64,000 bases of DNA from Gloeomargarita sp. SKYB120 (lineage in GTDB: Bacteria > Cyanobacteriota > Cyanobacteriia > Gloeomargaritales > Gloeomargaritaceae): NCBI GenBank assembly GCA_025062155.1, contig JANXAM010000001.1:62001-126000 (forward strand), written 5' to 3'. The notes below the pieces were generated by a model, which was given only the letters and a program-made list of their open reading frames with translations, searched no databases and was not told the DNA's origin. Made by a program: the position numbers and the translations under genes. Shown in pieces: positions 1-64,000 of this stretch (within the stretch, counting starts at the first letter, position 1; each line of letters begins with the position of its first letter).

Positions 1-282
1 CTGCCACCAAACGAGCCATTGCTGCCAATCTCCCCCCGGCTGCAACGCCTCGTGGACCACCGGCATTGGCCCCAGACCCGCCTCATGGCAAATCATCGCC
101 GTTTGACTCGCCCGCAGGTAGGGACTGGTGAGAATCGCCTCCACTTGTACCCCTAACGCCACGAGCCGTTGGGCTACCGCGCGCGTTCTCTTGTAGCCTT
201 CCTTGGTCAAGACCCGCTGGCTGTCGGGCTGGTCCGGCTCCGGTTCCTGGGCAATCCCGTGACGAATCAGGTAGAGCTTCAT
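1..282 (-). CDS. sixA: Phosphohistidine phosphatase SixA, N-terminal part (cut by window edge)
   Basis: The reverse strand encodes a protein starting MKLYLIRHGIAQ, with the R-H-G catalytic motif of the histidine phosphatase (phosphoglycerate mutase-like) superfamily at residues 7-9. The segment TSPYLRASQTA is the second motif usual in SixA. About 94 codons are present and the rest lies beyond base 1. SixA removes phosphate from histidine phosphotransfer domains in the family members studied. Its ATG (280-282) overlaps the TGA of ccs1 (279-281), so the two genes are translationally coupled and cotranscribed. Confidence 0.85.
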   Translation of the reverse strand, partial: MKLYLIRHGIAQEPEPDQPDSQRVLTKEGYKRTRAVAQRLVALGVQVEAILTSPYLRASQTAMICHEAGLGPMPVVHEALQPGGDWQQWLVWWQ

Positions 283-1622
283 ACTTCTGATTCTAAGGCC
301 TGCACGAGGGCATGAAATTCCTGGGCAAAGGTCACCTGGGCGCGATTGGTCTTGCCCCCGATGTACAACTGTTGCCCTACCCACAATCCCCAGATCTGGC
401 TGTAGGACACATAGCTCATCAGCACGCCGGCCATCAAACCGGCAAAGCCCAGGTACAACAGGGGAAGGCCGGGGTCGGATTTGATCTGCAACCCCGTACT
501 GCCTACAATTTCCGTCAGTTGCAAGGTCAGGTCTCCTACCTGCACCGGCGTTCCCACGCGACCGGTGGTGAGCAGTTGCCCCTGGGAATCGTAGAGCAAA
601 AACAACCCCTGCAAATCGGGAATGACCAGAGATACACCCACGCTCAAATCCGGTTTTAAGGGCAACCAGGTGCCCCAGAGTTGGCGACCGTTGGCGGCGG
701 TAAAGGGGCTGACGGGAATTTGCAGCACGGGGCTCTGGTTCAACCGCAGGCGGACACTGTCAATCCCCCAACTGGTCTGGTAAACGCTCAAGCCGCGCCA
801 GCGCAGGGGATGGTTGACCGAAATCGTCTGACGGACCACCTCTTGTCCCTGGTCGTTCAACAGCCCCAAATCAGTGTAGAACTGGTCAATGTCGCCGCTG
901 GCGGTGTAGGTTATCCAAAAGCGATGTACCCGCCCCTGGACATTCGGTAAATGGCGCACCAAGGCTCCCGCGTTGACCACATGGCGCAGCTGAAAATCCT
1001 GGCCGCTGGGCACCATTTCCTGGACCAAAAAGCCGGTCAGGGAACTCACCAAGCCCCCCAGGAGCACCACCACCAGACTAGCGTGAACCAGGATAGGGCC
1101 GAACTTGCCGACCAACCCCTTGCGAGCGTAGAGTTTTTCCCCGTCGCTGACCACCCAGTAGCCCCTGCGCCGCAGCAGATGGGCGCATGTTTCGACCGGC
1201 ACGGCGGGACAGGTTTGGCTCAAACTCAGGCGGGCAATTTGCTCCGGTCGTTGACAGTAGTACCAGGTGCGAGCTGCCCGCAGCGCTGGCCACTGGCGCA
1301 GGGCGGTGCAGGTCAGTAAGCTGGCTCCAAAGAGCAACAACAGGCTCAAGTACCACCAAGTTTGGTAGACGTGGTCCAGACCCAAGGCGAGAATCACGCG
1401 CCAACTCAAAAACCCCAACAGCGCCGGATGTTCAGGGTAGTGGGTCTGGTAAAAGGCCAGGGACTCCCCCTGCTCGATGACCGTCCCGGCCACGCTGGCG
1501 ATGGCAATCCCCAACAGCAATCCAATCGCCAGGCGCAAATCGGCCATAACCTGCACCAGAGCACGCCACCAGTCACGCAGCGCTCGCCACGGCGTTTGCC
1601 ACCACCTGGCCAAACTCGTCAT
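279..1622 (-). CDS. ccs1: Cytochrome c biogenesis protein Ccs1 (ResB family)
   Basis: This 447-residue membrane protein belongs to the ResB/Ccs1 family, which with CcsA forms the system II machinery that moves haem across the thylakoid membrane and attaches it to apocytochromes c. Hydrophobic segments lie at about residues 30-48, 68-82, 88-106 and 176-200, with a last one near the C terminus, and a large lumenal domain sits between the last two. H180, in the third segment (ILVHASL), and H84 are candidates for the family's conserved histidines. Length and topology fit the family. The gene lies 33 bases after tsaE and overlaps sixA by four bases. The partner gene ccsA is not in this window. Confidence 0.92.
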   Translation of the reverse strand: MTSLARWWQTPWRALRDWWRALVQVMADLRLAIGLLLGIAIASVAGTVIEQGESLAFYQTHYPEHPALLGFLSWRVILALGLDHVYQTWWYLSLLLLFGASLLTCTALRQWPALRAARTWYYCQRPEQIARLSLSQTCPAVPVETCAHLLRRRGYWVVSDGEKLYARKGLVGKFGPILVHASLVVVLLGGLVSSLTGFLVQEMVPSGQDFQLRHVVNAGALVRHLPNVQGRVHRFWITYTASGDIDQFYTDLGLLNDQGQEVVRQTISVNHPLRWRGLSVYQTSWGIDSVRLRLNQSPVLQIPVSPFTAANGRQLWGTWLPLKPDLSVGVSLVIPDLQGLFLLYDSQGQLLTTGRVGTPVQVGDLTLQLTEIVGSTGLQIKSDPGLPLLYLGFAGLMAGVLMSYVSYSQIWGLWVGQQLYIGGKTNRAQVTFAQEFHALVQALESEV

Positions 1623-1655
1623 GGATTGCGTTTGCCCTTGCCTGCGATCCCCATG

Positions 1656-2126
1656 CTAAAGCAATTGCCCAGCCGCCTGCCGCGCCTGTAACTGGGCAAG
1701 CCACTGGTGAGGGGCGCTTCCCTGGGCGGTGAAGACCACCCGGCGTCCGGTGAGGTCACCGTTTTGCCAGTGCAGGTGGAGATAGCAGGGGGGCCACGCC
1801 GGTAAACGCTCCGGCCATTCGACGGCGACAATCCCCGGCGGCGCCTCCAGCCAGTAGTACTCCGGTTGCAACTGCTGCACCTCGGCGGGACTGAGCCGGT
1901 ACAGGTCCAGGTGATACAGGGGAATCCGCCCCTCGGGGTACTCCTGCACCAGGGCAAAGGTGGGACTCGTCACGGGTTCCGCGATGCCTAGCCCCCGGGC
2001 CAGGCCCTGCACCAAGGTGGTTTTGCCGCTGCCGAGGTCTCCTTGCAACAAAAGCACAGCCCCGGCAGGCAACAGTTCCGCAAGCACCATCCCTAACCGC
2101 ACCGTCGTTGGCGCATCCGGCAGCAT
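1656..2126 (-). CDS. tsaE: tRNA threonylcarbamoyladenosine biosynthesis ATPase TsaE
   Basis: TsaE is the ATPase that works with TsaB and TsaD to make N6-threonylcarbamoyladenosine at position 37 of ANN-decoding tRNAs. The Walker A motif GDLGSGKTT lies at residues 29-37, and the family segments [11 protein letters not shown] and HLDLYRL follow. I chose the ATG at 2126, giving 156 residues, because it overlaps the TAA of the preceding yvcK-type gene by one base (TAATG), a typical coupling junction. Longer starts at 2135 and 2156 would run into that gene. Confidence 0.92.
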
Positions 2127-3448
2127 TACCACCATGCCTGTACCCGCTGATACCACCGCATCAGGACACGGGCCAGTCGCTGGGGGTGGTGTTGAACCTG
2201 GCCTGTTTGGGGGTCTTCCTGGGTCACATCCGCTAGCAGCAACCGATAGCCCATGCGCAGCACCTGTTCCCGGTCCAATTCCACAAATTCCGCGCCGACC
2301 TGGGCATAGCGCGCTAGGGCCCCCGGCGACGGCGGTTTCTTTTGCACCAGCACCACATCAAAAATGCGTCCGCCGGTGACCTGCTCAATTGCCCGCAGGT
2401 GGTCCGACACCCGGTAGCCCTGGGTTTCCCCTGGTTCGGTCATGGCGTTGCAAATGTAAATACGGGGGACCGTCGCGCGGGCAATCGCGTCGGTAATCTC
2501 TGGCACTAACAGGTTGGGGATCACGCTGGTGTAGAGACTGCCCGGCCCCACCAGGATCAAATCCGCCTCCTCAATGGCTTCAATCGCTCTAGGCAAGGCG
2601 GGAGGATTGGCGGGCGTGCAGCCAATGCGGACAATGCGCCCCCTGGCCTTGGGGATTTGGGACTCCCCCTCGATGCGCCGACCATCGGCCAATTCCGCCC
2701 ACAGATGCACATCCGCCATCGTCGCCGGCAAGACTTGCCCTCGCACCGCCAGTACGCGGGAACTGGCGGCAATCGCCTGCTCCAGACTGCCGGTGATGTG
2801 GGTCAGGGCGGTCAAGTACAAATTGCCAAAGCTGTGGCCGCACAGGCCCTCCCCCGCCTCAAACCGGTACTGGAACAGAGCGGTCAACAGTTGTTCTTCG
2901 CTAGCCAGCGCCGCCAAACAGTTACGGATGTCCCCTGGCGGCAACACCCCCACCTCCCGTCGCAGGCGTCCCGACGACCCGCCATCGTCCGCCACCGTCA
3001 CAATCGCTGTGATGTTGCTGCTGTAGTGCTTGAGACCCCGCAGGAGCCGCGACAGGCCGGTGCCGCCTCCGAGCGCTACAATCTTGGGACCCCGGTTGCG
3101 CTGGCGTTGGGCAAGGAGCACATCCACCACGTCCTGTTCCCCCTCAGGCCGCAGCGCTTCGGTCAGGGCGCCCACCGAGCGGGTTTGACTCCAGACGATC
3201 AGCCCCAACCCCATCAGGATAGCCAGCGGCCCGGAAATATGGCTGGGGATCACCGCCGCCAAACCCCGCAGCAGACTCTCGGTTAGTTGCAGCAAGCTGT
3301 TGACCGGCGTGAGCCGCAGCAGGATGGAGAATCCCAGCACCACCAGCACCGTGCCGATAAAGGTCAAAAGCAGCCAGCGCTTGACGAATACCCCTGGCCT
3401 GAGCCACTTGAGCCACTGCCGCAAACGCGAAGGCGCGTATTTACCCAT
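2126..3448 (-). CDS. YvcK/CofD-like gluconeogenesis factor with N-terminal membrane anchor
   Basis: The protein (440 residues) carries the YvcK/CofD-like fold: GGGTG at residues 127-131, then [13 protein letters not shown] and PPGDIRNCL, the signature of the uridylyltransferase-like YvcK (GlmR) group. Bacillus YvcK binds UDP-GlcNAc and links central carbon flux to cell-wall precursor synthesis; the role in cyanobacteria is less clear. Residues 24-44 and 72-86 are hydrophobic, so this version is probably membrane-anchored, unlike the Bacillus protein. It is coupled to tsaE by a one-base overlap. Confidence 0.85.
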
Positions 3449-3513
3449 GCGTCACCACACCCAGGTCGGTTTTGACTCTAGCAGATGGGCGGGCGCGCGG
3501 GAAAGTCATGACG

Positions 3514-4113
3514 CTAGTACTCGATCCCTGGCTGTGCCTTGATGCCTTGGGAGCGAAAGGGATGCTTGCGCAAGGTCATCTCCGTCACCAGGTCGGCAAA
3601 GTCTATAAGCGCCGCAGGAGCGCCGCGACCCGTCAGCACCACGTGGGTATGGGGCGGCTTTTGCTGTAACCCTTGTAACACCTGCGCCAGGTCCAGGTAG
3701 CCCAACCGCAAGGCCACGTTCACCTCGTCCAGGACAGTGAGGTAGTAATCGGGGTTGCGCAAGTACTCGCAGGCCACCTGCCAGGCCGCCTGGGCGCACT
3801 GCCGATCCCGTTCCCAGTCCTGGGTCTCCCAGGTGAACCCTTCGCCGAGGGTATGCCAGCGAATTCGGTCTGTCCACTGCTCCAGCACCCGCCGCTCCGC
3901 CGGATACCAGGCCCCCTTGATGAACTGCACCACCGCCACCCGATAGCCATGCCCCAAGGAGCGCAACACCATCCCAAGCGCCGCCGTCGTTTTGCCCTTG
4001 CCATCCCCCGTGTGCACGATCACCAGGCCCTTTTGGGTGCAGCGCTCCAGGTACTCGGCTTGTGCCCGTTGCCGCTGCTGCATCTTCCGCCGGTACTGCT
4101 CGGGCGTGAGCAC
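3514..4113 (-). CDS. cobO: Cob(I)yrinic acid a,c-diamide adenosyltransferase
   Basis: This 199-residue protein matches the CobO/BtuR (CobA-type) corrinoid adenosyltransferases, which transfer the adenosyl group of ATP to the cobalt of cob(I)yrinic acid diamide or cobalamin. The P-loop GDGKGKTT is at residues 36-43, followed by VVQFIKG and, later, LDEVNVALRLGYL, both characteristic. The start is a GTG at 4111-4113, one base after the TAG of tsf, so it is probably read from the rpsB-tsf transcript. No other cobalamin genes are nearby. Confidence 0.9.
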   Translation of the reverse strand: MLTPEQYRRKMQQRQRAQAEYLERCTQKGLVIVHTGDGKGKTTAALGMVLRSLGHGYRVAVVQFIKGAWYPAERRVLEQWTDRIRWHTLGEGFTWETQDWERDRQCAQAAWQVACEYLRNPDYYLTVLDEVNVALRLGYLDLAQVLQGLQQKPPHTHVVLTGRGAPAALIDFADLVTEMTLRKHPFRSQGIKAQPGIEY

Positions 4114-4114
4114 A

Positions 4115-4849
4115 CTATTTCGTCTTGCGGGAACTGGATTTTTTCTTTTCCGTGGCTGGAGGCGCTGGTTCAGCCGCAGGCTCCGGGGCTGCCGTCGCTA
4201 CCGGTTCTGGCGTTGGTTGGGTTGCGGGTGCGGCCACTGGTTTAGCCAACTCCTCCCCGAGCCGGTAGCGGGTAAACCGCCGCACGCGGATGTTTTCCCC
4301 CACAAGCGCAATCGTCTGTTTGATCAAATCCCGAACAGTGATGCTGGGGTCCTTGATGTAGGGCTGGTCGAGCAGGCAGCGCTCCTTGAACAATTTATCT
4401 AAGCGTCCTTGGACGATCTTTTCCCGCACGGCTTCCGGCTTGTTGGCCAGGTCCTCCCGACCCATTTCAATCGCCCGTTCCCGCTCAATGACTTCCGGCG
4501 GCACCTCGCTCATGTCCACGTATTCCACGTTTTCCGTCGCGGCGATTTGCAGGGCCAAATTATGGGCCAGATTTTGGAAGACCTCCCCCCGCGCCACAAA
4601 ATCCGTTTCACAGTTCAGTTCCAACAACACCCCTAGCTTGCCGCCGGTGTGGATGTAGCTGTAAATCAATCCTTCGGTGGTGCTGCGACCGGCCTTTTTT
4701 TCCGCCGAAGCGAGACCTTTTTGCCGCAGGTATTCCACCGCTTTTTCGATGTCCCCGTTGCTGTGTTCCAGGGCTTTTTTGCAATCCAGCACCCCCGCGC
4801 CCGTTTTCTCCCGCAGGGCCTTGACCAACTGGGCGGAAACTTCGGCCAT
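4115..4849 (-). CDS. tsf: Elongation factor Ts
   Basis: EF-Ts regenerates EF-Tu-GTP by nucleotide exchange. The N-terminal UBA-like region ([17 protein letters not shown]) and the TDFVAR segment that contacts EF-Tu are clear. The protein is 244 residues, the short form common in cyanobacteria, with an Ala/Pro/Glu-rich tail ending in a basic Ser/Lys stretch. An AGGAG ribosome-binding site precedes the ATG. It follows rpsB by 40 bases in the classical rpsB-tsf order. Confidence 0.96.
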
Positions 4850-4889
4850 AACGACTCCTGTTGACTGGCTTTATTTTAATCTAACCGCT

Positions 4890-5702
4890 TCAGAGGTCCA
4901 CTTCGTCCGGGAGGTCTTCGGCTTCCTCTTCCTCCACTTCTTCCAGGAAGGATGCGTCACCCGCATCCACCGGTTCTTCTTCCTCCATCTCTTCCATCGC
5001 TTCGGCCATGTCGTCTTTTTCCTGGCCGCTGCGGCCTTCGCAGATAGCGTCCACCAGTTCCCCCAAGATGAGCTTGATGGAGCGAATGGCGTCGTCGTTG
5101 GCGGGAATGGGCACGTCTACCAAATCCGGGTCGCAGTTGGTATCCAGCAGCGAAACGATGGGGATGTTCAACTTCAAGCACTCCTGTACGGCGTTGTACT
5201 CCCGTTTTTGGTCTACGATGACCACCACATCCGGCAGGCGCCGCATCATCTTGATGCCCCCCAGGTACTTGCGCAGCCGTTCGAGCTCCCGCCGCAAGGT
5301 CGCCGCTTCTTTTTTGGGTAGGAGGTCCAGCGCCCCGCTCTCGGCTTGCCGCTCCAGCTCCTTGAGCCGCTCCACCCGTGATTTGATGGTCGTCCAGTTG
5401 GTGAGCATTCCTCCTAACCAGCGCTGGTTGACATAGTAGGCGTCGCAGCGTTGGGCCTCCTGGGCCACAATGCCGGCGGCCTGGCGTTTTGTGCCCACAA
5501 ACAAAAACTTCTTGTTGTTTTCCGCCGCACGGCGCACGTACTCACAGGCTTCCTCTAGTAACTCCGCCGTCTGTACCAGGTCAATGATGTGGACGCCGTT
5601 GCGCTCGGCATAGATGTAAGGGGCCATCTTAGGGTTCCACCGCCGGGCCTGGTGACCAAAGTGAACCCCCGCCTCCAACAGTTGCGCCAGTGTGACAGCC
5701 AT
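4890..5702 (-). CDS. rpsB: 30S ribosomal protein S2
   Basis: S2 sits on the back of the small ribosomal subunit and helps recruit S1. The start [17 protein letters not shown], and later [10 protein letters not shown] and [18 protein letters not shown], are S2 signatures. The 270-residue length includes an acidic extension of about 45 residues, rich in Glu and Asp, beyond the usual S2 end. It heads an rpsB-tsf-cobO group and is preceded by a structured leader (separate entry). Confidence 0.97.
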
Positions 5703-5703
5703 G

Positions 5704-5757
5704 ACAACTCCTACGGGTTCAAATCACCTGGTCGGGTTCGCACCGAACACCCGTAGC
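5704..5757 (-). promoter_or_regulatory. Hairpin leader of rpsB, candidate S2 autoregulatory element
   Basis: On the coding strand the leader has a perfect 8-base inverted repeat, CTACGGGT (5756-5749) and ACCCGTAG (5718-5711), enclosing a second hairpin GTTCG/CGAAC with a three-base loop (5748-5736). The 3' arm of the outer stem runs directly into the AGGAGTT ribosome-binding site (5711-5705), so pairing would partly hide it. This arrangement is typical of ribosomal protein autoregulation. That S2 binds it is inference. Confidence 0.5.
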
Positions 5758-5811
5758 GACCAGATGGGTTCAGCAGCTAAACAAACAATTCTTCAGTTTA
5801 GCAGAAAAAAA

Positions 5812-6354
5812 TCAAACCAGGTCGTTGTCGGGCACAGGATGCGGTTGGGTGTCGGGTTGGGAGGACGTCTTTAGGGGTTCGTTGTAGACTGTCACGGGCA
5901 AGCCCGCCCCCTGGAGACCCTGGCGGATGCGCTGAGGACTGCTCGGCCAGAGAACGAACAGGGGATAGAGTTTTTCCGCGCCTTCGTTATAGACCTCGCT
6001 GTAGCGGGGCGGCATGACCCACTCGTAGGGTTGAGCCAGTTGGATTTGGGTCTGTCGCCAGCGCTGCATCAGGTGGGAAAAATCCTCCCCCTGGCGATGG
6101 ATAAACACCAGCACTTCCTGCTCGGTTTTGACGCGCCACACGGGGTCGCAGGGGAGTAACGCCAGCTCGCAGGGCAATTGCACCAGCCGCCCCTGTTGAC
6201 GCACCAGTGGGAGAACGATGGGAATCAAACTCAGTTCCTGGCGGCGCATGCTGGGAAGCAATTCCAGGTAGGCGCGGTAGGTCTTGAGCAGGGCAATGGC
6301 ACCCTGCACGTGGCTTCCCCGGGCCAGCAATTCTTCGTATTCGGGGGTGGTCAT
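5812..6354 (-). CDS. Hypothetical protein, 180 residues
   Basis: I do not recognise this protein. The ATG at 6354 is chosen because GGAG lies seven bases upstream and the open frame further upstream only overlaps the divergent J-domain gene. The protein begins MTTPEYEELL, has no signal peptide or membrane segment, and reads as a soluble alpha/beta protein with several Trp and Pro residues in its second half (YEWVMPPRYSEVYNEG). The last 15 residues are polar and probably disordered. It is transcribed away from the J-domain gene across a 99-base shared promoter region and towards rpsB, about 110 bases away. Coding-like composition and a good ribosome-binding site support it as real. Confidence 0.7.
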   Translation of the reverse strand: MTTPEYEELLARGSHVQGAIALLKTYRAYLELLPSMRRQELSLIPIVLPLVRQQGRLVQLPCELALLPCDPVWRVKTEQEVLVFIHRQGEDFSHLMQRWRQTQIQLAQPYEWVMPPRYSEVYNEGAEKLYPLFVLWPSSPQRIRQGLQGAGLPVTVYNEPLKTSSQPDTQPHPVPDNDLV

Positions 6355-6453
6355 GGTCTGCTCCGGGCGGCTGAGGTCCTCTCTATATTGCCCACAGACC
6401 CCCTTGCGATGCAATAGATTAGTAGTAAATGAATGAAGGCGTGACCAAGTGGG

Positions 6454-6876
6454 ATGCTGGGGGTTTCGCGACCAACCTACTACGAGATTCTGGGGGTGTC
6501 CCCGCTGGCCAGTGGGGAGACGATTCGCCGGGCCTATCGAGAACTCAGCAAGCGCTATCACCCCGACACCACCACGCTTCCTGTGGCCATTGCCCAAGAA
6601 AAGTTCCATGAAATTAACCGGGCCTACAGCGTGCTGATTTGTCCGCAGCAGCGAGCGGCCTATGACCAACTCCTGCGGCAATCCGCTCTGACCCTAGCAG
6701 CGTCTCGTCCCTTGCGTCGGCCCGTCTACAACGATTCGGCCTATCTCGACCCCACCGACCGGCCCCTGTCGGCGGGCGAACTATTTGCCCTGTTTTTGTT
6801 GGGATTGACCTTTGTGGGTTGCTTATTTTTGGTGGTCATTCTGGGGCTGGCCCGCACGGGTACCGTCAGCGCCTAG
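6454..6876 (+). CDS. Membrane-anchored J-domain protein
   Basis: The first 75 residues form a J domain (YYEILGVSP, then the catalytic HPD at residues 36-38, then KFHEINRAYSVL), which stimulates the ATPase of an Hsp70 partner. There is no Gly/Phe region, zinc domain or substrate-binding domain, so this is a type III J protein. A hydrophobic helix at about 112-135 near the C terminus should tail-anchor it with the J domain in the cytoplasm. Such short J-plus-helix proteins are common in cyanobacteria, but their client is unknown. The stop overlaps the convergent glycosyltransferase stop by four bases. Confidence 0.88.
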   Translation: MLGVSRPTYYEILGVSPLASGETIRRAYRELSKRYHPDTTTLPVAIAQEKFHEINRAYSVLICPQQRAAYDQLLRQSALTLAASRPLRRPVYNDSAYLDPTDRPLSAGELFALFLLGLTFVGCLFLVVILGLARTGTVSA

Positions 6877-7958
6877 CGCTTGTAGATGGCCAGTAACTTG
6901 GGGCCGAGCTGTTTGCTATCTAAATGGGTTTCGGCAAAACGCCGCCCGCGTTCCCCTAGAGCCTGTCGCTGCGGGGCTTCCAGGCGCCACAGATGGAGCA
7001 GGCACTGCACCAGGGTTTCTGGTTGCGCCGGGTCAAACAGCCACCCGCATCCCGCCTGTTGAAGAATGAGGGGTTGGTCGCTCACGGCGGAGGCAATCAC
7101 GGGTCGCCCCGCCGCCAGATAATAGGACAACTTGTAGGGATATTGGCTGTCGGAAACGGGGCCGCCGATGCGACTGGAAATCAAGCCGTGACACTGGCTG
7201 AGGAAGGTCCCTTCTTCGCCCCTGGGCAGCGTCGGCACCACTGTCAAGTTGCTAGGCAAAGGGTTTGGCAAACGCAGGCGGTACCGGTCTGGTTGAATCC
7301 CCGCTAGCACGAAATGGATCTGGGGATAGGGTCGCAATCGCTCGACGGCGTGCAGGATCAGGTCAATCCCCTGCCAAGAACTGCCATTGCCTAGATAGCC
7401 GACCCGCAGGGGTTCCCCTGGAGGAGGCGCTGTGTAGGGAATGGCCTGCACCTCGACAGGTCCCCAGATCACCGTGACTCTGTCGGCCAAATCGGCGCCC
7501 AGTTGCTTGACGATTAAATCTCTCTGGCTATAGCTCACGGCGATGATGTGGTCGGCGCGGGTGAGACTGAGCCGCTCCAGTTGTTGAAACGTCCAGCGCG
7601 ACCAGGGCCGGGCCTGGGTCATCTCGTAGCGCGTCAACCCGTGAATTTCCGTGACGATTTTGACGTGGGGATGGCGCGCCTTGTAGGCCAACGCCGCTAG
7701 GATGCCGGCGGGATTGACCAGGTGAATGACATCCGGTTGGAACTGCTGGAACGCCTGGAGCACGCCCCAGGTAAAGCGGTCGAGCCGGAAGCGGTTGGTC
7801 CAACTGTTGGGAATGGGGTGAACGTAGGGAGCCGACCCGCCGGTGGCATAGACCTGTAACGCACAACAGGCGTGCAGCGCTTTGGCCGTTAACTGCGCCC
7901 GCACCGGTGTTCCCGAGAGCCGGTCGAGGTCGAAGGGACAAACCAGGGCGACTTTCAT
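6873..7958 (-). CDS. Glycosyltransferase, GT4-like (third of three)
   Basis: The protein (361 residues) begins MKVALVCPFDLDRLSGTPVRA, a GT-B N-terminal domain with the usual glycine-containing loop. The C-terminal domain has the family 4 acceptor and nucleotide-sugar region, but the E-x7-E motif is degenerate: the segment PVSDSQYPYKLSYYLAAGRPVIAS stands where many GT4 enzymes have two glutamates. The start at 7958 overlaps the TGA of the preceding transferase (ATGA), which is why I reject the longer frame. It probably adds a sugar to a surface polysaccharide or glycolipid; donor and acceptor cannot be read from sequence. Confidence 0.82.
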   Translation of the reverse strand: MKVALVCPFDLDRLSGTPVRAQLTAKALHACCALQVYATGGSAPYVHPIPNSWTNRFRLDRFTWGVLQAFQQFQPDVIHLVNPAGILAALAYKARHPHVKIVTEIHGLTRYEMTQARPWSRWTFQQLERLSLTRADHIIAVSYSQRDLIVKQLGADLADRVTVIWGPVEVQAIPYTAPPPGEPLRVGYLGNGSSWQGIDLILHAVERLRPYPQIHFVLAGIQPDRYRLRLPNPLPSNLTVVPTLPRGEEGTFLSQCHGLISSRIGGPVSDSQYPYKLSYYLAAGRPVIASAVSDQPLILQQAGCGWLFDPAQPETLVQCLLHLWRLEAPQRQALGERGRRFAETHLDSKQLGPKLLAIYKR

Positions 7959-9040
7959 CGTTTGGCGGCGCACAATTCCGCAAACAGATGGACCAGGTGA
8001 TCCGTCAAACGGTCGAGACTGTGCAGGCGCACGACCTGTTGCCGCAAATACCCGCCGATGGCCTGCCGTTCCGTTGCGGGTAAGGCTAAGACGGCCTGCA
8101 ATTTTTGCGCTAGATCCTGAGGATTGGCATGGGCAAAGAGCAGCTGGTCGGCGTACATCCCCAGCGTCTCCCGAAACCCTGGATTGGCCACCAAACACAC
8201 CTTGCCACAGGCCATGGCCTCGAGGGCAACCTTATCCCCAAATCCCGTAGGGGTGAGATTGACATGGACTGTGCATTGCTGGTAAATTGCCGGTAGTTCC
8301 TGCAGGGAAACAGCAGGTTGAAAGCGAACGACATGCTCTAAATGGAGTTGACGAACCTGCGCGCGCAAAGACGTCACATATTGCTGGTCTTGGTCATTGG
8401 TTGGGTTGCCGACGATCAATACAGAAAGGGAACTAGGGAATTGCCCCACAAGTTGAGCGACTGCTGCAATGAGCGTCCCGTAATCCTTAACAGGTGAGAG
8501 CCGGCCAACTGCCAAAATTAACGCCTTTTCAGGGCTGTTTTCTGTCACCGTCGCAGGGCGAAACAAATCGGTATCAATCCCCTGGCCAACCACAACTAAT
8601 TTCTGGTCGTGGCGATAGGGATAGGTGGTGGGAAAGCTGGTTAGCATTCGGTCTGACCAAAAATGGGCCAGTTTCAGGCGATTTGTCAAACTGGGGTGAG
8701 CGTACCAGGTCACGATTGGAATCCGGTGCATCTTCAAAATCGGGGCGGCCAGGTTGGTAAACAAGGGTGTCATGTGGGAAAAACACAGGTCAATCGGCTG
8801 GCGACGGAGGATTTCAAATAGAAACCTGTAAAACCGAACAGCGCGATGCGGTTCACTGTAGCCGAGTTCTTTCCCTAAGGAGTACACCTGGATGTTGTCG
8901 TGCAACTGCAGTACTCCCGCCTGCATGGTGATGACCTGGATAGAGGCCACCTTTTCCGCCAGTTTATTCAGCCAAAGGGTGGTAAATCCCAGCAGGGGAT
9001 GTTGAGCATCGGTCGCCAGATTAAACACCAGGAGATGCAT
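7955..9040 (-). CDS. Glycosyltransferase family 4 (second of three)
   Basis: This 361-residue GT-B enzyme starts MHLLVFNLATDAQHPLLGFT and has the GT4 hallmarks ILAVGRLSPVKDY (nucleotide-sugar binding) and VNLTPTGFGDKVALEAMACGKVC, where E-x-M replaces the second glutamate region of the E-x7-E motif. It overlaps the upstream transferase by 20 bases and the downstream one by four, so all three are translationally coupled and likely build one glycan. No polymerase, flippase or sugar-nucleotide gene is adjacent, so the product stays unknown. Confidence 0.85.
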   Translation of the reverse strand: MHLLVFNLATDAQHPLLGFTTLWLNKLAEKVASIQVITMQAGVLQLHDNIQVYSLGKELGYSEPHRAVRFYRFLFEILRRQPIDLCFSHMTPLFTNLAAPILKMHRIPIVTWYAHPSLTNRLKLAHFWSDRMLTSFPTTYPYRHDQKLVVVGQGIDTDLFRPATVTENSPEKALILAVGRLSPVKDYGTLIAAVAQLVGQFPSSLSVLIVGNPTNDQDQQYVTSLRAQVRQLHLEHVVRFQPAVSLQELPAIYQQCTVHVNLTPTGFGDKVALEAMACGKVCLVANPGFRETLGMYADQLLFAHANPQDLAQKLQAVLALPATERQAIGGYLRQQVVRLHSLDRLTDHLVHLFAELCAAKR

Positions 9041-10256
9041 CGCACCATTGCCGGCATTGTTGGCAAATTTGCGCGTAGCCCTGGAGGTAGATGTGGGGAC
9101 TGAAGTAGGTTTCGACCCAGGCGCGTCCGCGTTGTCCCATGGCCTTGGCCAAGTCAGGATGTTGCAGCAAATCTATCATTTTTTCCGCCAGGGCCTGTTC
9201 ATCGCCAGGGGGGACCAGAAATCCATTCACTCCCTCCTGCACGATATCAGGGATGCCCCCGACCTGGGTGGCAATCACGGCGGTCCCGGTCGCCATCGCC
9301 TCCAGCAGCACCCGTCCCAAGGCCTCCGACAGGGAAGGGAGCACCAGAACCGTACTTTGCGCCATCTCATAGCAGAGCTTTTGCTGGGGCATCTCCGCTA
9401 GAAAGGCAACCTTGTCCTGTAAATGGGACTGCTCCACTTGCTGGCGCAGTGCTCGGGCGTAGGTCGGGTTTTCTGGTCGGCCAATGATTTTCAAGCAACT
9501 CTGGGGAACGCGCTGGACCACCCGCCCAAACGCCGTGATGAGATGATGCACACCCTTACGAGGGATCAAAACACCGGCATAGAGGATAGTCGGTTGTTTT
9601 TCAGGAAGCGCTTGCCCCGCCGCGAGAAAACTCTCCAGGTCGGTCCAGGCAGCAAATTGGACCAGGGGTTGGCCGTGGCTGTAGCGCTGGAGTTGGGCCT
9701 GGGTTGAACTGGAAACGGCGCGCAGGACATCCGCTTGCGCCAGGGTCCAGCGGGCGACCCACCGCATCAGACGCTTGTAAAAACCAGGCCAAACCACGCG
9801 CCGCTGCAGAAATAGATAGGTTTCAAAATCATTGTGACTTTCCACAACCAGGCAGAGGCGATAGCGCCAGCATCTGACTAGGTTTTTGACCCCCACAGCC
9901 GCCAGGGCTTCGTAGGGACTTTGCGCTATGACCACATTGACCCGATACCGCCAAATCAACGCCAACAGAATCAGGGGCGCCAGGGCAAAAAACTCGATGT
10001 AGCGCAAGACAGGTAGGGGCCACTGCGGAAGCAGATAAAAATGGGCTGCTTCCCGAAACATCCGAGGCCGCCCATCCGCGGAAAACCCGATGACATGAAC
10101 AGAACCCAAATTCTTCAGTAAATTGAATTTTTTGCGATGGGTTTCGCTCAAGGGGTAGCTGTAGCGACTCCCCCCCAGAAAGCACAGGCAATCGTGACTC
10201 GATGTCGCCAGGGTCACCGTCTGCCGGTGATAAGCTGAAAAAGTTGCCTTAATCAT
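9021..10256 (-). CDS. Glycosyltransferase family 4 (first of three)
   Basis: The protein is a GT-B glycosyltransferase with TILYAGVLIPRKGVHHLI in the C-terminal nucleotide-sugar domain and SLSEALGRVLLEAMATGTAVIA carrying the E-x7-E motif. Residues around 75-100 are strongly hydrophobic (IEFFALAPLILLALIW), suggesting membrane association. The ATG at 10256 lies only seven bases from the divergent carotenoid oxygenase ATG and has no clear ribosome-binding site. A GTG at 10217 (before TLATSSHDCLCFL) is a plausible alternative start. It heads the three-gene set. Confidence 0.85.
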   Translation of the reverse strand: MIKATFSAYHRQTVTLATSSHDCLCFLGGSRYSYPLSETHRKKFNLLKNLGSVHVIGFSADGRPRMFREAAHFYLLPQWPLPVLRYIEFFALAPLILLALIWRYRVNVVIAQSPYEALAAVGVKNLVRCWRYRLCLVVESHNDFETYLFLQRRVVWPGFYKRLMRWVARWTLAQADVLRAVSSSTQAQLQRYSHGQPLVQFAAWTDLESFLAAGQALPEKQPTILYAGVLIPRKGVHHLITAFGRVVQRVPQSCLKIIGRPENPTYARALRQQVEQSHLQDKVAFLAEMPQQKLCYEMAQSTVLVLPSLSEALGRVLLEAMATGTAVIATQVGGIPDIVQEGVNGFLVPPGDEQALAEKMIDLLQHPDLAKAMGQRGRAWVETYFSPHIYLQGYAQICQQCRQWCDASPGV

Positions 10257-10263
10257 ACACCAG

Positions 10264-11679
10264 ATGGCGACCGCACCTTCTTATCCCTGGCAGGCAGGCA
10301 TTCTGACGCCAGCGGTGGAATTTGGCCCCGAACCTTTGACCGTTTTGGAAGGGCGAGTACCGCTGGAACTACGGGGAACGTTTTACCGCAACGGGCCAGG
10401 CCGATTGACGCGCGGGAACCAGCGGGTGGGTCACTGGTTTGACGGGGATGGGGCCATCCTAGCGGTGCATTTTGCCAACGGAACGGCGACAGGCTTGCTG
10501 CGTTATGTGCAGACAGCGGGTTACCAGGCGGAGGAGCGCGCAGGGCGCTATTTGCTGGCCAATTACGGGATGACCGCGCCGGGGTCTCTGTGGGACCGCC
10601 TGTTTGGCAAGAATGTGAAAAATTGCGCCAACACTTCTGTTTTGCCCTTGCCGGACCGGCTGCTGGCTCTGTGGGAAGGGGGACCACCCCATCAACTCGA
10701 CCGGCAATCGCTGCAGACTTTAGGCTTGGATTTGCTGGGCAGCCTGACGCCCACATCGCCCTACTCGGCGCATCCCAAGCGGGACCCGACCAGCGGCGAG
10801 ATTTACAATTTCGGGGTGAGTCTCGGGTGGCACGCCACGTTGCACCTGTACCGCAGCGACCGCTACGGGCGGATTCAAAAGCGAGCGCAAGTGCCCCTAG
10901 AAGGCTTTCCCTTGATTCATGATTTTGCGCTGGCTGGGCCTTATCTGGTCTTTTTTATCCCGCCGGTGCGCCTCAATTTGACGCCCTTAATCCTGAACCA
11001 AAAAAGCTACAGCGAAGCGCTGGAATGGCAACCGCATCTCGGCACGCAAATTCTCATTATTGACCGGGAAAATTTCCAGGTGGTGACGCGCGCCCAAGCG
11101 CCCCCCTGGTTTCAGTGGCACTTGGCAAATGGTTGCGTCGTCGATGAACGTTGGGTGCGGGTGCAATTGGTGCGCTACGCAGACTTTGCCACGAATGAAT
11201 ACCTGCGGGAATTGACTACGGGCCATCCGGTGACCCCAGCGCCCAGTCATCTCTGGGAAATGGAACTGGCATTGCCCACAGGACGACTGGAGCGAGCAAC
11301 GCCCTTGACGGACCAAAACTGTGAATTTCCAGTGGTGGCGGAGGCGGTAGTAGGCCAGCCCTGGCGCTATACGTATTGCTCGATGAAACGTCCAGGAGCT
11401 GACGTGGTGACAGAAATTGACAGCGTTATCGGGTGCTATGACCAGCACACCCAGACGTGGCAGCAATTCGACTGCGGAGTTGGCTATTACTGCATGGAAC
11501 CGGTGCATGCTTCTACGGAAGCCGGCGATTACTTGCTCAGCTTGATTTTTAACAGCAATAACCAGCAAAGTGAGTTGTGGATTTTTCCAGCTCTGTCCTT
11601 GACCAACGGCCCCTGTTGTCGCTTGCAGTTGCCCTACATTGTCCCATTTGGATTTCACGGCAAATGGGCCAAGGGCTGA
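10264..11679 (+). CDS. Carotenoid oxygenase (apocarotenoid-cleaving dioxygenase family)
   Basis: This 471-residue protein is of the RPE65/carotenoid cleavage oxygenase family, iron enzymes that split double bonds of carotenoids or apocarotenoids. The four iron-ligand histidines are visible at H170 (YSAHPKRD), H219 (LIHDFAL), H286 (FQWHLANG) and H465 (GFHGKW), each in the expected blade. The N-terminal LRGTFYRNGPGRL and HWFDGDGAI motifs are also typical. Length is close to the Synechocystis apocarotenoid oxygenase. The substrate, probably an apocarotenal, is inferred from the family. No ribosome-binding site is obvious upstream of the ATG. Confidence 0.92.
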   Translation: MATAPSYPWQAGILTPAVEFGPEPLTVLEGRVPLELRGTFYRNGPGRLTRGNQRVGHWFDGDGAILAVHFANGTATGLLRYVQTAGYQAEERAGRYLLANYGMTAPGSLWDRLFGKNVKNCANTSVLPLPDRLLALWEGGPPHQLDRQSLQTLGLDLLGSLTPTSPYSAHPKRDPTSGEIYNFGVSLGWHATLHLYRSDRYGRIQKRAQVPLEGFPLIHDFALAGPYLVFFIPPVRLNLTPLILNQKSYSEALEWQPHLGTQILIIDRENFQVVTRAQAPPWFQWHLANGCVVDERWVRVQLVRYADFATNEYLRELTTGHPVTPAPSHLWEMELALPTGRLERATPLTDQNCEFPVVAEAVVGQPWRYTYCSMKRPGADVVTEIDSVIGCYDQHTQTWQQFDCGVGYYCMEPVHASTEAGDYLLSLIFNSNNQQSELWIFPALSLTNGPCCRLQLPYIVPFGFHGKWAKG

Positions 11680-11713
11680 TCTACAATAGCCACCTGGCGG
11701 CTTTACTGGGGCC

Positions 11714-12907
11714 ATGAAGACGGATGGGCTGCTGACAGCGCGCGGCTGGAATAATTGGCTACTCAAGCAAGCCTATCGCACCTTGGAACGAGCCTACCGG
11801 GCGGCGCAACGCATCAAAACCTTGGAGGAACGTTATGGACGCGCCCTAACGCCGGCGGCGTCGTCGGACCCAGCGGAGTCCCGCTATCTACAGGGGGTCC
11901 TGGACCGGCAATTGCTCACGATCCGGTTCAATTTGGCCCAGTTCCAAGTCTTTAACTTTCTGGTGAACCATGATGACTTGCCGTTGGAGGTCGAGCAGGG
12001 ATTTCTCCTAAAACTCAACTTCATCGAACGCACCGTGGCCCCCTATCGCCAACGGTCCTCTGCACCGGCGGCAAAGGCCTCGGCTGCCCAGGAGGAATCG
12101 CCGCTGCATCGTCGGGTGAAAAAGGAGAGTGGTTCGTTTTTGACAACCCTGCAGGAATTCACCCAAGAACTGCAACCGGGCTATGAAAAACAGGTCGTGG
12201 AGGAAATCCGCGCGTTTCGGCGGCAGGGGCAAATGGCTATCCGGTTCCTGTGCCTGTTGTTGCTCTTACCGCTATTTACCCAGATCCTCACAAAAAATTT
12301 GATTTACGCGCCGCTGTTGGACCACTTCATTACGGTGCATCCGACGAGTGTCCGGCCCTTTTTCCGAGAAGAAATTCGCCAGGAAACGGTGGAAGAATTC
12401 GTCCGCTACAAGGAGATGATGGAGTTTACCCACTTGCTGGGGTTGAATCCCGATTTTTCGACGCGCCGGGAGGAAGCGCTCCAGGAAAAGGCGCTGGAAA
12501 TTTTTCGCAAAAATGCCTACCGGGCGGTGGATGGGCTGGCCAATTTGCTGGCGGATTTGAGTGCGATCGCCGTTTTTCTGGTGGTGGCGCGACTTGGGCG
12601 GGAGCAGTTTCCGGTGCTGTGGGGGTTTATGGACCGCTTTTTCCGCAATCTGAATGACCCGACCAAGGTGTTTATTTTTATCCTGGTGACGGACCTGTTT
12701 GTGGGGTTCCACTCGGTGGAGGGATGGGAGGTCTTGCTGGAAACGGTATCCGAGCACTTTGGCTTGACGCCCAATCGCCGATTTATCTACGCCTTTATTG
12801 CCACGGTGCCGGTGGTGCTCGATGCGATGATCAAGTTCTGGATTTTCAACTACCTGAACCGGTCGTCGCCGTCGGCAGTGGCGGTGTTGGAGAAGATGAA
12901 CCAGTGA
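11714..12907 (+). CDS. pcxA: Proton extrusion protein PcxA (CemA family)
   Basis: PcxA is an inner-membrane protein needed for light-induced proton extrusion in Synechocystis and is related to chloroplast CemA. The 397-residue protein has a soluble N-terminal half that begins with a helix-rich stretch, then four hydrophobic segments at about 176-194, 278-295, 317-335 and 355-375. The HSVEGWEVLLE sequence after the third segment is a CemA signature. It overlaps the next gene by a GTGA junction, so the two are coupled. Confidence 0.92.
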   Translation: MKTDGLLTARGWNNWLLKQAYRTLERAYRAAQRIKTLEERYGRALTPAASSDPAESRYLQGVLDRQLLTIRFNLAQFQVFNFLVNHDDLPLEVEQGFLLKLNFIERTVAPYRQRSSAPAAKASAAQEESPLHRRVKKESGSFLTTLQEFTQELQPGYEKQVVEEIRAFRRQGQMAIRFLCLLLLLPLFTQILTKNLIYAPLLDHFITVHPTSVRPFFREEIRQETVEEFVRYKEMMEFTHLLGLNPDFSTRREEALQEKALEIFRKNAYRAVDGLANLLADLSAIAVFLVVARLGREQFPVLWGFMDRFFRNLNDPTKVFIFILVTDLFVGFHSVEGWEVLLETVSEHFGLTPNRRFIYAFIATVPVVLDAMIKFWIFNYLNRSSPSAVAVLEKMNQ

Positions 12908-13593
12908 GCCTTCCCTCGACGTTTACCAGGGTGGAGTTACTGGTCAAAGAAATTGATGTCTATTGGGTGGATACAGGGGATTGGCCGACGGAACGGATAG
13001 AAGCATTGATGGGCATCCTTCCGCCGGCAGACCGAGCAGAAATGGCGGGATTGACCTGTGCCAGAAAACGCCACTACTTCTGTCTTAGTCGCGGATTGCT
13101 CCGGATTTTGTTGGGAAGTTATTTGGGGGTTGCTCCCGCCAATCTCGGTTTCGAGCGGAATCGCTGGGGGAAGTTACAGTTACCTGGGCGGTCTTTCCAT
13201 TTCAATCTGAGTCACAGCGGGACGCGCATCGTGTTTGCTCTCAGCCGGCTATATACGGTGGGGGTGGATGTCGAGCAGATCCGTCCATTGCGCTGCTTAG
13301 ACCGGTTGGTGCAACGCTACTGCACACTTGCGGAACGAAGGATGTGGCAGAGGTTATCCGCCGACGCCCAGGTGCGCTTTTTCCTGCAACGGTGGGTCGC
13401 CAAGGAGGCCTATGCCAAGGCCTGGGGCACAGGTCTTGCCGGACTCCTGCGCTCGTTTCGCGACTTGGACACCACCGCCGGTGATCGCCTGGGCCTGCCA
13501 GGGGGCTGGTGGACCCAATGGCAACCGCTGGAGTTGGGAGACCCCTACGTTGGCGCGCTCTGCTGGGGCCTTACTCCGGGCGCAAGCGCATGA
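12904..13593 (+). CDS. 4'-phosphopantetheinyl transferase (Sfp/HetI type)
   Basis: Enzymes of this family transfer phosphopantetheine from CoA to a serine of carrier proteins. The magnesium and CoA motifs are clear: FNLSHSG, GVDVEQIRP and WVAKEAYAKAWGTGL. The start is taken as GTG at 12904-12906, overlapping the TGA of pcxA, giving 229 residues; a second GTG at 12931 is also possible. Cyanobacteria usually have one such broad-specificity enzyme serving fatty acid synthesis and any secondary metabolism. Its 3' end runs 23 bases into the convergent accB. Confidence 0.88.
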   Translation: MSLPSTFTRVELLVKEIDVYWVDTGDWPTERIEALMGILPPADRAEMAGLTCARKRHYFCLSRGLLRILLGSYLGVAPANLGFERNRWGKLQLPGRSFHFNLSHSGTRIVFALSRLYTVGVDVEQIRPLRCLDRLVQRYCTLAERRMWQRLSADAQVRFFLQRWVAKEAYAKAWGTGLAGLLRSFRDLDTTAGDRLGLPGGWWTQWQPLELGDPYVGALCWGLTPGASA

Positions 13594-14020
13594 GCACTTG
13601 CCCAAACTCAACAGGTTGACCGTTTTCCACTAGGATTTCCAGCACTTCCCCGTTGACTGGTGCCTCCACTTCGTTCATGGTCTTCATGGCCTCGATGATC
13701 CCTAGGGTTTGTCCAGCGCGGATGCGGTCGCCCACCCGCACAAAGGGGGCTTCTCCTGGCGCCGGCGCAGCGTAGAACGTCCCCACCATCATCGAGGTCA
13801 CGTCGAACAACCCCTTTTTCGTGTCCTTGGGTTCAGCGGCGGGTTTTTCGACTAGGGGAAGTGACGGCGCTGGCGCCACACCAGTAGAAGGCAGCCCCCC
13901 TTGGCCCTGCTCAATCGTCAATTCAAACCCGTTGCTTTTGAGACTGAAGGTGGTGATGTTGGTCTGGTGCAGGGTCAACAGCAATTCCTGGAGTTGCTGG
14001 AAGGTCAATTCCACAGTCAC
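13571..14020 (-). CDS. accB: Biotin carboxyl carrier protein of acetyl-CoA carboxylase
   Basis: AccB carries the biotin that shuttles carboxyl groups in the first step of fatty acid synthesis. The biotinyl lysine is K113 in EAMKTMNE (AMKTMN rather than AMKLMN), within a typical C-terminal biotinyl domain. The N-terminal 35 residues form the conserved helix-strand element, followed by a Pro/Ala linker. The start is GTG, overlapping the efp TGA. The efp-accB pairing is common in cyanobacteria. Confidence 0.95.
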
Positions 14021-14574
14021 TCCCGTCCCAAGTAGGTGTCAGTGCGGGTGTCCACCCGAATGCGGTCACCCACGTTGATAAATAGGGGTACCTGGATTTG
14101 GGCACCTGTCTCGAGGGTAGCCGGTTTGGTGCCGCCTGTGGCCGTATCCCCCCGCACGCCAGGGTCCGTCTCCACCACCGTCAACACCACCGTATTAGGC
14201 AATTCAATTTCCAGAACCTGGTCCTTCCAGGTGACGACTGTCACCTCCATGTCCTCTTTGAGGTATTTGACCCGGTCGCCCAATTCCTGCGGGGAACAGC
14301 GGCGCTCCTCATAGGTCTCCATGTCCATGAAAATGTACTGGTCCCCATCGCGATAGGTATGTTGCATGGTGCGTTTTTCCAAGATCGCTTGGGGCACCAT
14401 TTCCCCGGCCCGAAAGGTGCGCTCTAACACCTTGCCGGTTTGCACGTTTTTCAGGGTGGTGCGCACAAAGGCGGAACCTTTCCCGGGCTTGACGTGCAAA
14501 AACTCCACAACCCGCCACACGGAACCGTCCAGCTCAATTGTGACACCGGGTCGAAAATCGTTGCTGGAAATCAT
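14017..14574 (-). CDS. efp: Elongation factor P
   Basis: EF-P relieves ribosome stalling at proline runs. All three OB/KOW domains are present in 185 residues. The exposed loop that reaches the peptidyl-transferase centre reads KPGKGSAF, with K32 at the position modified in other bacteria. The modification enzymes are not nearby. The gene overlaps accB by a GTGA junction. Confidence 0.97.
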
Positions 14575-14681
14575 AGCGCCTATTTCGGGGTAACGGGTTT
14601 TATTGTACCCTTAGGCGACCCTCTCACCGATACACCCCCCAGACGCGGTATGATTGTTACAAATCGTAACAAATAGGGGAA

Positions 14682-16553
14682 ATGGGGATGGAGATGGCCT
14701 TGTTGCCAGGAACGGCGGCGGAACGCTATGACCCTCAACGGATTGCCCAGGTGTACGACGCCCAGCGGTGGCGGGTCTGGCGGCGGGCGCTGGCGATTGT
14801 CGTCCCATTGCTAGGGTTTGCCCTGCGACTGGCGTGGGACTGGCTGACGGGACAATCCAAGGCCAAGGAGGCGCAGCGGGCGCAGCAGTTTCGCGAGCTG
14901 TTGACAGACCTGGGGCCAGCGGCCATCAAGATTGGGCAAGCCCTGTCCACTCGTCCCGACCTGGTGCCGCCGGTGTATCTGGAGGAACTGACCCTGCTGC
15001 AGGACCAGTTGCCCCCCTTCCCCAACGAGGTGGCCTACCACTTCATCGAACAGGAGCTGGGGCAAAAGCCGGAGATGCTGTTTGCGGAACTATCGCCCCA
15101 ACCGGTGGCGGCGGCGTCCTTGGGCCAGGTTTATAAAGGTCGGTTGCCCAGCGGCGAGTGGGTGGCGGTCAAGGTCCAGCGCCCCGGCCTGGTGGAACAA
15201 ATCAGTCTGGACATTTACATCCTGCGCCATCTCCTGGCCTGGGTGAAAAAGCGGGTGAAACGGATTCGCAGTGACTTAGTGGCGATCCTGGACGAGTTTG
15301 CCACCCGCCTGTACGAGGAAATGGACTATACCCAAGAGGGACTGAATGCGGAAACATTCGCCCGCCTGTACGGCCATCTTCCCGATATTTATGTGCCGAA
15401 AATCTACTGGCATTTGACGCGGCGGCGGGTGTTGACGATGGAGTGGATTGACGGCATCAAGCTCACGGATGTTGAACAGATGCGGGCTGCCGGTCTGGAT
15501 ACCAAAAAGATGGTGGCGATTGGGGTGCAATGCTCCCTGCGGCAACTGTTGGAGCATGGCTTTTTCCACGCCGACCCCCACCCGGGCAATCTCTTGGCGA
15601 CACGGGACGGGAAACTGGCCTATTTGGATTTCGGCATGATGAGCTATGTGAGTCCCCAGCAGCGCTATGGGTTGATCACCGCCATCGTCCACATGGTCAA
15701 CCGGGATTACGAAGCCCTGGCGATGGATTACGTGCATCTGGGGTTTTTGTCGCCGGAGATTGACCTGACGCCTATCAAACCCGCCATTACCCAAGCCTTC
15801 ACCGACATCCTGGGGCCGGCGGGGGCGCTGGGGGCCAGCGTTTCCCAGCTCAATATCAAGAGCATCACCGACCGCCTGTCGCAGCTCATGTACGAGTATC
15901 CGTTCCAGGTGCCGGCTTACTACGCCCTGATCATCCGGTCGCTGGTGACGCTGGAGGGGATTGCCATCACCATTGACCCGCAATTCAAGGTCTTGAGCGT
16001 GGCCTATCCCTACGTGGCCAAGCGGTTGCTCACAGACCCCGCTCCCGAACTGCGCCAATCCCTGCGGGATTTGTTATTCAAAGACGGCACCTTCCGCTGG
16101 AATCGCCTGGAAAACCTGCTCCGCAACGCGGCCAACAGCGACGATTTCGACCTGGAAAAGGTGCTGATGCAAGTGGGGGATTTCCTGTGGTCCGAGCGAG
16201 GGCGTTTCATTCGGGAGAAGTTGGCGGAGGAACTGGCGGTGGGACTCGACCAATGGGGGCAACAGCTCTGGCGACAACTGCTCCCCAACAGTCAGCCGCT
16301 GACCTTGCCAGCGAGTAGTCCAACGCCCTCCACCTGGGACCACCTGCGCTCCCTATGGCAAATCCTGCAAGACGCCCCTGGATTTGAACTCCGGCGCGTG
16401 TTACCCTTGGTCTCCCGGTTGGTGCTCCGCCCGGAGACGAGCCAGTTCGCCCAGCACGTGGCGCGGCGGGTCGGGGAGCGGTTCCTGAGTCGCTGGCTGC
16501 GGCAATGGGCGCTCAACGGCAGTCGGGCGGCGTTGGCCCTGGCTCCCCGCTAA
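14682..16553 (+). CDS. ABC1/UbiB-family atypical protein kinase-like protein
   Basis: The 623-residue protein has the UbiB/ADCK/ABC1K fold. The family KxGQ motif is AAIKIGQALSTRPDLVP, the ATP lysine is in VAVKVQRPG, the catalytic loop is HADPHPGNL and the metal site is YLDFGMMS. A hydrophobic helix at about 36-55 should tether it to a membrane. Relatives support quinone and prenyl-lipid metabolism as ATPases or kinases; in cyanobacteria and plastids they influence plastoquinone and tocopherol. The substrate is unknown. Its last 153 bases overlap, on the opposite strand, the 3' end of the ATP-synthase-I-like gene. Confidence 0.9.
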   Translation: MGMEMALLPGTAAERYDPQRIAQVYDAQRWRVWRRALAIVVPLLGFALRLAWDWLTGQSKAKEAQRAQQFRELLTDLGPAAIKIGQALSTRPDLVPPVYLEELTLLQDQLPPFPNEVAYHFIEQELGQKPEMLFAELSPQPVAAASLGQVYKGRLPSGEWVAVKVQRPGLVEQISLDIYILRHLLAWVKKRVKRIRSDLVAILDEFATRLYEEMDYTQEGLNAETFARLYGHLPDIYVPKIYWHLTRRRVLTMEWIDGIKLTDVEQMRAAGLDTKKMVAIGVQCSLRQLLEHGFFHADPHPGNLLATRDGKLAYLDFGMMSYVSPQQRYGLITAIVHMVNRDYEALAMDYVHLGFLSPEIDLTPIKPAITQAFTDILGPAGALGASVSQLNIKSITDRLSQLMYEYPFQVPAYYALIIRSLVTLEGIAITIDPQFKVLSVAYPYVAKRLLTDPAPELRQSLRDLLFKDGTFRWNRLENLLRNAANSDDFDLEKVLMQVGDFLWSERGRFIREKLAEELAVGLDQWGQQLWRQLLPNSQPLTLPASSPTPSTWDHLRSLWQILQDAPGFELRRVLPLVSRLVLRPETSQFAQHVARRVGERFLSRWLRQWALNGSRAALALAPR

Positions 16554-16895
16554 CACCGTTTGCACCGTATAAAGCAACACCGCTAGTTTGTAGGTCAAGA
16601 ACCCCAAGATGGCCGGTAGGAGTTGCAAGCGTGGCCAGCGCACCACCAGGATAAACAAGCCCACCACCAGCAACAGGCGCGGCGAGGGTAAAGGCGAAAA
16701 ACGGGTTTGGGTAGTGCCCAACTGGGCAACGCTGCGGGCCAGCAAGCGCAGGTACACCATTCCCACCATGGCCCCCAGCAGGTAACTCGCCGCCACCTCC
16801 AGGCCATAGACCCACCAGCAGAGAACAAAGGCGCTCCCGGCTAGCAGGAGAGTTGTCTGGAGCAACCAACGCTTGAGCTGCTCGTAGTCAGACAT
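16401..16895 (-). CDS. ATP synthase subunit I-like protein
   Basis: The first 115 residues have four hydrophobic segments and the pattern YLLGAMVGMVYLRLLARSV, which resembles cyanobacterial Atp1/AtpI, an assembly helper for the c-ring of F-type ATP synthase. The family motif rather than an exact match drives the call. No other atp gene is present, so it is outside the atp operon or is a paralogue. The C-terminal 50 residues are Pro/Arg-rich and lie antisense to the UbiB-like gene. It overlaps the upstream antiporter gene by eight bases. Confidence 0.7.
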   Translation of the reverse strand: MSDYEQLKRWLLQTTLLLAGSAFVLCWWVYGLEVAASYLLGAMVGMVYLRLLARSVAQLGTTQTRFSPLPSPRLLLVVGLFILVVRWPRLQLLPAILGFLTYKLAVLLYTVQTVLAGSQGQRRPTAVERPLPQPATQEPLPDPPRHVLGELARLRAEHQPGDQG

Positions 16896-18234
16896 GGGGT
16901 TCGGGGGTGGGTACGGGCGTCGCCGGTTGCTGGGGGAACACCAGACGCAACAGCGGTGGCGCTAGAAACGTCGTCAGGATTACCATCACGACAATCCCGG
17001 CATCGAGGGCGTCGCTCAAGACCCCGCTACTGGCGCCTGCGGCGGCAAACACCAGTCCCACCTCCCCGCGCGGAATCATGCCGACGCCGACCGCGAGACG
17101 GTTCAGTTTGGTCTTGCCCCAACCCGCGCCAATGCCGCTGGCCACCTTCCCGAGAATCGCAACCGTTACCAGAAACGCCGCCAGGACTAGACCCTCGCGG
17201 TTGGCGGGAATCGCCGGATTAAACACGCTGAAATCCGTCCGCGCCCCTACGCACACAAAAAACAAGGGCACAAAAAAGTCCGCCAGGGGCATTACTTGTT
17301 CCTCGATGTCCCGTTGCCGCTCCGTTTCCGAAAGGATGAGCCCCGCCGTGAACGACCCCAGAATTGCCTCCAACTGGATCGCCGCGCCGATGACCGCCAG
17401 CACCAGCATCAGCACTAGGGACATCACCAGCAGGCTTCCCCGCGTTTTCATGTTATTAACCAGCCCGATGAATAGGGGACTCAGCCAGCGGCCCAGCAGC
17501 ACCGAACCGACAAGAAACACCGCCGCCCCGACAATCAGATAGACGACCCTACCTACTTCCACTTCGCCGTTTTTCGCCAGGCTAGCTACCACCGCCAGGA
17601 TGATGATTCCCAGCACGTCATCCAACACCGCCGCGCCCAAGATCACCTGACCTTCTGGGGAACTCAGTTGTTGTAACTCCGCCAGCACCTTTGCCGTAAT
17701 CCCGATACTAGTTGCCGTCAAAGCCGCCCCAGCAAAGATGGCGGGAATCGTCGGCACATGAAACAGCGTGATCAAGCCCACCGTCCCTGCCACAAACGGC
17801 ACAGTCACGCCAACGACTGCCACCAGCGTCGCTTGGATCCCGACCCGCAACAGCTCCTGGAGGTTCGATTCCAGGCCGATTTCAAACAGGAGAATAATCA
17901 CGCCCAACTCCGACAGCAGGGTAACGACTTCCCCTTGGGCGGCAAAGGTGGCCTCCTGCACCTCCGGCGACAGGTCCAGCAGCGACTGCACGCCCTGCAT
18001 CAGCAAGGAATCCTGAGCCATGAGACCGTGTTCGGGAAACACCACGAGGTGCAGTACCGAAATGCCAACCACAGCGCCTGCAAGCAATTCCCCCAGCACC
18101 GGCGGCAGGTCAAAGCGCGCGCAGATTTCTCCTCCCAGCCGTCCGGCCAAGTAAATCACCATCAGGCTGAGCAGCACCATCAGCAAAACTCCTGTAGGGT
18201 CGGCAGACACCGCTGCAGTGGCAAGCATTGGCAT
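16888..18234 (-). CDS. CPA2-family cation/proton antiporter
   Basis: This 448-residue protein has about 12 hydrophobic segments and the CPA2 (Kef/NapA-like) pattern: GRLGGEICARFDLPPVLGELLAG near the N terminus, and TATSIGITAKVL and LDDVLGIIIL in the core, where the Asp pair of LDD is the likely ion site. It lacks the RCK/TrkA domains of KefB/C. The Synechocystis Na+/H+ antiporter NhaS3, an essential thylakoid protein, belongs to this type, so the gene may be nhaS3, but I cannot prove it. It is coupled to the ATP-synthase-I-like gene. Confidence 0.85.
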   Translation of the reverse strand: MPMLATAAVSADPTGVLLMVLLSLMVIYLAGRLGGEICARFDLPPVLGELLAGAVVGISVLHLVVFPEHGLMAQDSLLMQGVQSLLDLSPEVQEATFAAQGEVVTLLSELGVIILLFEIGLESNLQELLRVGIQATLVAVVGVTVPFVAGTVGLITLFHVPTIPAIFAGAALTATSIGITAKVLAELQQLSSPEGQVILGAAVLDDVLGIIILAVVASLAKNGEVEVGRVVYLIVGAAVFLVGSVLLGRWLSPLFIGLVNNMKTRGSLLVMSLVLMLVLAVIGAAIQLEAILGSFTAGLILSETERQRDIEEQVMPLADFFVPLFFVCVGARTDFSVFNPAIPANREGLVLAAFLVTVAILGKVASGIGAGWGKTKLNRLAVGVGMIPRGEVGLVFAAAGASSGVLSDALDAGIVVMVILTTFLAPPLLRLVFPQQPATPVPTPEPHV

Positions 18235-18359
18235 GAACGCACCGGGAATACATTACTGGGTGAGAGTTTAACCTATTGGCCCAAGGAAGTACTAGATCAA
18301 TCGCTTACAATTACTGGCCGGCTCGGAAACCCTGTCATGTCTGCTCAGTTGTATCGAAT

Positions 18360-18581
18360 CTATCGCCATAGCCGCACGACGACGTTGAGCAGAACGGTTA
18401 ACACCAGGCTGAGTAAGAGCATCGTTCCCAGCGGTGCAATGAATGTGAAATTACCGTTGTTAATCACAATATCGCCCGGCAGGCGTCCAAACCAGGGAAA
18501 TCGAGCGCTAAAAGCCAGCATAAAACCTATCAAAAAGAGCACCGCGCCTGTTATCATCAAGAGTTTGCCAATTTCAGTCAT
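18360..18581 (-). CDS. DUF2905-type small membrane protein
   Basis: A 73-residue protein (from MTEIGKLLM) with two hydrophobic helices and, between them, the hallmark FPWFGRLPGDIVINNGNFTF of DUF2905 proteins. Family members are widespread and of unknown function. I prefer the ATG at 18581 to the one four codons upstream because the family normally starts there. It is a single gene between the antiporter and the divergent histidine phosphatase. Confidence 0.88.
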   Translation of the reverse strand: MTEIGKLLMITGAVLFLIGFMLAFSARFPWFGRLPGDIVINNGNFTFIAPLGTMLLLSLVLTVLLNVVVRLWR

Positions 18582-18640
18582 GGAACGACCCACCCATCCC
18601 TGCTATTCCTAGTGTAGAAACATGTTAGGATTTGGCGCGG

Positions 18641-19315
18641 ATGCTTTCATCTCAGGGTGACGTGCGCACCATCTGGATCGTGCGGCATATGCACCGCGAG
18701 GATGCGGACAACCCGAACTGGCCAGGGCAGGCTCCCTATCCCGACGACCCGGACCTATCGCCGTTGGGTCATGCCCAAGCCCAACAGTTAGCCCAATTTT
18801 TTGCCGAGCGACCCCTGGATTACATCTTTTGCTCCCCGTTTTTGCGGGCTTTGAGCACTGCGCAACCCGTCGCTCGCCTGAAAAAGCTCCCCATCCACGT
18901 CGAACCTGGTTTGAGTGAGTCCCTGACCCGCGAATTTTTTCCTGTCGCTCCGCAACTACACGACCCGGCCACGCTCCGGCAGCGCTTCCCCGAAATTGAC
19001 CCCGATTATCAACCGCTCTACGTGCCCCAGTACCCTGAAGAGGGGCTAGCGGCGATGGCCCGCGCCGGTCAGGTGGCGCTTGCACTCGTCCAACGCTTCC
19101 CTGGCAATCTCCTGCTGGTGGGACACGGCGCTTCCGTTTGGGGCGCTACCTGGGGCCTGTTGCCGCAAAAGCCAGAGATTCACTGCGACTTTGGGGCGCT
19201 CGTGGAAATTACGGAAACCCCCAACGGCTGGCAGTTGCAGAAGGCTGGTGTTACGGATTATCTCGTGGGTGCGTTATCTCAAAGCTACCCGGCAAACTAC
19301 GGGGTACGCCCTTGA
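18641..19315 (+). CDS. Histidine phosphatase family protein
   Basis: The fold is that of phosphoglycerate mutase-like phosphatases, with VRHMHRED near the N terminus (R15-H16 being the catalytic pair), CSPFLRALSTA as the second motif and LLVGHGASV carrying the second histidine. The usual Gly of R-H-G is Met here. The 224-residue length with an insert of about 40 residues before the second histidine resembles the UBASH3/Sts-like branch rather than metabolic mutases. The ATG at 18641 follows an AGGA ten bases upstream; an in-frame TTG three codons earlier is less likely. The substrate is unknown. Confidence 0.85.
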   Translation: MLSSQGDVRTIWIVRHMHREDADNPNWPGQAPYPDDPDLSPLGHAQAQQLAQFFAERPLDYIFCSPFLRALSTAQPVARLKKLPIHVEPGLSESLTREFFPVAPQLHDPATLRQRFPEIDPDYQPLYVPQYPEEGLAAMARAGQVALALVQRFPGNLLLVGHGASVWGATWGLLPQKPEIHCDFGALVEITETPNGWQLQKAGVTDYLVGALSQSYPANYGVRP

Positions 19316-19478
19316 GAGTTAGATACAGAGTAGGTGGGTCATCGCAAAGGCATCGGGTAAACTACGGAATTTACAGGTCCTTAACGATTAAGTGTTGTTA
19401 TGTGAAAACTATGGGCTGTTCTATCCAAAAGTCTCTATACTAACTAAGGAAACATTAAAATTTGCGTGTGAAAATTGT

Positions 19479-22400
19479 ATGGAGCAGATGGAATTTTCAT
19501 TGCTCCTTCAGCAAGCAACGTTACAGGTCCAGGAAAGTGTGCCGGTTTTAGGTATACTGCAATCGTTATTGACAACATGGCAACGGGGATCAGGCGCAAA
19601 AGGGATTGGCTTGTATCGGGAACAACAACCGGTTTTGCGGGTCGGGGAGCTAACGTTATTCCACCCATTGCCCTGCACTTGGCAAGCTCAAAAAGTAACT
19701 AGAGACACAGGTGAAACCTGGTTTTTGCCGGTGCGAGTGCGGCAACAGGGAGCAGCCTGGTTAGTAGTGAATTGGGAGATATGTCCCAGCGAAACCCTGT
19801 ACCAGCAGGGAGAAGTCTTGGCCGCCCACATCGGGTTAATCATTCAAGCCACGAATTGGGAACATCTCCAACCGGAACTCCAGGACCAACCCTACTATTT
19901 CTTGCTCGATTCACTGCCCATTGGCGTAGGGCTAGCCAATGCACAAGGGGAATGTATCTACGTCAACAATGCGATTTTGCGAATGTTTCAAGCGCCAAAG
20001 CAAGATTTGCTGGGCCAAGGTTGGTCTGCTTTCATTCATCCCGACGACCGGCAGCGGGTGCTAGAGACCTGGCGGGAGATATTGCAATCCCCTAGCGACT
20101 TTGAACTTGAATACCGTGTTCGACGCCCCAGTGGTGACGTTATCTGGGTGCATTCGTATTTGGCTGTCTTGCGGAATGATAGCGGTCAAGTGGTGGGTTT
20201 TCTTGGTGCGGTCACCGACATCACCCAGGCCAAGGTTCTAGAACAAATGCTCACCCAGAGCGAGAAAAGGTATCGCAACCTGGTGGAATATCAAACGGAT
20301 TTTCTGCTCTATTCGCTAGCAGATACCACGATTACATTTGCCAATCCAGCCCTGTGTGACGCTCTGGGCTATACGTTCGATGAAATGGTTGGCATGAAGT
20401 GGGATGACCTGGTGCTACAAAAACAGGATTTGCAAGTCCTCAAAGGCAACGTGCAGCGTCTGTCTCAGGAAGAATCCATCTTTCACTATGCGAACTATAT
20501 TCGCGGCAAGCAAGGGCAAACCCTGCTGGTCGAGTTCTTAAACTTAGGAATTTTTGATGAGCATGGGCAATTGCTGGCGATTCAATCCTTGGGGCGAGAT
20601 ATCACCGAACTGCGGCGAGCTGAACAGGAGCTACGGGATAGCCGGGACTTTTTAGCGACCCTGATTCAGAATATTCCGGGAATCGTCTATCGTTTTCATC
20701 CAGCCACTCCTGAACGTCCTGCTTACTTAAGTTATATAAACGGCTACGCCGAAGAAATCTTTGAGTTACCGGCTAGTCAAATCATGGCCGACCCCTGTGC
20801 AGTTTGGGAGCAATATACTCACCCCGATGATTTAGAAAGATTGACAACTTCTGTGCAGTCTGCGGTTGAGCAGAAAGCCCCCTGGCATTGCGAGTGGCGT
20901 ATGATCACACCTTCGGGCAAGTTGAAATGGCTGCAAGGACGCTCCCAAGTGCGACAGCAGGGTGATGAATGGTTTTGGGATGGCCTGATTTTGGATGTCA
21001 CCCAATCAAAACTAGCAGAACTAGAACTTGAACGAAATAGAGCTTTTTTAGAGCGAGTTATTGACGCGACAAAAGCCATCATCTATGTCTATGACTTGGA
21101 AAACCAGCGCAATATATTTGTTAATCCCGAAATCGAGCAGGTGTTGGGATATTCACCCGCCGAAATCCAAGCGATGGGGAGTGAATTATTCAACCGCCTG
21201 GTGCATCCAGAAGATATGCCTGTCATTGAGGCCAATATATCACGCCTGCTCCATCCCCAGACAACTGGCGAAGTCATGGGGGAATACCGGATGCGAACCA
21301 AAAGTGGTGAATACCGCTGGCTTTTGAGTCACGACAGGATCTTCAAGTGCAATGAACAGGGACAACCGCAACATATCTTGGGTGTAGCCGTGGACATCAC
21401 CGAACTCAAAAACGTCCAGCAAGCGCTTGCAGAAAACCAGCGGCTTTTGCAACAGATTCTGGATAATTTGCCAGTAACTGTGTGGCGGTATCAACGGTGG
21501 CCGGATGGTCGGGAGACCTTTCTCTATGTTAGCCCAGGTTGCCAGGAACTTTTTGGAATTACTGCTGAACAAATGCTCCAAAATCCCCAAACTCTCTGGC
21601 AACTCATCGTTCCCCAGGATATACCCGTTGCTCACGCATCATTGGAGCACTCCCTTGAACATTTGATGACATGCCGGTGCGAATTTCGGATCATAACCCC
21701 GTACGGCGAATGCAAGTGGATACGGGGATGCGGGCAACCGGAACGCCAACCTGACGGCAGCACCATTTGGGACGCTGTTTTTGTTGACATCACTGCGCAA
21801 AAAGAAGCGGAATTTCAGCTACGAGACTTCAATCAGCAGTTAGAACAGCGGGTCAGAGAACGCACAATACAACTGCAACAACAGGCCCAAACGGAAGGAC
21901 TCCTGCGCATCATTATCGAGACCATCCATCAGTCTTTAGACATTGAAAAAACCCTAAATGTTGTCCTGGAGGAAACCCGACGCACCCTGGCCTGCGACCG
22001 GATTTTAGTGTACAAGTTCAATGACGACTGGAGCGGTTATTTCCTGGCGGAATCGGTGGCCGCCGGTTGGGATCCAGTTATAACTGGACCGCAAACGCCC
22101 CTAGCGGATCACTGTCTCCAGGAGACCGAAGGTGGTCGTTTTCGACATCACTACATCCTGGTGAGTAACGACATCTACAATTCCGGTTTTAGCGAGTGCC
22201 ATATTCGATTGCTGGAGCAATTTCAAGCTCGCGCCCAGGTGGTGGTGCCCATCTTTCTCAACCAAAAACTGTGGGGACTGCTCGCTGCTTATCAAAACAG
22301 TGGCCCGCGTGCCTGGCAAACACATGAAATTGAAATGCTCCAGCACGTGGGGTTGCATTTGGCGATTGCGCTCCGCCAGTCAGAACTCTACAAAGCGGCA

Positions 22401-23159
22401 CAAGCGCAAGTGGTGGAATTGCAAAAGCTCAACCAACTCAAGGACGAATTTCTTAGCACCGTTTCCCACGAATTGCGCTCCCCGATGCACAATATCGGTT
22501 TGGCCCTGAAAATGTTGGAGTTGCGGCTCGCGCGAGCCGGGATACTCCATGATGAAAATCTAGGGATAGGCCGCTATCTAGACGTGCTCAAAACGTCCAC
22601 GCAACGGGAAACGGATTTAATTAACGACCTGCTGGATCTCGCCCGACTCAACGCCGACCCTTCGGATTTACCCACTGAACTGGTGGATGTACCCAAACTG
22701 CTGGATGAACTGTTGCCGCCGTTACGGGAGCGCATGGCCGCCCAGCAGCAGACCTTTATCCTGGAAATACCGGAAACATTTCGCTATTTGGAGACCCACG
22801 CCGCTTCGCTCGCTCGCATCCTGCAGGAGTTGCTCCACAACGCTTGCAAGTACACCCCACCGCAGGAGACCATCACGCTAGCCATTCAGCGCTTGGGGGA
22901 CCAATGCGACTTTCGGGTGATCAATACCGGCGTGGAAATTCCGCCGGAGGAACAGCAACGGGTGTTTGATACCTTCTACCGCATTCCCAGCCACGACCCT
23001 TGGCAGTACGGGGGCACTGGGTTGGGTTTAGCGCTGGTGAAAAAACTGGTTGAGCGCCTGCATGGGGAAATTCACCTGTTTAGCGCTCATAAAAAGACGG
23101 AATTTCGGGTGCGACTGCCTGTGGGTGAGACAGGAAATGGTGGCGGCGCAACCGGGTGA
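19479..23159 (+). CDS. Hybrid-type sensor: five PAS domains, cyanobacteriochrome-like GAF, histidine kinase
   Basis: A 1226-residue soluble sensor kinase. Residues 1-140 form a GAF-like region, followed by five PAS domains at about 141-257, 257-385, 385-517, 517-650 and 650-795, each ending in the typical DIT motif. A GAF domain spans about 807-970. A HisKA domain has its phosphoacceptor at H997 (STVSHELRSP), and the ATPase domain shows HNACKYTPP and GGTGLGLALV. The GAF is close to bilin-binding cyanobacteriochromes: it has GGRFRHHYILVSNDIYNSGF, then C907-H908 where the bilin attaches in that family. A second Cys, C879, lies in D-H-C-L, at the spacing of the DXCF motif. No response regulator follows. 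The frame is open from 19392; the ATG at 19479 or 19488 is the likely start. Confidence 0.9.
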   Translation: MEQMEFSLLLQQATLQVQESVPVLGILQSLLTTWQRGSGAKGIGLYREQQPVLRVGELTLFHPLPCTWQAQKVTRDTGETWFLPVRVRQQGAAWLVVNWEICPSETLYQQGEVLAAHIGLIIQATNWEHLQPELQDQPYYFLLDSLPIGVGLANAQGECIYVNNAILRMFQAPKQDLLGQGWSAFIHPDDRQRVLETWREILQSPSDFELEYRVRRPSGDVIWVHSYLAVLRNDSGQVVGFLGAVTDITQAKVLEQMLTQSEKRYRNLVEYQTDFLLYSLADTTITFANPALCDALGYTFDEMVGMKWDDLVLQKQDLQVLKGNVQRLSQEESIFHYANYIRGKQGQTLLVEFLNLGIFDEHGQLLAIQSLGRDITELRRAEQELRDSRDFLATLIQNIPGIVYRFHPATPERPAYLSYINGYAEEIFELPASQIMADPCAVWEQYTHPDDLERLTTSVQSAVEQKAPWHCEWRMITPSGKLKWLQGRSQVRQQGDEWFWDGLILDVTQSKLAELELERNRAFLERVIDATKAIIYVYDLENQRNIFVNPEIEQVLGYSPAEIQAMGSELFNRLVHPEDMPVIEANISRLLHPQTTGEVMGEYRMRTKSGEYRWLLSHDRIFKCNEQGQPQHILGVAVDITELKNVQQALAENQRLLQQILDNLPVTVWRYQRWPDGRETFLYVSPGCQELFGITAEQMLQNPQTLWQLIVPQDIPVAHASLEHSLEHLMTCRCEFRIITPYGECKWIRGCGQPERQPDGSTIWDAVFVDITAQKEAEFQLRDFNQQLEQRVRERTIQLQQQAQTEGLLRIIIETIHQSLDIEKTLNVVLEETRRTLACDRILVYKFNDDWSGYFLAESVAAGWDPVITGPQTPLADHCLQETEGGRFRHHYILVSNDIYNSGFSECHIRLLEQFQARAQVVVPIFLNQKLWGLLAAYQNSGPRAWQTHEIEMLQHVGLHLAIALRQSELYKAAQAQVVELQKLNQLKDEFLSTVSHELRSPMHNIGLALKMLELRLARAGILHDENLGIGRYLDVLKTSTQRETDLINDLLDLARLNADPSDLPTELVDVPKLLDELLPPLRERMAAQQQTFILEIPETFRYLETHAASLARILQELLHNACKYTPPQETITLAIQRLGDQCDFRVINTGVEIPPEEQQRVFDTFYRIPSHDPWQYGGTGLGLALVKKLVERLHGEIHLFSAHKKTEFRVRLPVGETGNGGGATG

Positions 23160-23207
23160 TATAATGCACCAAAGCCAGTAAGGACAACTCAACCAAGGGG
23201 GGCAACA

Positions 23208-24710
23208 ATGACGGCGACTTGGCAGGACGGCTATGTAACCGAAATTCCCTATACCCACGGCTTTTACCACCACTTGAGTCCGGCCAATCTCAACTTGTGC
23301 CTGCTCACCAAACAGGTGCAACCACGCCCCCTGGACCGGCCTTTTACCTACTGTGAGCTAGCCTGCGGCTACGGGTTAACCACTAACCTGCTGGCGGCGG
23401 CCTATCCCCAGGGCAGTTTTTACGCCAACGACTTCAACGCCACCCACATCGCCTACGCGCGCCAGTTGGCCGCCGATGCTGGCTTGACCAATGTCACCTT
23501 TAGCGACGCCAGTTTTCAGGAGTATCTCGACGAGGATTTGCCCCAGTTCGACTTCATCTGTTTCCACGGCATCTATAGCTGGATTAGCGAGGAAAATCGC
23601 CGCATTATCCGGGAATTTATCCGCCGCAAGTTGAAGGTAGGAGGTGTGGTCTATGTCTCCTACAACACGCTGCCGGGGTGGGGGGTCATGGCCCCGATTC
23701 AAAAGCTGATGCAAGCCCACCGGGAACGCGCTAGCGGCACGCTGATTGAACGGTTAAAAACCTCGCTGGAATTGATCGAATTGTTGAAAAACAACCAGGC
23801 GATTTACCTGCAACACCCCTGGTTAGCTCCCCGTTTAGAACAGTTCAAAAACCAAAATGTCCACTACCTGGTGCATGAATTTTTCAACCAGCACTGGCAT
23901 CCCCTGTACGTGGATGAAGTGATTGCCGAAATGAGCACGGTGAAGCTGAGTTATGTCGGCTCGGCCCACGTGGTAGACCACATGGATGCCTTTAACCTGC
24001 CCACCGCCGCGATCAACCACCTGGCCCAGATTAACGATGTGGCGATGCGGGAACTGGTGCGGGACTTTTATCTCAACGGCCAATTTCGCCGGGATGTCTA
24101 TGTGCGAGGACCGGTGGCCATCAGCGGGGAAATGCAGGTGCGCTACCTAGAGCCAATGCCCTTTGTGCTGACGGTGTTGCCCGAAGCGGTGAAGCTGGAG
24201 CATCAGACAACAGCGGGCCAGGTGCAACTGCAACCGAGTCTCTATCAACCGCTGGTGGAACAACTGGCCCAGGGACCCATCACGGTGGCGGAACTAGTGA
24301 ACCGTCTCTCGCCTCAGGGAATCACCTTGCAACAAATTGGCCAGGCGCTCATTGTTCTCACGGGCTTGGGGTATGCCCATCCAGTGGTCGGTAGTGGAAC
24401 CCACACCGAAGGGTTTAACCGGGCGGTGATTGAGCGGTCTGAGATCGACGGCGAAGTACAGTTTTTAGCCAGCCCCGTCATCGGCAATGGGGTGAAAGTC
24501 TCCCACCTGGAACTGCTATTTCTCCTGGCGGAGCGGCGACAACAGGCTCCCTACGATTTTGTCTGGCAGATTCTGGAGCGCCGCAACCTGAAACTCACCA
24601 AGGACGGCAAGGTGCTGGAAACCCCTGAGGAAAACCGTCAGTTTCTCCAGGAGCAGGTCACCCAGTTTGAGCAACAGGGGCGGGCGCTGCTGCGGCGGTT
24701 GGGGATTTAG
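23208..24710 (+). CDS. SAM-dependent methyltransferase with regulatory domain (protein lysine methyltransferase-like)
   Basis: The protein (500 residues) starts with a class I methyltransferase domain; the SAM-binding glycine motif ELACGYGLTTN is at residues 50-60 and the acidic loop YANDFN follows. The middle region (about 200-300) matches the methyltransferase regulatory domain, and the C-terminal 170 residues look like a winged-helix module. This order is that of the rickettsial outer-membrane-protein lysine methyltransferases PKMT1/2, so a protein substrate is possible. It begins 48 bases after the sensor kinase on the same strand, with AAGGGG upstream, so the two may be cotranscribed. 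Confidence 0.82.
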   Translation: MTATWQDGYVTEIPYTHGFYHHLSPANLNLCLLTKQVQPRPLDRPFTYCELACGYGLTTNLLAAAYPQGSFYANDFNATHIAYARQLAADAGLTNVTFSDASFQEYLDEDLPQFDFICFHGIYSWISEENRRIIREFIRRKLKVGGVVYVSYNTLPGWGVMAPIQKLMQAHRERASGTLIERLKTSLELIELLKNNQAIYLQHPWLAPRLEQFKNQNVHYLVHEFFNQHWHPLYVDEVIAEMSTVKLSYVGSAHVVDHMDAFNLPTAAINHLAQINDVAMRELVRDFYLNGQFRRDVYVRGPVAISGEMQVRYLEPMPFVLTVLPEAVKLEHQTTAGQVQLQPSLYQPLVEQLAQGPITVAELVNRLSPQGITLQQIGQALIVLTGLGYAHPVVGSGTHTEGFNRAVIERSEIDGEVQFLASPVIGNGVKVSHLELLFLLAERRQQAPYDFVWQILERRNLKLTKDGKVLETPEENRQFLQEQVTQFEQQGRALLRRLGI

Positions 24711-24904
24711 CGCTGGATACCGCTTATCTGGTCGCGTTTGGGGGTCGCAGGACGATCCATCGCTCTGACAAACTGGAGCGGACAACACTCGCCCAAGTGG
24801 TGAAAGGATAATCAGTGCAGAAGCCGCAGTGACTCACTATAGCTAAGCACAGAATTCTTGACATAGGCGGCAACCGGAACCCTACATGTCTCCCTGTTGG
24901 TTGC

Positions 24905-24918
24905 TTCTCAAGCGCGAC
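24905..24918. repeat. 14-base direct repeat, copy 1
   Basis: TTCTCAAGCGCGAC occurs here and again at 25795-25808, just outside the first codon of the decayed vWA gene. The two copies bracket both gene remnants. They may be footprints of a deletion or duplication event, but a chance match is not excluded. Confidence 0.4.
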
Positions 24919-25127
24919 AACCTAAATGTTTCCTGCTATAGCTTTTTGTCAGGTTTCTAGCCGAATACCGAGTTCCCTTTATCCAGACGATGTTGCTGGG
25001 CATCCAACCGCGCCGCTGCAAAGTTCCGCAAGCACTTGCTCTTGAAACGTCTAGGAGAATTCGCCAGACTGCATCAACCGTCTCTGCTAGAGTTAATAAC
25101 CACAATAACCCCATTTCAGGAGACTCA

Positions 25128-25349
25128 ATGCGCAAGCTGTTTTCAATCCGGCTGCGGCAATTCAATAGTCACAGGTGGCTAGTGGTCAGCCCTGTTTTGT
25201 GCGGTGTCAGTATAGCCAAGTCATCTATGTTTGCTATCTCTCGGGTTGCAGGGCGCAGCCCCGTTGTTGGTTCTCTCCCTAATAAATCCTCAGGCGGCTG
25301 CCGGTCCTCCGCATCAAAGCTCACTTTCTGCCTTTGGCCAGAACGATAG
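25128..25349 (+). pseudogene. Truncated 5' end of an exported-protein gene
   Basis: An ATG at 25128 is preceded by a good ribosome-binding site (CAGGAGA, 25117-25123) and opens MRKLFSIRLRQFNSHRWLVV, followed by a hydrophobic stretch, as in a Sec signal peptide. About 38 codons look like a real leader; after about 25240 the frame loses coding character and runs antisense into the vWA remnant. The start resembles leaders of cyanobacterial SLH/OprB-type porins, but that identity is only a guess. It is best read as the first 110 bases of a gene whose body was deleted. Confidence 0.45.
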
Positions 25350-25794
25350 CCGGAGGTTTGTCGCTGCCGGCTTTGGACTTGACGTAAGCCAGGGACGATT
25401 GGGGGTCGATTCCTAAGGAAGGGGCGTCCACCATTGCCTCCCGGTCGGCGCTCAAAAACACCAACTGCCAGCCGTACTTGGGATGACCGCCAACACGACT
25501 TTGCTGGGCTGTCTCTCGCAGGCCATCTGGGCGAGACTCTGCTCCTGTCCCATCCATCGCATCGTAGAGCGGGGTGCTGGCCCGAGGCCCACAGGTCTCC
25601 GGCAATCGGGCGGAAATAGTGAATGATTTCATAGGGATCCCGGTTGTCAAATTTCACCAAGGTCAAGGTGGCATGACCCGTCCGGTTGCTGTTGCTGCTC
25701 TCGCAAAAAGGCGTTGAAACTGGATCGATGCCATCGAACCAGTGCGGTCCACAATCACGGAAATGTGGGTGTCATCGGGCATCATGGTATCCAT
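25270..25794 (-). pseudogene. Decayed von Willebrand factor type A domain gene
   Basis: Reading from the ATG at 25794, the strand encodes MDTMMPDDTHISVIVDRTGS, with the DxTGS MIDAS motif of vWA domains. It then shifts frame near 25722 (FNAFLREQQQQPDGS), near 25670 (TLTLVKFDNRDPYEIIH), near 25590 (RASTPLYDAM, holding the MIDAS threonine), again in SKVVLAVI, then returns to GWQLVFLSADREAM. It shifts once more to RSGQRQKVSFDAEDRQ. At least five frameshifts and small deletions break it, so it cannot make a working protein. Intact relatives are about 220 residues. Confidence 0.8.
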
Positions 25795-25808
25795 TTCTCA
25801 AGCGCGAC
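25795..25808. repeat. 14-base direct repeat, copy 2
   Basis: Second copy of TTCTCAAGCGCGAC (see 24905-24918), adjacent to the start codon of the decayed vWA gene. Confidence 0.4.
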
Positions 25809-25856
25809 CTTGTTCGGTGTAGCCAGGGCGATGAAGCGTTCCTTTCCAAAGCCCGG

Positions 25857-26702
25857 CTAATCCGCAAACAGGTCAGGGGCTAACGTGCCTTGGGCGACGC
25901 CTCGCACAGGGCCAGTCAAGGTTACAGCCAAATCCGGCGCAATGCGAATCTGCAATTCGCCCCCTGGCATCTCGACGGTCACCTCCGGATCGCACAAACC
26001 TAACCGGTAGGCGACGGCAGCGGCGGCACTGCTGCTGCTCCCGGAGGCCAGGGTGTACCCCGCGCCTCGTTCCCAAATCTCCAAGCGCAACCGTTGCCGG
26101 GAAACCACCTGCATAAACTGCACATTAGTGCGCTGGGGGAACAAAGGATGGTTCTCGATGGCGGGTCCGTAGGTCTGGGCCAAGGTCGGACTGGTCTCCG
26201 GCACCAGGATCACGCAGTGGGGATTGCCAATCGTGGCCGCTGCGAAGGTAAAGGTTTGGTCGCCCACCGCAATCGGCTCCTGGAGCACTTCGCGGTCGGG
26301 GCCGGTTACAGGAATCAGCCGACTCCGAAACGACACCCGCCCCATGTCCACCTGCACTTGACGGCCCTGTTGTTGCACCTGCACACTGACGCGTCCCCCG
26401 AGGGTTTGCACCTGGAACGGCGCTTCTCCCACTAGACCCCGGTCCCAGAGATAGCGGGCGAAAATGCGTAACCCATTGCCGCTTTTTTCAGCTTCGGAAC
26501 CGTCGGGGTTGAAAATCCGCACCCCAAAGTCTGCGTTCGGCGCCGGCAGAGGCCCTAGCAATACACCATCCGCCCCTACCCCAAAATGCCGGTGACACAG
26601 GCGCTCAACCAGCCACGGTTGCAGTATATCCCCCCCCTGCGCCGGGTCGAGTACCAGATAGTCGTTGCCTAGGGCCTGGTACTTCCAAAAGGGAACCGCC
26701 AA
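25857..26702 (-). CDS. Diaminopimelate epimerase homologue lacking both catalytic cysteines
   Basis: The 281-residue protein has the full DapF double fold: KYQALGNDYLVLD, FGVGADGVLLG, FNPDGSEAEKSGNG, TIGNPHC and WERGAGYTLASG. True DapF interconverts LL- and meso-diaminopimelate with two cysteines acting as base and acid (Cys73 and Cys217 in the Haemophilus enzyme). Here the matching positions are S74 (SGNG in place of CGNG) and S220 (ASGSS in place of ACGTG). It may be a paralogue with another substrate, or an inactive or slow epimerase. The start is TTG (26700-26702) directly after the TAG of the PRC-barrel gene. Confidence 0.85.
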   Translation of the reverse strand: MAVPFWKYQALGNDYLVLDPAQGGDILQPWLVERLCHRHFGVGADGVLLGPLPAPNADFGVRIFNPDGSEAEKSGNGLRIFARYLWDRGLVGEAPFQVQTLGGRVSVQVQQQGRQVQVDMGRVSFRSRLIPVTGPDREVLQEPIAVGDQTFTFAAATIGNPHCVILVPETSPTLAQTYGPAIENHPLFPQRTNVQFMQVVSRQRLRLEIWERGAGYTLASGSSSSAAAAVAYRLGLCDPEVTVEMPGGELQIRIAPDLAVTLTGPVRGVAQGTLAPDLFAD

Positions 26703-27560
26703 CTAGTTCGCTTCCTCCTCGTACTCCGGTTGCGGGATGTTGATGGGCGGTTGGTAGGGCTGTGGTTCCGCCCAGACGTCGGCCGTCACATCCTGGTCCA
26801 TGGTCACTGGCTCGGGTTCTAGGGGTTCGGCATAGGCCGTCTCCACCCGCCGCTTGGGTTTCCGGACCGGACGAGGTTTCGCCACCTCCGTCTCTTCCCA
26901 ATTCTCTTCCACAGACGCACGCCGGGATTCGCTGCCACTGCCCAACCGGTTTTCTACGCTAACGGGCGTGGGGAGATAGTTTGTCTCCTCTTCCCGCTCC
27001 CAGGGCGGTTTGCCAATGCCAATGGCCTCCAACCAACCCCGCGTCAACTGGCGCAGGCGCTCCTCCGCTCCCTCAAACACAATCAACTTGTCGGCGCTGA
27101 CGCTGACTACTTCCTCGACCGATAACTCGTAGGTGCTCACCAACCGCGCGGGAATCCGGGGCACCCCCAACGCATCAATCACCAGGTGGGAAATGCGACC
27201 GTCCGCTAAGTCGAATTCAAAATCCCGCACCTTGCCCAAAAACTCACCGGTCTCGGTAATCACCTCGGTCCCCACCAACCGAGTGTAGGGCGACGTATCC
27301 AATTCCTCTAACACCTGGTCGTTTTCCACTAACACCACATCCCCCACCTGCCGCACATGCTCCCACTGTAGGGAAGAACTTGGCTCTCCCGGCAGGTAAT
27401 TGTTCACCAGGGACTCCTTGATGTCTAAGGCCACCACCCGCCAGGCATCCACATCGCACCAGACTTGGCTGACCACCCCTAGCCGTCGTCCGCGGTCGCG
27501 GGTAATCACTTGGCTGTCAATCAGGGCTGAACGAAAACAAACCTGGGTTGTCGCTTTCAT
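26703..27560 (-). CDS. PRC-barrel domain protein
   Basis: Two PRC-barrel modules are seen, at about residues 10-75 (LIDSQVITRDRGRRLGVVSQ) and 90-160 (LVGTEVITETGEFLGKVRDFE). The last 120 residues are Pro/Glu/Arg-rich and probably disordered. PRC barrels occur in RimM and in the photosynthetic reaction-centre H subunit and are thought to bind RNA or proteins; two-barrel forms are common in cyanobacteria without a known role. The start at 27560 (MKATTQVCFRS) is preferred over one six codons upstream. The gene abuts the DapF homologue. Confidence 0.82.
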   Translation of the reverse strand: MKATTQVCFRSALIDSQVITRDRGRRLGVVSQVWCDVDAWRVVALDIKESLVNNYLPGEPSSSLQWEHVRQVGDVVLVENDQVLEELDTSPYTRLVGTEVITETGEFLGKVRDFEFDLADGRISHLVIDALGVPRIPARLVSTYELSVEEVVSVSADKLIVFEGAEERLRQLTRGWLEAIGIGKPPWEREEETNYLPTPVSVENRLGSGSESRRASVEENWEETEVAKPRPVRKPKRRVETAYAEPLEPEPVTMDQDVTADVWAEPQPYQPPINIPQPEYEEEAN

Positions 27561-27600
27561 AGACAGGGGTGGGTCCACTGCTCCACCAAAGACTGTCTTT

Positions 27601-28098
27601 CTATTTTAGCGGCATTTCCTGTTGCGCCAGCCGTTCCCGTAACCGCCGCAGCGCATCGGCCCAGCGGGGATCCGGTTCGGGGATGTCCACATCGTTGTGG
27701 GCAGTCGGTGTTGCTTTGCGCCGGTTGGCTGGCCGTTGGCCGTTCCGGTTGGCCTGGGGCCGAGAATTAGCCTTCACCGGTTTTTCCACCGTCTCTGGGG
27801 CCGCCGCCACCACCGCTTCCTTGGACTCCTTGCCCTCCTTGTCCTTGGTGCGGGGGAGCGCCTTTTCCACCTTGAGCACCTGCTCCCGGAAGGTTTTCCC
27901 GTTGAACCGGCTCACCAGCTCGTCCGCCTCCGCTTCGGTTTTGACCGTCAGAAACCCAAATCCACGGCACTTTTGGGTTTTGCGGTTGGTGATCAGCTTG
28001 AGGGATTGGATCGCCGTGACATCCCGAAACAGGGTCTCCAAAAGTTCTTCCTTCTTTACATCCTCGGGTAAATTCCCCACATATATCCGCACGGTCAT
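27601..28098 (-). CDS. RNA-binding protein with one RRM domain
   Basis: The 165-residue protein begins with an RRM: RNP2 is IYVGNL at residues 5-10 and RNP1 is KCRGFGFLTV. A basic, Lys/Asn/Arg-rich linker follows, and the end is a short amphipathic helix (WADALRRLRERLAQQ). Cyanobacterial Rbp proteins have one RRM with a short Gly-rich tail or none; this one has a long basic tail. A perfect AGGAGGTG lies seven bases before the ATG at 28098, which fixes the start against a longer frame. Rbp proteins bind mRNA and some help place photosynthesis mRNAs near thylakoids. Confidence 0.9.
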   Translation of the reverse strand: MTVRIYVGNLPEDVKKEELLETLFRDVTAIQSLKLITNRKTQKCRGFGFLTVKTEAEADELVSRFNGKTFREQVLKVEKALPRTKDKEGKESKEAVVAAAPETVEKPVKANSRPQANRNGQRPANRRKATPTAHNDVDIPEPDPRWADALRRLRERLAQQEMPLK

Positions 28099-28271
28099 GG
28101 AACACCTCCTAAATAACAAAAACGCTACGGCAAGGACGGGACTCAGGGCCAAACAGAGAGACCAAATTGTGACAAACTTTCGCGGGTGACTGGTACGTTG
28201 CTGTTGCCCAAACAAGTACCTTAATTTAGGTTACCATACCCAGGGGGAACCTGGAAAAGGCTTGATCCCCA

Positions 28272-29054
28272 CTAGTAGCCGCTGGCTCCGCTATCAACTG
28301 TGATGGAACAGGGGACCCGTACCACACCGCTAGTGTGTTGACCGTCCGGCAGCAATTCCAACCAGCGAAATCCAGGAAATGCCGTATCTAAAGCAAAGGT
28401 CGCCGCTTGGGGGGCAAATTGGATACAAGTGGAGGGCGTGCTGTAGTACGTCACACCACAGCGCCGCCAGGTATGTTCCTGATGCACATGCCCACACAGC
28501 ACCACTCGCACCTGGGGATGGGCATCGAGGACCGACCAGAGCGCCTCGGGGTTGCGCACGCGGCTGTCGTCCAACCAGGGCGACCCCACCGGAAACAGGG
28601 GATGGTGCAGAGCAATCAGGGTCGGTTCCGGGTGTTGCGCCAAATCCGTCGCCAGTTCCGCCAACACGGTGGGGGACAAAAACCCGCCCACCTCCCCTGG
28701 CAGCGTAGAATCCAGCAGGGCAAAATACCAACCCCCCGCCTGAAATCGTTTGTCTGGGCAGAGCCCACCCGTCGTCAGAATGCGCTCTAGGGGGTTTGCC
28801 GCGTCGTGATTTCCCGCCAACCAGTAGATGGGACAGGACAGGAGCTGCAACGCTGCCACCAAGCGTTCGTAGGACGCGTCGCTCTCGTCCTGGGACAGGT
28901 CCCCCGTCAACAACACAAGGTCAGGGTCATAAACCACTACCTGCGCTACTACCTGCTGTAGCGTCTCCCAGGTAGGACATCCCAGTAGTGTCTGCCGAGG
29001 GTCAGCAAACAGGTGGGTGTCGGTCAGTTGCACCACCCGCAGCGGTCGGTTCAC
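28272..29054 (-). CDS. Metallophosphoesterase, CpdA-like 3',5'-cyclic nucleotide phosphodiesterase
   Basis: The 260-residue protein has all class III cyclic-nucleotide phosphodiesterase metal motifs: LTDTHLF, LLTGDLSQDES, LAGNHD, HHPLFPVG and CGHVHQEH. CpdA hydrolyses cAMP in Escherichia coli. Cyanobacteria use cAMP as a second messenger, so that role is plausible, though some relatives act on other phosphodiesters. The gene lies nine bases after cp12 and is probably cotranscribed with it. Confidence 0.85.
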   Translation of the reverse strand: MNRPLRVVQLTDTHLFADPRQTLLGCPTWETLQQVVAQVVVYDPDLVLLTGDLSQDESDASYERLVAALQLLSCPIYWLAGNHDAANPLERILTTGGLCPDKRFQAGGWYFALLDSTLPGEVGGFLSPTVLAELATDLAQHPEPTLIALHHPLFPVGSPWLDDSRVRNPEALWSVLDAHPQVRVVLCGHVHQEHTWRRCGVTYYSTPSTCIQFAPQAATFALDTAFPGFRWLELLPDGQHTSGVVRVPCSITVDSGASGY

Positions 29055-29063
29055 CGGTCCTGG

Positions 29064-29288
29064 TTAGTCGTCGTACACTCGGCATTCCGCCGCATCGGGA
29101 TTGGCATCACAGTACTGCTCGAAGGAGGTCTTGGGAGTCTGGGCTTGCCGTTGATGGGCGGCCTCCGCCTGCAATTCCTCTACCGTATCCCAGGCCACAG
29201 CGCACTCCGGCGAGTCAATTCCCTTCTGCTCGCAGATCGCCCGAGCCGCCTCCAGTTCCGCCTGAATTTGCGCGTGAATGTCGCTCAT
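29064..29288 (-). CDS. cp12: Calvin-cycle regulator CP12
   Basis: CP12 is a small disordered protein that, when oxidised, ties GAPDH and phosphoribulokinase into an inactive complex in the dark. The 74-residue product has the core AVAWDTVEELQAEAAH and the C-terminal FEQYCDANPDAAECRVYDD that enters the GAPDH active site. Both cysteine pairs are present: C19/C29 and C60/C69. It precedes the cAMP-phosphodiesterase-like gene on the same strand. Confidence 0.96.
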   Translation of the reverse strand: MSDIHAQIQAELEAARAICEQKGIDSPECAVAWDTVEELQAEAAHQRQAQTPKTSFEQYCDANPDAAECRVYDD

Positions 29289-29352
29289 AGAACCCTACCT
29301 AACGGAATAGACTACCTACCTTTGTATCGCAGATACCGGCGTAGCACCAATT

Positions 29353-30042
29353 TCATTCTAGTTTTTTTTCAGCATTGCCCGTTAGCCGTTGCGTCAGGTG
29401 GGTCAAGACCGCCAACGCTTGCTGGCTATGGCGCACCAAAGCCCAGGCCGCTCCGGGTCGTTGGAGCAGCACCTTCGCCAGCAGCAGGGGTTGGACCCGC
29501 CCAGCCTGGATAGCGCGATTCAAGTCGGGCAAGGGCTGGTGCATCCCATCGCTGACCACCCGCACCATGCCCAGCCGGGGGAGACGTTCCAGCAGGACAT
29601 AACCCTCCATGTCCACCACCCCACAGGCAAATTGCTCGCCCAGTCGCTGCTTGTCCGCCGGTTGGGTCACCACGCGGGGGGTCGTCAACCCCTGCACTAG
29701 GGGCAGAGCCAGCCGTTGCGCTAACCACTGGGTCAGTTGCGGGTCGCAGGCGCGCCAAGCGCCCGAGGGGTAAGCCGTACAACCCTGGTAGACTACGGCG
29801 GCGCCTACGCGCCAGGCCGGTTGCAACGCCCCCGCGAGACCCAGCAACACCGCTGGACGGCCCACCAGGTGGTTTTGATAGTGAGTCCACCAGTCGGCCA
29901 ATTCCTGGGCGCCCAGGGGTACTGGGATAACAGGCCAAGCTGACGGTGCGCCGCGTCGAACCGCCCAGTACTCTGCTCCCTGAACCGCCAGGAGGACTAG
30001 GCCGGCGACATCTGCGTCCGTTTCTGGGGCCACCGTTGCCAC
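29353..30042 (-). CDS. Nucleoside phosphorylase-like protein
   Basis: The fold resembles the purine nucleoside phosphorylase/MTA-SAH nucleosidase superfamily, with LLGLAGAL early, then GVVDMEGYVLLE (the ribose and base site) and VRVVSDG. The hopanoid phosphorylase HpnG is of this type, but no hopanoid gene is nearby and the match is by pattern only. The start is GTG at 30042, with GTG 30033 also possible; either lies inside the 3' end of the ferritin-like gene (46-base overlap), so the two are probably coupled. Confidence 0.65.
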   Translation of the reverse strand: MATVAPETDADVAGLVLLAVQGAEYWAVRRGAPSAWPVIPVPLGAQELADWWTHYQNHLVGRPAVLLGLAGALQPAWRVGAAVVYQGCTAYPSGAWRACDPQLTQWLAQRLALPLVQGLTTPRVVTQPADKQRLGEQFACGVVDMEGYVLLERLPRLGMVRVVSDGMHQPLPDLNRAIQAGRVQPLLLAKVLLQRPGAAWALVRHSQQALAVLTHLTQRLTGNAEKKLE

Positions 30043-30842
30043 AGGGTCAACAGTAGGCGGGACAGGTGAGGCAACAGACGCGGCTGGAGCAGTTCGGGGT
30101 CAAACGCCTGCATACGCCGCTCGTTTTCCTGCACACAGGTCGCCAAAAAACGACGTAGGGTCAAGTCTGGGGCAAAGACCAACGCGCCGGTGGCCGTGAA
30201 TCCCGCTCCACTGGCATCCGCACGCCGCACGGACCTCAGCAGGTGACGCAGCGCCTTGCTGTAGTTCCACAGCGTGTTCAGGCCCCGGTAGAGGAAAAAT
30301 CCTCGGCCCCCACAGGCTTGCTGGTAGGCCATCCAGTTGACGAAAAACACGATGTGGCGGGCCTCCTCGTCAAGGATAGGGTCGAACAGAGTCAGCAGCG
30401 CCTCGGGGAAAAAGCCCGACTGCTGGGCAATGCGGAAAAAGCCGAAGGCGAAAAACGAGTCTAGACACTCGCTGTAGCCGAAGTCAATGAAGGCCTGCTT
30501 GAGGTTTTTGGGTGGGGTGTAGGGGGGGTCTAGCACCACAGGAATGCCATAGCGCTGGACCAAGCTGGCCAACAAGCGTCCATGCCGCGCCTCCTCGTCC
30601 GCCTGGAGCGCCACTGCCGCTCGGAGTAAAGGGTCGTCAATCTCCTCGGCAAAGGCCCGCGCCATGACCCCAGCGCGCTTTTCCGTTGCCAGCGCCTCCT
30701 GCCAGAAGGGAATCCCCCGCAGGAAGGCCAAGGTTTCCGCATCCAGGTCAGGCCAGGGGAATTGGGCTGGGTCGTAAGCCCGGTGCGTCTCCAGCAAGCT
30801 GCGACAGAACAATTCCCGATGGGCGGGGCTCCCTACACGCAT
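29997..30842 (-). CDS. Ferritin-like diiron-fold protein
   Basis: A 281-residue helical protein with two carboxylate/histidine motifs, ALQADEEARHGRLL and ILDEEARHIVFF, spaced as in ferritin-like diiron four-helix bundles. Upstream glutamates in FAEEIDD could complete the site. I do not recognise the exact family; the candidates are oxidases, hydroxylases or rubrerythrin-like proteins. The start at 30842 (MRVGSPAHREL) is chosen for a GGAGAG upstream; the frame is open to 30938, into the gatA promoter. It overlaps the phosphorylase-like gene. Confidence 0.72.
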   Translation of the reverse strand: MRVGSPAHRELFCRSLLETHRAYDPAQFPWPDLDAETLAFLRGIPFWQEALATEKRAGVMARAFAEEIDDPLLRAAVALQADEEARHGRLLASLVQRYGIPVVLDPPYTPPKNLKQAFIDFGYSECLDSFFAFGFFRIAQQSGFFPEALLTLFDPILDEEARHIVFFVNWMAYQQACGGRGFFLYRGLNTLWNYSKALRHLLRSVRRADASGAGFTATGALVFAPDLTLRRFLATCVQENERRMQAFDPELLQPRLLPHLSRLLLTLWQRWPQKRTQMSPA

Positions 30843-30943
30843 GCCTTGTCTCTCTCCACAGCGGTTCTCCATCACCATACGCGATGGGCGGCTGGTTTGG
30901 CAAATCGGAGTGATAGAGTATTGATTGGTCGCGCGCAACGCCC

Positions 30944-32416
30944 ATGTCCCTCATCCAACGCCTGCAAACCCAACTGCGCCAAGGCGAGACCACAAGCGTG
31001 GCCCTGGTGGAGCAGTACCTGGAGCGGATTCGCCGACGAGAACCCCACCTCAAGGCCTATCTCACCGTCACTGCTGATCTGGCCCTGGCCCGGGCAGCGG
31101 AAATGGACGCCCGTCGCGCCCAGGGGGAGGACCTGGGATGGCTCATGGGAATTCCCATCGCCCTCAAGGACAACCTGTGCCTGCAGGGGATTCCTACGAC
31201 CTGCGCCTCCCGCATCCTGGAGGGGTACGTTCCCCCCTACAACGCCACAGTGGTGGAGCGGTTATGGCAGGCGGGTGCCGTGGTCCTGGGCAAGACCAAC
31301 CTGGATGAGTTTGCCATGGGAAGTTCGACGGAGCATTCTGCCTACCAGGTAACGGCCAACCCCTGGGATATCACGCGTGTGCCGGGCGGGTCCTCCGGCG
31401 GGTCGGGTGCAGCGGTGGCGGCTCAGACCTGTGTGGCGGCCTTGGGGTCTGACACGGGCGGCTCGATCCGGTTACCGGCGGCATTTTGCGGGGTGGTCGG
31501 TCTCAAGCCCACCTACGGGCGGGTATCGCGCTACGGGTTGGTGGCCTATGCCTCGTCGCTGGACCAAATCGGCCCCCTCGCTCCGACCGTGATGGATGCA
31601 GCGCTGGTGCTCCAGGTAATTGCGGGGCACGACCCCAAAGACAGCACTAGTCTGGCGGTTCCCGTCCCGGACTACGCCCAGGCACTCACCGCCTTGCCGA
31701 CAAAACAGCCCCTCAAGGGAGTGACCCTCGGCGTGATCCAGGAAACCGTGGGAGAAGGTCTAGACCCCCAGGTGCGCCAGGCGTTTGACGCAGCGGTGGC
31801 CCAGTTCCAATCCCTGGGGGCGCAGGTGGTTCCCCTGTCCTGCCCCACGTTTGCTACGGGCTTGGCCGCTTACTACATCATTGCCCCCGCCGAAGCCAGC
31901 GCCAACCTGGCCCGCTACGACGGGGTGAAGTATGGGTTGCGAGTGCCGGCACCAGATGTAGTGACGATGTATGAACAAACGCGGGGGCAAGGGTTTGGCC
32001 CAGAAGTGAAGCGGCGGATTATGCTGGGGACTTATACCCTGTCGCGGGGGTATTACGATGCCTATTACCTGCAGGCGCAGAAGGTGCGGACCTTGATCCG
32101 GCGGGATTTTGAGCAGGCGTTTACCCAGGTGCAGGCGTTGTTGTCTCCGACCGCGCCGGTGCCGGCGTTTCCCATTGGTAGCAAGCGCCATGACCCCCTG
32201 AGCATGTACCTGACGGATTTGATGACGATTCCGGTAAATCTGGCGGGATTGCCGGCGGTGAGTGTGCCCTGTGGATTCACGGCGGAGGGACTCCCTATCG
32301 GTTTACAGATCATTGGGCCGGTGTTGCAGGAGACCCGCCTGTTACAGATTGCCCACGCCTATGAACAGAGCACCCCGTGGCATCGGCGGGTGCCTCCATT
32401 GGTGCGCGATGGCTAG
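30944..32416 (+). CDS. gatA: Aspartyl/glutamyl-tRNA amidotransferase subunit A
   Basis: GatA supplies ammonia by hydrolysing glutamine so that GatCAB can convert Glu-tRNA(Gln) to Gln-tRNA(Gln). The 490-residue protein has the amidase signature: PIALKDNLC with the catalytic lysine, [15 protein letters not shown] with the cis-serine, and [13 protein letters not shown] with the nucleophilic serine. gatB lies 2.6 kb away on the other strand; gatC is not in the window. Confidence 0.96.
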
Positions 32417-32912
32417 AGCCTGGATGGTCGCTTTGGTCGGGGTGGGGGTGGTTGCAGGCATCGCTGGTTTTCTTCTCGGACGGGAGCGTCCCCCCGTGTC
32501 CGAACAGCGGGTTGCTAGTCCCGTAGCAACGCCAGTCCCTACCCCGGGCGGCCAAGGTCGGGGGGTTCGGGGCGGTCTGGTGAACCAGGAACAGCAGGCG
32601 AGAGCGTTGATCCAGAACCTGTACCAGGCTCTCTCGGCGAAAGATTGGGCTGCGGCAGCCACCGCCTACACTCCCGCGATGCAGGCCCAGTTTGACCCCA
32701 GCTTCTTTGCCCAGTTTGAACGGGTGACCGTGGACGACTTGCGGTTGGTCGAGCAGACGCCGGACCGGTTGGAGTTTATCGGGCGGAACACCTACGTCTA
32801 TCCCAACGGCGACACCCAGGAGGAGGAGCGCAGCTACACGGTGGTCTGGTCAGGGGGAGGACCGCTGATCGCCGATTCGCGGTTCTTGCGGGTGACCAAA
32901 CCCCGCCGTTAG
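32409..32912 (+). CDS. Membrane-anchored NTF2-like protein
   Basis: The 167-residue protein starts with a single hydrophobic helix ([20 protein letters not shown]), has a Pro/Thr/Gly linker and ends with about 100 residues ([20 protein letters not shown] onwards) that resemble an NTF2-like fold. Such domains follow Ser/Thr kinases in cyanobacteria and may bind small ligands. The ATG at 32409 overlaps the gatA stop by eight bases, so the two are coupled. Its function is unknown. Confidence 0.75.
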
Positions 32913-33478
32913 TTGTCCGTTCGGTGTTGCCATTTCCACAGGGCCGCCGACACCCCATTGGTGACCCCGTGGGCTACGACCGCCACCAGCAGATTCTCCC
33001 GCCAGAGCACGGCGCTCCCCAGTGCAAAACCGATGAGACTGGCCCAGAGACCGTAGGGCCATTGGCGCCACCCGCCCATGTGCAACAGGCCAAAACCGGC
33101 ACTGCTGACTACTAGCCCCAGCCACGGAGGCTGGACCGCTGGCAAAATCACCCCACGGAACAGGAATTCTTCGCTCAGGGCCGGGAGCAGGGCTAGCCAC
33201 AGCAAGTCCGGCCAGACCAGGGGCTTCAACACTAAGGCCATGTAGTCCTCGCTACAGGCGCGGTAGCTCGGCCACAGGCGGTACACCAACCGGCTCAACC
33301 CGGTAATGCCCAGCCCAAGGGCCACGCCCCAGCCCAGGTCCGGGAGCCGCCAAGCCCAGGGGGATTGGGCCAGGGGGTCAAAAAATTGCCACAGGCGCGC
33401 CACCAACAACAGGACCACGGCGGTAAGGCCCATCGCCACTAAAATTTCCCAGCGGGACAACCGGGGCGTCGTGGTCAT
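32909..33478 (-). CDS. CPBP family intramembrane glutamic protease
   Basis: This 189-residue membrane protein has the CPBP (Abi/CAAX protease) motifs: SEEFLFRGV with the paired catalytic glutamates, FGLLHMGG, and VVAHGVTN with the last histidine. There are about six hydrophobic segments. In bacteria such proteases process or protect small exported peptides or act in immunity; the substrate is unknown here. The start at 33478 overlaps the TGA of the DUF3326 gene (ATGA), so it is coupled to that gene. Confidence 0.88.
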   Translation of the reverse strand: MTTTPRLSRWEILVAMGLTAVVLLLVARLWQFFDPLAQSPWAWRLPDLGWGVALGLGITGLSRLVYRLWPSYRACSEDYMALVLKPLVWPDLLWLALLPALSEEFLFRGVILPAVQPPWLGLVVSSAGFGLLHMGGWRQWPYGLWASLIGFALGSAVLWRENLLVAVVAHGVTNGVSAALWKWQHRTDN

Positions 33479-34509
33479 GGGGCGTATCTCCGGCCACACC
33501 AGCGCCAGTCCACACCCGCTTTGTGAGCTGCTACCACCCCGATGGCCTCTAGGTAGGAAGCGACTTGGATGGCGGGAATGTCTAATGCCTCGGGAGAAAC
33601 GGCCATGCGGGAGACGTTTTCCGACACCGCAATCACCCGCTTCCCCTGCGCCGCCCAATGCAAAACTGCAGCGCCACCGCAGGCGGTCGCCGGTACCACC
33701 ACCGCGTCCACGGCATCGGTCCACAGACTCCCAGCGGTGCGTTGGGTCACATAGCTCGGCGCGCGACTCAGGCCCACCAGCACCGACGGCAAAAAGGTGT
33801 ACCCCAGCTCCTCCGCCGCTGCGCGGGGGTCCACCGTGGGGTCCAAAGGCAAGGGGCGCACCGCCGGCGCATGGGCGCAGGGCAGTTGAAACGTGCGCAC
33901 CACCAGATGGCTGATGATGGCCTCCGCTCCCGCCAAGGGGTCCACGCCTCGTCCTTGGCGGTAGTCCTGGAGTTGGGCCGCCTCCACCTCAGGAAATCGG
34001 GCCACCACCGCCACAGCAGTCACCCGATAGCGTTCCTTCAGGGTGCCGACGGCACGCAGTAAACTGTCCGGCTGAGCAATCGTCCCCCAAGTCGCCCCGG
34101 AAGTAGCCTTCTGCAAGGTCACCCCAAGCGGTGTGTCCGTCTGCACCCAACCGGCAATTGGGAGTCCCAAGGTGGCCTGAGCGGCCTGCATCACCTGCTG
34201 GTGCCGTAGCTGGAGGTCGGGTTCGATGCCGCTGTCTAGCACCACGCCGATGCGCTGGTCATGCACCGGCTGCAACCCCCACACCCCAGCGGCGAATTGG
34301 TCAAGGGCATAGCCCTCCACGTACCACACCCGCTCGCTAGGCCAGTACAACATCGCGCCGTTTAGCACGTTGGGGTGGGTAATCAGGCAATCTACGACTT
34401 CAGCCAGGGCCCGCACCACCGGCAGCGCGTCACCGGCGTAACCCCCTACCGCCGCCCCAATCCCGGTCGGAATCACCAGCGCCGCCGTGTAGGGCCGTTG
34501 GTTCACCAT
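33475..34509 (-). CDS. DUF3326 family protein
   Basis: The 344-residue protein matches the cyanobacteria/plastid DUF3326 family, with the opening LVIPTGIGAAVGGYAGDALP, VVDCLITHPNVLNGA, and VVVPATACGGAAVLHWA near the end. It has no signal peptide. Family proteins are conserved in plants and cyanobacteria, and no activity is established as far as I know. The gene lies three bases from the FHA gene and is coupled to the CPBP protease. Confidence 0.82.
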   Translation of the reverse strand: MVNQRPYTAALVIPTGIGAAVGGYAGDALPVVRALAEVVDCLITHPNVLNGAMLYWPSERVWYVEGYALDQFAAGVWGLQPVHDQRIGVVLDSGIEPDLQLRHQQVMQAAQATLGLPIAGWVQTDTPLGVTLQKATSGATWGTIAQPDSLLRAVGTLKERYRVTAVAVVARFPEVEAAQLQDYRQGRGVDPLAGAEAIISHLVVRTFQLPCAHAPAVRPLPLDPTVDPRAAAEELGYTFLPSVLVGLSRAPSYVTQRTAGSLWTDAVDAVVVPATACGGAAVLHWAAQGKRVIAVSENVSRMAVSPEALDIPAIQVASYLEAIGVVAAHKAGVDWRWCGRRYAP

Positions 34510-34512
34510 GCC

Positions 34513-34947
34513 CTAAAACATCTGGGTTTCTTCAGTGTTGACCGTCGCCGACTTGATGCTGCGAAAGTCAACGGTTTCAGTGTGTTTTTTGAATTCCTCA
34601 TCAGTCATGTAAACGATGGAATAGCGGGCTTCCACATCCCCAAAGCTGATGGCATCTCCATCTTTGAGTTCCCCCGAGGTCCAAAGCTGGCCGTTAACGC
34701 GGGTGCCGTTGGCGCTGCGGTTGCCCTGGGCGTCTCCATCTATCAAGCGGTAGCGATAGCCCTTGGTTGCTGGGTTGGGAAGGCGTAATAGGATGGCATG
34801 ACGCCGCGAGACGGTCTTGGATTTGAGCACAATGGCATTGCTTGGGTCGCGCCCTATGGAGTAGGTCGCTGCTTCCAGGGCAATCGCCCGAGACCCATCA
34901 TCGTCGTGAACGATTAGTAAATGCCGCTCGCGGGGCGCCTCGCTCAT
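34513..34947 (-). CDS. FHA domain protein
   Basis: A 144-residue protein made of one forkhead-associated domain: YSIGRDPSNAIVL, KTVSRRHAILL and SANGTRVNG carry the residues that grip phosphothreonine. The C-terminal 45 residues are polar and Thr-rich and contain TVNTEETQMF, possibly a phosphosite tail. It may read Ser/Thr kinase signals; a PP2C-WD40 phosphatase lies 2 kb upstream beyond gatB. It is followed at once by the DUF3326 gene. Confidence 0.9.
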   Translation of the reverse strand: MSEAPRERHLLIVHDDDGSRAIALEAATYSIGRDPSNAIVLKSKTVSRRHAILLRLPNPATKGYRYRLIDGDAQGNRSANGTRVNGQLWTSGELKDGDAISFGDVEARYSIVYMTDEEFKKHTETVDFRSIKSATVNTEETQMF

Positions 34948-35020
34948 ACATCACCTGTGAAAAGGCTAACGGCTGGGGGCTATCCCTTCTCCCATCATAC
35001 GCTACGGGCCAAGGGTTCGA

Positions 35021-36499
35021 TCAGTCGGCTAGTTTTTGTTTCAACAATTCGTTGGTGCGCTTAGGGTCGGCCCGCCCCTTGGAGTGCTGCATGACCTTGC
35101 CCACGAAAAAGCCAAACAGTTTGGTTTTGCCGGCGCGGTACTGCTGGAGTTCTTGGGGATGGGCGGCCAACACCTCGTCAATCCAGGCGTTCAGAAGGGC
35201 GGGATCCGACACCTGGGTTAGCCCCCGCGCTTCTACCAGGGCCTTCGGAGACCCCCCCTGGGTCAGCAACTCCGGCAGCAGGTCCTTGGCAATCTTGCCG
35301 CTAATCGTACCCGCCTGGATTAACCCAATCAACTCCGCCAGCTCCTGGGGCTGGCAGGCCAGGTCGCGGATGTCCCGTTTCTGGGCCTTGAGCCAGGCCG
35401 TCACATCGCCGGTCAACCAGTTGGCCGCCTGTTTGGGGTCGGCCCCCGCCGCCACCACCGCCTCGAAGTACTCAGCGAAGGAGCGTTCATCGGTCAACAG
35501 GCGGGCGTCGTAGGCCGATAAATGCAGTTCCTCCTGATAGCGATGGCGTTTGGCCGCCGGGAGTTCGGGAAGTTCTTGCCGCCAGCGCTCGATTTGTTCG
35601 GGCGTGAGTTGAATAGGGGGCAAATCCGGTTCTGGGAAGTAGCGGTAATCGCTCGCGCCTTCTTTGCTGCGCATGCTCACGGTGCGCTGTCCCGCCTCAT
35701 CCCACAGCCGCGTTTCCTGGATAATGGGTTCCCCCTTTTCCAGGGCGGCAATCTGCCGTTTGGCCTCGTAGTCAATCGCCCGTTGGAGCGCGTTGAATGA
35801 GTTCAGGTTTTTGATCTCCACCTTCGTGCCGAAGCGGGTTTCCCCTACGGGACGCACGGAGATATTTACGTCGCAGCGCAGGGACCCCTCCTGCATGTTG
35901 CCGTCGCACACCCCCAGATACCGGACAATCCGGCGCAATTCCTGGGCGTATTCCGCCGCTTCGGCCCCAGAGCGCAAATCTGGCCCGCTGACAATCTCGC
36001 ACAGGGGCACACCCGCTCGGTTGAAATCCACCAGCGAATAGTCGGACCCCGACAGCCGTTCCGCTCCCGCGTGGACGAGCTTGCCGGCATCCTCTTCCAT
36101 GTGCAGCCGCTGGATAGTCACCCGCTTGCGGTAGAAGTTCCCCTGGGCATCCGGCAACTCGATTTCCAGCCAGCCGTTGGTGGCAATCGGCAAATCGTAC
36201 TGGGAGATTTGGTAGTTCTTGGGCAGGTCGGGATAGAAGTACTGCTTGCGGTCGAATTTGCTGTAGGGGGCAATGGTGCAGTTGAGGGCCAGGGCCGTTT
36301 TCACCGCGTACACCAGCACCTGCTCGTTCAACACCGGTAGGACGCCGGGATGGCCTAAACAGACGGGGCAAACCTGGGTATTGGGGGGCGCGCCAAAGGC
36401 CGTCGAACAGCCGCAAAAAATCTTCGTGGCTGTCTGGAGCTGGCAGTGAATTTCCAGCCCGATGATGGTTTCGTAACGGGTGGCAACAGTCGCACTCAT
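35021..36499 (-). CDS. gatB: Aspartyl/glutamyl-tRNA amidotransferase subunit B
   Basis: GatB phosphorylates the misacylated Glu-tRNA and receives ammonia from GatA. The protein, 492 residues, opens YETIIGLEIHCQLQTATKIF, contains NYQISQYDLPIA and the ammonia-channel region, and ends in the tRNA-binding YqeY-like tail domain (GKVMQHSKGRADPKRTNELL). It is a single gene between the PP2C fusion and the FHA gene. Confidence 0.97.
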   Translation of the reverse strand: MSATVATRYETIIGLEIHCQLQTATKIFCGCSTAFGAPPNTQVCPVCLGHPGVLPVLNEQVLVYAVKTALALNCTIAPYSKFDRKQYFYPDLPKNYQISQYDLPIATNGWLEIELPDAQGNFYRKRVTIQRLHMEEDAGKLVHAGAERLSGSDYSLVDFNRAGVPLCEIVSGPDLRSGAEAAEYAQELRRIVRYLGVCDGNMQEGSLRCDVNISVRPVGETRFGTKVEIKNLNSFNALQRAIDYEAKRQIAALEKGEPIIQETRLWDEAGQRTVSMRSKEGASDYRYFPEPDLPPIQLTPEQIERWRQELPELPAAKRHRYQEELHLSAYDARLLTDERSFAEYFEAVVAAGADPKQAANWLTGDVTAWLKAQKRDIRDLACQPQELAELIGLIQAGTISGKIAKDLLPELLTQGGSPKALVEARGLTQVSDPALLNAWIDEVLAAHPQELQQYRAGKTKLFGFFVGKVMQHSKGRADPKRTNELLKQKLAD

Positions 36500-36558
36500 G
36501 ATGGCCCTAGCCCCAATCTCTTCCTTACCTCTACTATATAGGGTGCAAACCGCCGGGG

Positions 36559-39285
36559 TTAGTCCTGGGCTGACCAGAGCCGCACTTGGTTGTCATCCCC
36601 AGCGGAGATGAGCAACCGACCATCGGGTGTGATGGCTAGGAGTTTGACCGCCTCTAGATGGCCCGTCAGGGTCTGCACTTCCCTGCCGGTGGCGGGGTTC
36701 CACACCGTGATCGCCGGGGCACCCACCGTTCCGGTCGCCGTGAACAGCAGCGCTTTATCGGGGCTAAATAGCAGGTCGTACACGATGCCGGAGGCCCTCA
36801 GGGTGCGCAACCGGTTGCCCTGGGCCATATCCCACAGCAATACCCGCCCGTCTACGCCACTGCCGGCGGCGAGCACACGCCCATCCCCACGAAACGCCAG
36901 CGACCAGATGCCCTGGCGCAGTTCGGGGTGGGTCAACCTGTAACGGCGTTGGCGCGGGAGCACCTCCCACACCTCTACCACAGACTGGCTCTGACTACCC
37001 GCTGCCACGAGCCGGCCCGCCGGGCTCACCGCTAGCGCATCAATCTTCCCCAGTTCCGGTAGGTCTTGGCGGAAGGTGGGACCGGTGGTGGGAAGCTGCA
37101 AATCCCACAGGTAAATCGTGCCGTTGGCATCCCCCACCGCTAGAAACCGCCCAGTGCCATCACTGGCCATAGCGGTAATCACGCCCTTGGGAGCTGCCAG
37201 GGGTTCTAAAGGGCGGCCACTGGGGACCCTCCACAGCTCTAGCCCCGCGCGGTCAGAGCTGACCAACTGTTCCCCTTGGCGCACAAAGGCCAGCCCCATC
37301 ACCGGCAGTCCCGCAGAGCGGAGCAGACGTTGCCGTTGGCCCGCCGGCAGTTGCCAGAGATAAATGCCGCCATCATCACTCCCAACCGCAATTTGTTTGC
37401 CTTGAGGGTCAATTGCTAGGGCGCTGACCCGCCCCGGTGCGGTGATAACCGTTGGTTCGCTGGAGAAACGGGCCAGGGTGGACGCGGTTACCTGGAGCGG
37501 GTCGTCGCGGGTCGCCCGCTGCTCATGCCACCACAACCCCACACCAGCCGACAATGTCAACAGGCCCGCCAGCAGTCCCATCAACCAAAGGGGCGAAGGC
37601 CGACGAGGCGCCGGTGGCAGGGAGCGGGGAAGCGGTCGCACGGGACGTCCACGGGTCACGGGTTCCGCCGGTGGGGGCGGCGGCGGTAGAGGCGGTCGGC
37701 GTTGCCCTTGAGTCGCTGGTTCTGCAGCCGGGCCACTGGCTGCTGTCTTCGCGGGCAAGACCTGGTAATGCAGCAACACCACTGTCACGTTGTCATGGCC
37801 GTTGCGCCGGTTGGCCAGTTGGATCAGCCGCTGGGCGGCGGTGACCAAATCCCGTTCACCGGTTAGAATTGGCAGAATTTCCCATTGCCAGTGCTGGTCC
37901 ACCAAGTTGTTGTCGCTCAGGCCGTCGGAGCACAGGAGAAAAACGCTGTCTTCGTCCAGCAGAAACCGCTGAACCGCCGGGTGGAGGACGCTGGAGGCGC
38001 TGATACCCAGGGCCTGCACCAAGGCGCCCGCCGCCGGTTGCCGTAACGCTTGCGGGTAAAGACTGTACCCCAGCCGCACCTCCCGCGACGCCACATCGTC
38101 GTCGGTGGTCATTTGGTAGCAACCCGAGCGAGTGATCCAGTAGGCGCGGCTATCACCCACGTTGGCAACAAACACGTCGTAATCCCGGATGAACGCCAGA
38201 GTCAGGGTGGTGCCCATGCGTTGCCGTTCTTGGCGTTGTTGCTGGTTGTTGACCTGGGCAATGCGCTCGTTGGCCTGGCAGACCACGGTGGCCAGTTCTT
38301 CAGCGATAAGCTTGGTGTCCAGTTTGGCCAGCAGGTGGGGATTGAGATGCTGACTGACGGACTCAACGGCCAGATTGGCCGCCTGGTCTCCCCCTTCGTG
38401 GCCGCCAATGCCGTCGCAGACAATCGCCAGGGGTAACGCCTGAGGGCTATGGGCTTTGGGGTAACAGGCATCCTCGTTACGGCGGCGCGTGGGTCCGGGG
38501 TCTGTCTGGGCTATGACCGTCACTTGGCTGTTCCAGGTCTCCCGCCACAGGGCAAGCCGCTGTTCAATCTGCTGGAGCCACTCTTCGGCGCTGGTGATCT
38601 GCTGCTGGATCATGGCTTCGCACCACTGGGCCAAGGGTTCGCGCACCTCCGAGCGGGCGGTCGGCACCAGGCGCTGCAGCAGCTCTCCCAACTGAGCCAA
38701 GGAGACCGGCTCCGGGTCGGGCGCCAACTCCCGCAAGCGCAGCACCGGCCCTTCGACCCGCAGCAGTTGCGGTTTCAACAGGCTGCTGGCCACTTGCTGA
38801 TAGTTCAATACCGGCCAGAGACGGGCTATTTGCCACAGCCAGTTCAGTTGCCGAAACGCCGTTGCGTTGGTCCAGGCCACGCCGAACGGTTGCACGGGCT
38901 TGGGATGAGGGGGTGGTTCGCTGTACTCCTTAGTCAACAGCGGCACCTGGGACAGCAACAGTCGCAACTGGCCCCCCACCGGCATCACTGCGTAAATCTG
39001 GGGTAAGTGCAGCCGCCAGGGAAATAACCGCAGGTAGGGCTGGGCCTCGATGGGAACGGTATCGACACTCAGCGGCGGTCGCCCCGGTTGCACATCCAAT
39101 AGGATATGTTCTCCCCGCAGGCGGTAGCGCTCTCGGTAGGGACGCTCTAGGTCTGTCTCCTGCAACGGCTCACCCGGAACCCACAGAAAAACCGTCTCCA
39201 GAGGTGCCCCACAGACCTGACAAAAGAGTTGGGTCTCAGGATTCAGGCTGTAGCAACTAGGGTTGGAACATTCTAGGTTGTCCAT
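36559..39285 (-). CDS. Zinc-ribbon / PP2C phosphatase / WD40 fusion protein
   Basis: The 908-residue protein has four parts. Residues 6-25 form a zinc ribbon (C6, C11, C22, C25). Residues 254-508 are a PPM/PP2C phosphatase with intact metal motifs: NEDA near 270, DGIGGHEGG (291-299), GDSR (377-380), SDGLSDN (453-459) and GHDN (496-499). A Pro-rich linker and a hydrophobic helix (566-586) follow. Residues 615-908 are WD40 repeats (several VRLW/VYLW-type strand ends). With one helix, the phosphatase should face the cytoplasm and the propeller the periplasm or lumen, unless the helix is buried. The start at 39285 is fixed by the zinc ribbon; the upstream frame is not coding. The substrate is unknown. 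Confidence 0.88.
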   Translation of the reverse strand: MDNLECSNPSCYSLNPETQLFCQVCGAPLETVFLWVPGEPLQETDLERPYRERYRLRGEHILLDVQPGRPPLSVDTVPIEAQPYLRLFPWRLHLPQIYAVMPVGGQLRLLLSQVPLLTKEYSEPPPHPKPVQPFGVAWTNATAFRQLNWLWQIARLWPVLNYQQVASSLLKPQLLRVEGPVLRLRELAPDPEPVSLAQLGELLQRLVPTARSEVREPLAQWCEAMIQQQITSAEEWLQQIEQRLALWRETWNSQVTVIAQTDPGPTRRRNEDACYPKAHSPQALPLAIVCDGIGGHEGGDQAANLAVESVSQHLNPHLLAKLDTKLIAEELATVVCQANERIAQVNNQQQRQERQRMGTTLTLAFIRDYDVFVANVGDSRAYWITRSGCYQMTTDDDVASREVRLGYSLYPQALRQPAAGALVQALGISASSVLHPAVQRFLLDEDSVFLLCSDGLSDNNLVDQHWQWEILPILTGERDLVTAAQRLIQLANRRNGHDNVTVVLLHYQVLPAKTAASGPAAEPATQGQRRPPLPPPPPPAEPVTRGRPVRPLPRSLPPAPRRPSPLWLMGLLAGLLTLSAGVGLWWHEQRATRDDPLQVTASTLARFSSEPTVITAPGRVSALAIDPQGKQIAVGSDDGGIYLWQLPAGQRQRLLRSAGLPVMGLAFVRQGEQLVSSDRAGLELWRVPSGRPLEPLAAPKGVITAMASDGTGRFLAVGDANGTIYLWDLQLPTTGPTFRQDLPELGKIDALAVSPAGRLVAAGSQSQSVVEVWEVLPRQRRYRLTHPELRQGIWSLAFRGDGRVLAAGSGVDGRVLLWDMAQGNRLRTLRASGIVYDLLFSPDKALLFTATGTVGAPAITVWNPATGREVQTLTGHLEAVKLLAITPDGRLLISAGDDNQVRLWSAQD

Positions 39286-39328
39286 CCATCCGGTGGGGGG
39301 TGATGGCAGCTTGCCTACCCATCTTAGC

Positions 39329-40561
39329 CTACGCCTCCTCCAGGGCCGCAATCCCCGGTAAAACCTTGCCCTCGAGCAATTCCAGGCTAGCACCCCCGCC
39401 GGTAGAAATATGGCTCATGCGGTCAGCCAGTCCCGCCTGTTCCACAGCGGCCACCGAATCCCCCCCACCAATAATCGTCGTGCAGCCCTGGGCGGTCAAA
39501 TCCGCGAGAATTTGGGCCACCGCTCGCGTGCCAGCGGCAAACCGCTCAAACTCAAACACGCCCATCGGCCCATTCCACACCACCGTCTGACACCCCTGCA
39601 ACGCCTGACGGATTTGTTCCACTGACGCTGGCCCAATGTCTAACCCCATCCACTCGTCGGGGATCGCCGTCACCGGTACGGTTTGGGCCTGGGCATCCGG
39701 GGCAAACTTGTCGGCGACCACCACATCTGTCGGCAACAGCAATTGGATCCCCCGCGCCTGGGCCTTGGCCATCAGGTTTTTTGCCAGCTCCACCTTGTCT
39801 GTTTCCACCAGGGATTTGCCGACGCGCAACCCCTGGGCCAGGTAGAAGGTAAAAATCATGCCGCCGCCGAGAATCAGGCGGTCCACCTTTTCCAGTAGCG
39901 CCTCGATCACCCCAATCTTGCTCGACACCTTCGACCCACCGATGATGGCCGCTAAGGGCCGCCGGGGATTTTCAATCGCCCCCTGTAGGTACTGCAACTC
40001 CTTCTCAATCAGAAATCCTGCTACGGCGGGCTTCAAATAGTGGGCAACCCTTTCGGTGGAGGCGTGGGCGCGGTGGGCCGTCCCAAAGGCGTCATTCACG
40101 TACAGGTCGGCCAAGGCGGCTAATTTCTGGGCAAAAGCAGGGTCGTTGGCCTCCTCTTCGGCGTAGAAACGCACATTTTCCAGGAGCGCCACTTGCCCAT
40201 TTTGTAGGTTTTGCACCACCCGCTGGGCCGCTTCACCGATACAATCGGGGGCAAATTGGACGTCTGTACCCAGCAACTCAGCTAAACGGGCGGCGACAGG
40301 GGCTAGACTGTTGCCCTCCTTGACCAGTTTCACCTCGCCCGTGTTTTTGTCCTTTTGAAACGGCCGTCCCAGGTGACTGCACAGGATGACCTTAGCCCCC
40401 CGTTCCCGTAGGTATTGGATGGTAGGCAGCGCTGCCCGAATCCGTGTATCGTCGGTAATCCGCTGTTCTTTATCCAGGGGCACGTTAAAGTCCACCCGCA
40501 CCAAAACCCGCTTGCCCGCCAGGTCAGCCTCGGTCAAACTAGCCACTGTTTTTTTCGCCAC
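39329..40561 (-). CDS. pgk: Phosphoglycerate kinase
   Basis: Phosphoglycerate kinase makes 1,3-bisphosphoglycerate in the Calvin cycle and runs in reverse in glycolysis. The 410-residue protein has the signature [19 protein letters not shown], and [11 protein letters not shown] near the C terminus. The GTG at 40561 (MAKKTVASL) is chosen because GGAGGG lies seven bases upstream; the open frame reaches 40621, over the divergent stress-protein start. It ends 43 bases upstream of the PP2C fusion. Confidence 0.97.
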
Positions 40562-40619
40562 AGCATCCCTCCACCCAAATCTGGAATAATTGTACTGGTG
40601 AATAGAACGCCTTTCGCCC

Positions 40620-40988
40620 ATGTTTCACAAAGTTCTGTTGGCGTTGGACCGCAACCGGGAACCCCTGGAGCCAGGTCTGAAACTAGTGACGTTTTGCGAC
40701 GCTGAATTGACCTTATTGGCAGTCGCCGCAACCGATGCCGAGGTAACTGACACGGAGGACTGGTTGCGGGAGGTTGAAGCGAGTGTGCAAAACAGGGGCA
40801 TTAAGGTTCATAGCTTGGTGCGGGTTGGGCAACCGGCATTTGTCATTTGCGATGTGGCTGACGAGCTGAACGCGGATTTGATCATCATGGGCTGCCGGGG
40901 CACAGGTTTGACGGAGGAAGGCATGGCAGAAAGCGTGAGCATCCGGGTGATCAATCTCGCGCCCTGTCCGGTGCTGGTCATCCCTTGA
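40620..40988 (+). CDS. Universal stress protein (UspA family)
   Basis: A 122-residue single Usp domain, [20 protein letters not shown] at the start and [12 protein letters not shown] near the end. The ATP-binding motif G-2x-G-9x-G-S/T is degenerate here ([17 protein letters not shown]), so nucleotide binding is doubtful. It is divergent from pgk across 58 bases, so the two may share regulation, and its end overlaps the convergent permease gene by 11 bases. Confidence 0.88.
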
Positions 40989-41835
40989 CGGTCCCCGCCT
41001 GCGCCAGCCAGTTCAACCCCAGTACAACGGCAATCAACACCAAGGCGGCGGCCCAGGCCAATTCCTGCTGGTTGGCAAAGGGCGATAGCGCAAAGGTGTA
41101 AATCAGTACCGGCAAGGACGCTACCGGTTGCGTCAGCAGGGCTTCGGGGCCTAATTCTCGCAGGGGCAAATAATGCCGGGAAAACAAAGCTGTGAACAGC
41201 AGGGGAGCCGTTTCGCCCGCCGCCCGCGCCAGGGCCAGCGTTAAACCGGTGCGCAATCCCGGCCACGCCTGGGGCAAGAGAATGCGAGTCACCATTTGCC
41301 AGCGGGTCGCTCCCAACGCCCAGGCCGCCTGGCGCATCTCTTGGGGCACCGCCGCGAGAGCCAACCGCGTTGTGGTCGTGAGAATCGGCAGCATGATCAG
41401 GGCAAGGGCTAACGCGCCTGCCAGCGCCGAGAACCGCCGGGTATGGACAATCATCACGCCAAACACAAACACCCCCACCAGAATGGACGGCAATCCCGCT
41501 AGCACCTCCAGTCCCAGGTTCAGCCCGCTTGCCAACCACGGCCAGGGACAAAACTCGCTCAAATACACCGCCGCCAACACCGACACCGGCAGCGCCATCA
41601 GCGTCGCCAGGGTTAACAACACCGCACTACCCACCAAGGCTGGTCCGAGTCCTCCTGTAGCATCTAAAGGCGCCGGTGGTAACGCCGTCAACACTGTCCA
41701 GCCGTCTCGGAGCCATTGCGCCATGCCGCGATAACTCACATAACCCAAAATGGCACCTAGCACCCCCAACACTAGCACCAGCGCCAAGGTTACTAGGGTG
41801 GATAGGAGCCAATCCCGCAGCCGTCGCAGCATCAT
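40978..41835 (-). CDS. PstA-like phosphate ABC transporter permease, orphan copy
   Basis: The 285-residue membrane protein has six hydrophobic segments and the permease EAA loop REMRQAAWALGATRWQMVTRI, and resembles PstA throughout (for example LVGSAVLLTLATLMALPVSVLAAVYL). No pstS, pstC or pstB adjoins it; it stands fourth after hemL, ruvX and nagZ, and its ATG overlaps the nagZ stop (ATGA). A second, standard pstA lies at 58580. It could pair with another PstC elsewhere or have a different substrate. Confidence 0.82.
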   Translation of the reverse strand: MMLRRLRDWLLSTLVTLALVLVLGVLGAILGYVSYRGMAQWLRDGWTVLTALPPAPLDATGGLGPALVGSAVLLTLATLMALPVSVLAAVYLSEFCPWPWLASGLNLGLEVLAGLPSILVGVFVFGVMIVHTRRFSALAGALALALIMLPILTTTTRLALAAVPQEMRQAAWALGATRWQMVTRILLPQAWPGLRTGLTLALARAAGETAPLLFTALFSRHYLPLRELGPEALLTQPVASLPVLIYTFALSPFANQQELAWAAALVLIAVVLGLNWLAQAGTVKG

Positions 41836-43316
41836 GGCTTACCGCGCAAGAGGCGACCCACCGCCTGCAACTGGAGCCTGCGAAATCCGCCGGCGTCAAT
41901 GAGCGTCACCTCTGGCGGCACCAGTTGGCTATCCCAGGGCGAACCTATGAGCACCACCACCAAAGGTTGCGCCAATGCGACCAAATCCCCAAGCACTTGC
42001 CGCTGTCCCAGATACCGCTGAGCATGGTACAGCAGTAAAACATGGGTCGTTTCTGGGGATGACGCGGGTAGCGGTGTGGGTTCGGTCAAGGCGGTGGTGA
42101 TCACCTGGGCGTCGGGCACCTGTAGCAGTGCGGCCATCTGGCAGGCATCAAACCAGCAGGGTTCAAACAGCACCCAATCCGCTAGCGGTTTCACATCGGG
42201 TACGTACAACCGCACCGGCCCTGAAATGGGCAACCACCCTCTGGGGTCACGCACCACGCGCACTGCCGCTTGGGAAATGGCTGCCGCTAAGGCTGTCGCA
42301 GGCTCCGGGATTCGGCCTGTTAACACCTGAGCCACGTCCGCTTGGGCAACCAACGACTCAATGCGCGACAAGGCGACGTCATGGTCAGGCAAGTCCCCCT
42401 GTTGTGCCGCCGCCGTTAAGACCTCTATCACCTCTACCATCAGCGCTGGGCTGGCTTGGCCAATGATGGCAATGTCATGTCCCGCCTGCAGGGTTTGCAA
42501 CACCATTTCCGGCAACGTCCCCTGTAGCCGCAGCGCTCCCATGCCTAAGTCATCGCTGACGCAAAGGCCGCGAAACCCCAGCGTATGACGGAGATAAGTC
42601 TGAATGGTGGGTGCTGAAAAGGTGGTGATGGTTTCTGCATCGAGCGCCGGCGCTTTCAGATGGGTAGTCATCACCGCCGGTATCCCAGCTTGAATCAGCG
42701 CCTGAAACGGTTGCCAGTGCCGTTGCCATTCCTGGAGCGGTATATCCACGCGGGGCAACCCATCGTGGGGGTCCACCGTCGCCGCACCGAGACCAGGAAA
42801 ATGCTTGGCACATCCCCAAATGCCCACGCGCTGTAATCCCCGCCACAGGGCGACGCCCAACCGTGCCACCCGTTCGGGGTCGGAACCAAACGACCGCCAC
42901 CCCAGCCCCGGATTCGGTTTGCTCCCCATGACATCTACCACCGGCGCTAAGTTCCAGCCAATCCCCAGCGCCCGCAATTCCCGCCCGATTTGCTCACCCA
43001 TGTGTTCCGCCCACTGTTCCGCTTGGGCCAAGTCTTGTTCCGCCACCCGCCCCAGCGCATAATTCCCCGGCCAAATCGTGCCGGGTTGCAGATGGCGCAC
43101 CACCTGGCCGCCTTCGTGGTCCACCGCCACCACCAGCGGTCGTCCCAGTTTCTTTCGCAATTCCTGCAACTGCTGGGGTAACTGCTCTGGCTGGGCCAAC
43201 TGCGACCGAAACAACAGCAGTCCCGTCGCGCCGGTTGTTTGCAGTAGATGGAATGCCGCTTCCCCAATCGGTCCCGGTGGCGCCCCTAGCAACAATCGCC
43301 GTCCAACTTCAGCCAT
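41832..43316 (-). CDS. nagZ: Beta-N-acetylhexosaminidase of glycoside hydrolase family 3 (NagZ type)
   Basis: NagZ removes GlcNAc from 1,6-anhydro-muropeptides in peptidoglycan recycling. The protein (494 residues) has VAVDHEGGQVVR, KHFPGLGAATVDPHDGLP (NagZ usually has KHFPGHGxTxxDSH) and CVSDDLGMGAL with the nucleophile Asp. The C-terminal 150 residues form an extra GH3 domain that single-domain NagZ of proteobacteria lacks. It overlaps ruvX by eight bases and the permease by four. Confidence 0.85.
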   Translation of the reverse strand: MAEVGRRLLLGAPPGPIGEAAFHLLQTTGATGLLLFRSQLAQPEQLPQQLQELRKKLGRPLVVAVDHEGGQVVRHLQPGTIWPGNYALGRVAEQDLAQAEQWAEHMGEQIGRELRALGIGWNLAPVVDVMGSKPNPGLGWRSFGSDPERVARLGVALWRGLQRVGIWGCAKHFPGLGAATVDPHDGLPRVDIPLQEWQRHWQPFQALIQAGIPAVMTTHLKAPALDAETITTFSAPTIQTYLRHTLGFRGLCVSDDLGMGALRLQGTLPEMVLQTLQAGHDIAIIGQASPALMVEVIEVLTAAAQQGDLPDHDVALSRIESLVAQADVAQVLTGRIPEPATALAAAISQAAVRVVRDPRGWLPISGPVRLYVPDVKPLADWVLFEPCWFDACQMAALLQVPDAQVITTALTEPTPLPASSPETTHVLLLYHAQRYLGQRQVLGDLVALAQPLVVVLIGSPWDSQLVPPEVTLIDAGGFRRLQLQAVGRLLRGKP

Positions 43317-43710
43317 GCTGCTGGCAATAGCGTTCGACCAGAATCATGGCCGCCACGTCATCCACCGGGCCGGGCAAGGGCCGCAGCCGCCGGGGCAACA
43401 GTTGTCGCCATCCCCGCGCCGGATAGACCTCCCAGTACCGTTGCTGGGCTTCCAGGGTACTAAACCGCTCATCCACCAAGGCAACCATCACGCCGGGGAG
43501 CCATTCCTGGAGCCGTTGTCGCCAGGGTTGCGCCGTCGTTTGATTGCCCATTACCACCACTTCAGGCTGGTACTGATGGTACAAGCGCCGGAGCAAGGCC
43601 AGGGTGTCCGCCGCCGGCACCACTTGATGGAACAGCCATTCCCCTTGGGCTGAGCGCACCGCCACGCCACATTTATCGCGTCCAGGGTCAAACCCCAAAA
43701 TCACCGGCAT
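43309..43710 (-). CDS. YqgF/RuvX family nuclease
   Basis: The 133-residue RNase-H-fold protein opens ILGFDPGRDKCGVAVR and has LVDERFSTLEAQQRY and a late DDVAAMILVERY, matching YqgF. This family includes the pre-16S rRNA 5'-end processing nuclease and a putative Holliday-junction resolvase. Cyanobacteria often have two YqgF-like proteins; this one looks like the shorter, divergent form. The ATG overlaps the hemL TAA by one base. Confidence 0.82.
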   Translation of the reverse strand: MPVILGFDPGRDKCGVAVRSAQGEWLFHQVVPAADTLALLRRLYHQYQPEVVVMGNQTTAQPWRQRLQEWLPGVMVALVDERFSTLEAQQRYWEVYPARGWRQLLPRRLRPLPGPVDDVAAMILVERYCQQHG

Positions 43711-45014
43711 TAGCGAGGCAATTCACTCAGGACTTCGCGGGCTGCCGCCAAGGTGGCATCAATGTCGGCCTCCGTGTGGGCCAGGCTGGTGAATCCCGCC
43801 TCAAATTGGGATGGGGCTAGATACACCCCCCGCTCCAGCATTCCCCGGTGGAACCGGCTGAACTTTTGCAAATCCGACGTTTTCGCCTGCGCGTAGTTTT
43901 TGACCGGGCCGCGGGTGAAGAAGAAGCCAAACATGCCCCCCAAGCTGCCACTGCACATCGGGTGACCCAGCTCATCGGCAATCGCCTGCAACCCCTGCAC
44001 CAAGCGGGTCGTGATGCGCTCCAACTGCTCATAGACCCCCGGCCGTTGCAGGAGTTCGAGCGTCTTAATCCCCGCCGTCATCGCCAGGGGATTCCCCGAA
44101 AGCGTTCCCGCTTGGTACATGGGACCCGCCGGCGCTACCATCTGCATGATGTCTTTGCGACCGCCATAGGCCCCCACGGGCAACCCACCGCCAATGATCT
44201 TGCCTAGCGTCGTCAAATCCGGTTTGATGCCGAAGTATTCCTGCGCGCCCCCGTAGCGAATCCGAAACCCCGTCATCACCTCGTCAAACACCAACAGGGC
44301 GCCTTCCCGTTCCGTTAGCTCCCGCAGGCCCACCAGGAACTCCCGCTCCGGCAGGATAAAACCGGCATTCCCCACCACCGGTTCCAGCACCACGGCGGCA
44401 ATTTCCCCCGGATACTGGGCAAATAAAGCCTTCACAGCGTCTAAGTCGTTATAGGGTGCGGTTAGCGTCGCAGCCGTTACCGACTTGGGCACGCCCGGCG
44501 AATCCGGCAACCCCAACGTAGCCACCCCCGACCCAGCCTTGACCAAAAACATATCCGCATGGCCGTGGTAGCAACCTTCAAACTTGATGATTTTCTCCCG
44601 CCCGGTAAACGCCCGCGCCAGCCGTAGTGCCCCCATGCACGCTTCCGTCCCCGAGTTCACAAAGCGCACCATTTCGATGCTGGGCACCGCTGCAATCACC
44701 ATCTCCGCCAGGATGTTTTCCTGACGACTGGGTGCGCCAAAACTGGTACCTTTCCAGGCAGCGTCGCAAATAGCTTGGATCACTTCGGGATGGGCGTGCC
44801 CACAAATGGCTGGCCCCCAGGTGCCCACGTAGTCAATGTACCGGTTGCCATCCACGTCCCAGATGTAGGCCCCCTGCACCCGGTCAAACACGATGGGCTG
44901 GCCTCCTACCGACTTAAACGCCCGCACGGGCGAACTGACGCCCCCCGGCATTAACTCTTGGGCGCGGGCAAAGATGCGCTGGGATTCCGTGGTATTCCAA
45001 GCTGTGGCAACCAT
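43710..45014 (-). CDS. hemL: Glutamate-1-semialdehyde 2,1-aminomutase
   Basis: HemL is the PLP enzyme that makes 5-aminolevulinate from glutamate-1-semialdehyde, feeding haem, chlorophyll and bilins. Hallmarks are [22 protein letters not shown], the DEVMTGFR segment and the PLP lysine in [20 protein letters not shown] start at the ATG at 45014 ([11 protein letters not shown]), which matches the family beginning, rather than a TTG nine codons upstream. It heads the ruvX-nagZ-pstA-like coupled group. Confidence 0.96.
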
Positions 45015-45041
45015 AGGTTTCGTCTCGTCCTGATTGGCCAA

Positions 45042-45303
45042 GGTTTTTACCTATTCTACCCCCTAGCGGTTACCCTCGCCGCTTTCCATCGCATTACCTT
45101 ATGGGTTTGAGTCATTTTGATTATCTAATAAAGCCACTTTATTGCTCACCCCAAAAACTGTAAACTTATCAACTCTTCCCAACGATGGAAACGACCTTTA
45201 GTATGGAAATTGACAAAATTAATTCTGCCTACTTTCTGTTTACTCTTGTAAACTTTTACCCGTTTTTTCGGCAATTTCGTCTGAGATTGTTGAGGAGGTG
45301 TTT
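45042..45303 (+). promoter_or_regulatory. Upstream region of the cmp locus with a GTTTAC/GTAAAC palindrome
   Basis: This AT-rich gap holds the promoter for cmpA1. A perfect 6-base inverted repeat GTTTAC-TCTT-GTAAAC lies at 45238-45253, and TGTAAACTT occurs again near 45158. LysR-type regulators such as CmpR bind T-N11-A or TTA-N7/8-TAA sites; here TTA and TAA are six bases apart, so the match is imperfect. A TTGACA at 45210-45215 could be a -35 box. A GAGGAGG ribosome-binding site precedes the GTG at 45304. Confidence 0.5.
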
Positions 45304-46596
45304 GTGTCTAATCAACGCTTCAATCGTCGGCAATTTTTGCTAGGTGCTGGGACGGCTGCGGGATTGATTTTTCTGAATAAGACGGCCAGCCATGCTCAGT
45401 CAGCAGGCAAACCAGAGACCACAAAAATTCGGTTAGGTTACCTGCCCATTGTGGAATCAGCACCCTTGATCATCGCCCAGGAGAAAGGCTTTTTCGCCAA
45501 GTACGGGATGACAGATGTTGAGGTGATCAAGCAGGCCAACTGGGCATCGGCGCGGGACAACGTGGTGATCGGCTCAGCCGCCGGTGGGATTGACGGAGGC
45601 ATGTGGCAGCTCCCCATGCCGCACTTGATCACGGAGGGGGTGATCACCAACGGGCGCAAGGTGCCAATGTACGTGCTGGCGATGTTGATCACCCAGGGGA
45701 ATGGCATTGCCGTGTCCAACACCCTGCGGGGTCAAGGGCTGCACCTGCGCATGAAAAACCCCAATGTGATCAAAGAGTTCAGCCGCACGCGGGGCCGGCA
45801 ATTCAAGGTGGCCTACACGTTCCCAGGGGGCAATCAGGAGCTATGGATTCGCTACTGGCTGGCAGCCAACGGGATTGACCCGGATAAGGATGTGGACATG
45901 GTCACCATTCCACCGGCGGAAACCGTGCAGGGACTGAAAACGGGAACGGTGGATGCCTTCAGCACTGGCGACCCGTGGCCCTATCGGATTGTGGAGGAAG
46001 ACGCAGGCTTTCTGGCGGTTTTGACAGCCCAGATGTGGCGGTTTCACCCGGAGGAATACCTGGCGATCCGCGCCGACTGGGTGGATAGACATCCCAATGC
46101 CACGATTGCGCTACTGCGGGGGTTGTTCGAGGCCCAGCAGTGGTGCGACCAGAAGGCCAACCGCCGGGAAATGGCCAAGTTGCTCTCGGGACGGAATTTC
46201 TACAACGTGCGGGAGGACATCCTGATTGACCCCTTCCTGGGGCAATACGTGATGGGAGACGGCCAGCGCAACGTGAGCGATTTCACCATGGGTCCGCTGT
46301 ACTGGCAATGCGCCCGGGGGAGCGTTTCCTATCCCTATCGCAGTTTAGAGCTGTGGTTTTTGGTGGAAACGATGCGCTGGGGATTGCACCGCGGATTCAT
46401 CAAAAGCGTGGACCAGGCGCGGGCGCTCGTCAATCGGGTCAACCGGGAAGACTTCTGGCGGCGTGCGGCACAGGCGTCAGGCATCAAACCACCGGCGAGC
46501 CAGTCGCGGGGTGTAGAAACCTTGTTTGATGGCGTGAAATTTGACCCGGCCAACCCCCAAGCCTACCTGAAACAACTCAAAATCAAGCGGGTTTGA
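45304..46596 (+). CDS. cmpA: Bicarbonate-binding protein CmpA, copy 1 (twin-arginine leader, no lipobox)
   Basis: The 430-residue protein is close to CmpA, the periplasmic bicarbonate receptor of the BCT1 transporter: [37 protein letters not shown] and [14 protein letters not shown]. These favour CmpA over the related nitrate receptor NrtA. The leader has a twin-arginine start (FNRRQFLLG) and a likely Ala-x-Ala cleavage at SHAQ, but no cysteine, so it should be a free periplasmic protein. The GTG at 45304 is chosen over 45298, which would touch the ribosome-binding site. A terminator follows, then a second cmpA. Confidence 0.88.
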
Positions 46597-46630
46597 CACC
46601 ACGCAGGCATTCCCTCCCAACATTCATCCG

Positions 46631-46660
46631 GTCCCAGCGCAGACGACTGGGATTTTTTTT
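46631..46660 (+). terminator. Rho-independent-type terminator after cmpA copy 1
   Basis: An inverted repeat TCCCAG/CTGGGA (46632-46637 and 46647-46652) with a nine-base loop is followed at once by eight T residues. It would end or attenuate transcription after the first cmpA, leaving that mRNA more abundant than the downstream genes. Confidence 0.7.
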
Positions 46661-46840
46661 CCTAGATAACCATAACTTATGATTGCCTTTACAAAATATC
46701 AATTCCCGTACCCTTCCCAAACCTTAAGACATCCTTTAGGATGGGGGTTGTCAAAAGAGATATCCGTCCTTTTGGCTCTTTTTTGCCAATTTGCATCCAG
46801 TTGTTGGCAATTTCTTCAGAAATTGTTGAGGAGGGTATTT
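46661..46840 (+). promoter_or_regulatory. Upstream region of cmpA copy 2, related to that of copy 1
   Basis: The last 45 bases before the GTG (GGCAATTTCTTCAGAAATTG and GAGGAGGG) closely match the region before copy 1, so the duplication included the 5' untranslated region. A CATCC-TTTA-GGATG palindrome lies at 46730-46743. Copy 2 thus probably has its own promoter. Confidence 0.5.
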
Positions 46841-48166
46841 GTGTCTCAATTCCATTACCGACGGCGACATTTTTTATTCACTGCCGCAGGAGTGACGGGG
46901 GCGTTTTTGCTGAAAGGCTGTGGTCCCCAAGTCCAAGAAACCGCTCAGCCAACACCGGCTGCTGAACCTGGCGTTGCGCCGGAGGTCACCACGATTCGTT
47001 TGGGCTTTCTCCCCATCGTGGAATCTGCGCCCCTGATCATCGCCAAGGAAAAAGGCTTTTTTGCGAAATACGGGATGCCAGGGGTGGAAGTGGTCAAGCA
47101 GGCCAGTTGGGCATCGGCGCGGGACAATGTGGTGATTGGCTCTGCCGCCGGCGGGATTGACGGGGGGATGTGGCAACTCCCCATGCCGCATCTGATTACG
47201 GAAGGGGTGATCACCAACGGCCAAAAGGTTCCCATGTACGTGCTGGCTCAGTTGATTACCCAGGGGAATGGCATTGCCATTGCCGGCGCGCACCAGGGGA
47301 AGGGGTTGCACCTGCGCATCCAAAACCCGGATTACATCAAGGGGTTTAGCCGCACCAATGGGCGCAAGTTCCGAGCGGCCTTTACGTTCCCCGGCGGCAA
47401 TCAGGAGCTATGGATTCGCTACTGGCTGGCGGCCAACGGCATTGACCCGGATAAAGACATCGAGTTGTTGACGGTGCCACCTGCTGAGACGGTGCAGGGG
47501 ATGCGCACGGGCACGATGGATGCTTTCAGCACTGGCGACCCGTGGCCCTTCCGCATCGTGAATGAGGGGATTGGGTTTTTAGGGGCATTGACGGCGCAGA
47601 TGTGGCCGGCCCACCCTGAAGAGTACCTGGCGATTCGCGCCGATTGGGTGGACAAACATCCCAAAGCGACCCTGGCGCTGTTGCAGGCAGTGATGGCGGC
47701 TCAGCAATGGTGCGATGACCCGGCGAATCGGAAGGAATTAGCGACTATCCTGGCGGGACGGAATTACTTCAACGTGCCGGTGGCGGTTCTAGAGCCCCCC
47801 TTCCAGGGCAAGTACACGCTAGGGGACGGGCAACCGGAGGTCAACGATTTCCAAATGGGACCCCTGTACTGGCAAGACCGCCAGGGCAACGTGTCCTATC
47901 CCTACAAGAGCCATGAGTTGTGGTTTTTAACGGAAACCATGCGCTGGGGATTGCACAACCGCTTCATCAAAGACATGGACCAGGCGAAAAAACTGGTGGA
48001 CCGGGTCAACCGCGCCGACCTGTGGCTCGAGGCGGCCAAGTTGAGCGGGATAGCGCAAGTGCCGACGGGTCCCTCCCGCGGCAAAGAAACCTTCTTCGAT
48101 GGGGTGACCTTTGACCCGGACAATCCCCAGCAGTATCTGGCCCAACTGCAAATCAAACGCGCGTAA
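46841..48166 (+). CDS. cmpA: Bicarbonate-binding lipoprotein CmpA, copy 2
   Basis: The 441-residue protein is very similar to copy 1 across the binding domain ([20 protein letters not shown] and [16 protein letters not shown]). The leader differs: [20 protein letters not shown] runs into G-C at C27, a lipobox like that of Synechocystis CmpA, so this copy should be membrane-tethered. The GTG at 46841 sits behind GAGGAGG; the upstream frame from 46679 lacks this. It is followed by cmpB after 13 bases. Confidence 0.9.
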
Positions 48167-48179
48167 AGGAGGTGCAACG

Positions 48180-49010
48180 ATGGTTACGGCTCCCAGTCCC
48201 CGCTTTCGTCCCATCCCCTGGCAAGAGTGGCGACAAAGGTACGCGCCGCAGGTGATACCGCCAGTAGTGGGCATTGTGGGGTTTCTGTTGGTGTGGCAGG
48301 TGCTTTCGGTCACGGGCGTCACCCGCTTGCCCGCGCCCAGCACGCTATTAACCGACGAAAACACCCGCAACTTGCTGCTCAATCCCTTTTTTGACCGGGG
48401 GGGCTTGGACAAGGGCCTGTTCTGGCAAACGATGGCGAGTCTGACGCGGGTGGCCAAAGGGTATCTGGGGGCTGCCGTGGTAGGCATCAGTTTGGGCATC
48501 TTGGTAGGCGTCAATCCCATCGTCAACCGGGCGTTGGACCCCCTGTTTCAATTCCTGCGGATGATTGCTCCCTTGGCCTGGGTGCCGATTACCTTGATTG
48601 CCTTGCCCAATGTGCAGACGGCGGCAATTTTTGTGATTTTCATTACAGCGGTGTGGCCCATCTTGATTAACACGGCGGTGGGGGTACAACAAATTCCCCA
48701 GGATTACAAAAACGTGGCGATGGTGCTCCAGATTTCCCCCCGCAAGTATTTCTTCAAAATCCTGCTCCCAGCGGCGTTGCCCTATATCTTTACGGGGTTG
48801 CGGATTGCCATTGGGCTGGCGTGGTTGGCCATTATTGCGGCGGAAATCGTGATGTCGGGGGTGGTGGGCATCGGCTTTTTCATCTGGGACGCCTACCAGC
48901 AGAACTACGTGAGCGAAGTCATCCTGGCGGTGATTTACATCGGCGCTGTGGGGTTGATCCTGGACCGCCTAGTGGCCTGGGCGCAACGGTTGATTGTTCC
49001 GCAACAGTAG
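48180..49010 (+). CDS. cmpB: Bicarbonate ABC transporter permease CmpB
   Basis: The 276-residue permease of the BCT1/nitrate-type family has about six hydrophobic segments and the EAA loop QDYKNVAMVLQISPRKYFFK. It forms the membrane channel between CmpA and the CmpC/CmpD ATPases. AGGAGGTG lies six bases before the ATG at 48180. It follows cmpA copy 2 and precedes cmpC by nine bases. Confidence 0.92.
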   Translation: MVTAPSPRFRPIPWQEWRQRYAPQVIPPVVGIVGFLLVWQVLSVTGVTRLPAPSTLLTDENTRNLLLNPFFDRGGLDKGLFWQTMASLTRVAKGYLGAAVVGISLGILVGVNPIVNRALDPLFQFLRMIAPLAWVPITLIALPNVQTAAIFVIFITAVWPILINTAVGVQQIPQDYKNVAMVLQISPRKYFFKILLPAALPYIFTGLRIAIGLAWLAIIAAEIVMSGVVGIGFFIWDAYQQNYVSEVILAVIYIGAVGLILDRLVAWAQRLIVPQQ

Positions 49011-49019
49011 GAGGCTCGT

Positions 49020-51020
49020 ATGACGGTGTTGGTGGCGGTGGAGCAGGTGGAAAAACGCTTTCCCTTAGGTGGCGGCAACTTCTACCTGGCGTTGCAGGAC
49101 ATTAACTTGGAAATTCGGCAAGGGGAGTTTGTCTCTTTCATCGGGCACTCGGGGTGCGGCAAATCCACGCTGCTGAATTTGATTGCCGGTTTAGACCGCC
49201 CGACGCAGGGGCAAGTGTGGGTGGGAGGCCAGCCGGTGCAACGCCCCGGACCCGACCGGATGGTGGTGTTTCAGAACTATTCCCTGCTGCCGTGGTTGAC
49301 GGTGTGGGAGAACGTGTCGCTGGCGGTGGAGGAGGTGCTGGGGCATCTGTCGCCGGCAGAACGTCGCCAAGTGGTCCAGCGGCATTTGGATTTGGTGGGC
49401 TTGACGGCGGCCAAGCATAAGTACCCGGCGCAACTGTCGGGGGGCATGAAACAACGGGTGGCGATTGCCCGCGCCCTAGCGATCCGCCCGGAAGTGCTGC
49501 TGCTGGATGAACCCTTTGGGGCCTTGGACGCTTTGACGCGGGGGCATTTGCAAGAGCAGTTGTTGCGGATTTGCGAGGAACACCAGGTGACGACGGTGAT
49601 GGTCACCCACGATGTGGACGAGGCGGTGTTTCTCTCGGACCGGATTGTGATGCTCACCAACGGCCCCGGCGCCCAGATTGGCCAGATTTTGACCGTGGAT
49701 ATTCCCCGGCCCCGGCGGCGCATGGAGGTGGTCAAGCACCCCAGTTATTACAGCCTGCGCAGCGAGGTGATTTACTTTCTCAACCAGCAAAAACGCATCA
49801 AAAATATGCGCACCCGCTCCGCCAAGGCAATTGCCCGGCATGGCTTGGAAAAAGTGAACTTGGAGATTGGGTTTGTACCGCTCACGGCCTGTGCGCCCCT
49901 GGCAGTAGCGAAAGAAAAAGGGCTGTTCGCCAAGCATGGTTTGGATGAGGTGCATCTGGTGCGCGAGACCAGTTGGCGTGGCATTGTGGATGGCTTGGTG
50001 GGGGGGTATCTGGATGCGGCCCAAACGCCGGCGGGTTTGCCCGTGTGGCTGACGCTGGGGGGTTATCAAGACCGCCCGCTGCCGGTGGTCACCAGCCTGA
50101 CCATGACCCGCAATGGCAATGCCATTACGCTCGCCCGGCGCTTCTACGAGCAGGGGATTCACACAGCGGCCCACCTGCGGGCGTATCTCCACGAGCAAAC
50201 CACGCCTCCCACCTTCGGCATGGTGCATCCGGCTTCAATGCATAACCTCCTGTTGCGCTACTGGCTGGCGGCGGCGGGGATTGACCCGGACCGGGATGTA
50301 CGCTTGCGCACGATTCCCCCGGCTCAAATGGTGGCGGATTTGCAGGCGGGCACGATTGACGGCTACTGCGTAGGGGAACCCTGGAATCTGCGGGCGGCGT
50401 TAGAGGGCATTGGGTTTACGGTGGCGACCGACCAGGAACTCTGGTTAGACCATCCGGGCAAGGTCCTGGGGGTGCGCGAGGACTGGGCCATGCGTTACCC
50501 CAATACCCATATCGCCCTAGTCAAGGCCCTCCTCGAAGCCTGTCATTACTGCAGCCAACCGCAGCACCACGAGGAGATCCGGCACCTGCTGGCTCGCCCA
50601 GAATACCTCGGCACCGATGTGCGTTACATCCAGTTAGGGGAACCTGGGAAACTCACTTGTGAGCTTGGCCAGCCGGAGTACGCTCACCATCGGTTTTACG
50701 GCGAAGGATTGAACCGGCCCAGCCGTACCGAGCACCTGTGGATCATGACCCAGTTGGCTCGCTGGGGAGAGGTGCCGTTTCCGCGCAACTGGCTGGAAAT
50801 CCTGGAGCGGGTCTGTCGCGTGGATACCTTCACCATTGCGGCGCGGGAGGTGGGCCTGCTGGGAACGACCCCAACCAGTCGCAGCCCGATTCGCCTGTTC
50901 GACGGGAGTGAATTCACTAGCAACCAGGACCCCATTGATTACCTGAATCATCTAGCCATCAAGCGGGATTTTTCCGTGGCCGAGATTGTGCTCGAACGGC
51001 CGCAAGCAGCCCTGTCATAA
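49020..51020 (+). CDS. cmpC: Bicarbonate ABC transporter ATPase CmpC with fused CmpA-like domain
   Basis: This 666-residue protein is a fusion: an ABC ATPase (residues 1-260; Walker A GHSGCGKST, signature LSGGMKQR, Walker B VLLLDEPFGALD) and a CmpA-like solute-binding domain (about 280-666) without a leader, so on the cytoplasmic side. In the nitrate homologue NrtC that domain senses substrate and inhibits transport; the same is expected here. It is the third CmpA-type domain of the locus. Confidence 0.95.
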   Translation: MTVLVAVEQVEKRFPLGGGNFYLALQDINLEIRQGEFVSFIGHSGCGKSTLLNLIAGLDRPTQGQVWVGGQPVQRPGPDRMVVFQNYSLLPWLTVWENVSLAVEEVLGHLSPAERRQVVQRHLDLVGLTAAKHKYPAQLSGGMKQRVAIARALAIRPEVLLLDEPFGALDALTRGHLQEQLLRICEEHQVTTVMVTHDVDEAVFLSDRIVMLTNGPGAQIGQILTVDIPRPRRRMEVVKHPSYYSLRSEVIYFLNQQKRIKNMRTRSAKAIARHGLEKVNLEIGFVPLTACAPLAVAKEKGLFAKHGLDEVHLVRETSWRGIVDGLVGGYLDAAQTPAGLPVWLTLGGYQDRPLPVVTSLTMTRNGNAITLARRFYEQGIHTAAHLRAYLHEQTTPPTFGMVHPASMHNLLLRYWLAAAGIDPDRDVRLRTIPPAQMVADLQAGTIDGYCVGEPWNLRAALEGIGFTVATDQELWLDHPGKVLGVREDWAMRYPNTHIALVKALLEACHYCSQPQHHEEIRHLLARPEYLGTDVRYIQLGEPGKLTCELGQPEYAHHRFYGEGLNRPSRTEHLWIMTQLARWGEVPFPRNWLEILERVCRVDTFTIAAREVGLLGTTPTSRSPIRLFDGSEFTSNQDPIDYLNHLAIKRDFSVAEIVLERPQAALS

Positions 51021-51039
51021 TGCGTTTCAGGAGATGTCT

Positions 51040-53111
<2,072 letters not shown>

Positions 53112-53194
53112 CTAGCAGCACACGTTCTAATGTACTCTAAGATAGCCCACTGCTACTAATACCCAGCTAGAGAGAGTATGATAAGGCTGGGAGT

Positions 53195-53268
53195 GGGGCT
53201 GTAGCTCAGTAGGATAGAGCAAGCGCCTCCTAAGCGCTAGGCCGCCGGTTCAACTCCGGCCAGTCCCG
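53195..53268 (+). tRNA. tRNA-Arg (anticodon CCT)
   Basis: A 74-base cloverleaf: acceptor GGGGCTG paired with CAGTCCC (one G-T), D stem GCTC/GAGC, anticodon stem AGCGC/GCGCT with loop CTCCTAA (anticodon CCT), and T stem GCCGG/CCGGC with loop TTCAACT. CCA is not encoded. It reads AGG codons. Confidence 0.95.
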
Positions 53269-53493
53269 TTTGCCCCAACAGTGCAAATTGGTGCAAAATT
53301 GGCGTAGGAACACCCCCATCCAGCCTGCGTTATGTTTCACTCCCACAAGGAAGGCCACCTACCACTGGCAAACCTATAGCCAAGCTACGTTAACTTGCCA
53401 GATGGATAATCGGAAAACTAAGAACGGGGCTACGCCCTGCGATCCGAGAGATGACAAGCCTAGGTAACTTGGCTTGAGTTCCATCGCCAGCCG
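53269..53493. other. Intergenic region after tRNA-Arg
   Basis: Bases between the tRNA and pdxJ. A near-repeat of GTGCAAATTGG/GTGCAAAATTGG lies at about 53280-53303. I see no gene, promoter or terminator I can support. Confidence 0.4.
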
Positions 53494-54216
53494 TCATAGT
53501 TCTCCTCGCATAGCCCGTTTCATATCTTGCACTGCTTGCGTCAATCCCACAAGCACGGCGCGACTGATGATGCTGTGGCCGATGTTGAGTTCTTCCAGGC
53601 CAGGAATACAGGCCACTGGATACACATTTTGATAGGTCAACCCATGACCTGCATTCACTCGCAAGCCCAACTCCTGAGCCAGTTTGGCCCCCAAGGTCAA
53701 CCGCTGCAGTTCCTGCTGGCGTTCCATTTCCTGGTGAGCTTGCGCGTAGGGGCCAGTGTGCAGCTCAATCCAGCGAGCGCCGGTTTGCTGGGCGGCGTGA
53801 ATTTGCTCTGGCTCCGCGTCGATAAATAAACTCACAGGTATCCCCTGGTCTTGCAGCGTTGCCACGGTTTGGGTCAATTCCTTGAGGTTTCCCACCACGT
53901 CCAACCCACCCTCGGTGGTGATTTCCTCGCGCCGTTCGGGCACCAGGGTCACGTAGTCTGGGCGGACATCGAGCGCAATTGCCACCATCTCCGGCGTCGC
54001 CGCCATCTCCAGATTCAGGTGGGTTTGCACGGTCTGGCGCAGGCAACGCACGTCCCGTTCCTGGATGTGCCGCCGGTCCTCCCGCAAGTGGACGGTAATG
54101 CCATCAGCACCCCCCAATTCAGCCAACACGGCAGCGGCAACGGGGTCCGGTTCCGTCGTGCGACGCGCCTGGCGGAGTGTGGCAACATGGTCAATATTGA
54201 CACCGAGTTTGGGCAC
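53494..54216 (-). CDS. pdxJ: Pyridoxine 5'-phosphate synthase
   Basis: PdxJ joins 1-deoxyxylulose 5-phosphate and 3-amino-2-oxopropyl phosphate to give pyridoxine phosphate. The 240-residue TIM barrel has [16 protein letters not shown] at its start, [11 protein letters not shown], the catalytic-region [18 protein letters not shown], and [10 protein letters not shown]. The start is GTG at 54216. It is one base from the divergent permease GTG, an odd arrangement noted separately. Confidence 0.97.
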
Positions 54217-54217
54217 C

Positions 54218-55072
54218 GTGCGGGACTCCTATCCGTTTTCTGCCATTCTACCCTTCTGGCAACGTCAATCTCCCACCCAGCGGGTCTTTCTCCTAGTCGG
54301 TCTGGGGCTGGTGCTGGTTTACGGGCTGGCGGCACTGCTGGCTCCCTGGTTTGTCGGACTGGGTCTACCGGATCCCCAGGAATTCCTCAACCATGTCCCC
54401 CAACAACCGCCCAGTCCCCAGCATTGGTTTGGCACGGACCGTCAAGGATACGACGTACTCAGCCGGGTCATTTTTGGCGCGCGGGTGGCCTGGCAGGTCG
54501 TGCTTTGGGCGACCAGCTTGAGCTTGGGTATCGGGTTGCCGCTGGGGGCCTTTAGCGGCTACTGGGGCGGCAAGGTGGATAAGACCCTGCTTTTTTTAAT
54601 GGATACGCTCTACACCTTGCCGGGCTTGCTGTTGTCCCTAACGGTGGCCTTTGTGGTGGGGCGAGGGGTGCTGAATGCAGCGATTGCCCTGAGTATTGCC
54701 TATATCCCCCAGTACTACCGAGTCATTCGCAACCACACGATGAGCTTGAAAAACGAACTTTTTGTGGAGGCGGCGCGGGCGCTGGGAGCCAGTGACCTAG
54801 CCATTCTGGGGCGGCATCTGAGCCGGCATTTGGGGCGCGATTTGCCGGTGTTGGTGAGTGTCAACAGCGCTGATGCCGTCTTGACCTTGGCGGGGCTGGG
54901 GTTTCTGGGGTTAGGGTTGCCGCCGGAGACGCCGGAATGGGGACACGAGCTGGCCCAGGCCCTCGACAGTTTACCGACAGGCATCTGGTGGACGACCCTG
55001 TTTCCAGGTCTGGCGATGACAGGTCTTGTCGTCGGGTTGTCCCTAGTGAGTGAAGGGTTGGGGGAAGCCTGA
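54218..55072 (+). CDS. DppC-type ABC transporter permease, without partners
   Basis: The 284-residue protein has the DppC/OppC pattern: [21 protein letters not shown] near the first loop, the EAA loop [20 protein letters not shown], and [16 protein letters not shown]. Such permeases import peptides or nickel with a DppB partner and ATPases, none of which are near. The start is uncertain: GTG 54218 is one base from the divergent pdxJ start; an earlier start would lie in pdxJ. Confidence 0.82.
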
Positions 55073-55102
55073 TACTATAAGAGAAAAAAACGGTATGGTT
55101 TC

Positions 55103-55651
55103 ATGGGGCTGGAGGACCTGCACACCGAACTCAGCCTGCTGCGGCGAGCCAACGAACTGTTGCGCCAGGAAAATGAGAATTTACGGCTGGGGCGCGATAG
55201 TTTGTTAGAGCGGCTGCGGCAATTGGAGGTGATCACAACTCCCTGTCAAAACTGCCTAGCCATGAGTGACAGTTGGCTCCTGCAGGCGTCGGGAGTCAAT
55301 TATAGCCGGTTGAAAGAATTACTCGCCCAAAAGGACTGGGAAGCAGCGGATTTGGAAACCCAGCGTTTGTTGTTAAAAATTGCCGGGCAAAAAGCGGAAG
55401 AGCGGGGTTTTTTAGATGCCACTGACATTGACCGTTTGCCCTGCATTGACCTGAAGATTATCAACAAATTGTGGAGTGTTTATTCCAACGGCAAATACGG
55501 CTATATCGTCCAGCAGCAAATCTGGTCTCAAACCCGCAGCACCGCCAACTTATGGGGCCATCCCGATTTCGACGGCTACTACCCCATGCGAGAAGGGATT
55601 GGCTATTCCCTGGCCCAGCGCATTCTCCGATGCGCCTTAGAAAGTTTTTAG
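55103..55651 (+). CDS. GUN4-domain protein with coiled-coil start
   Basis: The first 45 residues form a Leu/Glu/Arg-rich coiled coil (LHTELSLLRRANELLRQENE), followed by a CxxC (CQNC). Residues about 65-150 match GUN4: VNYSRLKELLAQKDWEAADL, PCIDLKIINKLWSVYSNGKY and GYIVQQQIW. GUN4 binds porphyrins and activates magnesium chelatase; this short protein is probably a GUN4 relative rather than the main GUN4. It lies 31 bases after the permease gene on the same strand. Confidence 0.85.
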   Translation: MGLEDLHTELSLLRRANELLRQENENLRLGRDSLLERLRQLEVITTPCQNCLAMSDSWLLQASGVNYSRLKELLAQKDWEAADLETQRLLLKIAGQKAEERGFLDATDIDRLPCIDLKIINKLWSVYSNGKYGYIVQQQIWSQTRSTANLWGHPDFDGYYPMREGIGYSLAQRILRCALESF

Positions 55652-55666
55652 ACTAAGCCCAGCTTC

Positions 55667-55693
55667 CCCAAGCGCAGGCGTGGACTTGGGTTT
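55667..55693 (+). terminator. Possible weak terminator after the GUN4-like gene
   Basis: An inverted repeat CCCAAG/CTTGGG (55667-55672, 55685-55690) is followed by TTT only. It may stop transcription but the T tract is short. Confidence 0.3.
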
Positions 55694-55890
55694 GAGGTGC
55701 AACTTTAAGGCGAACGTGACCGGAAATTATCTTGTAGGTTGCAGGGCAATTATCCCCCTGACAAACGACCGTGGCTTAGAGGGACACAAATAACGGATCG
55801 TTGGTTCTCAAAGTTTCCTGTGTCTTCCGGGGAACTTGCGATGACGGTTGGCTGTCTGTCCTAGCAGTCTAGGTGAATGATGCAACGTCT

Positions 55891-57225
55891 ATGAACATCC
55901 ATCTTCTTGTGCGTCTCGGTGGCGCGAGCGGCTTGAGCTTGCTTTTGATAACCCCCAGTTTCGCCTTTCGGGATACCCGGAACTTTTGGGCTGAAAATTG
56001 CATTCAACAATTGGCAAGCCGCAATATTATCGGCGGCTATGCAGACGGCACATTTCGCCCTGACAACCCGGTGACCCGAGCCGAATTTGCCACGATGGTT
56101 AGCCGGGCGTTCCTCACGGGTGCCGGTCGGACGAGCATGGGGTTTCGGGATGTCCCGCCGAGCTTTTGGGCCTACGATGCGATTAACCAAGCGGCCAGCG
56201 CAGGGTTCATGTCTGGCTATCCCGATGGCACCTTTCGACCCGAGCAAAACATCTCACGGGTGCAGGTGCTGGTGGCCCTCAGCAGTGGGTTAAATCTCAA
56301 CCCGACGGAAGCCCCAGACGTCACTCTGAACCGGCTGTACCGCGATGCCGATGCCATTCCCAATTACGCCCGCCCAGGCGTCGCTGCTGCGAGTGAACGG
56401 CAGTTGGTGGTCAACTACCCAGATGTCACGCTGTTGCGCCCGAATCAATGGGCAACACGGGCGGATGTGGCGGCCAGTTTGTGTCAGAGCTTGCAGCTAG
56501 CCGGCATTCCCAGTCAGTACATTGCCAACGCCACGCTAGCCACTCCAGTGCAAACCCCAGTTGCCACTCTGCCCCAGGGAACCCTCATTGTCGCTCGCCT
56601 AGGGAATCAACGAGTGATTGTGACGCCCCAGGACACGCTGCCGCTGACGCTGACTGTTGCTCAAGACGTGCGAGACAGTCGCGGTCGGGTGGTGTTGCCG
56701 GCGGGGAGTACGATTACGGGTCGGCTCCAACCGGCGGGTCAAGGGTCCCAGTTTGTCGCCCAGCAGGTCAACGTACGCGGCCAAAGCCTTCCCCTAGATG
56801 CCACCTCCGCGCCGGTGCGGCAGACGCGGGAAATCAGCGAGCGCAGTTTGCGGCCCATCTTGCCTGGTGCCCTGGTGGGCACGGCTGCCGCAGCCTTGAT
56901 TGCCGGTGTATCAGGTGACCGGCGGATCGAAGCGGGCGAAGTGCTGGCGGGTACGGTCGCAGGCGCTGCCGCCGGATTGAACTGGGGCCGGAGACCGGAA
57001 AAAGCCCTGCGGGATTTCGGCATCGGCGCAGGCATCGGCGCTGCTATCGGAGGGTTATCGGGAGACCGGCGCATCACAGCAGCCGAAGTCCTAGGCGGCG
57101 CGGTTCTGGGTTCGGTCGTGGGTGGAGCAGCAGACCGGCAGCAGGTCAGGGAGGTCATCGTTCTGGAACCCAACAGCGACCTGGTGCTTACCGTCAATCA
57201 ACCAGTCAACGTGCCGTTGCCGTAG
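55891..57225 (+). CDS. SLH-domain exported protein with glycine-zipper C terminus
   Basis: A signal peptide (about residues 1-25, LVRLGGASGLSLLLITPSFA) precedes three S-layer homology domains at about 26-205, including NIIGGYADGTFRPDNPVTRA and AGFMSGYPDGTFRPEQNISRV; the third is degenerate. SLH domains tether proteins to the cell wall. A beta-rich domain follows (about 220-315), then about 100 Gly/Ala-rich residues with two copies of SGDRRI-x-A-x-EVL-x-G, typical of glycine-zipper membrane segments. The ATG at 55891 is preferred to a GTG at 55873. The 3' end overlaps the convergent methyltransferase by 28 bases. Confidence 0.85.
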   Translation: MNIHLLVRLGGASGLSLLLITPSFAFRDTRNFWAENCIQQLASRNIIGGYADGTFRPDNPVTRAEFATMVSRAFLTGAGRTSMGFRDVPPSFWAYDAINQAASAGFMSGYPDGTFRPEQNISRVQVLVALSSGLNLNPTEAPDVTLNRLYRDADAIPNYARPGVAAASERQLVVNYPDVTLLRPNQWATRADVAASLCQSLQLAGIPSQYIANATLATPVQTPVATLPQGTLIVARLGNQRVIVTPQDTLPLTLTVAQDVRDSRGRVVLPAGSTITGRLQPAGQGSQFVAQQVNVRGQSLPLDATSAPVRQTREISERSLRPILPGALVGTAAAALIAGVSGDRRIEAGEVLAGTVAGAAAGLNWGRRPEKALRDFGIGAGIGAAIGGLSGDRRITAAEVLGGAVLGSVVGGAADRQQVREVIVLEPNSDLVLTVNQPVNVPLP

Positions 57226-58016
57226 CTTGAGGTCACTGGCTCTGGGGAATGGGTCAGCACCAGGGTGCGCGAGGGCATCACCCGCCACAAATTACAGTTG
57301 TCTCCGTAGATTGGGGGACCGGCGTGTCGAAATTCCTGGTTTAACCGTTTTTCCAGGTCTAACCACAACGCCATAAACTGGTCTTTCTGCGCAGCCGGCA
57401 GGGTTTTGTCTAGGCGTTTGAGGCATTCCAAATTGCTGTAGAAAACGGTTTGGATATGCCACCCCAGTTCCTGGAGCAGGGCGTCAATCTCAGCCTGGAC
57501 GACCCGTTGCTGAAATGGCGCGACATACCCCAGGCGGGCAAGAAGTGGGGCCAACCCATTGTGCAGGGCCACCCGGCAGGCTGGTAACCAAGTTTCTAAC
57601 CGCTGGACCTCCAGGTGGGGGCGGAAATGGCCGTCGTCGTAATTGAGATAAAAAATGCCGTGGGGTGCCAGTTGGCGTTTGGCCATCTGGAGGTAACGGC
57701 GGCGGTCGTACACATGCTCCAACACGCTGAAACTCACGATGAAGTCGGCTTGGAGGTGTATCTGTTCCAACTCCGCCCAACCCACCAGCCGGGCCGGCAA
57801 ACCCGCGAGCCGTTTTTCCGCCTGTCGCCGCCGTTGGGGATGGGGTTCAAACCCCCACCACTGGATTTGGGGATAATCCCGCAGCACGTGCGGCCAGTGA
57901 CCTCCATCGCCACAGCCGTAATCAAAAATGACGCAGGGGCGCTGGTTCCCTAGCCGCGCCAACAAGTCCTGCAAAATCCAGGATTTGGCCGCGTTTCCCC
58001 ACCAGTAGGCCGCCAT
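57198..58016 (-). CDS. SAM-dependent methyltransferase
   Basis: The 272-residue protein has a class I SAM motif (VIFDYGCGDGGHWPHVLRD), the acidic GFEPHPQRR and FSVLEHVYDRRRYL, followed by a helical C-terminal half. The DYGCGDG/SVLEHV pair resembles small-molecule or glycan-modifying methyltransferases. Substrate unknown. It is divergent from rsfS. Confidence 0.78.
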   Translation of the reverse strand: MAAYWWGNAAKSWILQDLLARLGNQRPCVIFDYGCGDGGHWPHVLRDYPQIQWWGFEPHPQRRRQAEKRLAGLPARLVGWAELEQIHLQADFIVSFSVLEHVYDRRRYLQMAKRQLAPHGIFYLNYDDGHFRPHLEVQRLETWLPACRVALHNGLAPLLARLGYVAPFQQRVVQAEIDALLQELGWHIQTVFYSNLECLKRLDKTLPAAQKDQFMALWLDLEKRLNQEFRHAGPPIYGDNCNLWRVMPSRTLVLTHSPEPVTSSYGNGTLTG

Positions 58017-58107
58017 AAAAAATAAAAAACCCTAAATTTGTCCCCCAGAGTACCACGGCCGCGACCCTGCTTCGGTAGGATCAAAGTAAGTGTGTAGCTC
58101 CGACGGG

Positions 58108-58482
58108 ATGACTCACGAGCGGTATTCAGACCCCGCCACTCAACTGGCACTGACCATTGCTCGGGCGGCAGAGGAGCGCAAAGGCCAAGATATTCTTCTC
58201 CTGCGGGTTGCTGAGGTTTCCTACCTTGCCGACTACTTTGTCCTGGTGACGGGCTATTCGCCAGCCCAAGTGCGGGCCATTGCTCGGTCCATTGAGGAAC
58301 AGGCGGCCCAGCAGTGTCACAGGCGACCCCGCCATCAAGAGGGTTCCCCCGAGGGGGGCTGGGTGTTGCAGGACTACGGCGATGTGATTGTACATATCTT
58401 TCTACCCCGCGAGCGAGCCTTCTACGACCTGGAACGCTTCTGGGCCCATGCCGAACGGCTGGCCTTCGCGCCCGTCGGTTAA
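58108..58482 (+). CDS. rsfS: Ribosome silencing factor RsfS
   Basis: RsfS binds L14 on the large subunit and blocks subunit joining in starvation. The 124-residue protein has DILLLRVAEVSYLADYFVLV, RAIARSIEEQ and WVLQDYGDVIVHIFLPRERA, all family hallmarks. The ATG at 58108 is chosen; a GTG six codons upstream is in frame. The tRNA-Ser gene begins 12 bases downstream. Confidence 0.95.
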   Translation: MTHERYSDPATQLALTIARAAEERKGQDILLLRVAEVSYLADYFVLVTGYSPAQVRAIARSIEEQAAQQCHRRPRHQEGSPEGGWVLQDYGDVIVHIFLPRERAFYDLERFWAHAERLAFAPVG

Positions 58483-58494
58483 AATAGCCCCCAG

Positions 58495-58579
58495 GGAGAG
58501 GTGGCAGAGCGGTTGATTGCACTCGACTTGAAATCGAGCGAGACGCGAGTCTCCGCGGGTTCGAATCCCGCCCTCTCCG
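58495..58579 (+). tRNA. tRNA-Ser (anticodon TGA)
   Basis: An 85-base class II tRNA: acceptor GGAGAGG/CCTCTCC, anticodon stem CTCGA/TCGAG with loop CTTGAAA (anticodon TGA), a long variable arm, and T arm CGGGT/ATCCCG with TTCGAAT. It reads UCA and, by wobble, other UCN codons. Confidence 0.95.
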
Positions 58580-59560
58580 TTAACGCCGTTGCTGGAACCG
58601 CGCCCGCAACACAATGGCCACGCTGTTCATAACCACTAGCAATCCCAACAGGGCAATGATGCCAGCGGCAGCCACCTGGTGAAACTCCTTCTGGGGACGA
58701 CTCGCCCAGTTGAAGATTTGAATGGGCAAAGCGGTAAAGGGCGTTTGCAGTGCCTGAATAAACGAACCTAATCCCCAGGACACTTTCTCGATAACCACCT
58801 GTCCCTGCTCGTTCACGGCTGTCGTCACCGGCCAGGGGGGTAAAAACGCAATAAACGTCAGCGCCCCCAGGGTAATCAACGGTGCCGTTTCCCCAATCGC
58901 CCGCGCCAGCGCCAGGATGGTCCCCGTCAGGATCCCAGGAAACGCCATCGGCAACACGTGATACCAGATCGTTTGCCACATCGTCGCGCCCACCCCATAG
59001 GCAGCTTCTCGAATCTCTCGCGGTACCGCCCGGATAGCCTCGCGCGTTGAAATAATGACAACCGGCAACACCAGCGTCGCCAGCGTTAGCGCCCCTGCCA
59101 GCAACGTCCGCCCCTTGGTAATCGGCTCAAGAAGCCGCACGTACAGCTCCAACCCCAACAACCCATAGATGATGGAAGGCACACCCGCTAGGTTGGAGGT
59201 ATTGATTTCTAACATCCGGTTGTACCAAACATCCCGGTCGGCGTACTCCTCCATATAAATCGCCGCGCCAATCCCCAGGGGAAACGCAAAGATGGGGATC
59301 AAAAACATTAACCAAATCGAACCTACCAGCGCCGACAGGATACCAGCTTCTGACGGGTCCCGTGAGGGGAACGTGGTCAAAAACTTCCAGTTCAAATAGG
59401 GCAACCCCTGGCTAAACACGTCGTAGAGCAACAGGCCCAAAAAGAATAATCCAAAAATCGTAGCCAGGAAGGCAATGACGGCAAAAACATTCGTCCAGAG
59501 CTTACGCGACTCGTAATTGGACCGGAAATTGCCTTCAATTGGGGGTAGGGTAACGGTCAT
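58580..59560 (-). CDS. pstA: Phosphate ABC transporter permease PstA
   Basis: The 326-residue permease has six hydrophobic segments and the EAA-type loop [21 protein letters not shown], with MEEYADRD and [16 protein letters not shown] typical of PstA. It pairs with PstC, whose gene lies 15 bases upstream. The expected pstB does not follow; the tRNA-Ser gene does, on the other strand. Confidence 0.95.
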
Positions 59561-59575
59561 CGCTACACCTCAACG

Positions 59576-60526
59576 CTAGTAAATGATGCGATACTTGCGC
59601 ACAAACCAGTCTGCCAAGATATTGAGCACCAGCGTCATCAAAAACAGGATAAAGCCGGCAAAAAAGATGCTGTAGAACGATAGGGTGCCGGTCGGCGTGT
59701 CCCCTAAACTCACCTGCACAATAAACGCCGTAATCGTCATCACCGATTGCAGGGGATTCAGATTCAACGCTGGGTTTTGTCCTGCCGCCAGCGCCACAAT
59801 CATGGTCTCCCCCACCGCTCGTGATATAGCCAACAAAAACGCTGAAACAATCCCCGACAGCGCCGACGGAATTACCACACTGAAAATGGTTTCAAACTTG
59901 GTCGCCCCCAAACTGTAGGCTCCCTCGCGCAGCAAATTCGGTACAGCGTAGAGAGCATCTTCGCTTAGGGAGGCCACCAGGGGAATGATCATAATGCCCA
60001 TCACAAACCCGGCGCTTGTGGCGTTCAACCCGGCCACCACCTCCTCGCCATTGGGAATCATCTTTTGCAGCGCCGGCCCAATCACCAACAGCGCGAAAAA
60101 GCCATACACCACTGTCGGCACACCCGCCAGGATCTCCAGCATCGGCTTCAAGACCGCCCGCACCGGCGTCGGCGCATACTCACTCAAAAAAATGGCGCTC
60201 AGCAATCCCACCGGCAAGGCCACAATCATGGCGATGACCGACGTGATGATGGTCCCCATGATGATGGCAATCACGCCAAAACGCGGCGGTTCAAACAGAG
60301 GGGTCCAGTCAGTTTCGGTGAACAATTGGGTCCAGGAATGCCCCTCTGACGCCAATTTCCGGAAGAATAGGATGCTTTCCAGAACAAGAATCAGGGTGAT
60401 GCCCACCGTCACCACAATCGAAAACGAAGCAAAGGCCCAAGTCACTCCTCGCATGATGCGGTTGACCCAGCGGCTCCGCACATGCTGTTGCTCGTAAGTG
60501 GCAAACCCCTGATCAACAAATGTCAT
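59576..60526 (-). CDS. pstC: Phosphate ABC transporter permease PstC
   Basis: The 316-residue permease has VALPVGLLSAIFLSEYAP, LAGVPTVVYGFFALLVIGP and the loop LREGAYSLGATKFETIFSVV, all PstC hallmarks, and six hydrophobic segments. It sits between pstS and pstA. Confidence 0.95.
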   Translation of the reverse strand: MTFVDQGFATYEQQHVRSRWVNRIMRGVTWAFASFSIVVTVGITLILVLESILFFRKLASEGHSWTQLFTETDWTPLFEPPRFGVIAIIMGTIITSVIAMIVALPVGLLSAIFLSEYAPTPVRAVLKPMLEILAGVPTVVYGFFALLVIGPALQKMIPNGEEVVAGLNATSAGFVMGIMIIPLVASLSEDALYAVPNLLREGAYSLGATKFETIFSVVIPSALSGIVSAFLLAISRAVGETMIVALAAGQNPALNLNPLQSVMTITAFIVQVSLGDTPTGTLSFYSIFFAGFILFLMTLVLNILADWFVRKYRIIY

Positions 60527-60601
60527 AGAACGCGACTCCAGTTGGGTTGAAGGAGTTGACTAGGATGCGGGAGGAGGGATGCCCTCCTCCACCGACACAA
60601 A

Positions 60602-61615
60602 CTAGTTCACCCGTTCTAGCTTCAGCAGCTCGTCAATGGTCAAGCCCACCCGGCTTTCCCCACCAAACACGGTGCCTGTGCGGTTGCGCCGAATGGTGTC
60701 CAGGTTAGCGGCATAAGCCCGACTGGGCAAGGGAATGTAACCCGTCTTGGGAATTAGCTTAGTCCCATTGCGCATGTAGAACTCCACAAACTCCCGCACC
60801 TCAGGCCGCCGGATAGATTCGGCATTCACATAGATGAAGATAGGCCGCGACAGGGGGTTGTAAGAGCCATCTTCCACTGCCTTCCGGCTCGGCATAACCG
60901 CTTTCCCTTGGGAATTAACGATGGGCACCGCTCTCAGGCGCTTGGCATTTTCTTCGTAGTAGGCAAACCCAAAGTAGCCCAACGCGTTCACGTCAGTGGC
61001 CACCCCTTGCACCAGCACGTTGTCATCTTCACTGGCCGTGTAGTCGCTCCGGCTTTGCTTGGCCTTGCCCATGATCGCTTCCGTGAAGTAGTCGAACGTC
61101 CCCGAGTCGGTGCCAGGTCCAAACAGCCGCAGCGGTCGGTTGGGGAAACTCGGGTCAATCTGATTCCAGCTCTTGATCTTCCCCTGAGCCGCCGGCTCCC
61201 ACATGGTCCGCAGCTGCTGTACCGTCAACTGCTTGACCCAGTTGTTCTTAGGATTGACCACCACCGTCAAGGCGTCAAAGGCCACCGGTAGCTCAATATA
61301 GGAGATGTTCTTGGCTCGGCAGGCTTCCATTTCCCGCTTGGAAATAGGCCGCGATGCGTTGGAAATGTCCGTCTCACCGTTGCAGAACTTCTTGAAGCCA
61401 CCACCAGTTCCAGAAACGCCCACCGTCACCTGCACTTGACCCCGCTTCACCTTTTGAAATTCTTCCGCCATCGCCTCTGTGATGGGGAATACTGTGCTGG
61501 AACCGTCCGCTTTAATAACTGGCCGCGTTTGGGCTGCGACGTGGGTCACTCCGGCCAAACTCGCTGTCAACGTCGCCGCCGTCGTCAGGGCCCACAGCTT
61601 TGTCGTTGTTTTCAT
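60602..61615 (-). CDS. pstS: Phosphate-binding protein PstS (SphX type)
   Basis: PstS captures phosphate in the periplasm for PstCAB. The 337-residue protein has a Sec leader with Ala-x-Ala cleavage near AAQ, then [36 protein letters not shown] and [19 protein letters not shown], which hold the phosphate-binding residues. This form resembles cyanobacterial SphX more than E. coli PstS. The ATG at 61615 has GGAGG eight bases upstream; one three codons earlier has no spacing. A Pho-box-like element lies upstream. Confidence 0.95.
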
Positions 61616-61672
61616 ATAGTTCATCCCTCCCTTGGGTAGGAGCTACATACTACGGGCTTGTATCCCTCCTTT

Positions 61673-61700
61673 ATTGTTTCAAAAAAATCCCCTCTGTCAA
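61673..61700 (-). promoter_or_regulatory. Candidate promoter of pstS
   Basis: On the minus strand TTGACA (61700-61695) and AACAAT (61678-61673) are 16 bases apart, a fair -35/-10 pair for pstS. The -10 matches the consensus at four of six positions. Confidence 0.5.
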
Positions 61701-61724
61701 GGCAAAATCCTTCTCTTGGCCATC

Positions 61725-61754
61725 TTTTAATCAGTTCTTAACCGTTCCTTAAAT
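61725..61754 (-). promoter_or_regulatory. Pho-box-like triple direct repeat upstream of pstS
   Basis: Three 8-base units, TTTTAATC, TCTTAACC and CCTTAAAT, are separated by exactly three bases each (11-base period), as in cyanobacterial Pho boxes bound by SphR (unit near CTTAACCT). They lie 25 bases upstream of the candidate -35. The units read CTTAACC on the strand opposite to pstS. Confidence 0.65.
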
Positions 61755-61757
61755 TGG

Positions 61758-62021
61758 CTAGTTCCGGCCCGGGATGGGGTTGAGACAGGTGGGTGATTCG
61801 GCCTGGTGGATGGACCAGCGGTATTCAACGGTGAAGCCAGCGCGGCGGCATTCTTCCTCAAGGCACTCCTGTTGAACGCTGGCCTTGCGCAGGGTAGCCA
61901 GTAGGTCATGGAGTTGTTGGCGGTGGCCGGGATAATGGTCTAAGGCCCGAAGAGTGTGGCGTTCCAAAAGCTGCATCAGTAGCTCGTAGTGGATGGGTGC
62001 GGGCAGGATGACAGATTTCAT
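61758..62021 (-). CDS. Small cyanobacterial protein (DUF5340-like)
   Basis: An 87-residue protein, MKSVILPAPIHYELLMQLLE, with RALDHYPGHRQQLHDLLATL in the middle and VEYRWSI near its end. It matches, by pattern, a small family conserved in cyanobacteria (DUF5340) without known function. It is soluble and helical. The Pho-box-like element of pstS lies just after its stop. Confidence 0.6.
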   Translation of the reverse strand: MKSVILPAPIHYELLMQLLERHTLRALDHYPGHRQQLHDLLATLRKASVQQECLEEECRRAGFTVEYRWSIHQAESPTCLNPIPGRN

Positions 62022-62106
62022 AGGATGCGTACAAAACCGTATCTCTCATTTTAGTGGCTTTGATGCCTGGGTTAGAATAGGAGTGCCGTGGCTGGAGCGT
62101 CGGTTC

Positions 62107-62379
62107 ATGGGCCGCTGGCCGAGTCCTGATACGCCGCTTTACAACCATTCGCTGACGGCGATTGAGGAGTGGTTGAGAGCGTTGGGCGCCCAGCAGGATG
62201 AGCAGGAGCGCCACCGCTGGTTCTTGCAACAGAGGGACTGGCAAGCGGAACTGTCTCTAGAAATTGAAGAGCTAAGGGTGCGCTATCGCGGGGCGGCGGG
62301 GGGGCGTGACGTGGTGCGGCATTTTCGCTATTCCCTGAGCCGCCAAGAAGTTGAGACAGGGATTCTCCAGGGGCCTTAG
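62107..62379 (+). CDS. Small cyanobacterial protein (DUF3143-like)
   Basis: The 90-residue protein starts [20 protein letters not shown] and has [33 protein letters not shown] and [15 protein letters not shown], the pattern of DUF3143, a family of cyanobacteria and plastids without a known role. The start at 62107 fits family length; the frame is open further upstream. It is divergent from the DUF5340-like gene. Confidence 0.75.
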
Positions 62380-62432
62380 CCAACAGCGTTGAATTCCATT
62401 ACCCTAAAAGGAAGTGGCCCCGGAGGACGGTT

Positions 62433-63962
62433 ATGGAAGTGATGTCGTTGGCAGCCCTCAACACGGTGACGATTGTCCCCGAGCTAGTGGTAGTGGTGAC
62501 GTTGACGCTGGTTCTCCTGGCGGATTTGGTCAGCGGACGCCAAGCTTACCGTTGGACGCCGTATCTGGCGGTCGCGGGACTGCTAGGGGCAGTGGCAGCC
62601 TTGGGCTGGCAGTGGTCGTTGCCCGAGACGACGGGTTTTGCCGGTAGTTTCCAGGCTGACCGAGTCGGCATCCTTTTTCGGGGGATGATCGCCCTGTCCG
62701 GCGCCATTGGGGTGCTGATTGCGATTCGCTATGTCGAGGAAGTGGGCAGCGCCCTAGGGGAATATATCACCATCCTGCTGGTGGCAACGGTGGGCGGGAT
62801 GTTCCTGGCGGGAGCGGACGAGCTGGTGATGGTGTTTGTGTCCCTGGAGACCCTGGGGTTAGCGTCTTACCTGCTGGCGGGGTACATGAAGCGGGACGTG
62901 CGCTCGAATGAGGCGGCGCTAAAGTACTTGCTCATCGGGGCAACTAGCTCGGCGATTTTTCTGTACGGCCTGTCGCTGCTCTACGGCCTGTCAGGGGGAG
63001 AAACCCAGCTAGGTGCTATTGCGCGGCAATTGGTGCGCCAGGACCTCGGGCAATCGCTAGGTGTCCTGGTGGCGCTGGTATTGGTCATCGCAGGGGTTGC
63101 TTTTAAGTTGTCCGCAGTGCCATTTCACCAGTGGACGCCGGATGTGTACGAGGGGTCGCCGACGCCGGTGGTGGCGTTTTTATCGGTGGGGTCCAAGGCG
63201 GCGGGCTTTGCCCTGGCCATCCGGTTACTGGTGACGGCGTTTCCCGAGGCCACACCCCAGTGGCGGTTTGTGTTCGAGGCGCTGGCAATCCTGAGCATGG
63301 TGCTGGGGAATGTGGTGGCGTTGACGCAAACGAGTCTCAAGCGCCTGCTGGCCTATTCCTCCATCGGACAGGCGGGTTTTCTCATGATCGGGCTGGCGAT
63401 TGCCACGCCTGAGGGGTACGCCAGCATCCTGTTCTACACCTTCATTTATCTGTTCACAAACCTGGGGGCGTTCGCCTGCGTGATCCTGTTTAGCCTGCGA
63501 GCGGGAACGGATGAAATCAATGAGTACGCTGGGTTGTACCAAAAAGACCCCCTGTTGACCCTAGGATTGAGCCTATGCCTGCTCTCTTTGGGCGGGATTC
63601 CTCCCCTGTCGGGCTTTTTCGGCAAGCTGTATATCTTCTGGGCGGGCTGGCAAGCGGGGGCCTATACCCTGGTGTTTGTTGGGCTGGTGACCAGCGTGAT
63701 CTCCATTTACTACTACATTCGCGTGGTGCGGATGGCGGTGGTGAAAGAGCCCCAAGAGATGTCCCTGGCGGTGCAGAACTATCCGGCGATTACCTGGAAC
63801 TATCCTGGTTTGCCGGAGCTGCGGGCGACGCTGGTGACCTGTGTGGTGGTGACGGCGGTGGCGGGACTTCTGGCCAATCCCCTGCTGACGGTCGCCAACC
63901 AGGCGGTGAACACGACACCCTTTTTACAACCGGCGCTTGCCCAGCGCATTGCTCAGGGGTAG
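62433..63962 (+). CDS. ndhB: NAD(P)H-quinone oxidoreductase subunit 2
   Basis: NdhB is a core proton-pumping subunit of the NDH-1 complexes used in respiration, cyclic electron flow and CO2 uptake. The 509-residue protein has about 14 hydrophobic segments and the Nqo14-type motifs: [16 protein letters not shown] with its glutamate, [18 protein letters not shown] with its lysine, [15 protein letters not shown] and [14 protein letters not shown]. It lies 53 bases after the DUF3143-like gene. The remaining 38 bases of the window show no gene. Confidence 0.97.
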
Positions 63963-64000
63963 CGGGTTTTGGGTTGGTAGGAGGCGATAACGCGCCCCGC

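Follow-up and report, generated by a model that had tools for sequence, protein, structure and literature searches.

In the 64,000-nucleotide stretch of DNA analysed here (the window), a sensor histidine kinase carries a cyanobacteriochrome GAF domain that belongs by lineage to the red/green-type (XRG) group and holds, besides the canonical bilin-binding cysteine C907, a second cysteine, C879, at the position of the second Cys of DXCF receptors. We consider it probable that this domain is an XRG receptor in which the regained Cys ligates the bilin reversibly at C10, giving one photostate that absorbs blue or violet light. Two-Cys switching on an XRG backbone is already known in kind, and the kinase is a further example of it rather than a unique one.

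Domain architecture and conservation of the kinase

The longest reading frame of the kinase gene extends from 19392 to 23159, begins with GTG and encodes 1255 amino acids. We numbered residues from the in-frame ATG at 19479, which gives a protein of 1226 amino acids. Pfam identified five PAS_3 stretches, one GAF, a HisKA and a HATPase_c domain (Table 1). No significant Pfam family was found in the 137 N-terminal residues (window 19479-19890), which are possibly a degenerate GAF. The neighbours of the gene encode a histidine phosphatase-family protein and a methyltransferase; no response regulator was recognised among these flanking genes. Elsewhere in the window, positions 36562-39393 of the minus strand encode a 944-aa protein with a PP2C-type phosphatase domain and WD40 repeats.

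Table 1 Features of the sensor kinase and of the bilin site of its GAF domain. Positions are those of the window.
Feature	Position	Strand	Basis and remarks
Sensor histidine kinase, 1226 aa	19479..23159	+	ATG start, stop at 23159; orthologue alignment starts near this ATG
Five PAS domains	19899..21809 (approximate limits)	+	Five PAS_3 stretches (Pfam); limits drawn by eye from the orthologue alignment
Cyanobacteriochrome GAF, XRG lineage	21939..22373	+	Pfam GAF, residues 850-994 of the 1255-aa ORF
L875, replaces Trp of WXDXXL (AnPixJg2 W289)	22101..22103	+	Alignment; same in 5/5 orthologues
D877, conserved bilin-contact Asp (AnPixJg2 D291)	22107..22109	+	Alignment; 5/5 orthologues
C879, candidate second (C10-ligating) Cys, DXCF position (AnPixJg2 H293)	22113..22115	+	Alignment; 5/5 orthologues
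C907-H908, canonical bilin attachment site (AnPixJg2 C321-H322)	22197..22202	+	Alignment; C907 at 22197-22199, H908 at 22200-22202
HisKA	22440..22655	+	Pfam; phosphoacceptor His at 22467-22469, H-box SHELRSP
HATPase_c	22803..23123	+	Pfam

A search of 59 genomes for orthologues of the kinase yielded four in the same genus, with GAF domains 87% (G002), 72% (G004), 69% (G001) and 66% (G003) identical to that of the window, making a set of five with the window protein. Two more genomes of the genus that were searched alongside, one of them only 83% complete, lacked an orthologue, and so did the only further genus of the family that the search covered. L875, D877, C879, C907 and H908 are invariant in all five proteins, which share the motif L-x-D-[HS]-C-L together with CH; G002 has DSCL and the other four have DHCL. 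The nearest relatives outside the genus (52-56% identity) carry WxDTYL or WxDIYL and lack the second Cys.

Compared domain by domain with the window protein, the orthologues are 69-87% identical in the GAF; the kinase domains reach 76-84% and the N-terminal region (the 137 residues described above) 40-51%. For the PAS domains the range is 43-79%, excluding PAS4 of G004, which has been lost. Among the sensory parts of the kinase, the GAF is thus the best conserved. Since many GAF columns are invariant among these orthologues, the conservation of C879 taken alone is modest evidence.

Fold and bilin-site residues of the GAF domain

By sequence and by fold the domain belongs with the cyanobacteriochromes. 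The red/green receptor AnPixJg2 was the top phmmer match in the PDB (5zoh, 1.5e-43; 3w2z, 7.6e-43), followed by 6bhn (NpR6012g4) and 5dfx (Slr1393 GAF3), with TePixJ at about 1e-25. An AlphaFold2 model of the apo-protein, for which 26 sequences from the window and the loci were used (pLDDT 85.4, pTM 0.83), also found its best fold match in AnPixJg2 (3w2z; TM 0.90, 46% identity), while TM scores against the TePixJ entries were 0.73-0.78. The domain also has the XRG signature LQET.GGRF.

The phmmer alignment sets L875-A-D877-H-C879-L of the kinase opposite W289-E-D291-T-H293-L of AnPixJg2, and the corresponding motif of TePixJ is E-D-P-C-F. Both this alignment and the profile alignments put C879 in the column of the DXCF Cys. 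The GAF contains only three cysteines, at 839, 879 and 907, and with C879 invariant in the five orthologues its place in this column is unlikely to be a chance match. Neither of the two familiar motifs is complete: D-H-C-L stands in place of D-X-C-F, and in LADHCL the Trp of WXDXXL has become Leu, with the Asp and the final Leu retained. Atypical XRG members without the Trp were already known (PMC11284453), and the kinase GAF is a motif-deviant member of the group by lineage, not a typical one. Counting further AnPixJg2 residues from C321 along the phmmer alignment suggests the equivalences R887/R301, F888/Y302, L894/F308, F904/H318 and A936/A350.

These results uphold the structural part of the original prediction. 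It had described a five-PAS kinase, which the Pfam domains bear out, and had placed the feature at 22107-22202, an interval that spans exactly D877 through H908 when the ATG at 19479 is taken as the start. Its reading of a canonical Cys-His attachment site, of a WED motif that had lost its Trp to Leu and kept its Asp, and of a Cys at DXCF spacing agrees with the alignment to AnPixJg2. The comparison with cyanobacteriochrome GAFs that it had proposed as a check places C879 in the expected column, and the red/green-type backbone that it had recognised is supported by the best match to AnPixJg2 and by the trees described below.

AnPixJg2 and the kinase GAF, at about 46-47% identity, have in common the CH site, the Asp and an XRG-type loop; they differ in that AnPixJg2 has W289 and H293 where the kinase has Leu and Cys, and lacks a second Cys. 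TePixJ and other DXCF receptors share with the kinase both the Cys at the motif position and the canonical CH, but belong to another lineage in the best trees and have Phe after the Cys, where the kinase has Leu. Between GW and the Asp the kinase GAF has a loop of 12 residues, close to the 13-14 of the typical XRG rows, versus 9 in the DXCF rows that were measured.

Lineage of the GAF and origin of the second cysteine

The motif columns were excluded from the GAF trees. In a tree of 102 rows the five orthologues formed a clade (SH-aLRT 100) inside a clade of 11 rows (98), itself within an XRG group of 63 rows (99). With 49 rows the five (100/100) fell among GAFs with WxDTYL (98/94), within XRG (100/99), and with 58 rows they were again nested among WxDTYL GAFs (99/97; the five 100/100, XRG 100/99). 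All three best trees thus set this GAF, with its Cys at the DXCF position, within the XRG lineage. Trees constrained to unite the five with the DXCF rows were worse by 10.0 and 14.5 log-likelihood units, but this grouping, which amounts to a position at the base of XRG, was not rejected by the AU test (p-AU 0.114 and 0.163). Because the best trees nest the five in XRG while the test leaves the alternative standing, a regain of the DXCF-position Cys within XRG is favoured, not proven. The length of the loop points in the same direction.

It is also conceivable, whatever the mechanism, that the Cys is ancestral and that the clade diverged basally in XRG, when the second Cys had not yet been lost. 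The long stem of the clade (0.46-0.63) and the survival of a grouping with the DXCF rows in the AU test are consistent with this origin. We nevertheless regard it as unlikely, given the nesting among WxDTYL GAFs at a log-likelihood 10-14 units better, the near-XRG loop length and the presence of the XRG signature.

Regain of the Cys, the favoured origin, appears not to be confined to this kinase. The DNA pattern D-x-C-[L/F]-x-[D/E]-x-[E/Q]-G-G matched in 13 of the 390 genomes of the class, namely the five with orthologues and eight others, and five of these eight matches encode cyanobacteriochrome-like GAFs (L078, L079, L080, L081 and L088). L081 groups with the DXCF rows. The other four fall in XRG: L079 and L080 with INDTCL; L078 together with L131, L137 and L128, with LNDPCL or FDDPCL and CY replacing CH; and L088, which retains the Trp (WNDSCL) and has a long branch. 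As several XRG groups carry the Cys, and the 58-row tree requires three changes at this position within XRG, it probably arose on this backbone more than once. Together with the five orthologues, these groups therefore make it possible to study directly how blue sensing has evolved repeatedly on a red/green scaffold.

Proposed photocycle and alternatives

In the photocycle that we propose, C907 would hold ring A of phycocyanobilin permanently, as its CH motif suggests, and C879 would form a reversible thioether with C10 of the bilin, so that one photostate would absorb blue or violet light. Isomerisation between 15Z and 15E would make or break the C879-C10 bond and thereby may alter the activity of the adjacent kinase. 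In DXCF receptors the second Cys is attached to C10 in the blue 15Z state, and by analogy the adduct of the kinase is likelier in the 15Z dark state; the reverse may also occur, as in AM1_1186g2, where the bond is present in the 15E state (PMC6628166).

Two known kinds of XRG receptor resemble this scheme. XRG GAFs with a reacquired DXCF Cys were identified earlier (Rockwell, Martin and Lagarias 2017, as cited in PMC11284453); in the account given by PMC11284453 they both convert PCB to PVB by isomerisation and reversibly ligate C10. As described there, they share with the kinase GAF the red/green lineage, the canonical Cys and the Cys at the DXCF position; set beside that description, the kinase motif LxDHCL has Leu both directly after the Cys and at the place of the Trp. 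AM1_1186g2, a red/blue receptor, is likewise a dual-Cys photoreceptor of the XRG lineage, but has its second Cys in helix alpha-3 and not at the DXCF position (PMC6628166). Of the dual-Cys photocycle that had been put forward for the kinase, the mechanism thus stands as the most likely one, as judged from residues and lineage, and its supposed unusualness does not, dual-Cys XRG cases having been reported before. The label of a blue or violet sensor holds for the one photostate expected to absorb there, and fixes just one of the two.

The residue that follows C879 is Leu, and we count the missing Phe of DXCF against two-Cys switching. In a loop-deleted insert-Cys receptor, changing DTYL to DTCL disrupted bilin conjugation, and Cys variants at this motif position photoconverted poorly (PMC5240096); the disruption suggests, by analogy, that the bilin is within reach of a Cys placed as in D-x-C-L. 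Full formation of PVB in single-Cys XRG receptors needs Cys/Val/Ile at three positions (PMC11284453); these are Leu, His and Ala in the kinase, which in a GAF with two Cys is compatible with either PCB or PVB. The Ala stands at the D-ring position, which is Ile in PVB-forming XRG receptors. Tentatively, and with appreciably less confidence than the two-Cys photocycle itself, the five proteins may represent a genus-specific XRG class, with Leu for the Trp lid and DXCL rather than DXCF, that switches efficiently with two Cys and, in line with this Ala, keeps PCB, and for that reason would have an unusual, widely separated pair of colours. With neither the Phe nor the Trp lid, the kinase is a natural case in which to ask whether a Cys in the DXCF column is by itself enough to ligate C10, and the five orthologues, which differ elsewhere in the GAF domain, allow comparison.

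The Leu after C879 would also fit a receptor that binds its bilin through C907 only, with C879 filling space or tuning either the A ring or the isomerisation of PCB to PVB. Such a receptor would be red/green, orange/green or green/teal, with no C10 ligation, and XRG GAFs whose Trp is replaced by Cys do tune isomerisation without ligating C10 (PMC11284453). In the kinase, however, the Cys lies in the exact column of the DXCF Cys and not in that of the Trp, and C10 ligation is reported for XRG GAFs with a regained DXCF Cys in the account of PMC11284453; we judge a single-Cys receptor rather improbable. Loss of bilin binding in the cell, with both Cys left as relics or used in redox sensing, is very improbable: the Trp lid is gone and Y302 of AnPixJg2 is replaced by Phe, but all five orthologues retain CH, the Asp, the Arg and the pocket signature around them, and the genome contains the genes of the bilin pathway.

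Bilin supply and other photoreceptors of the genome

The genome encodes a heme oxygenase and a bilin reductase identified as phycocyanobilin:ferredoxin oxidoreductase (PcyA) by an NCBIfam match above the cut-off, and phycocyanobilin is accordingly available. Two heme oxygenase genes are present in this genome, G000 (contig 60, 1130-1735; contig 8, 6145-6750), versus one in each of the six other related genomes searched, which reflects either a duplication or a mixed assembly.

The window GAF is the sole XRG-type GAF seen in the genome; the other clear cyanobacteriochrome GAFs are of DPCF type, and of these contig 2 has five and contig 9 a single one. Those on contig 2 (136280-138901; L005, L106) lie in tandem in a PixJ-like protein of 1398 amino acids, each with DPCF and CH, and this protein is probably a multi-GAF blue/green receptor. 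The GAF on contig 9 (58501-58926; L098) has IYDPCF and a PCH site, belongs to a protein of 1118 amino acids and forms a long branch in the tree.
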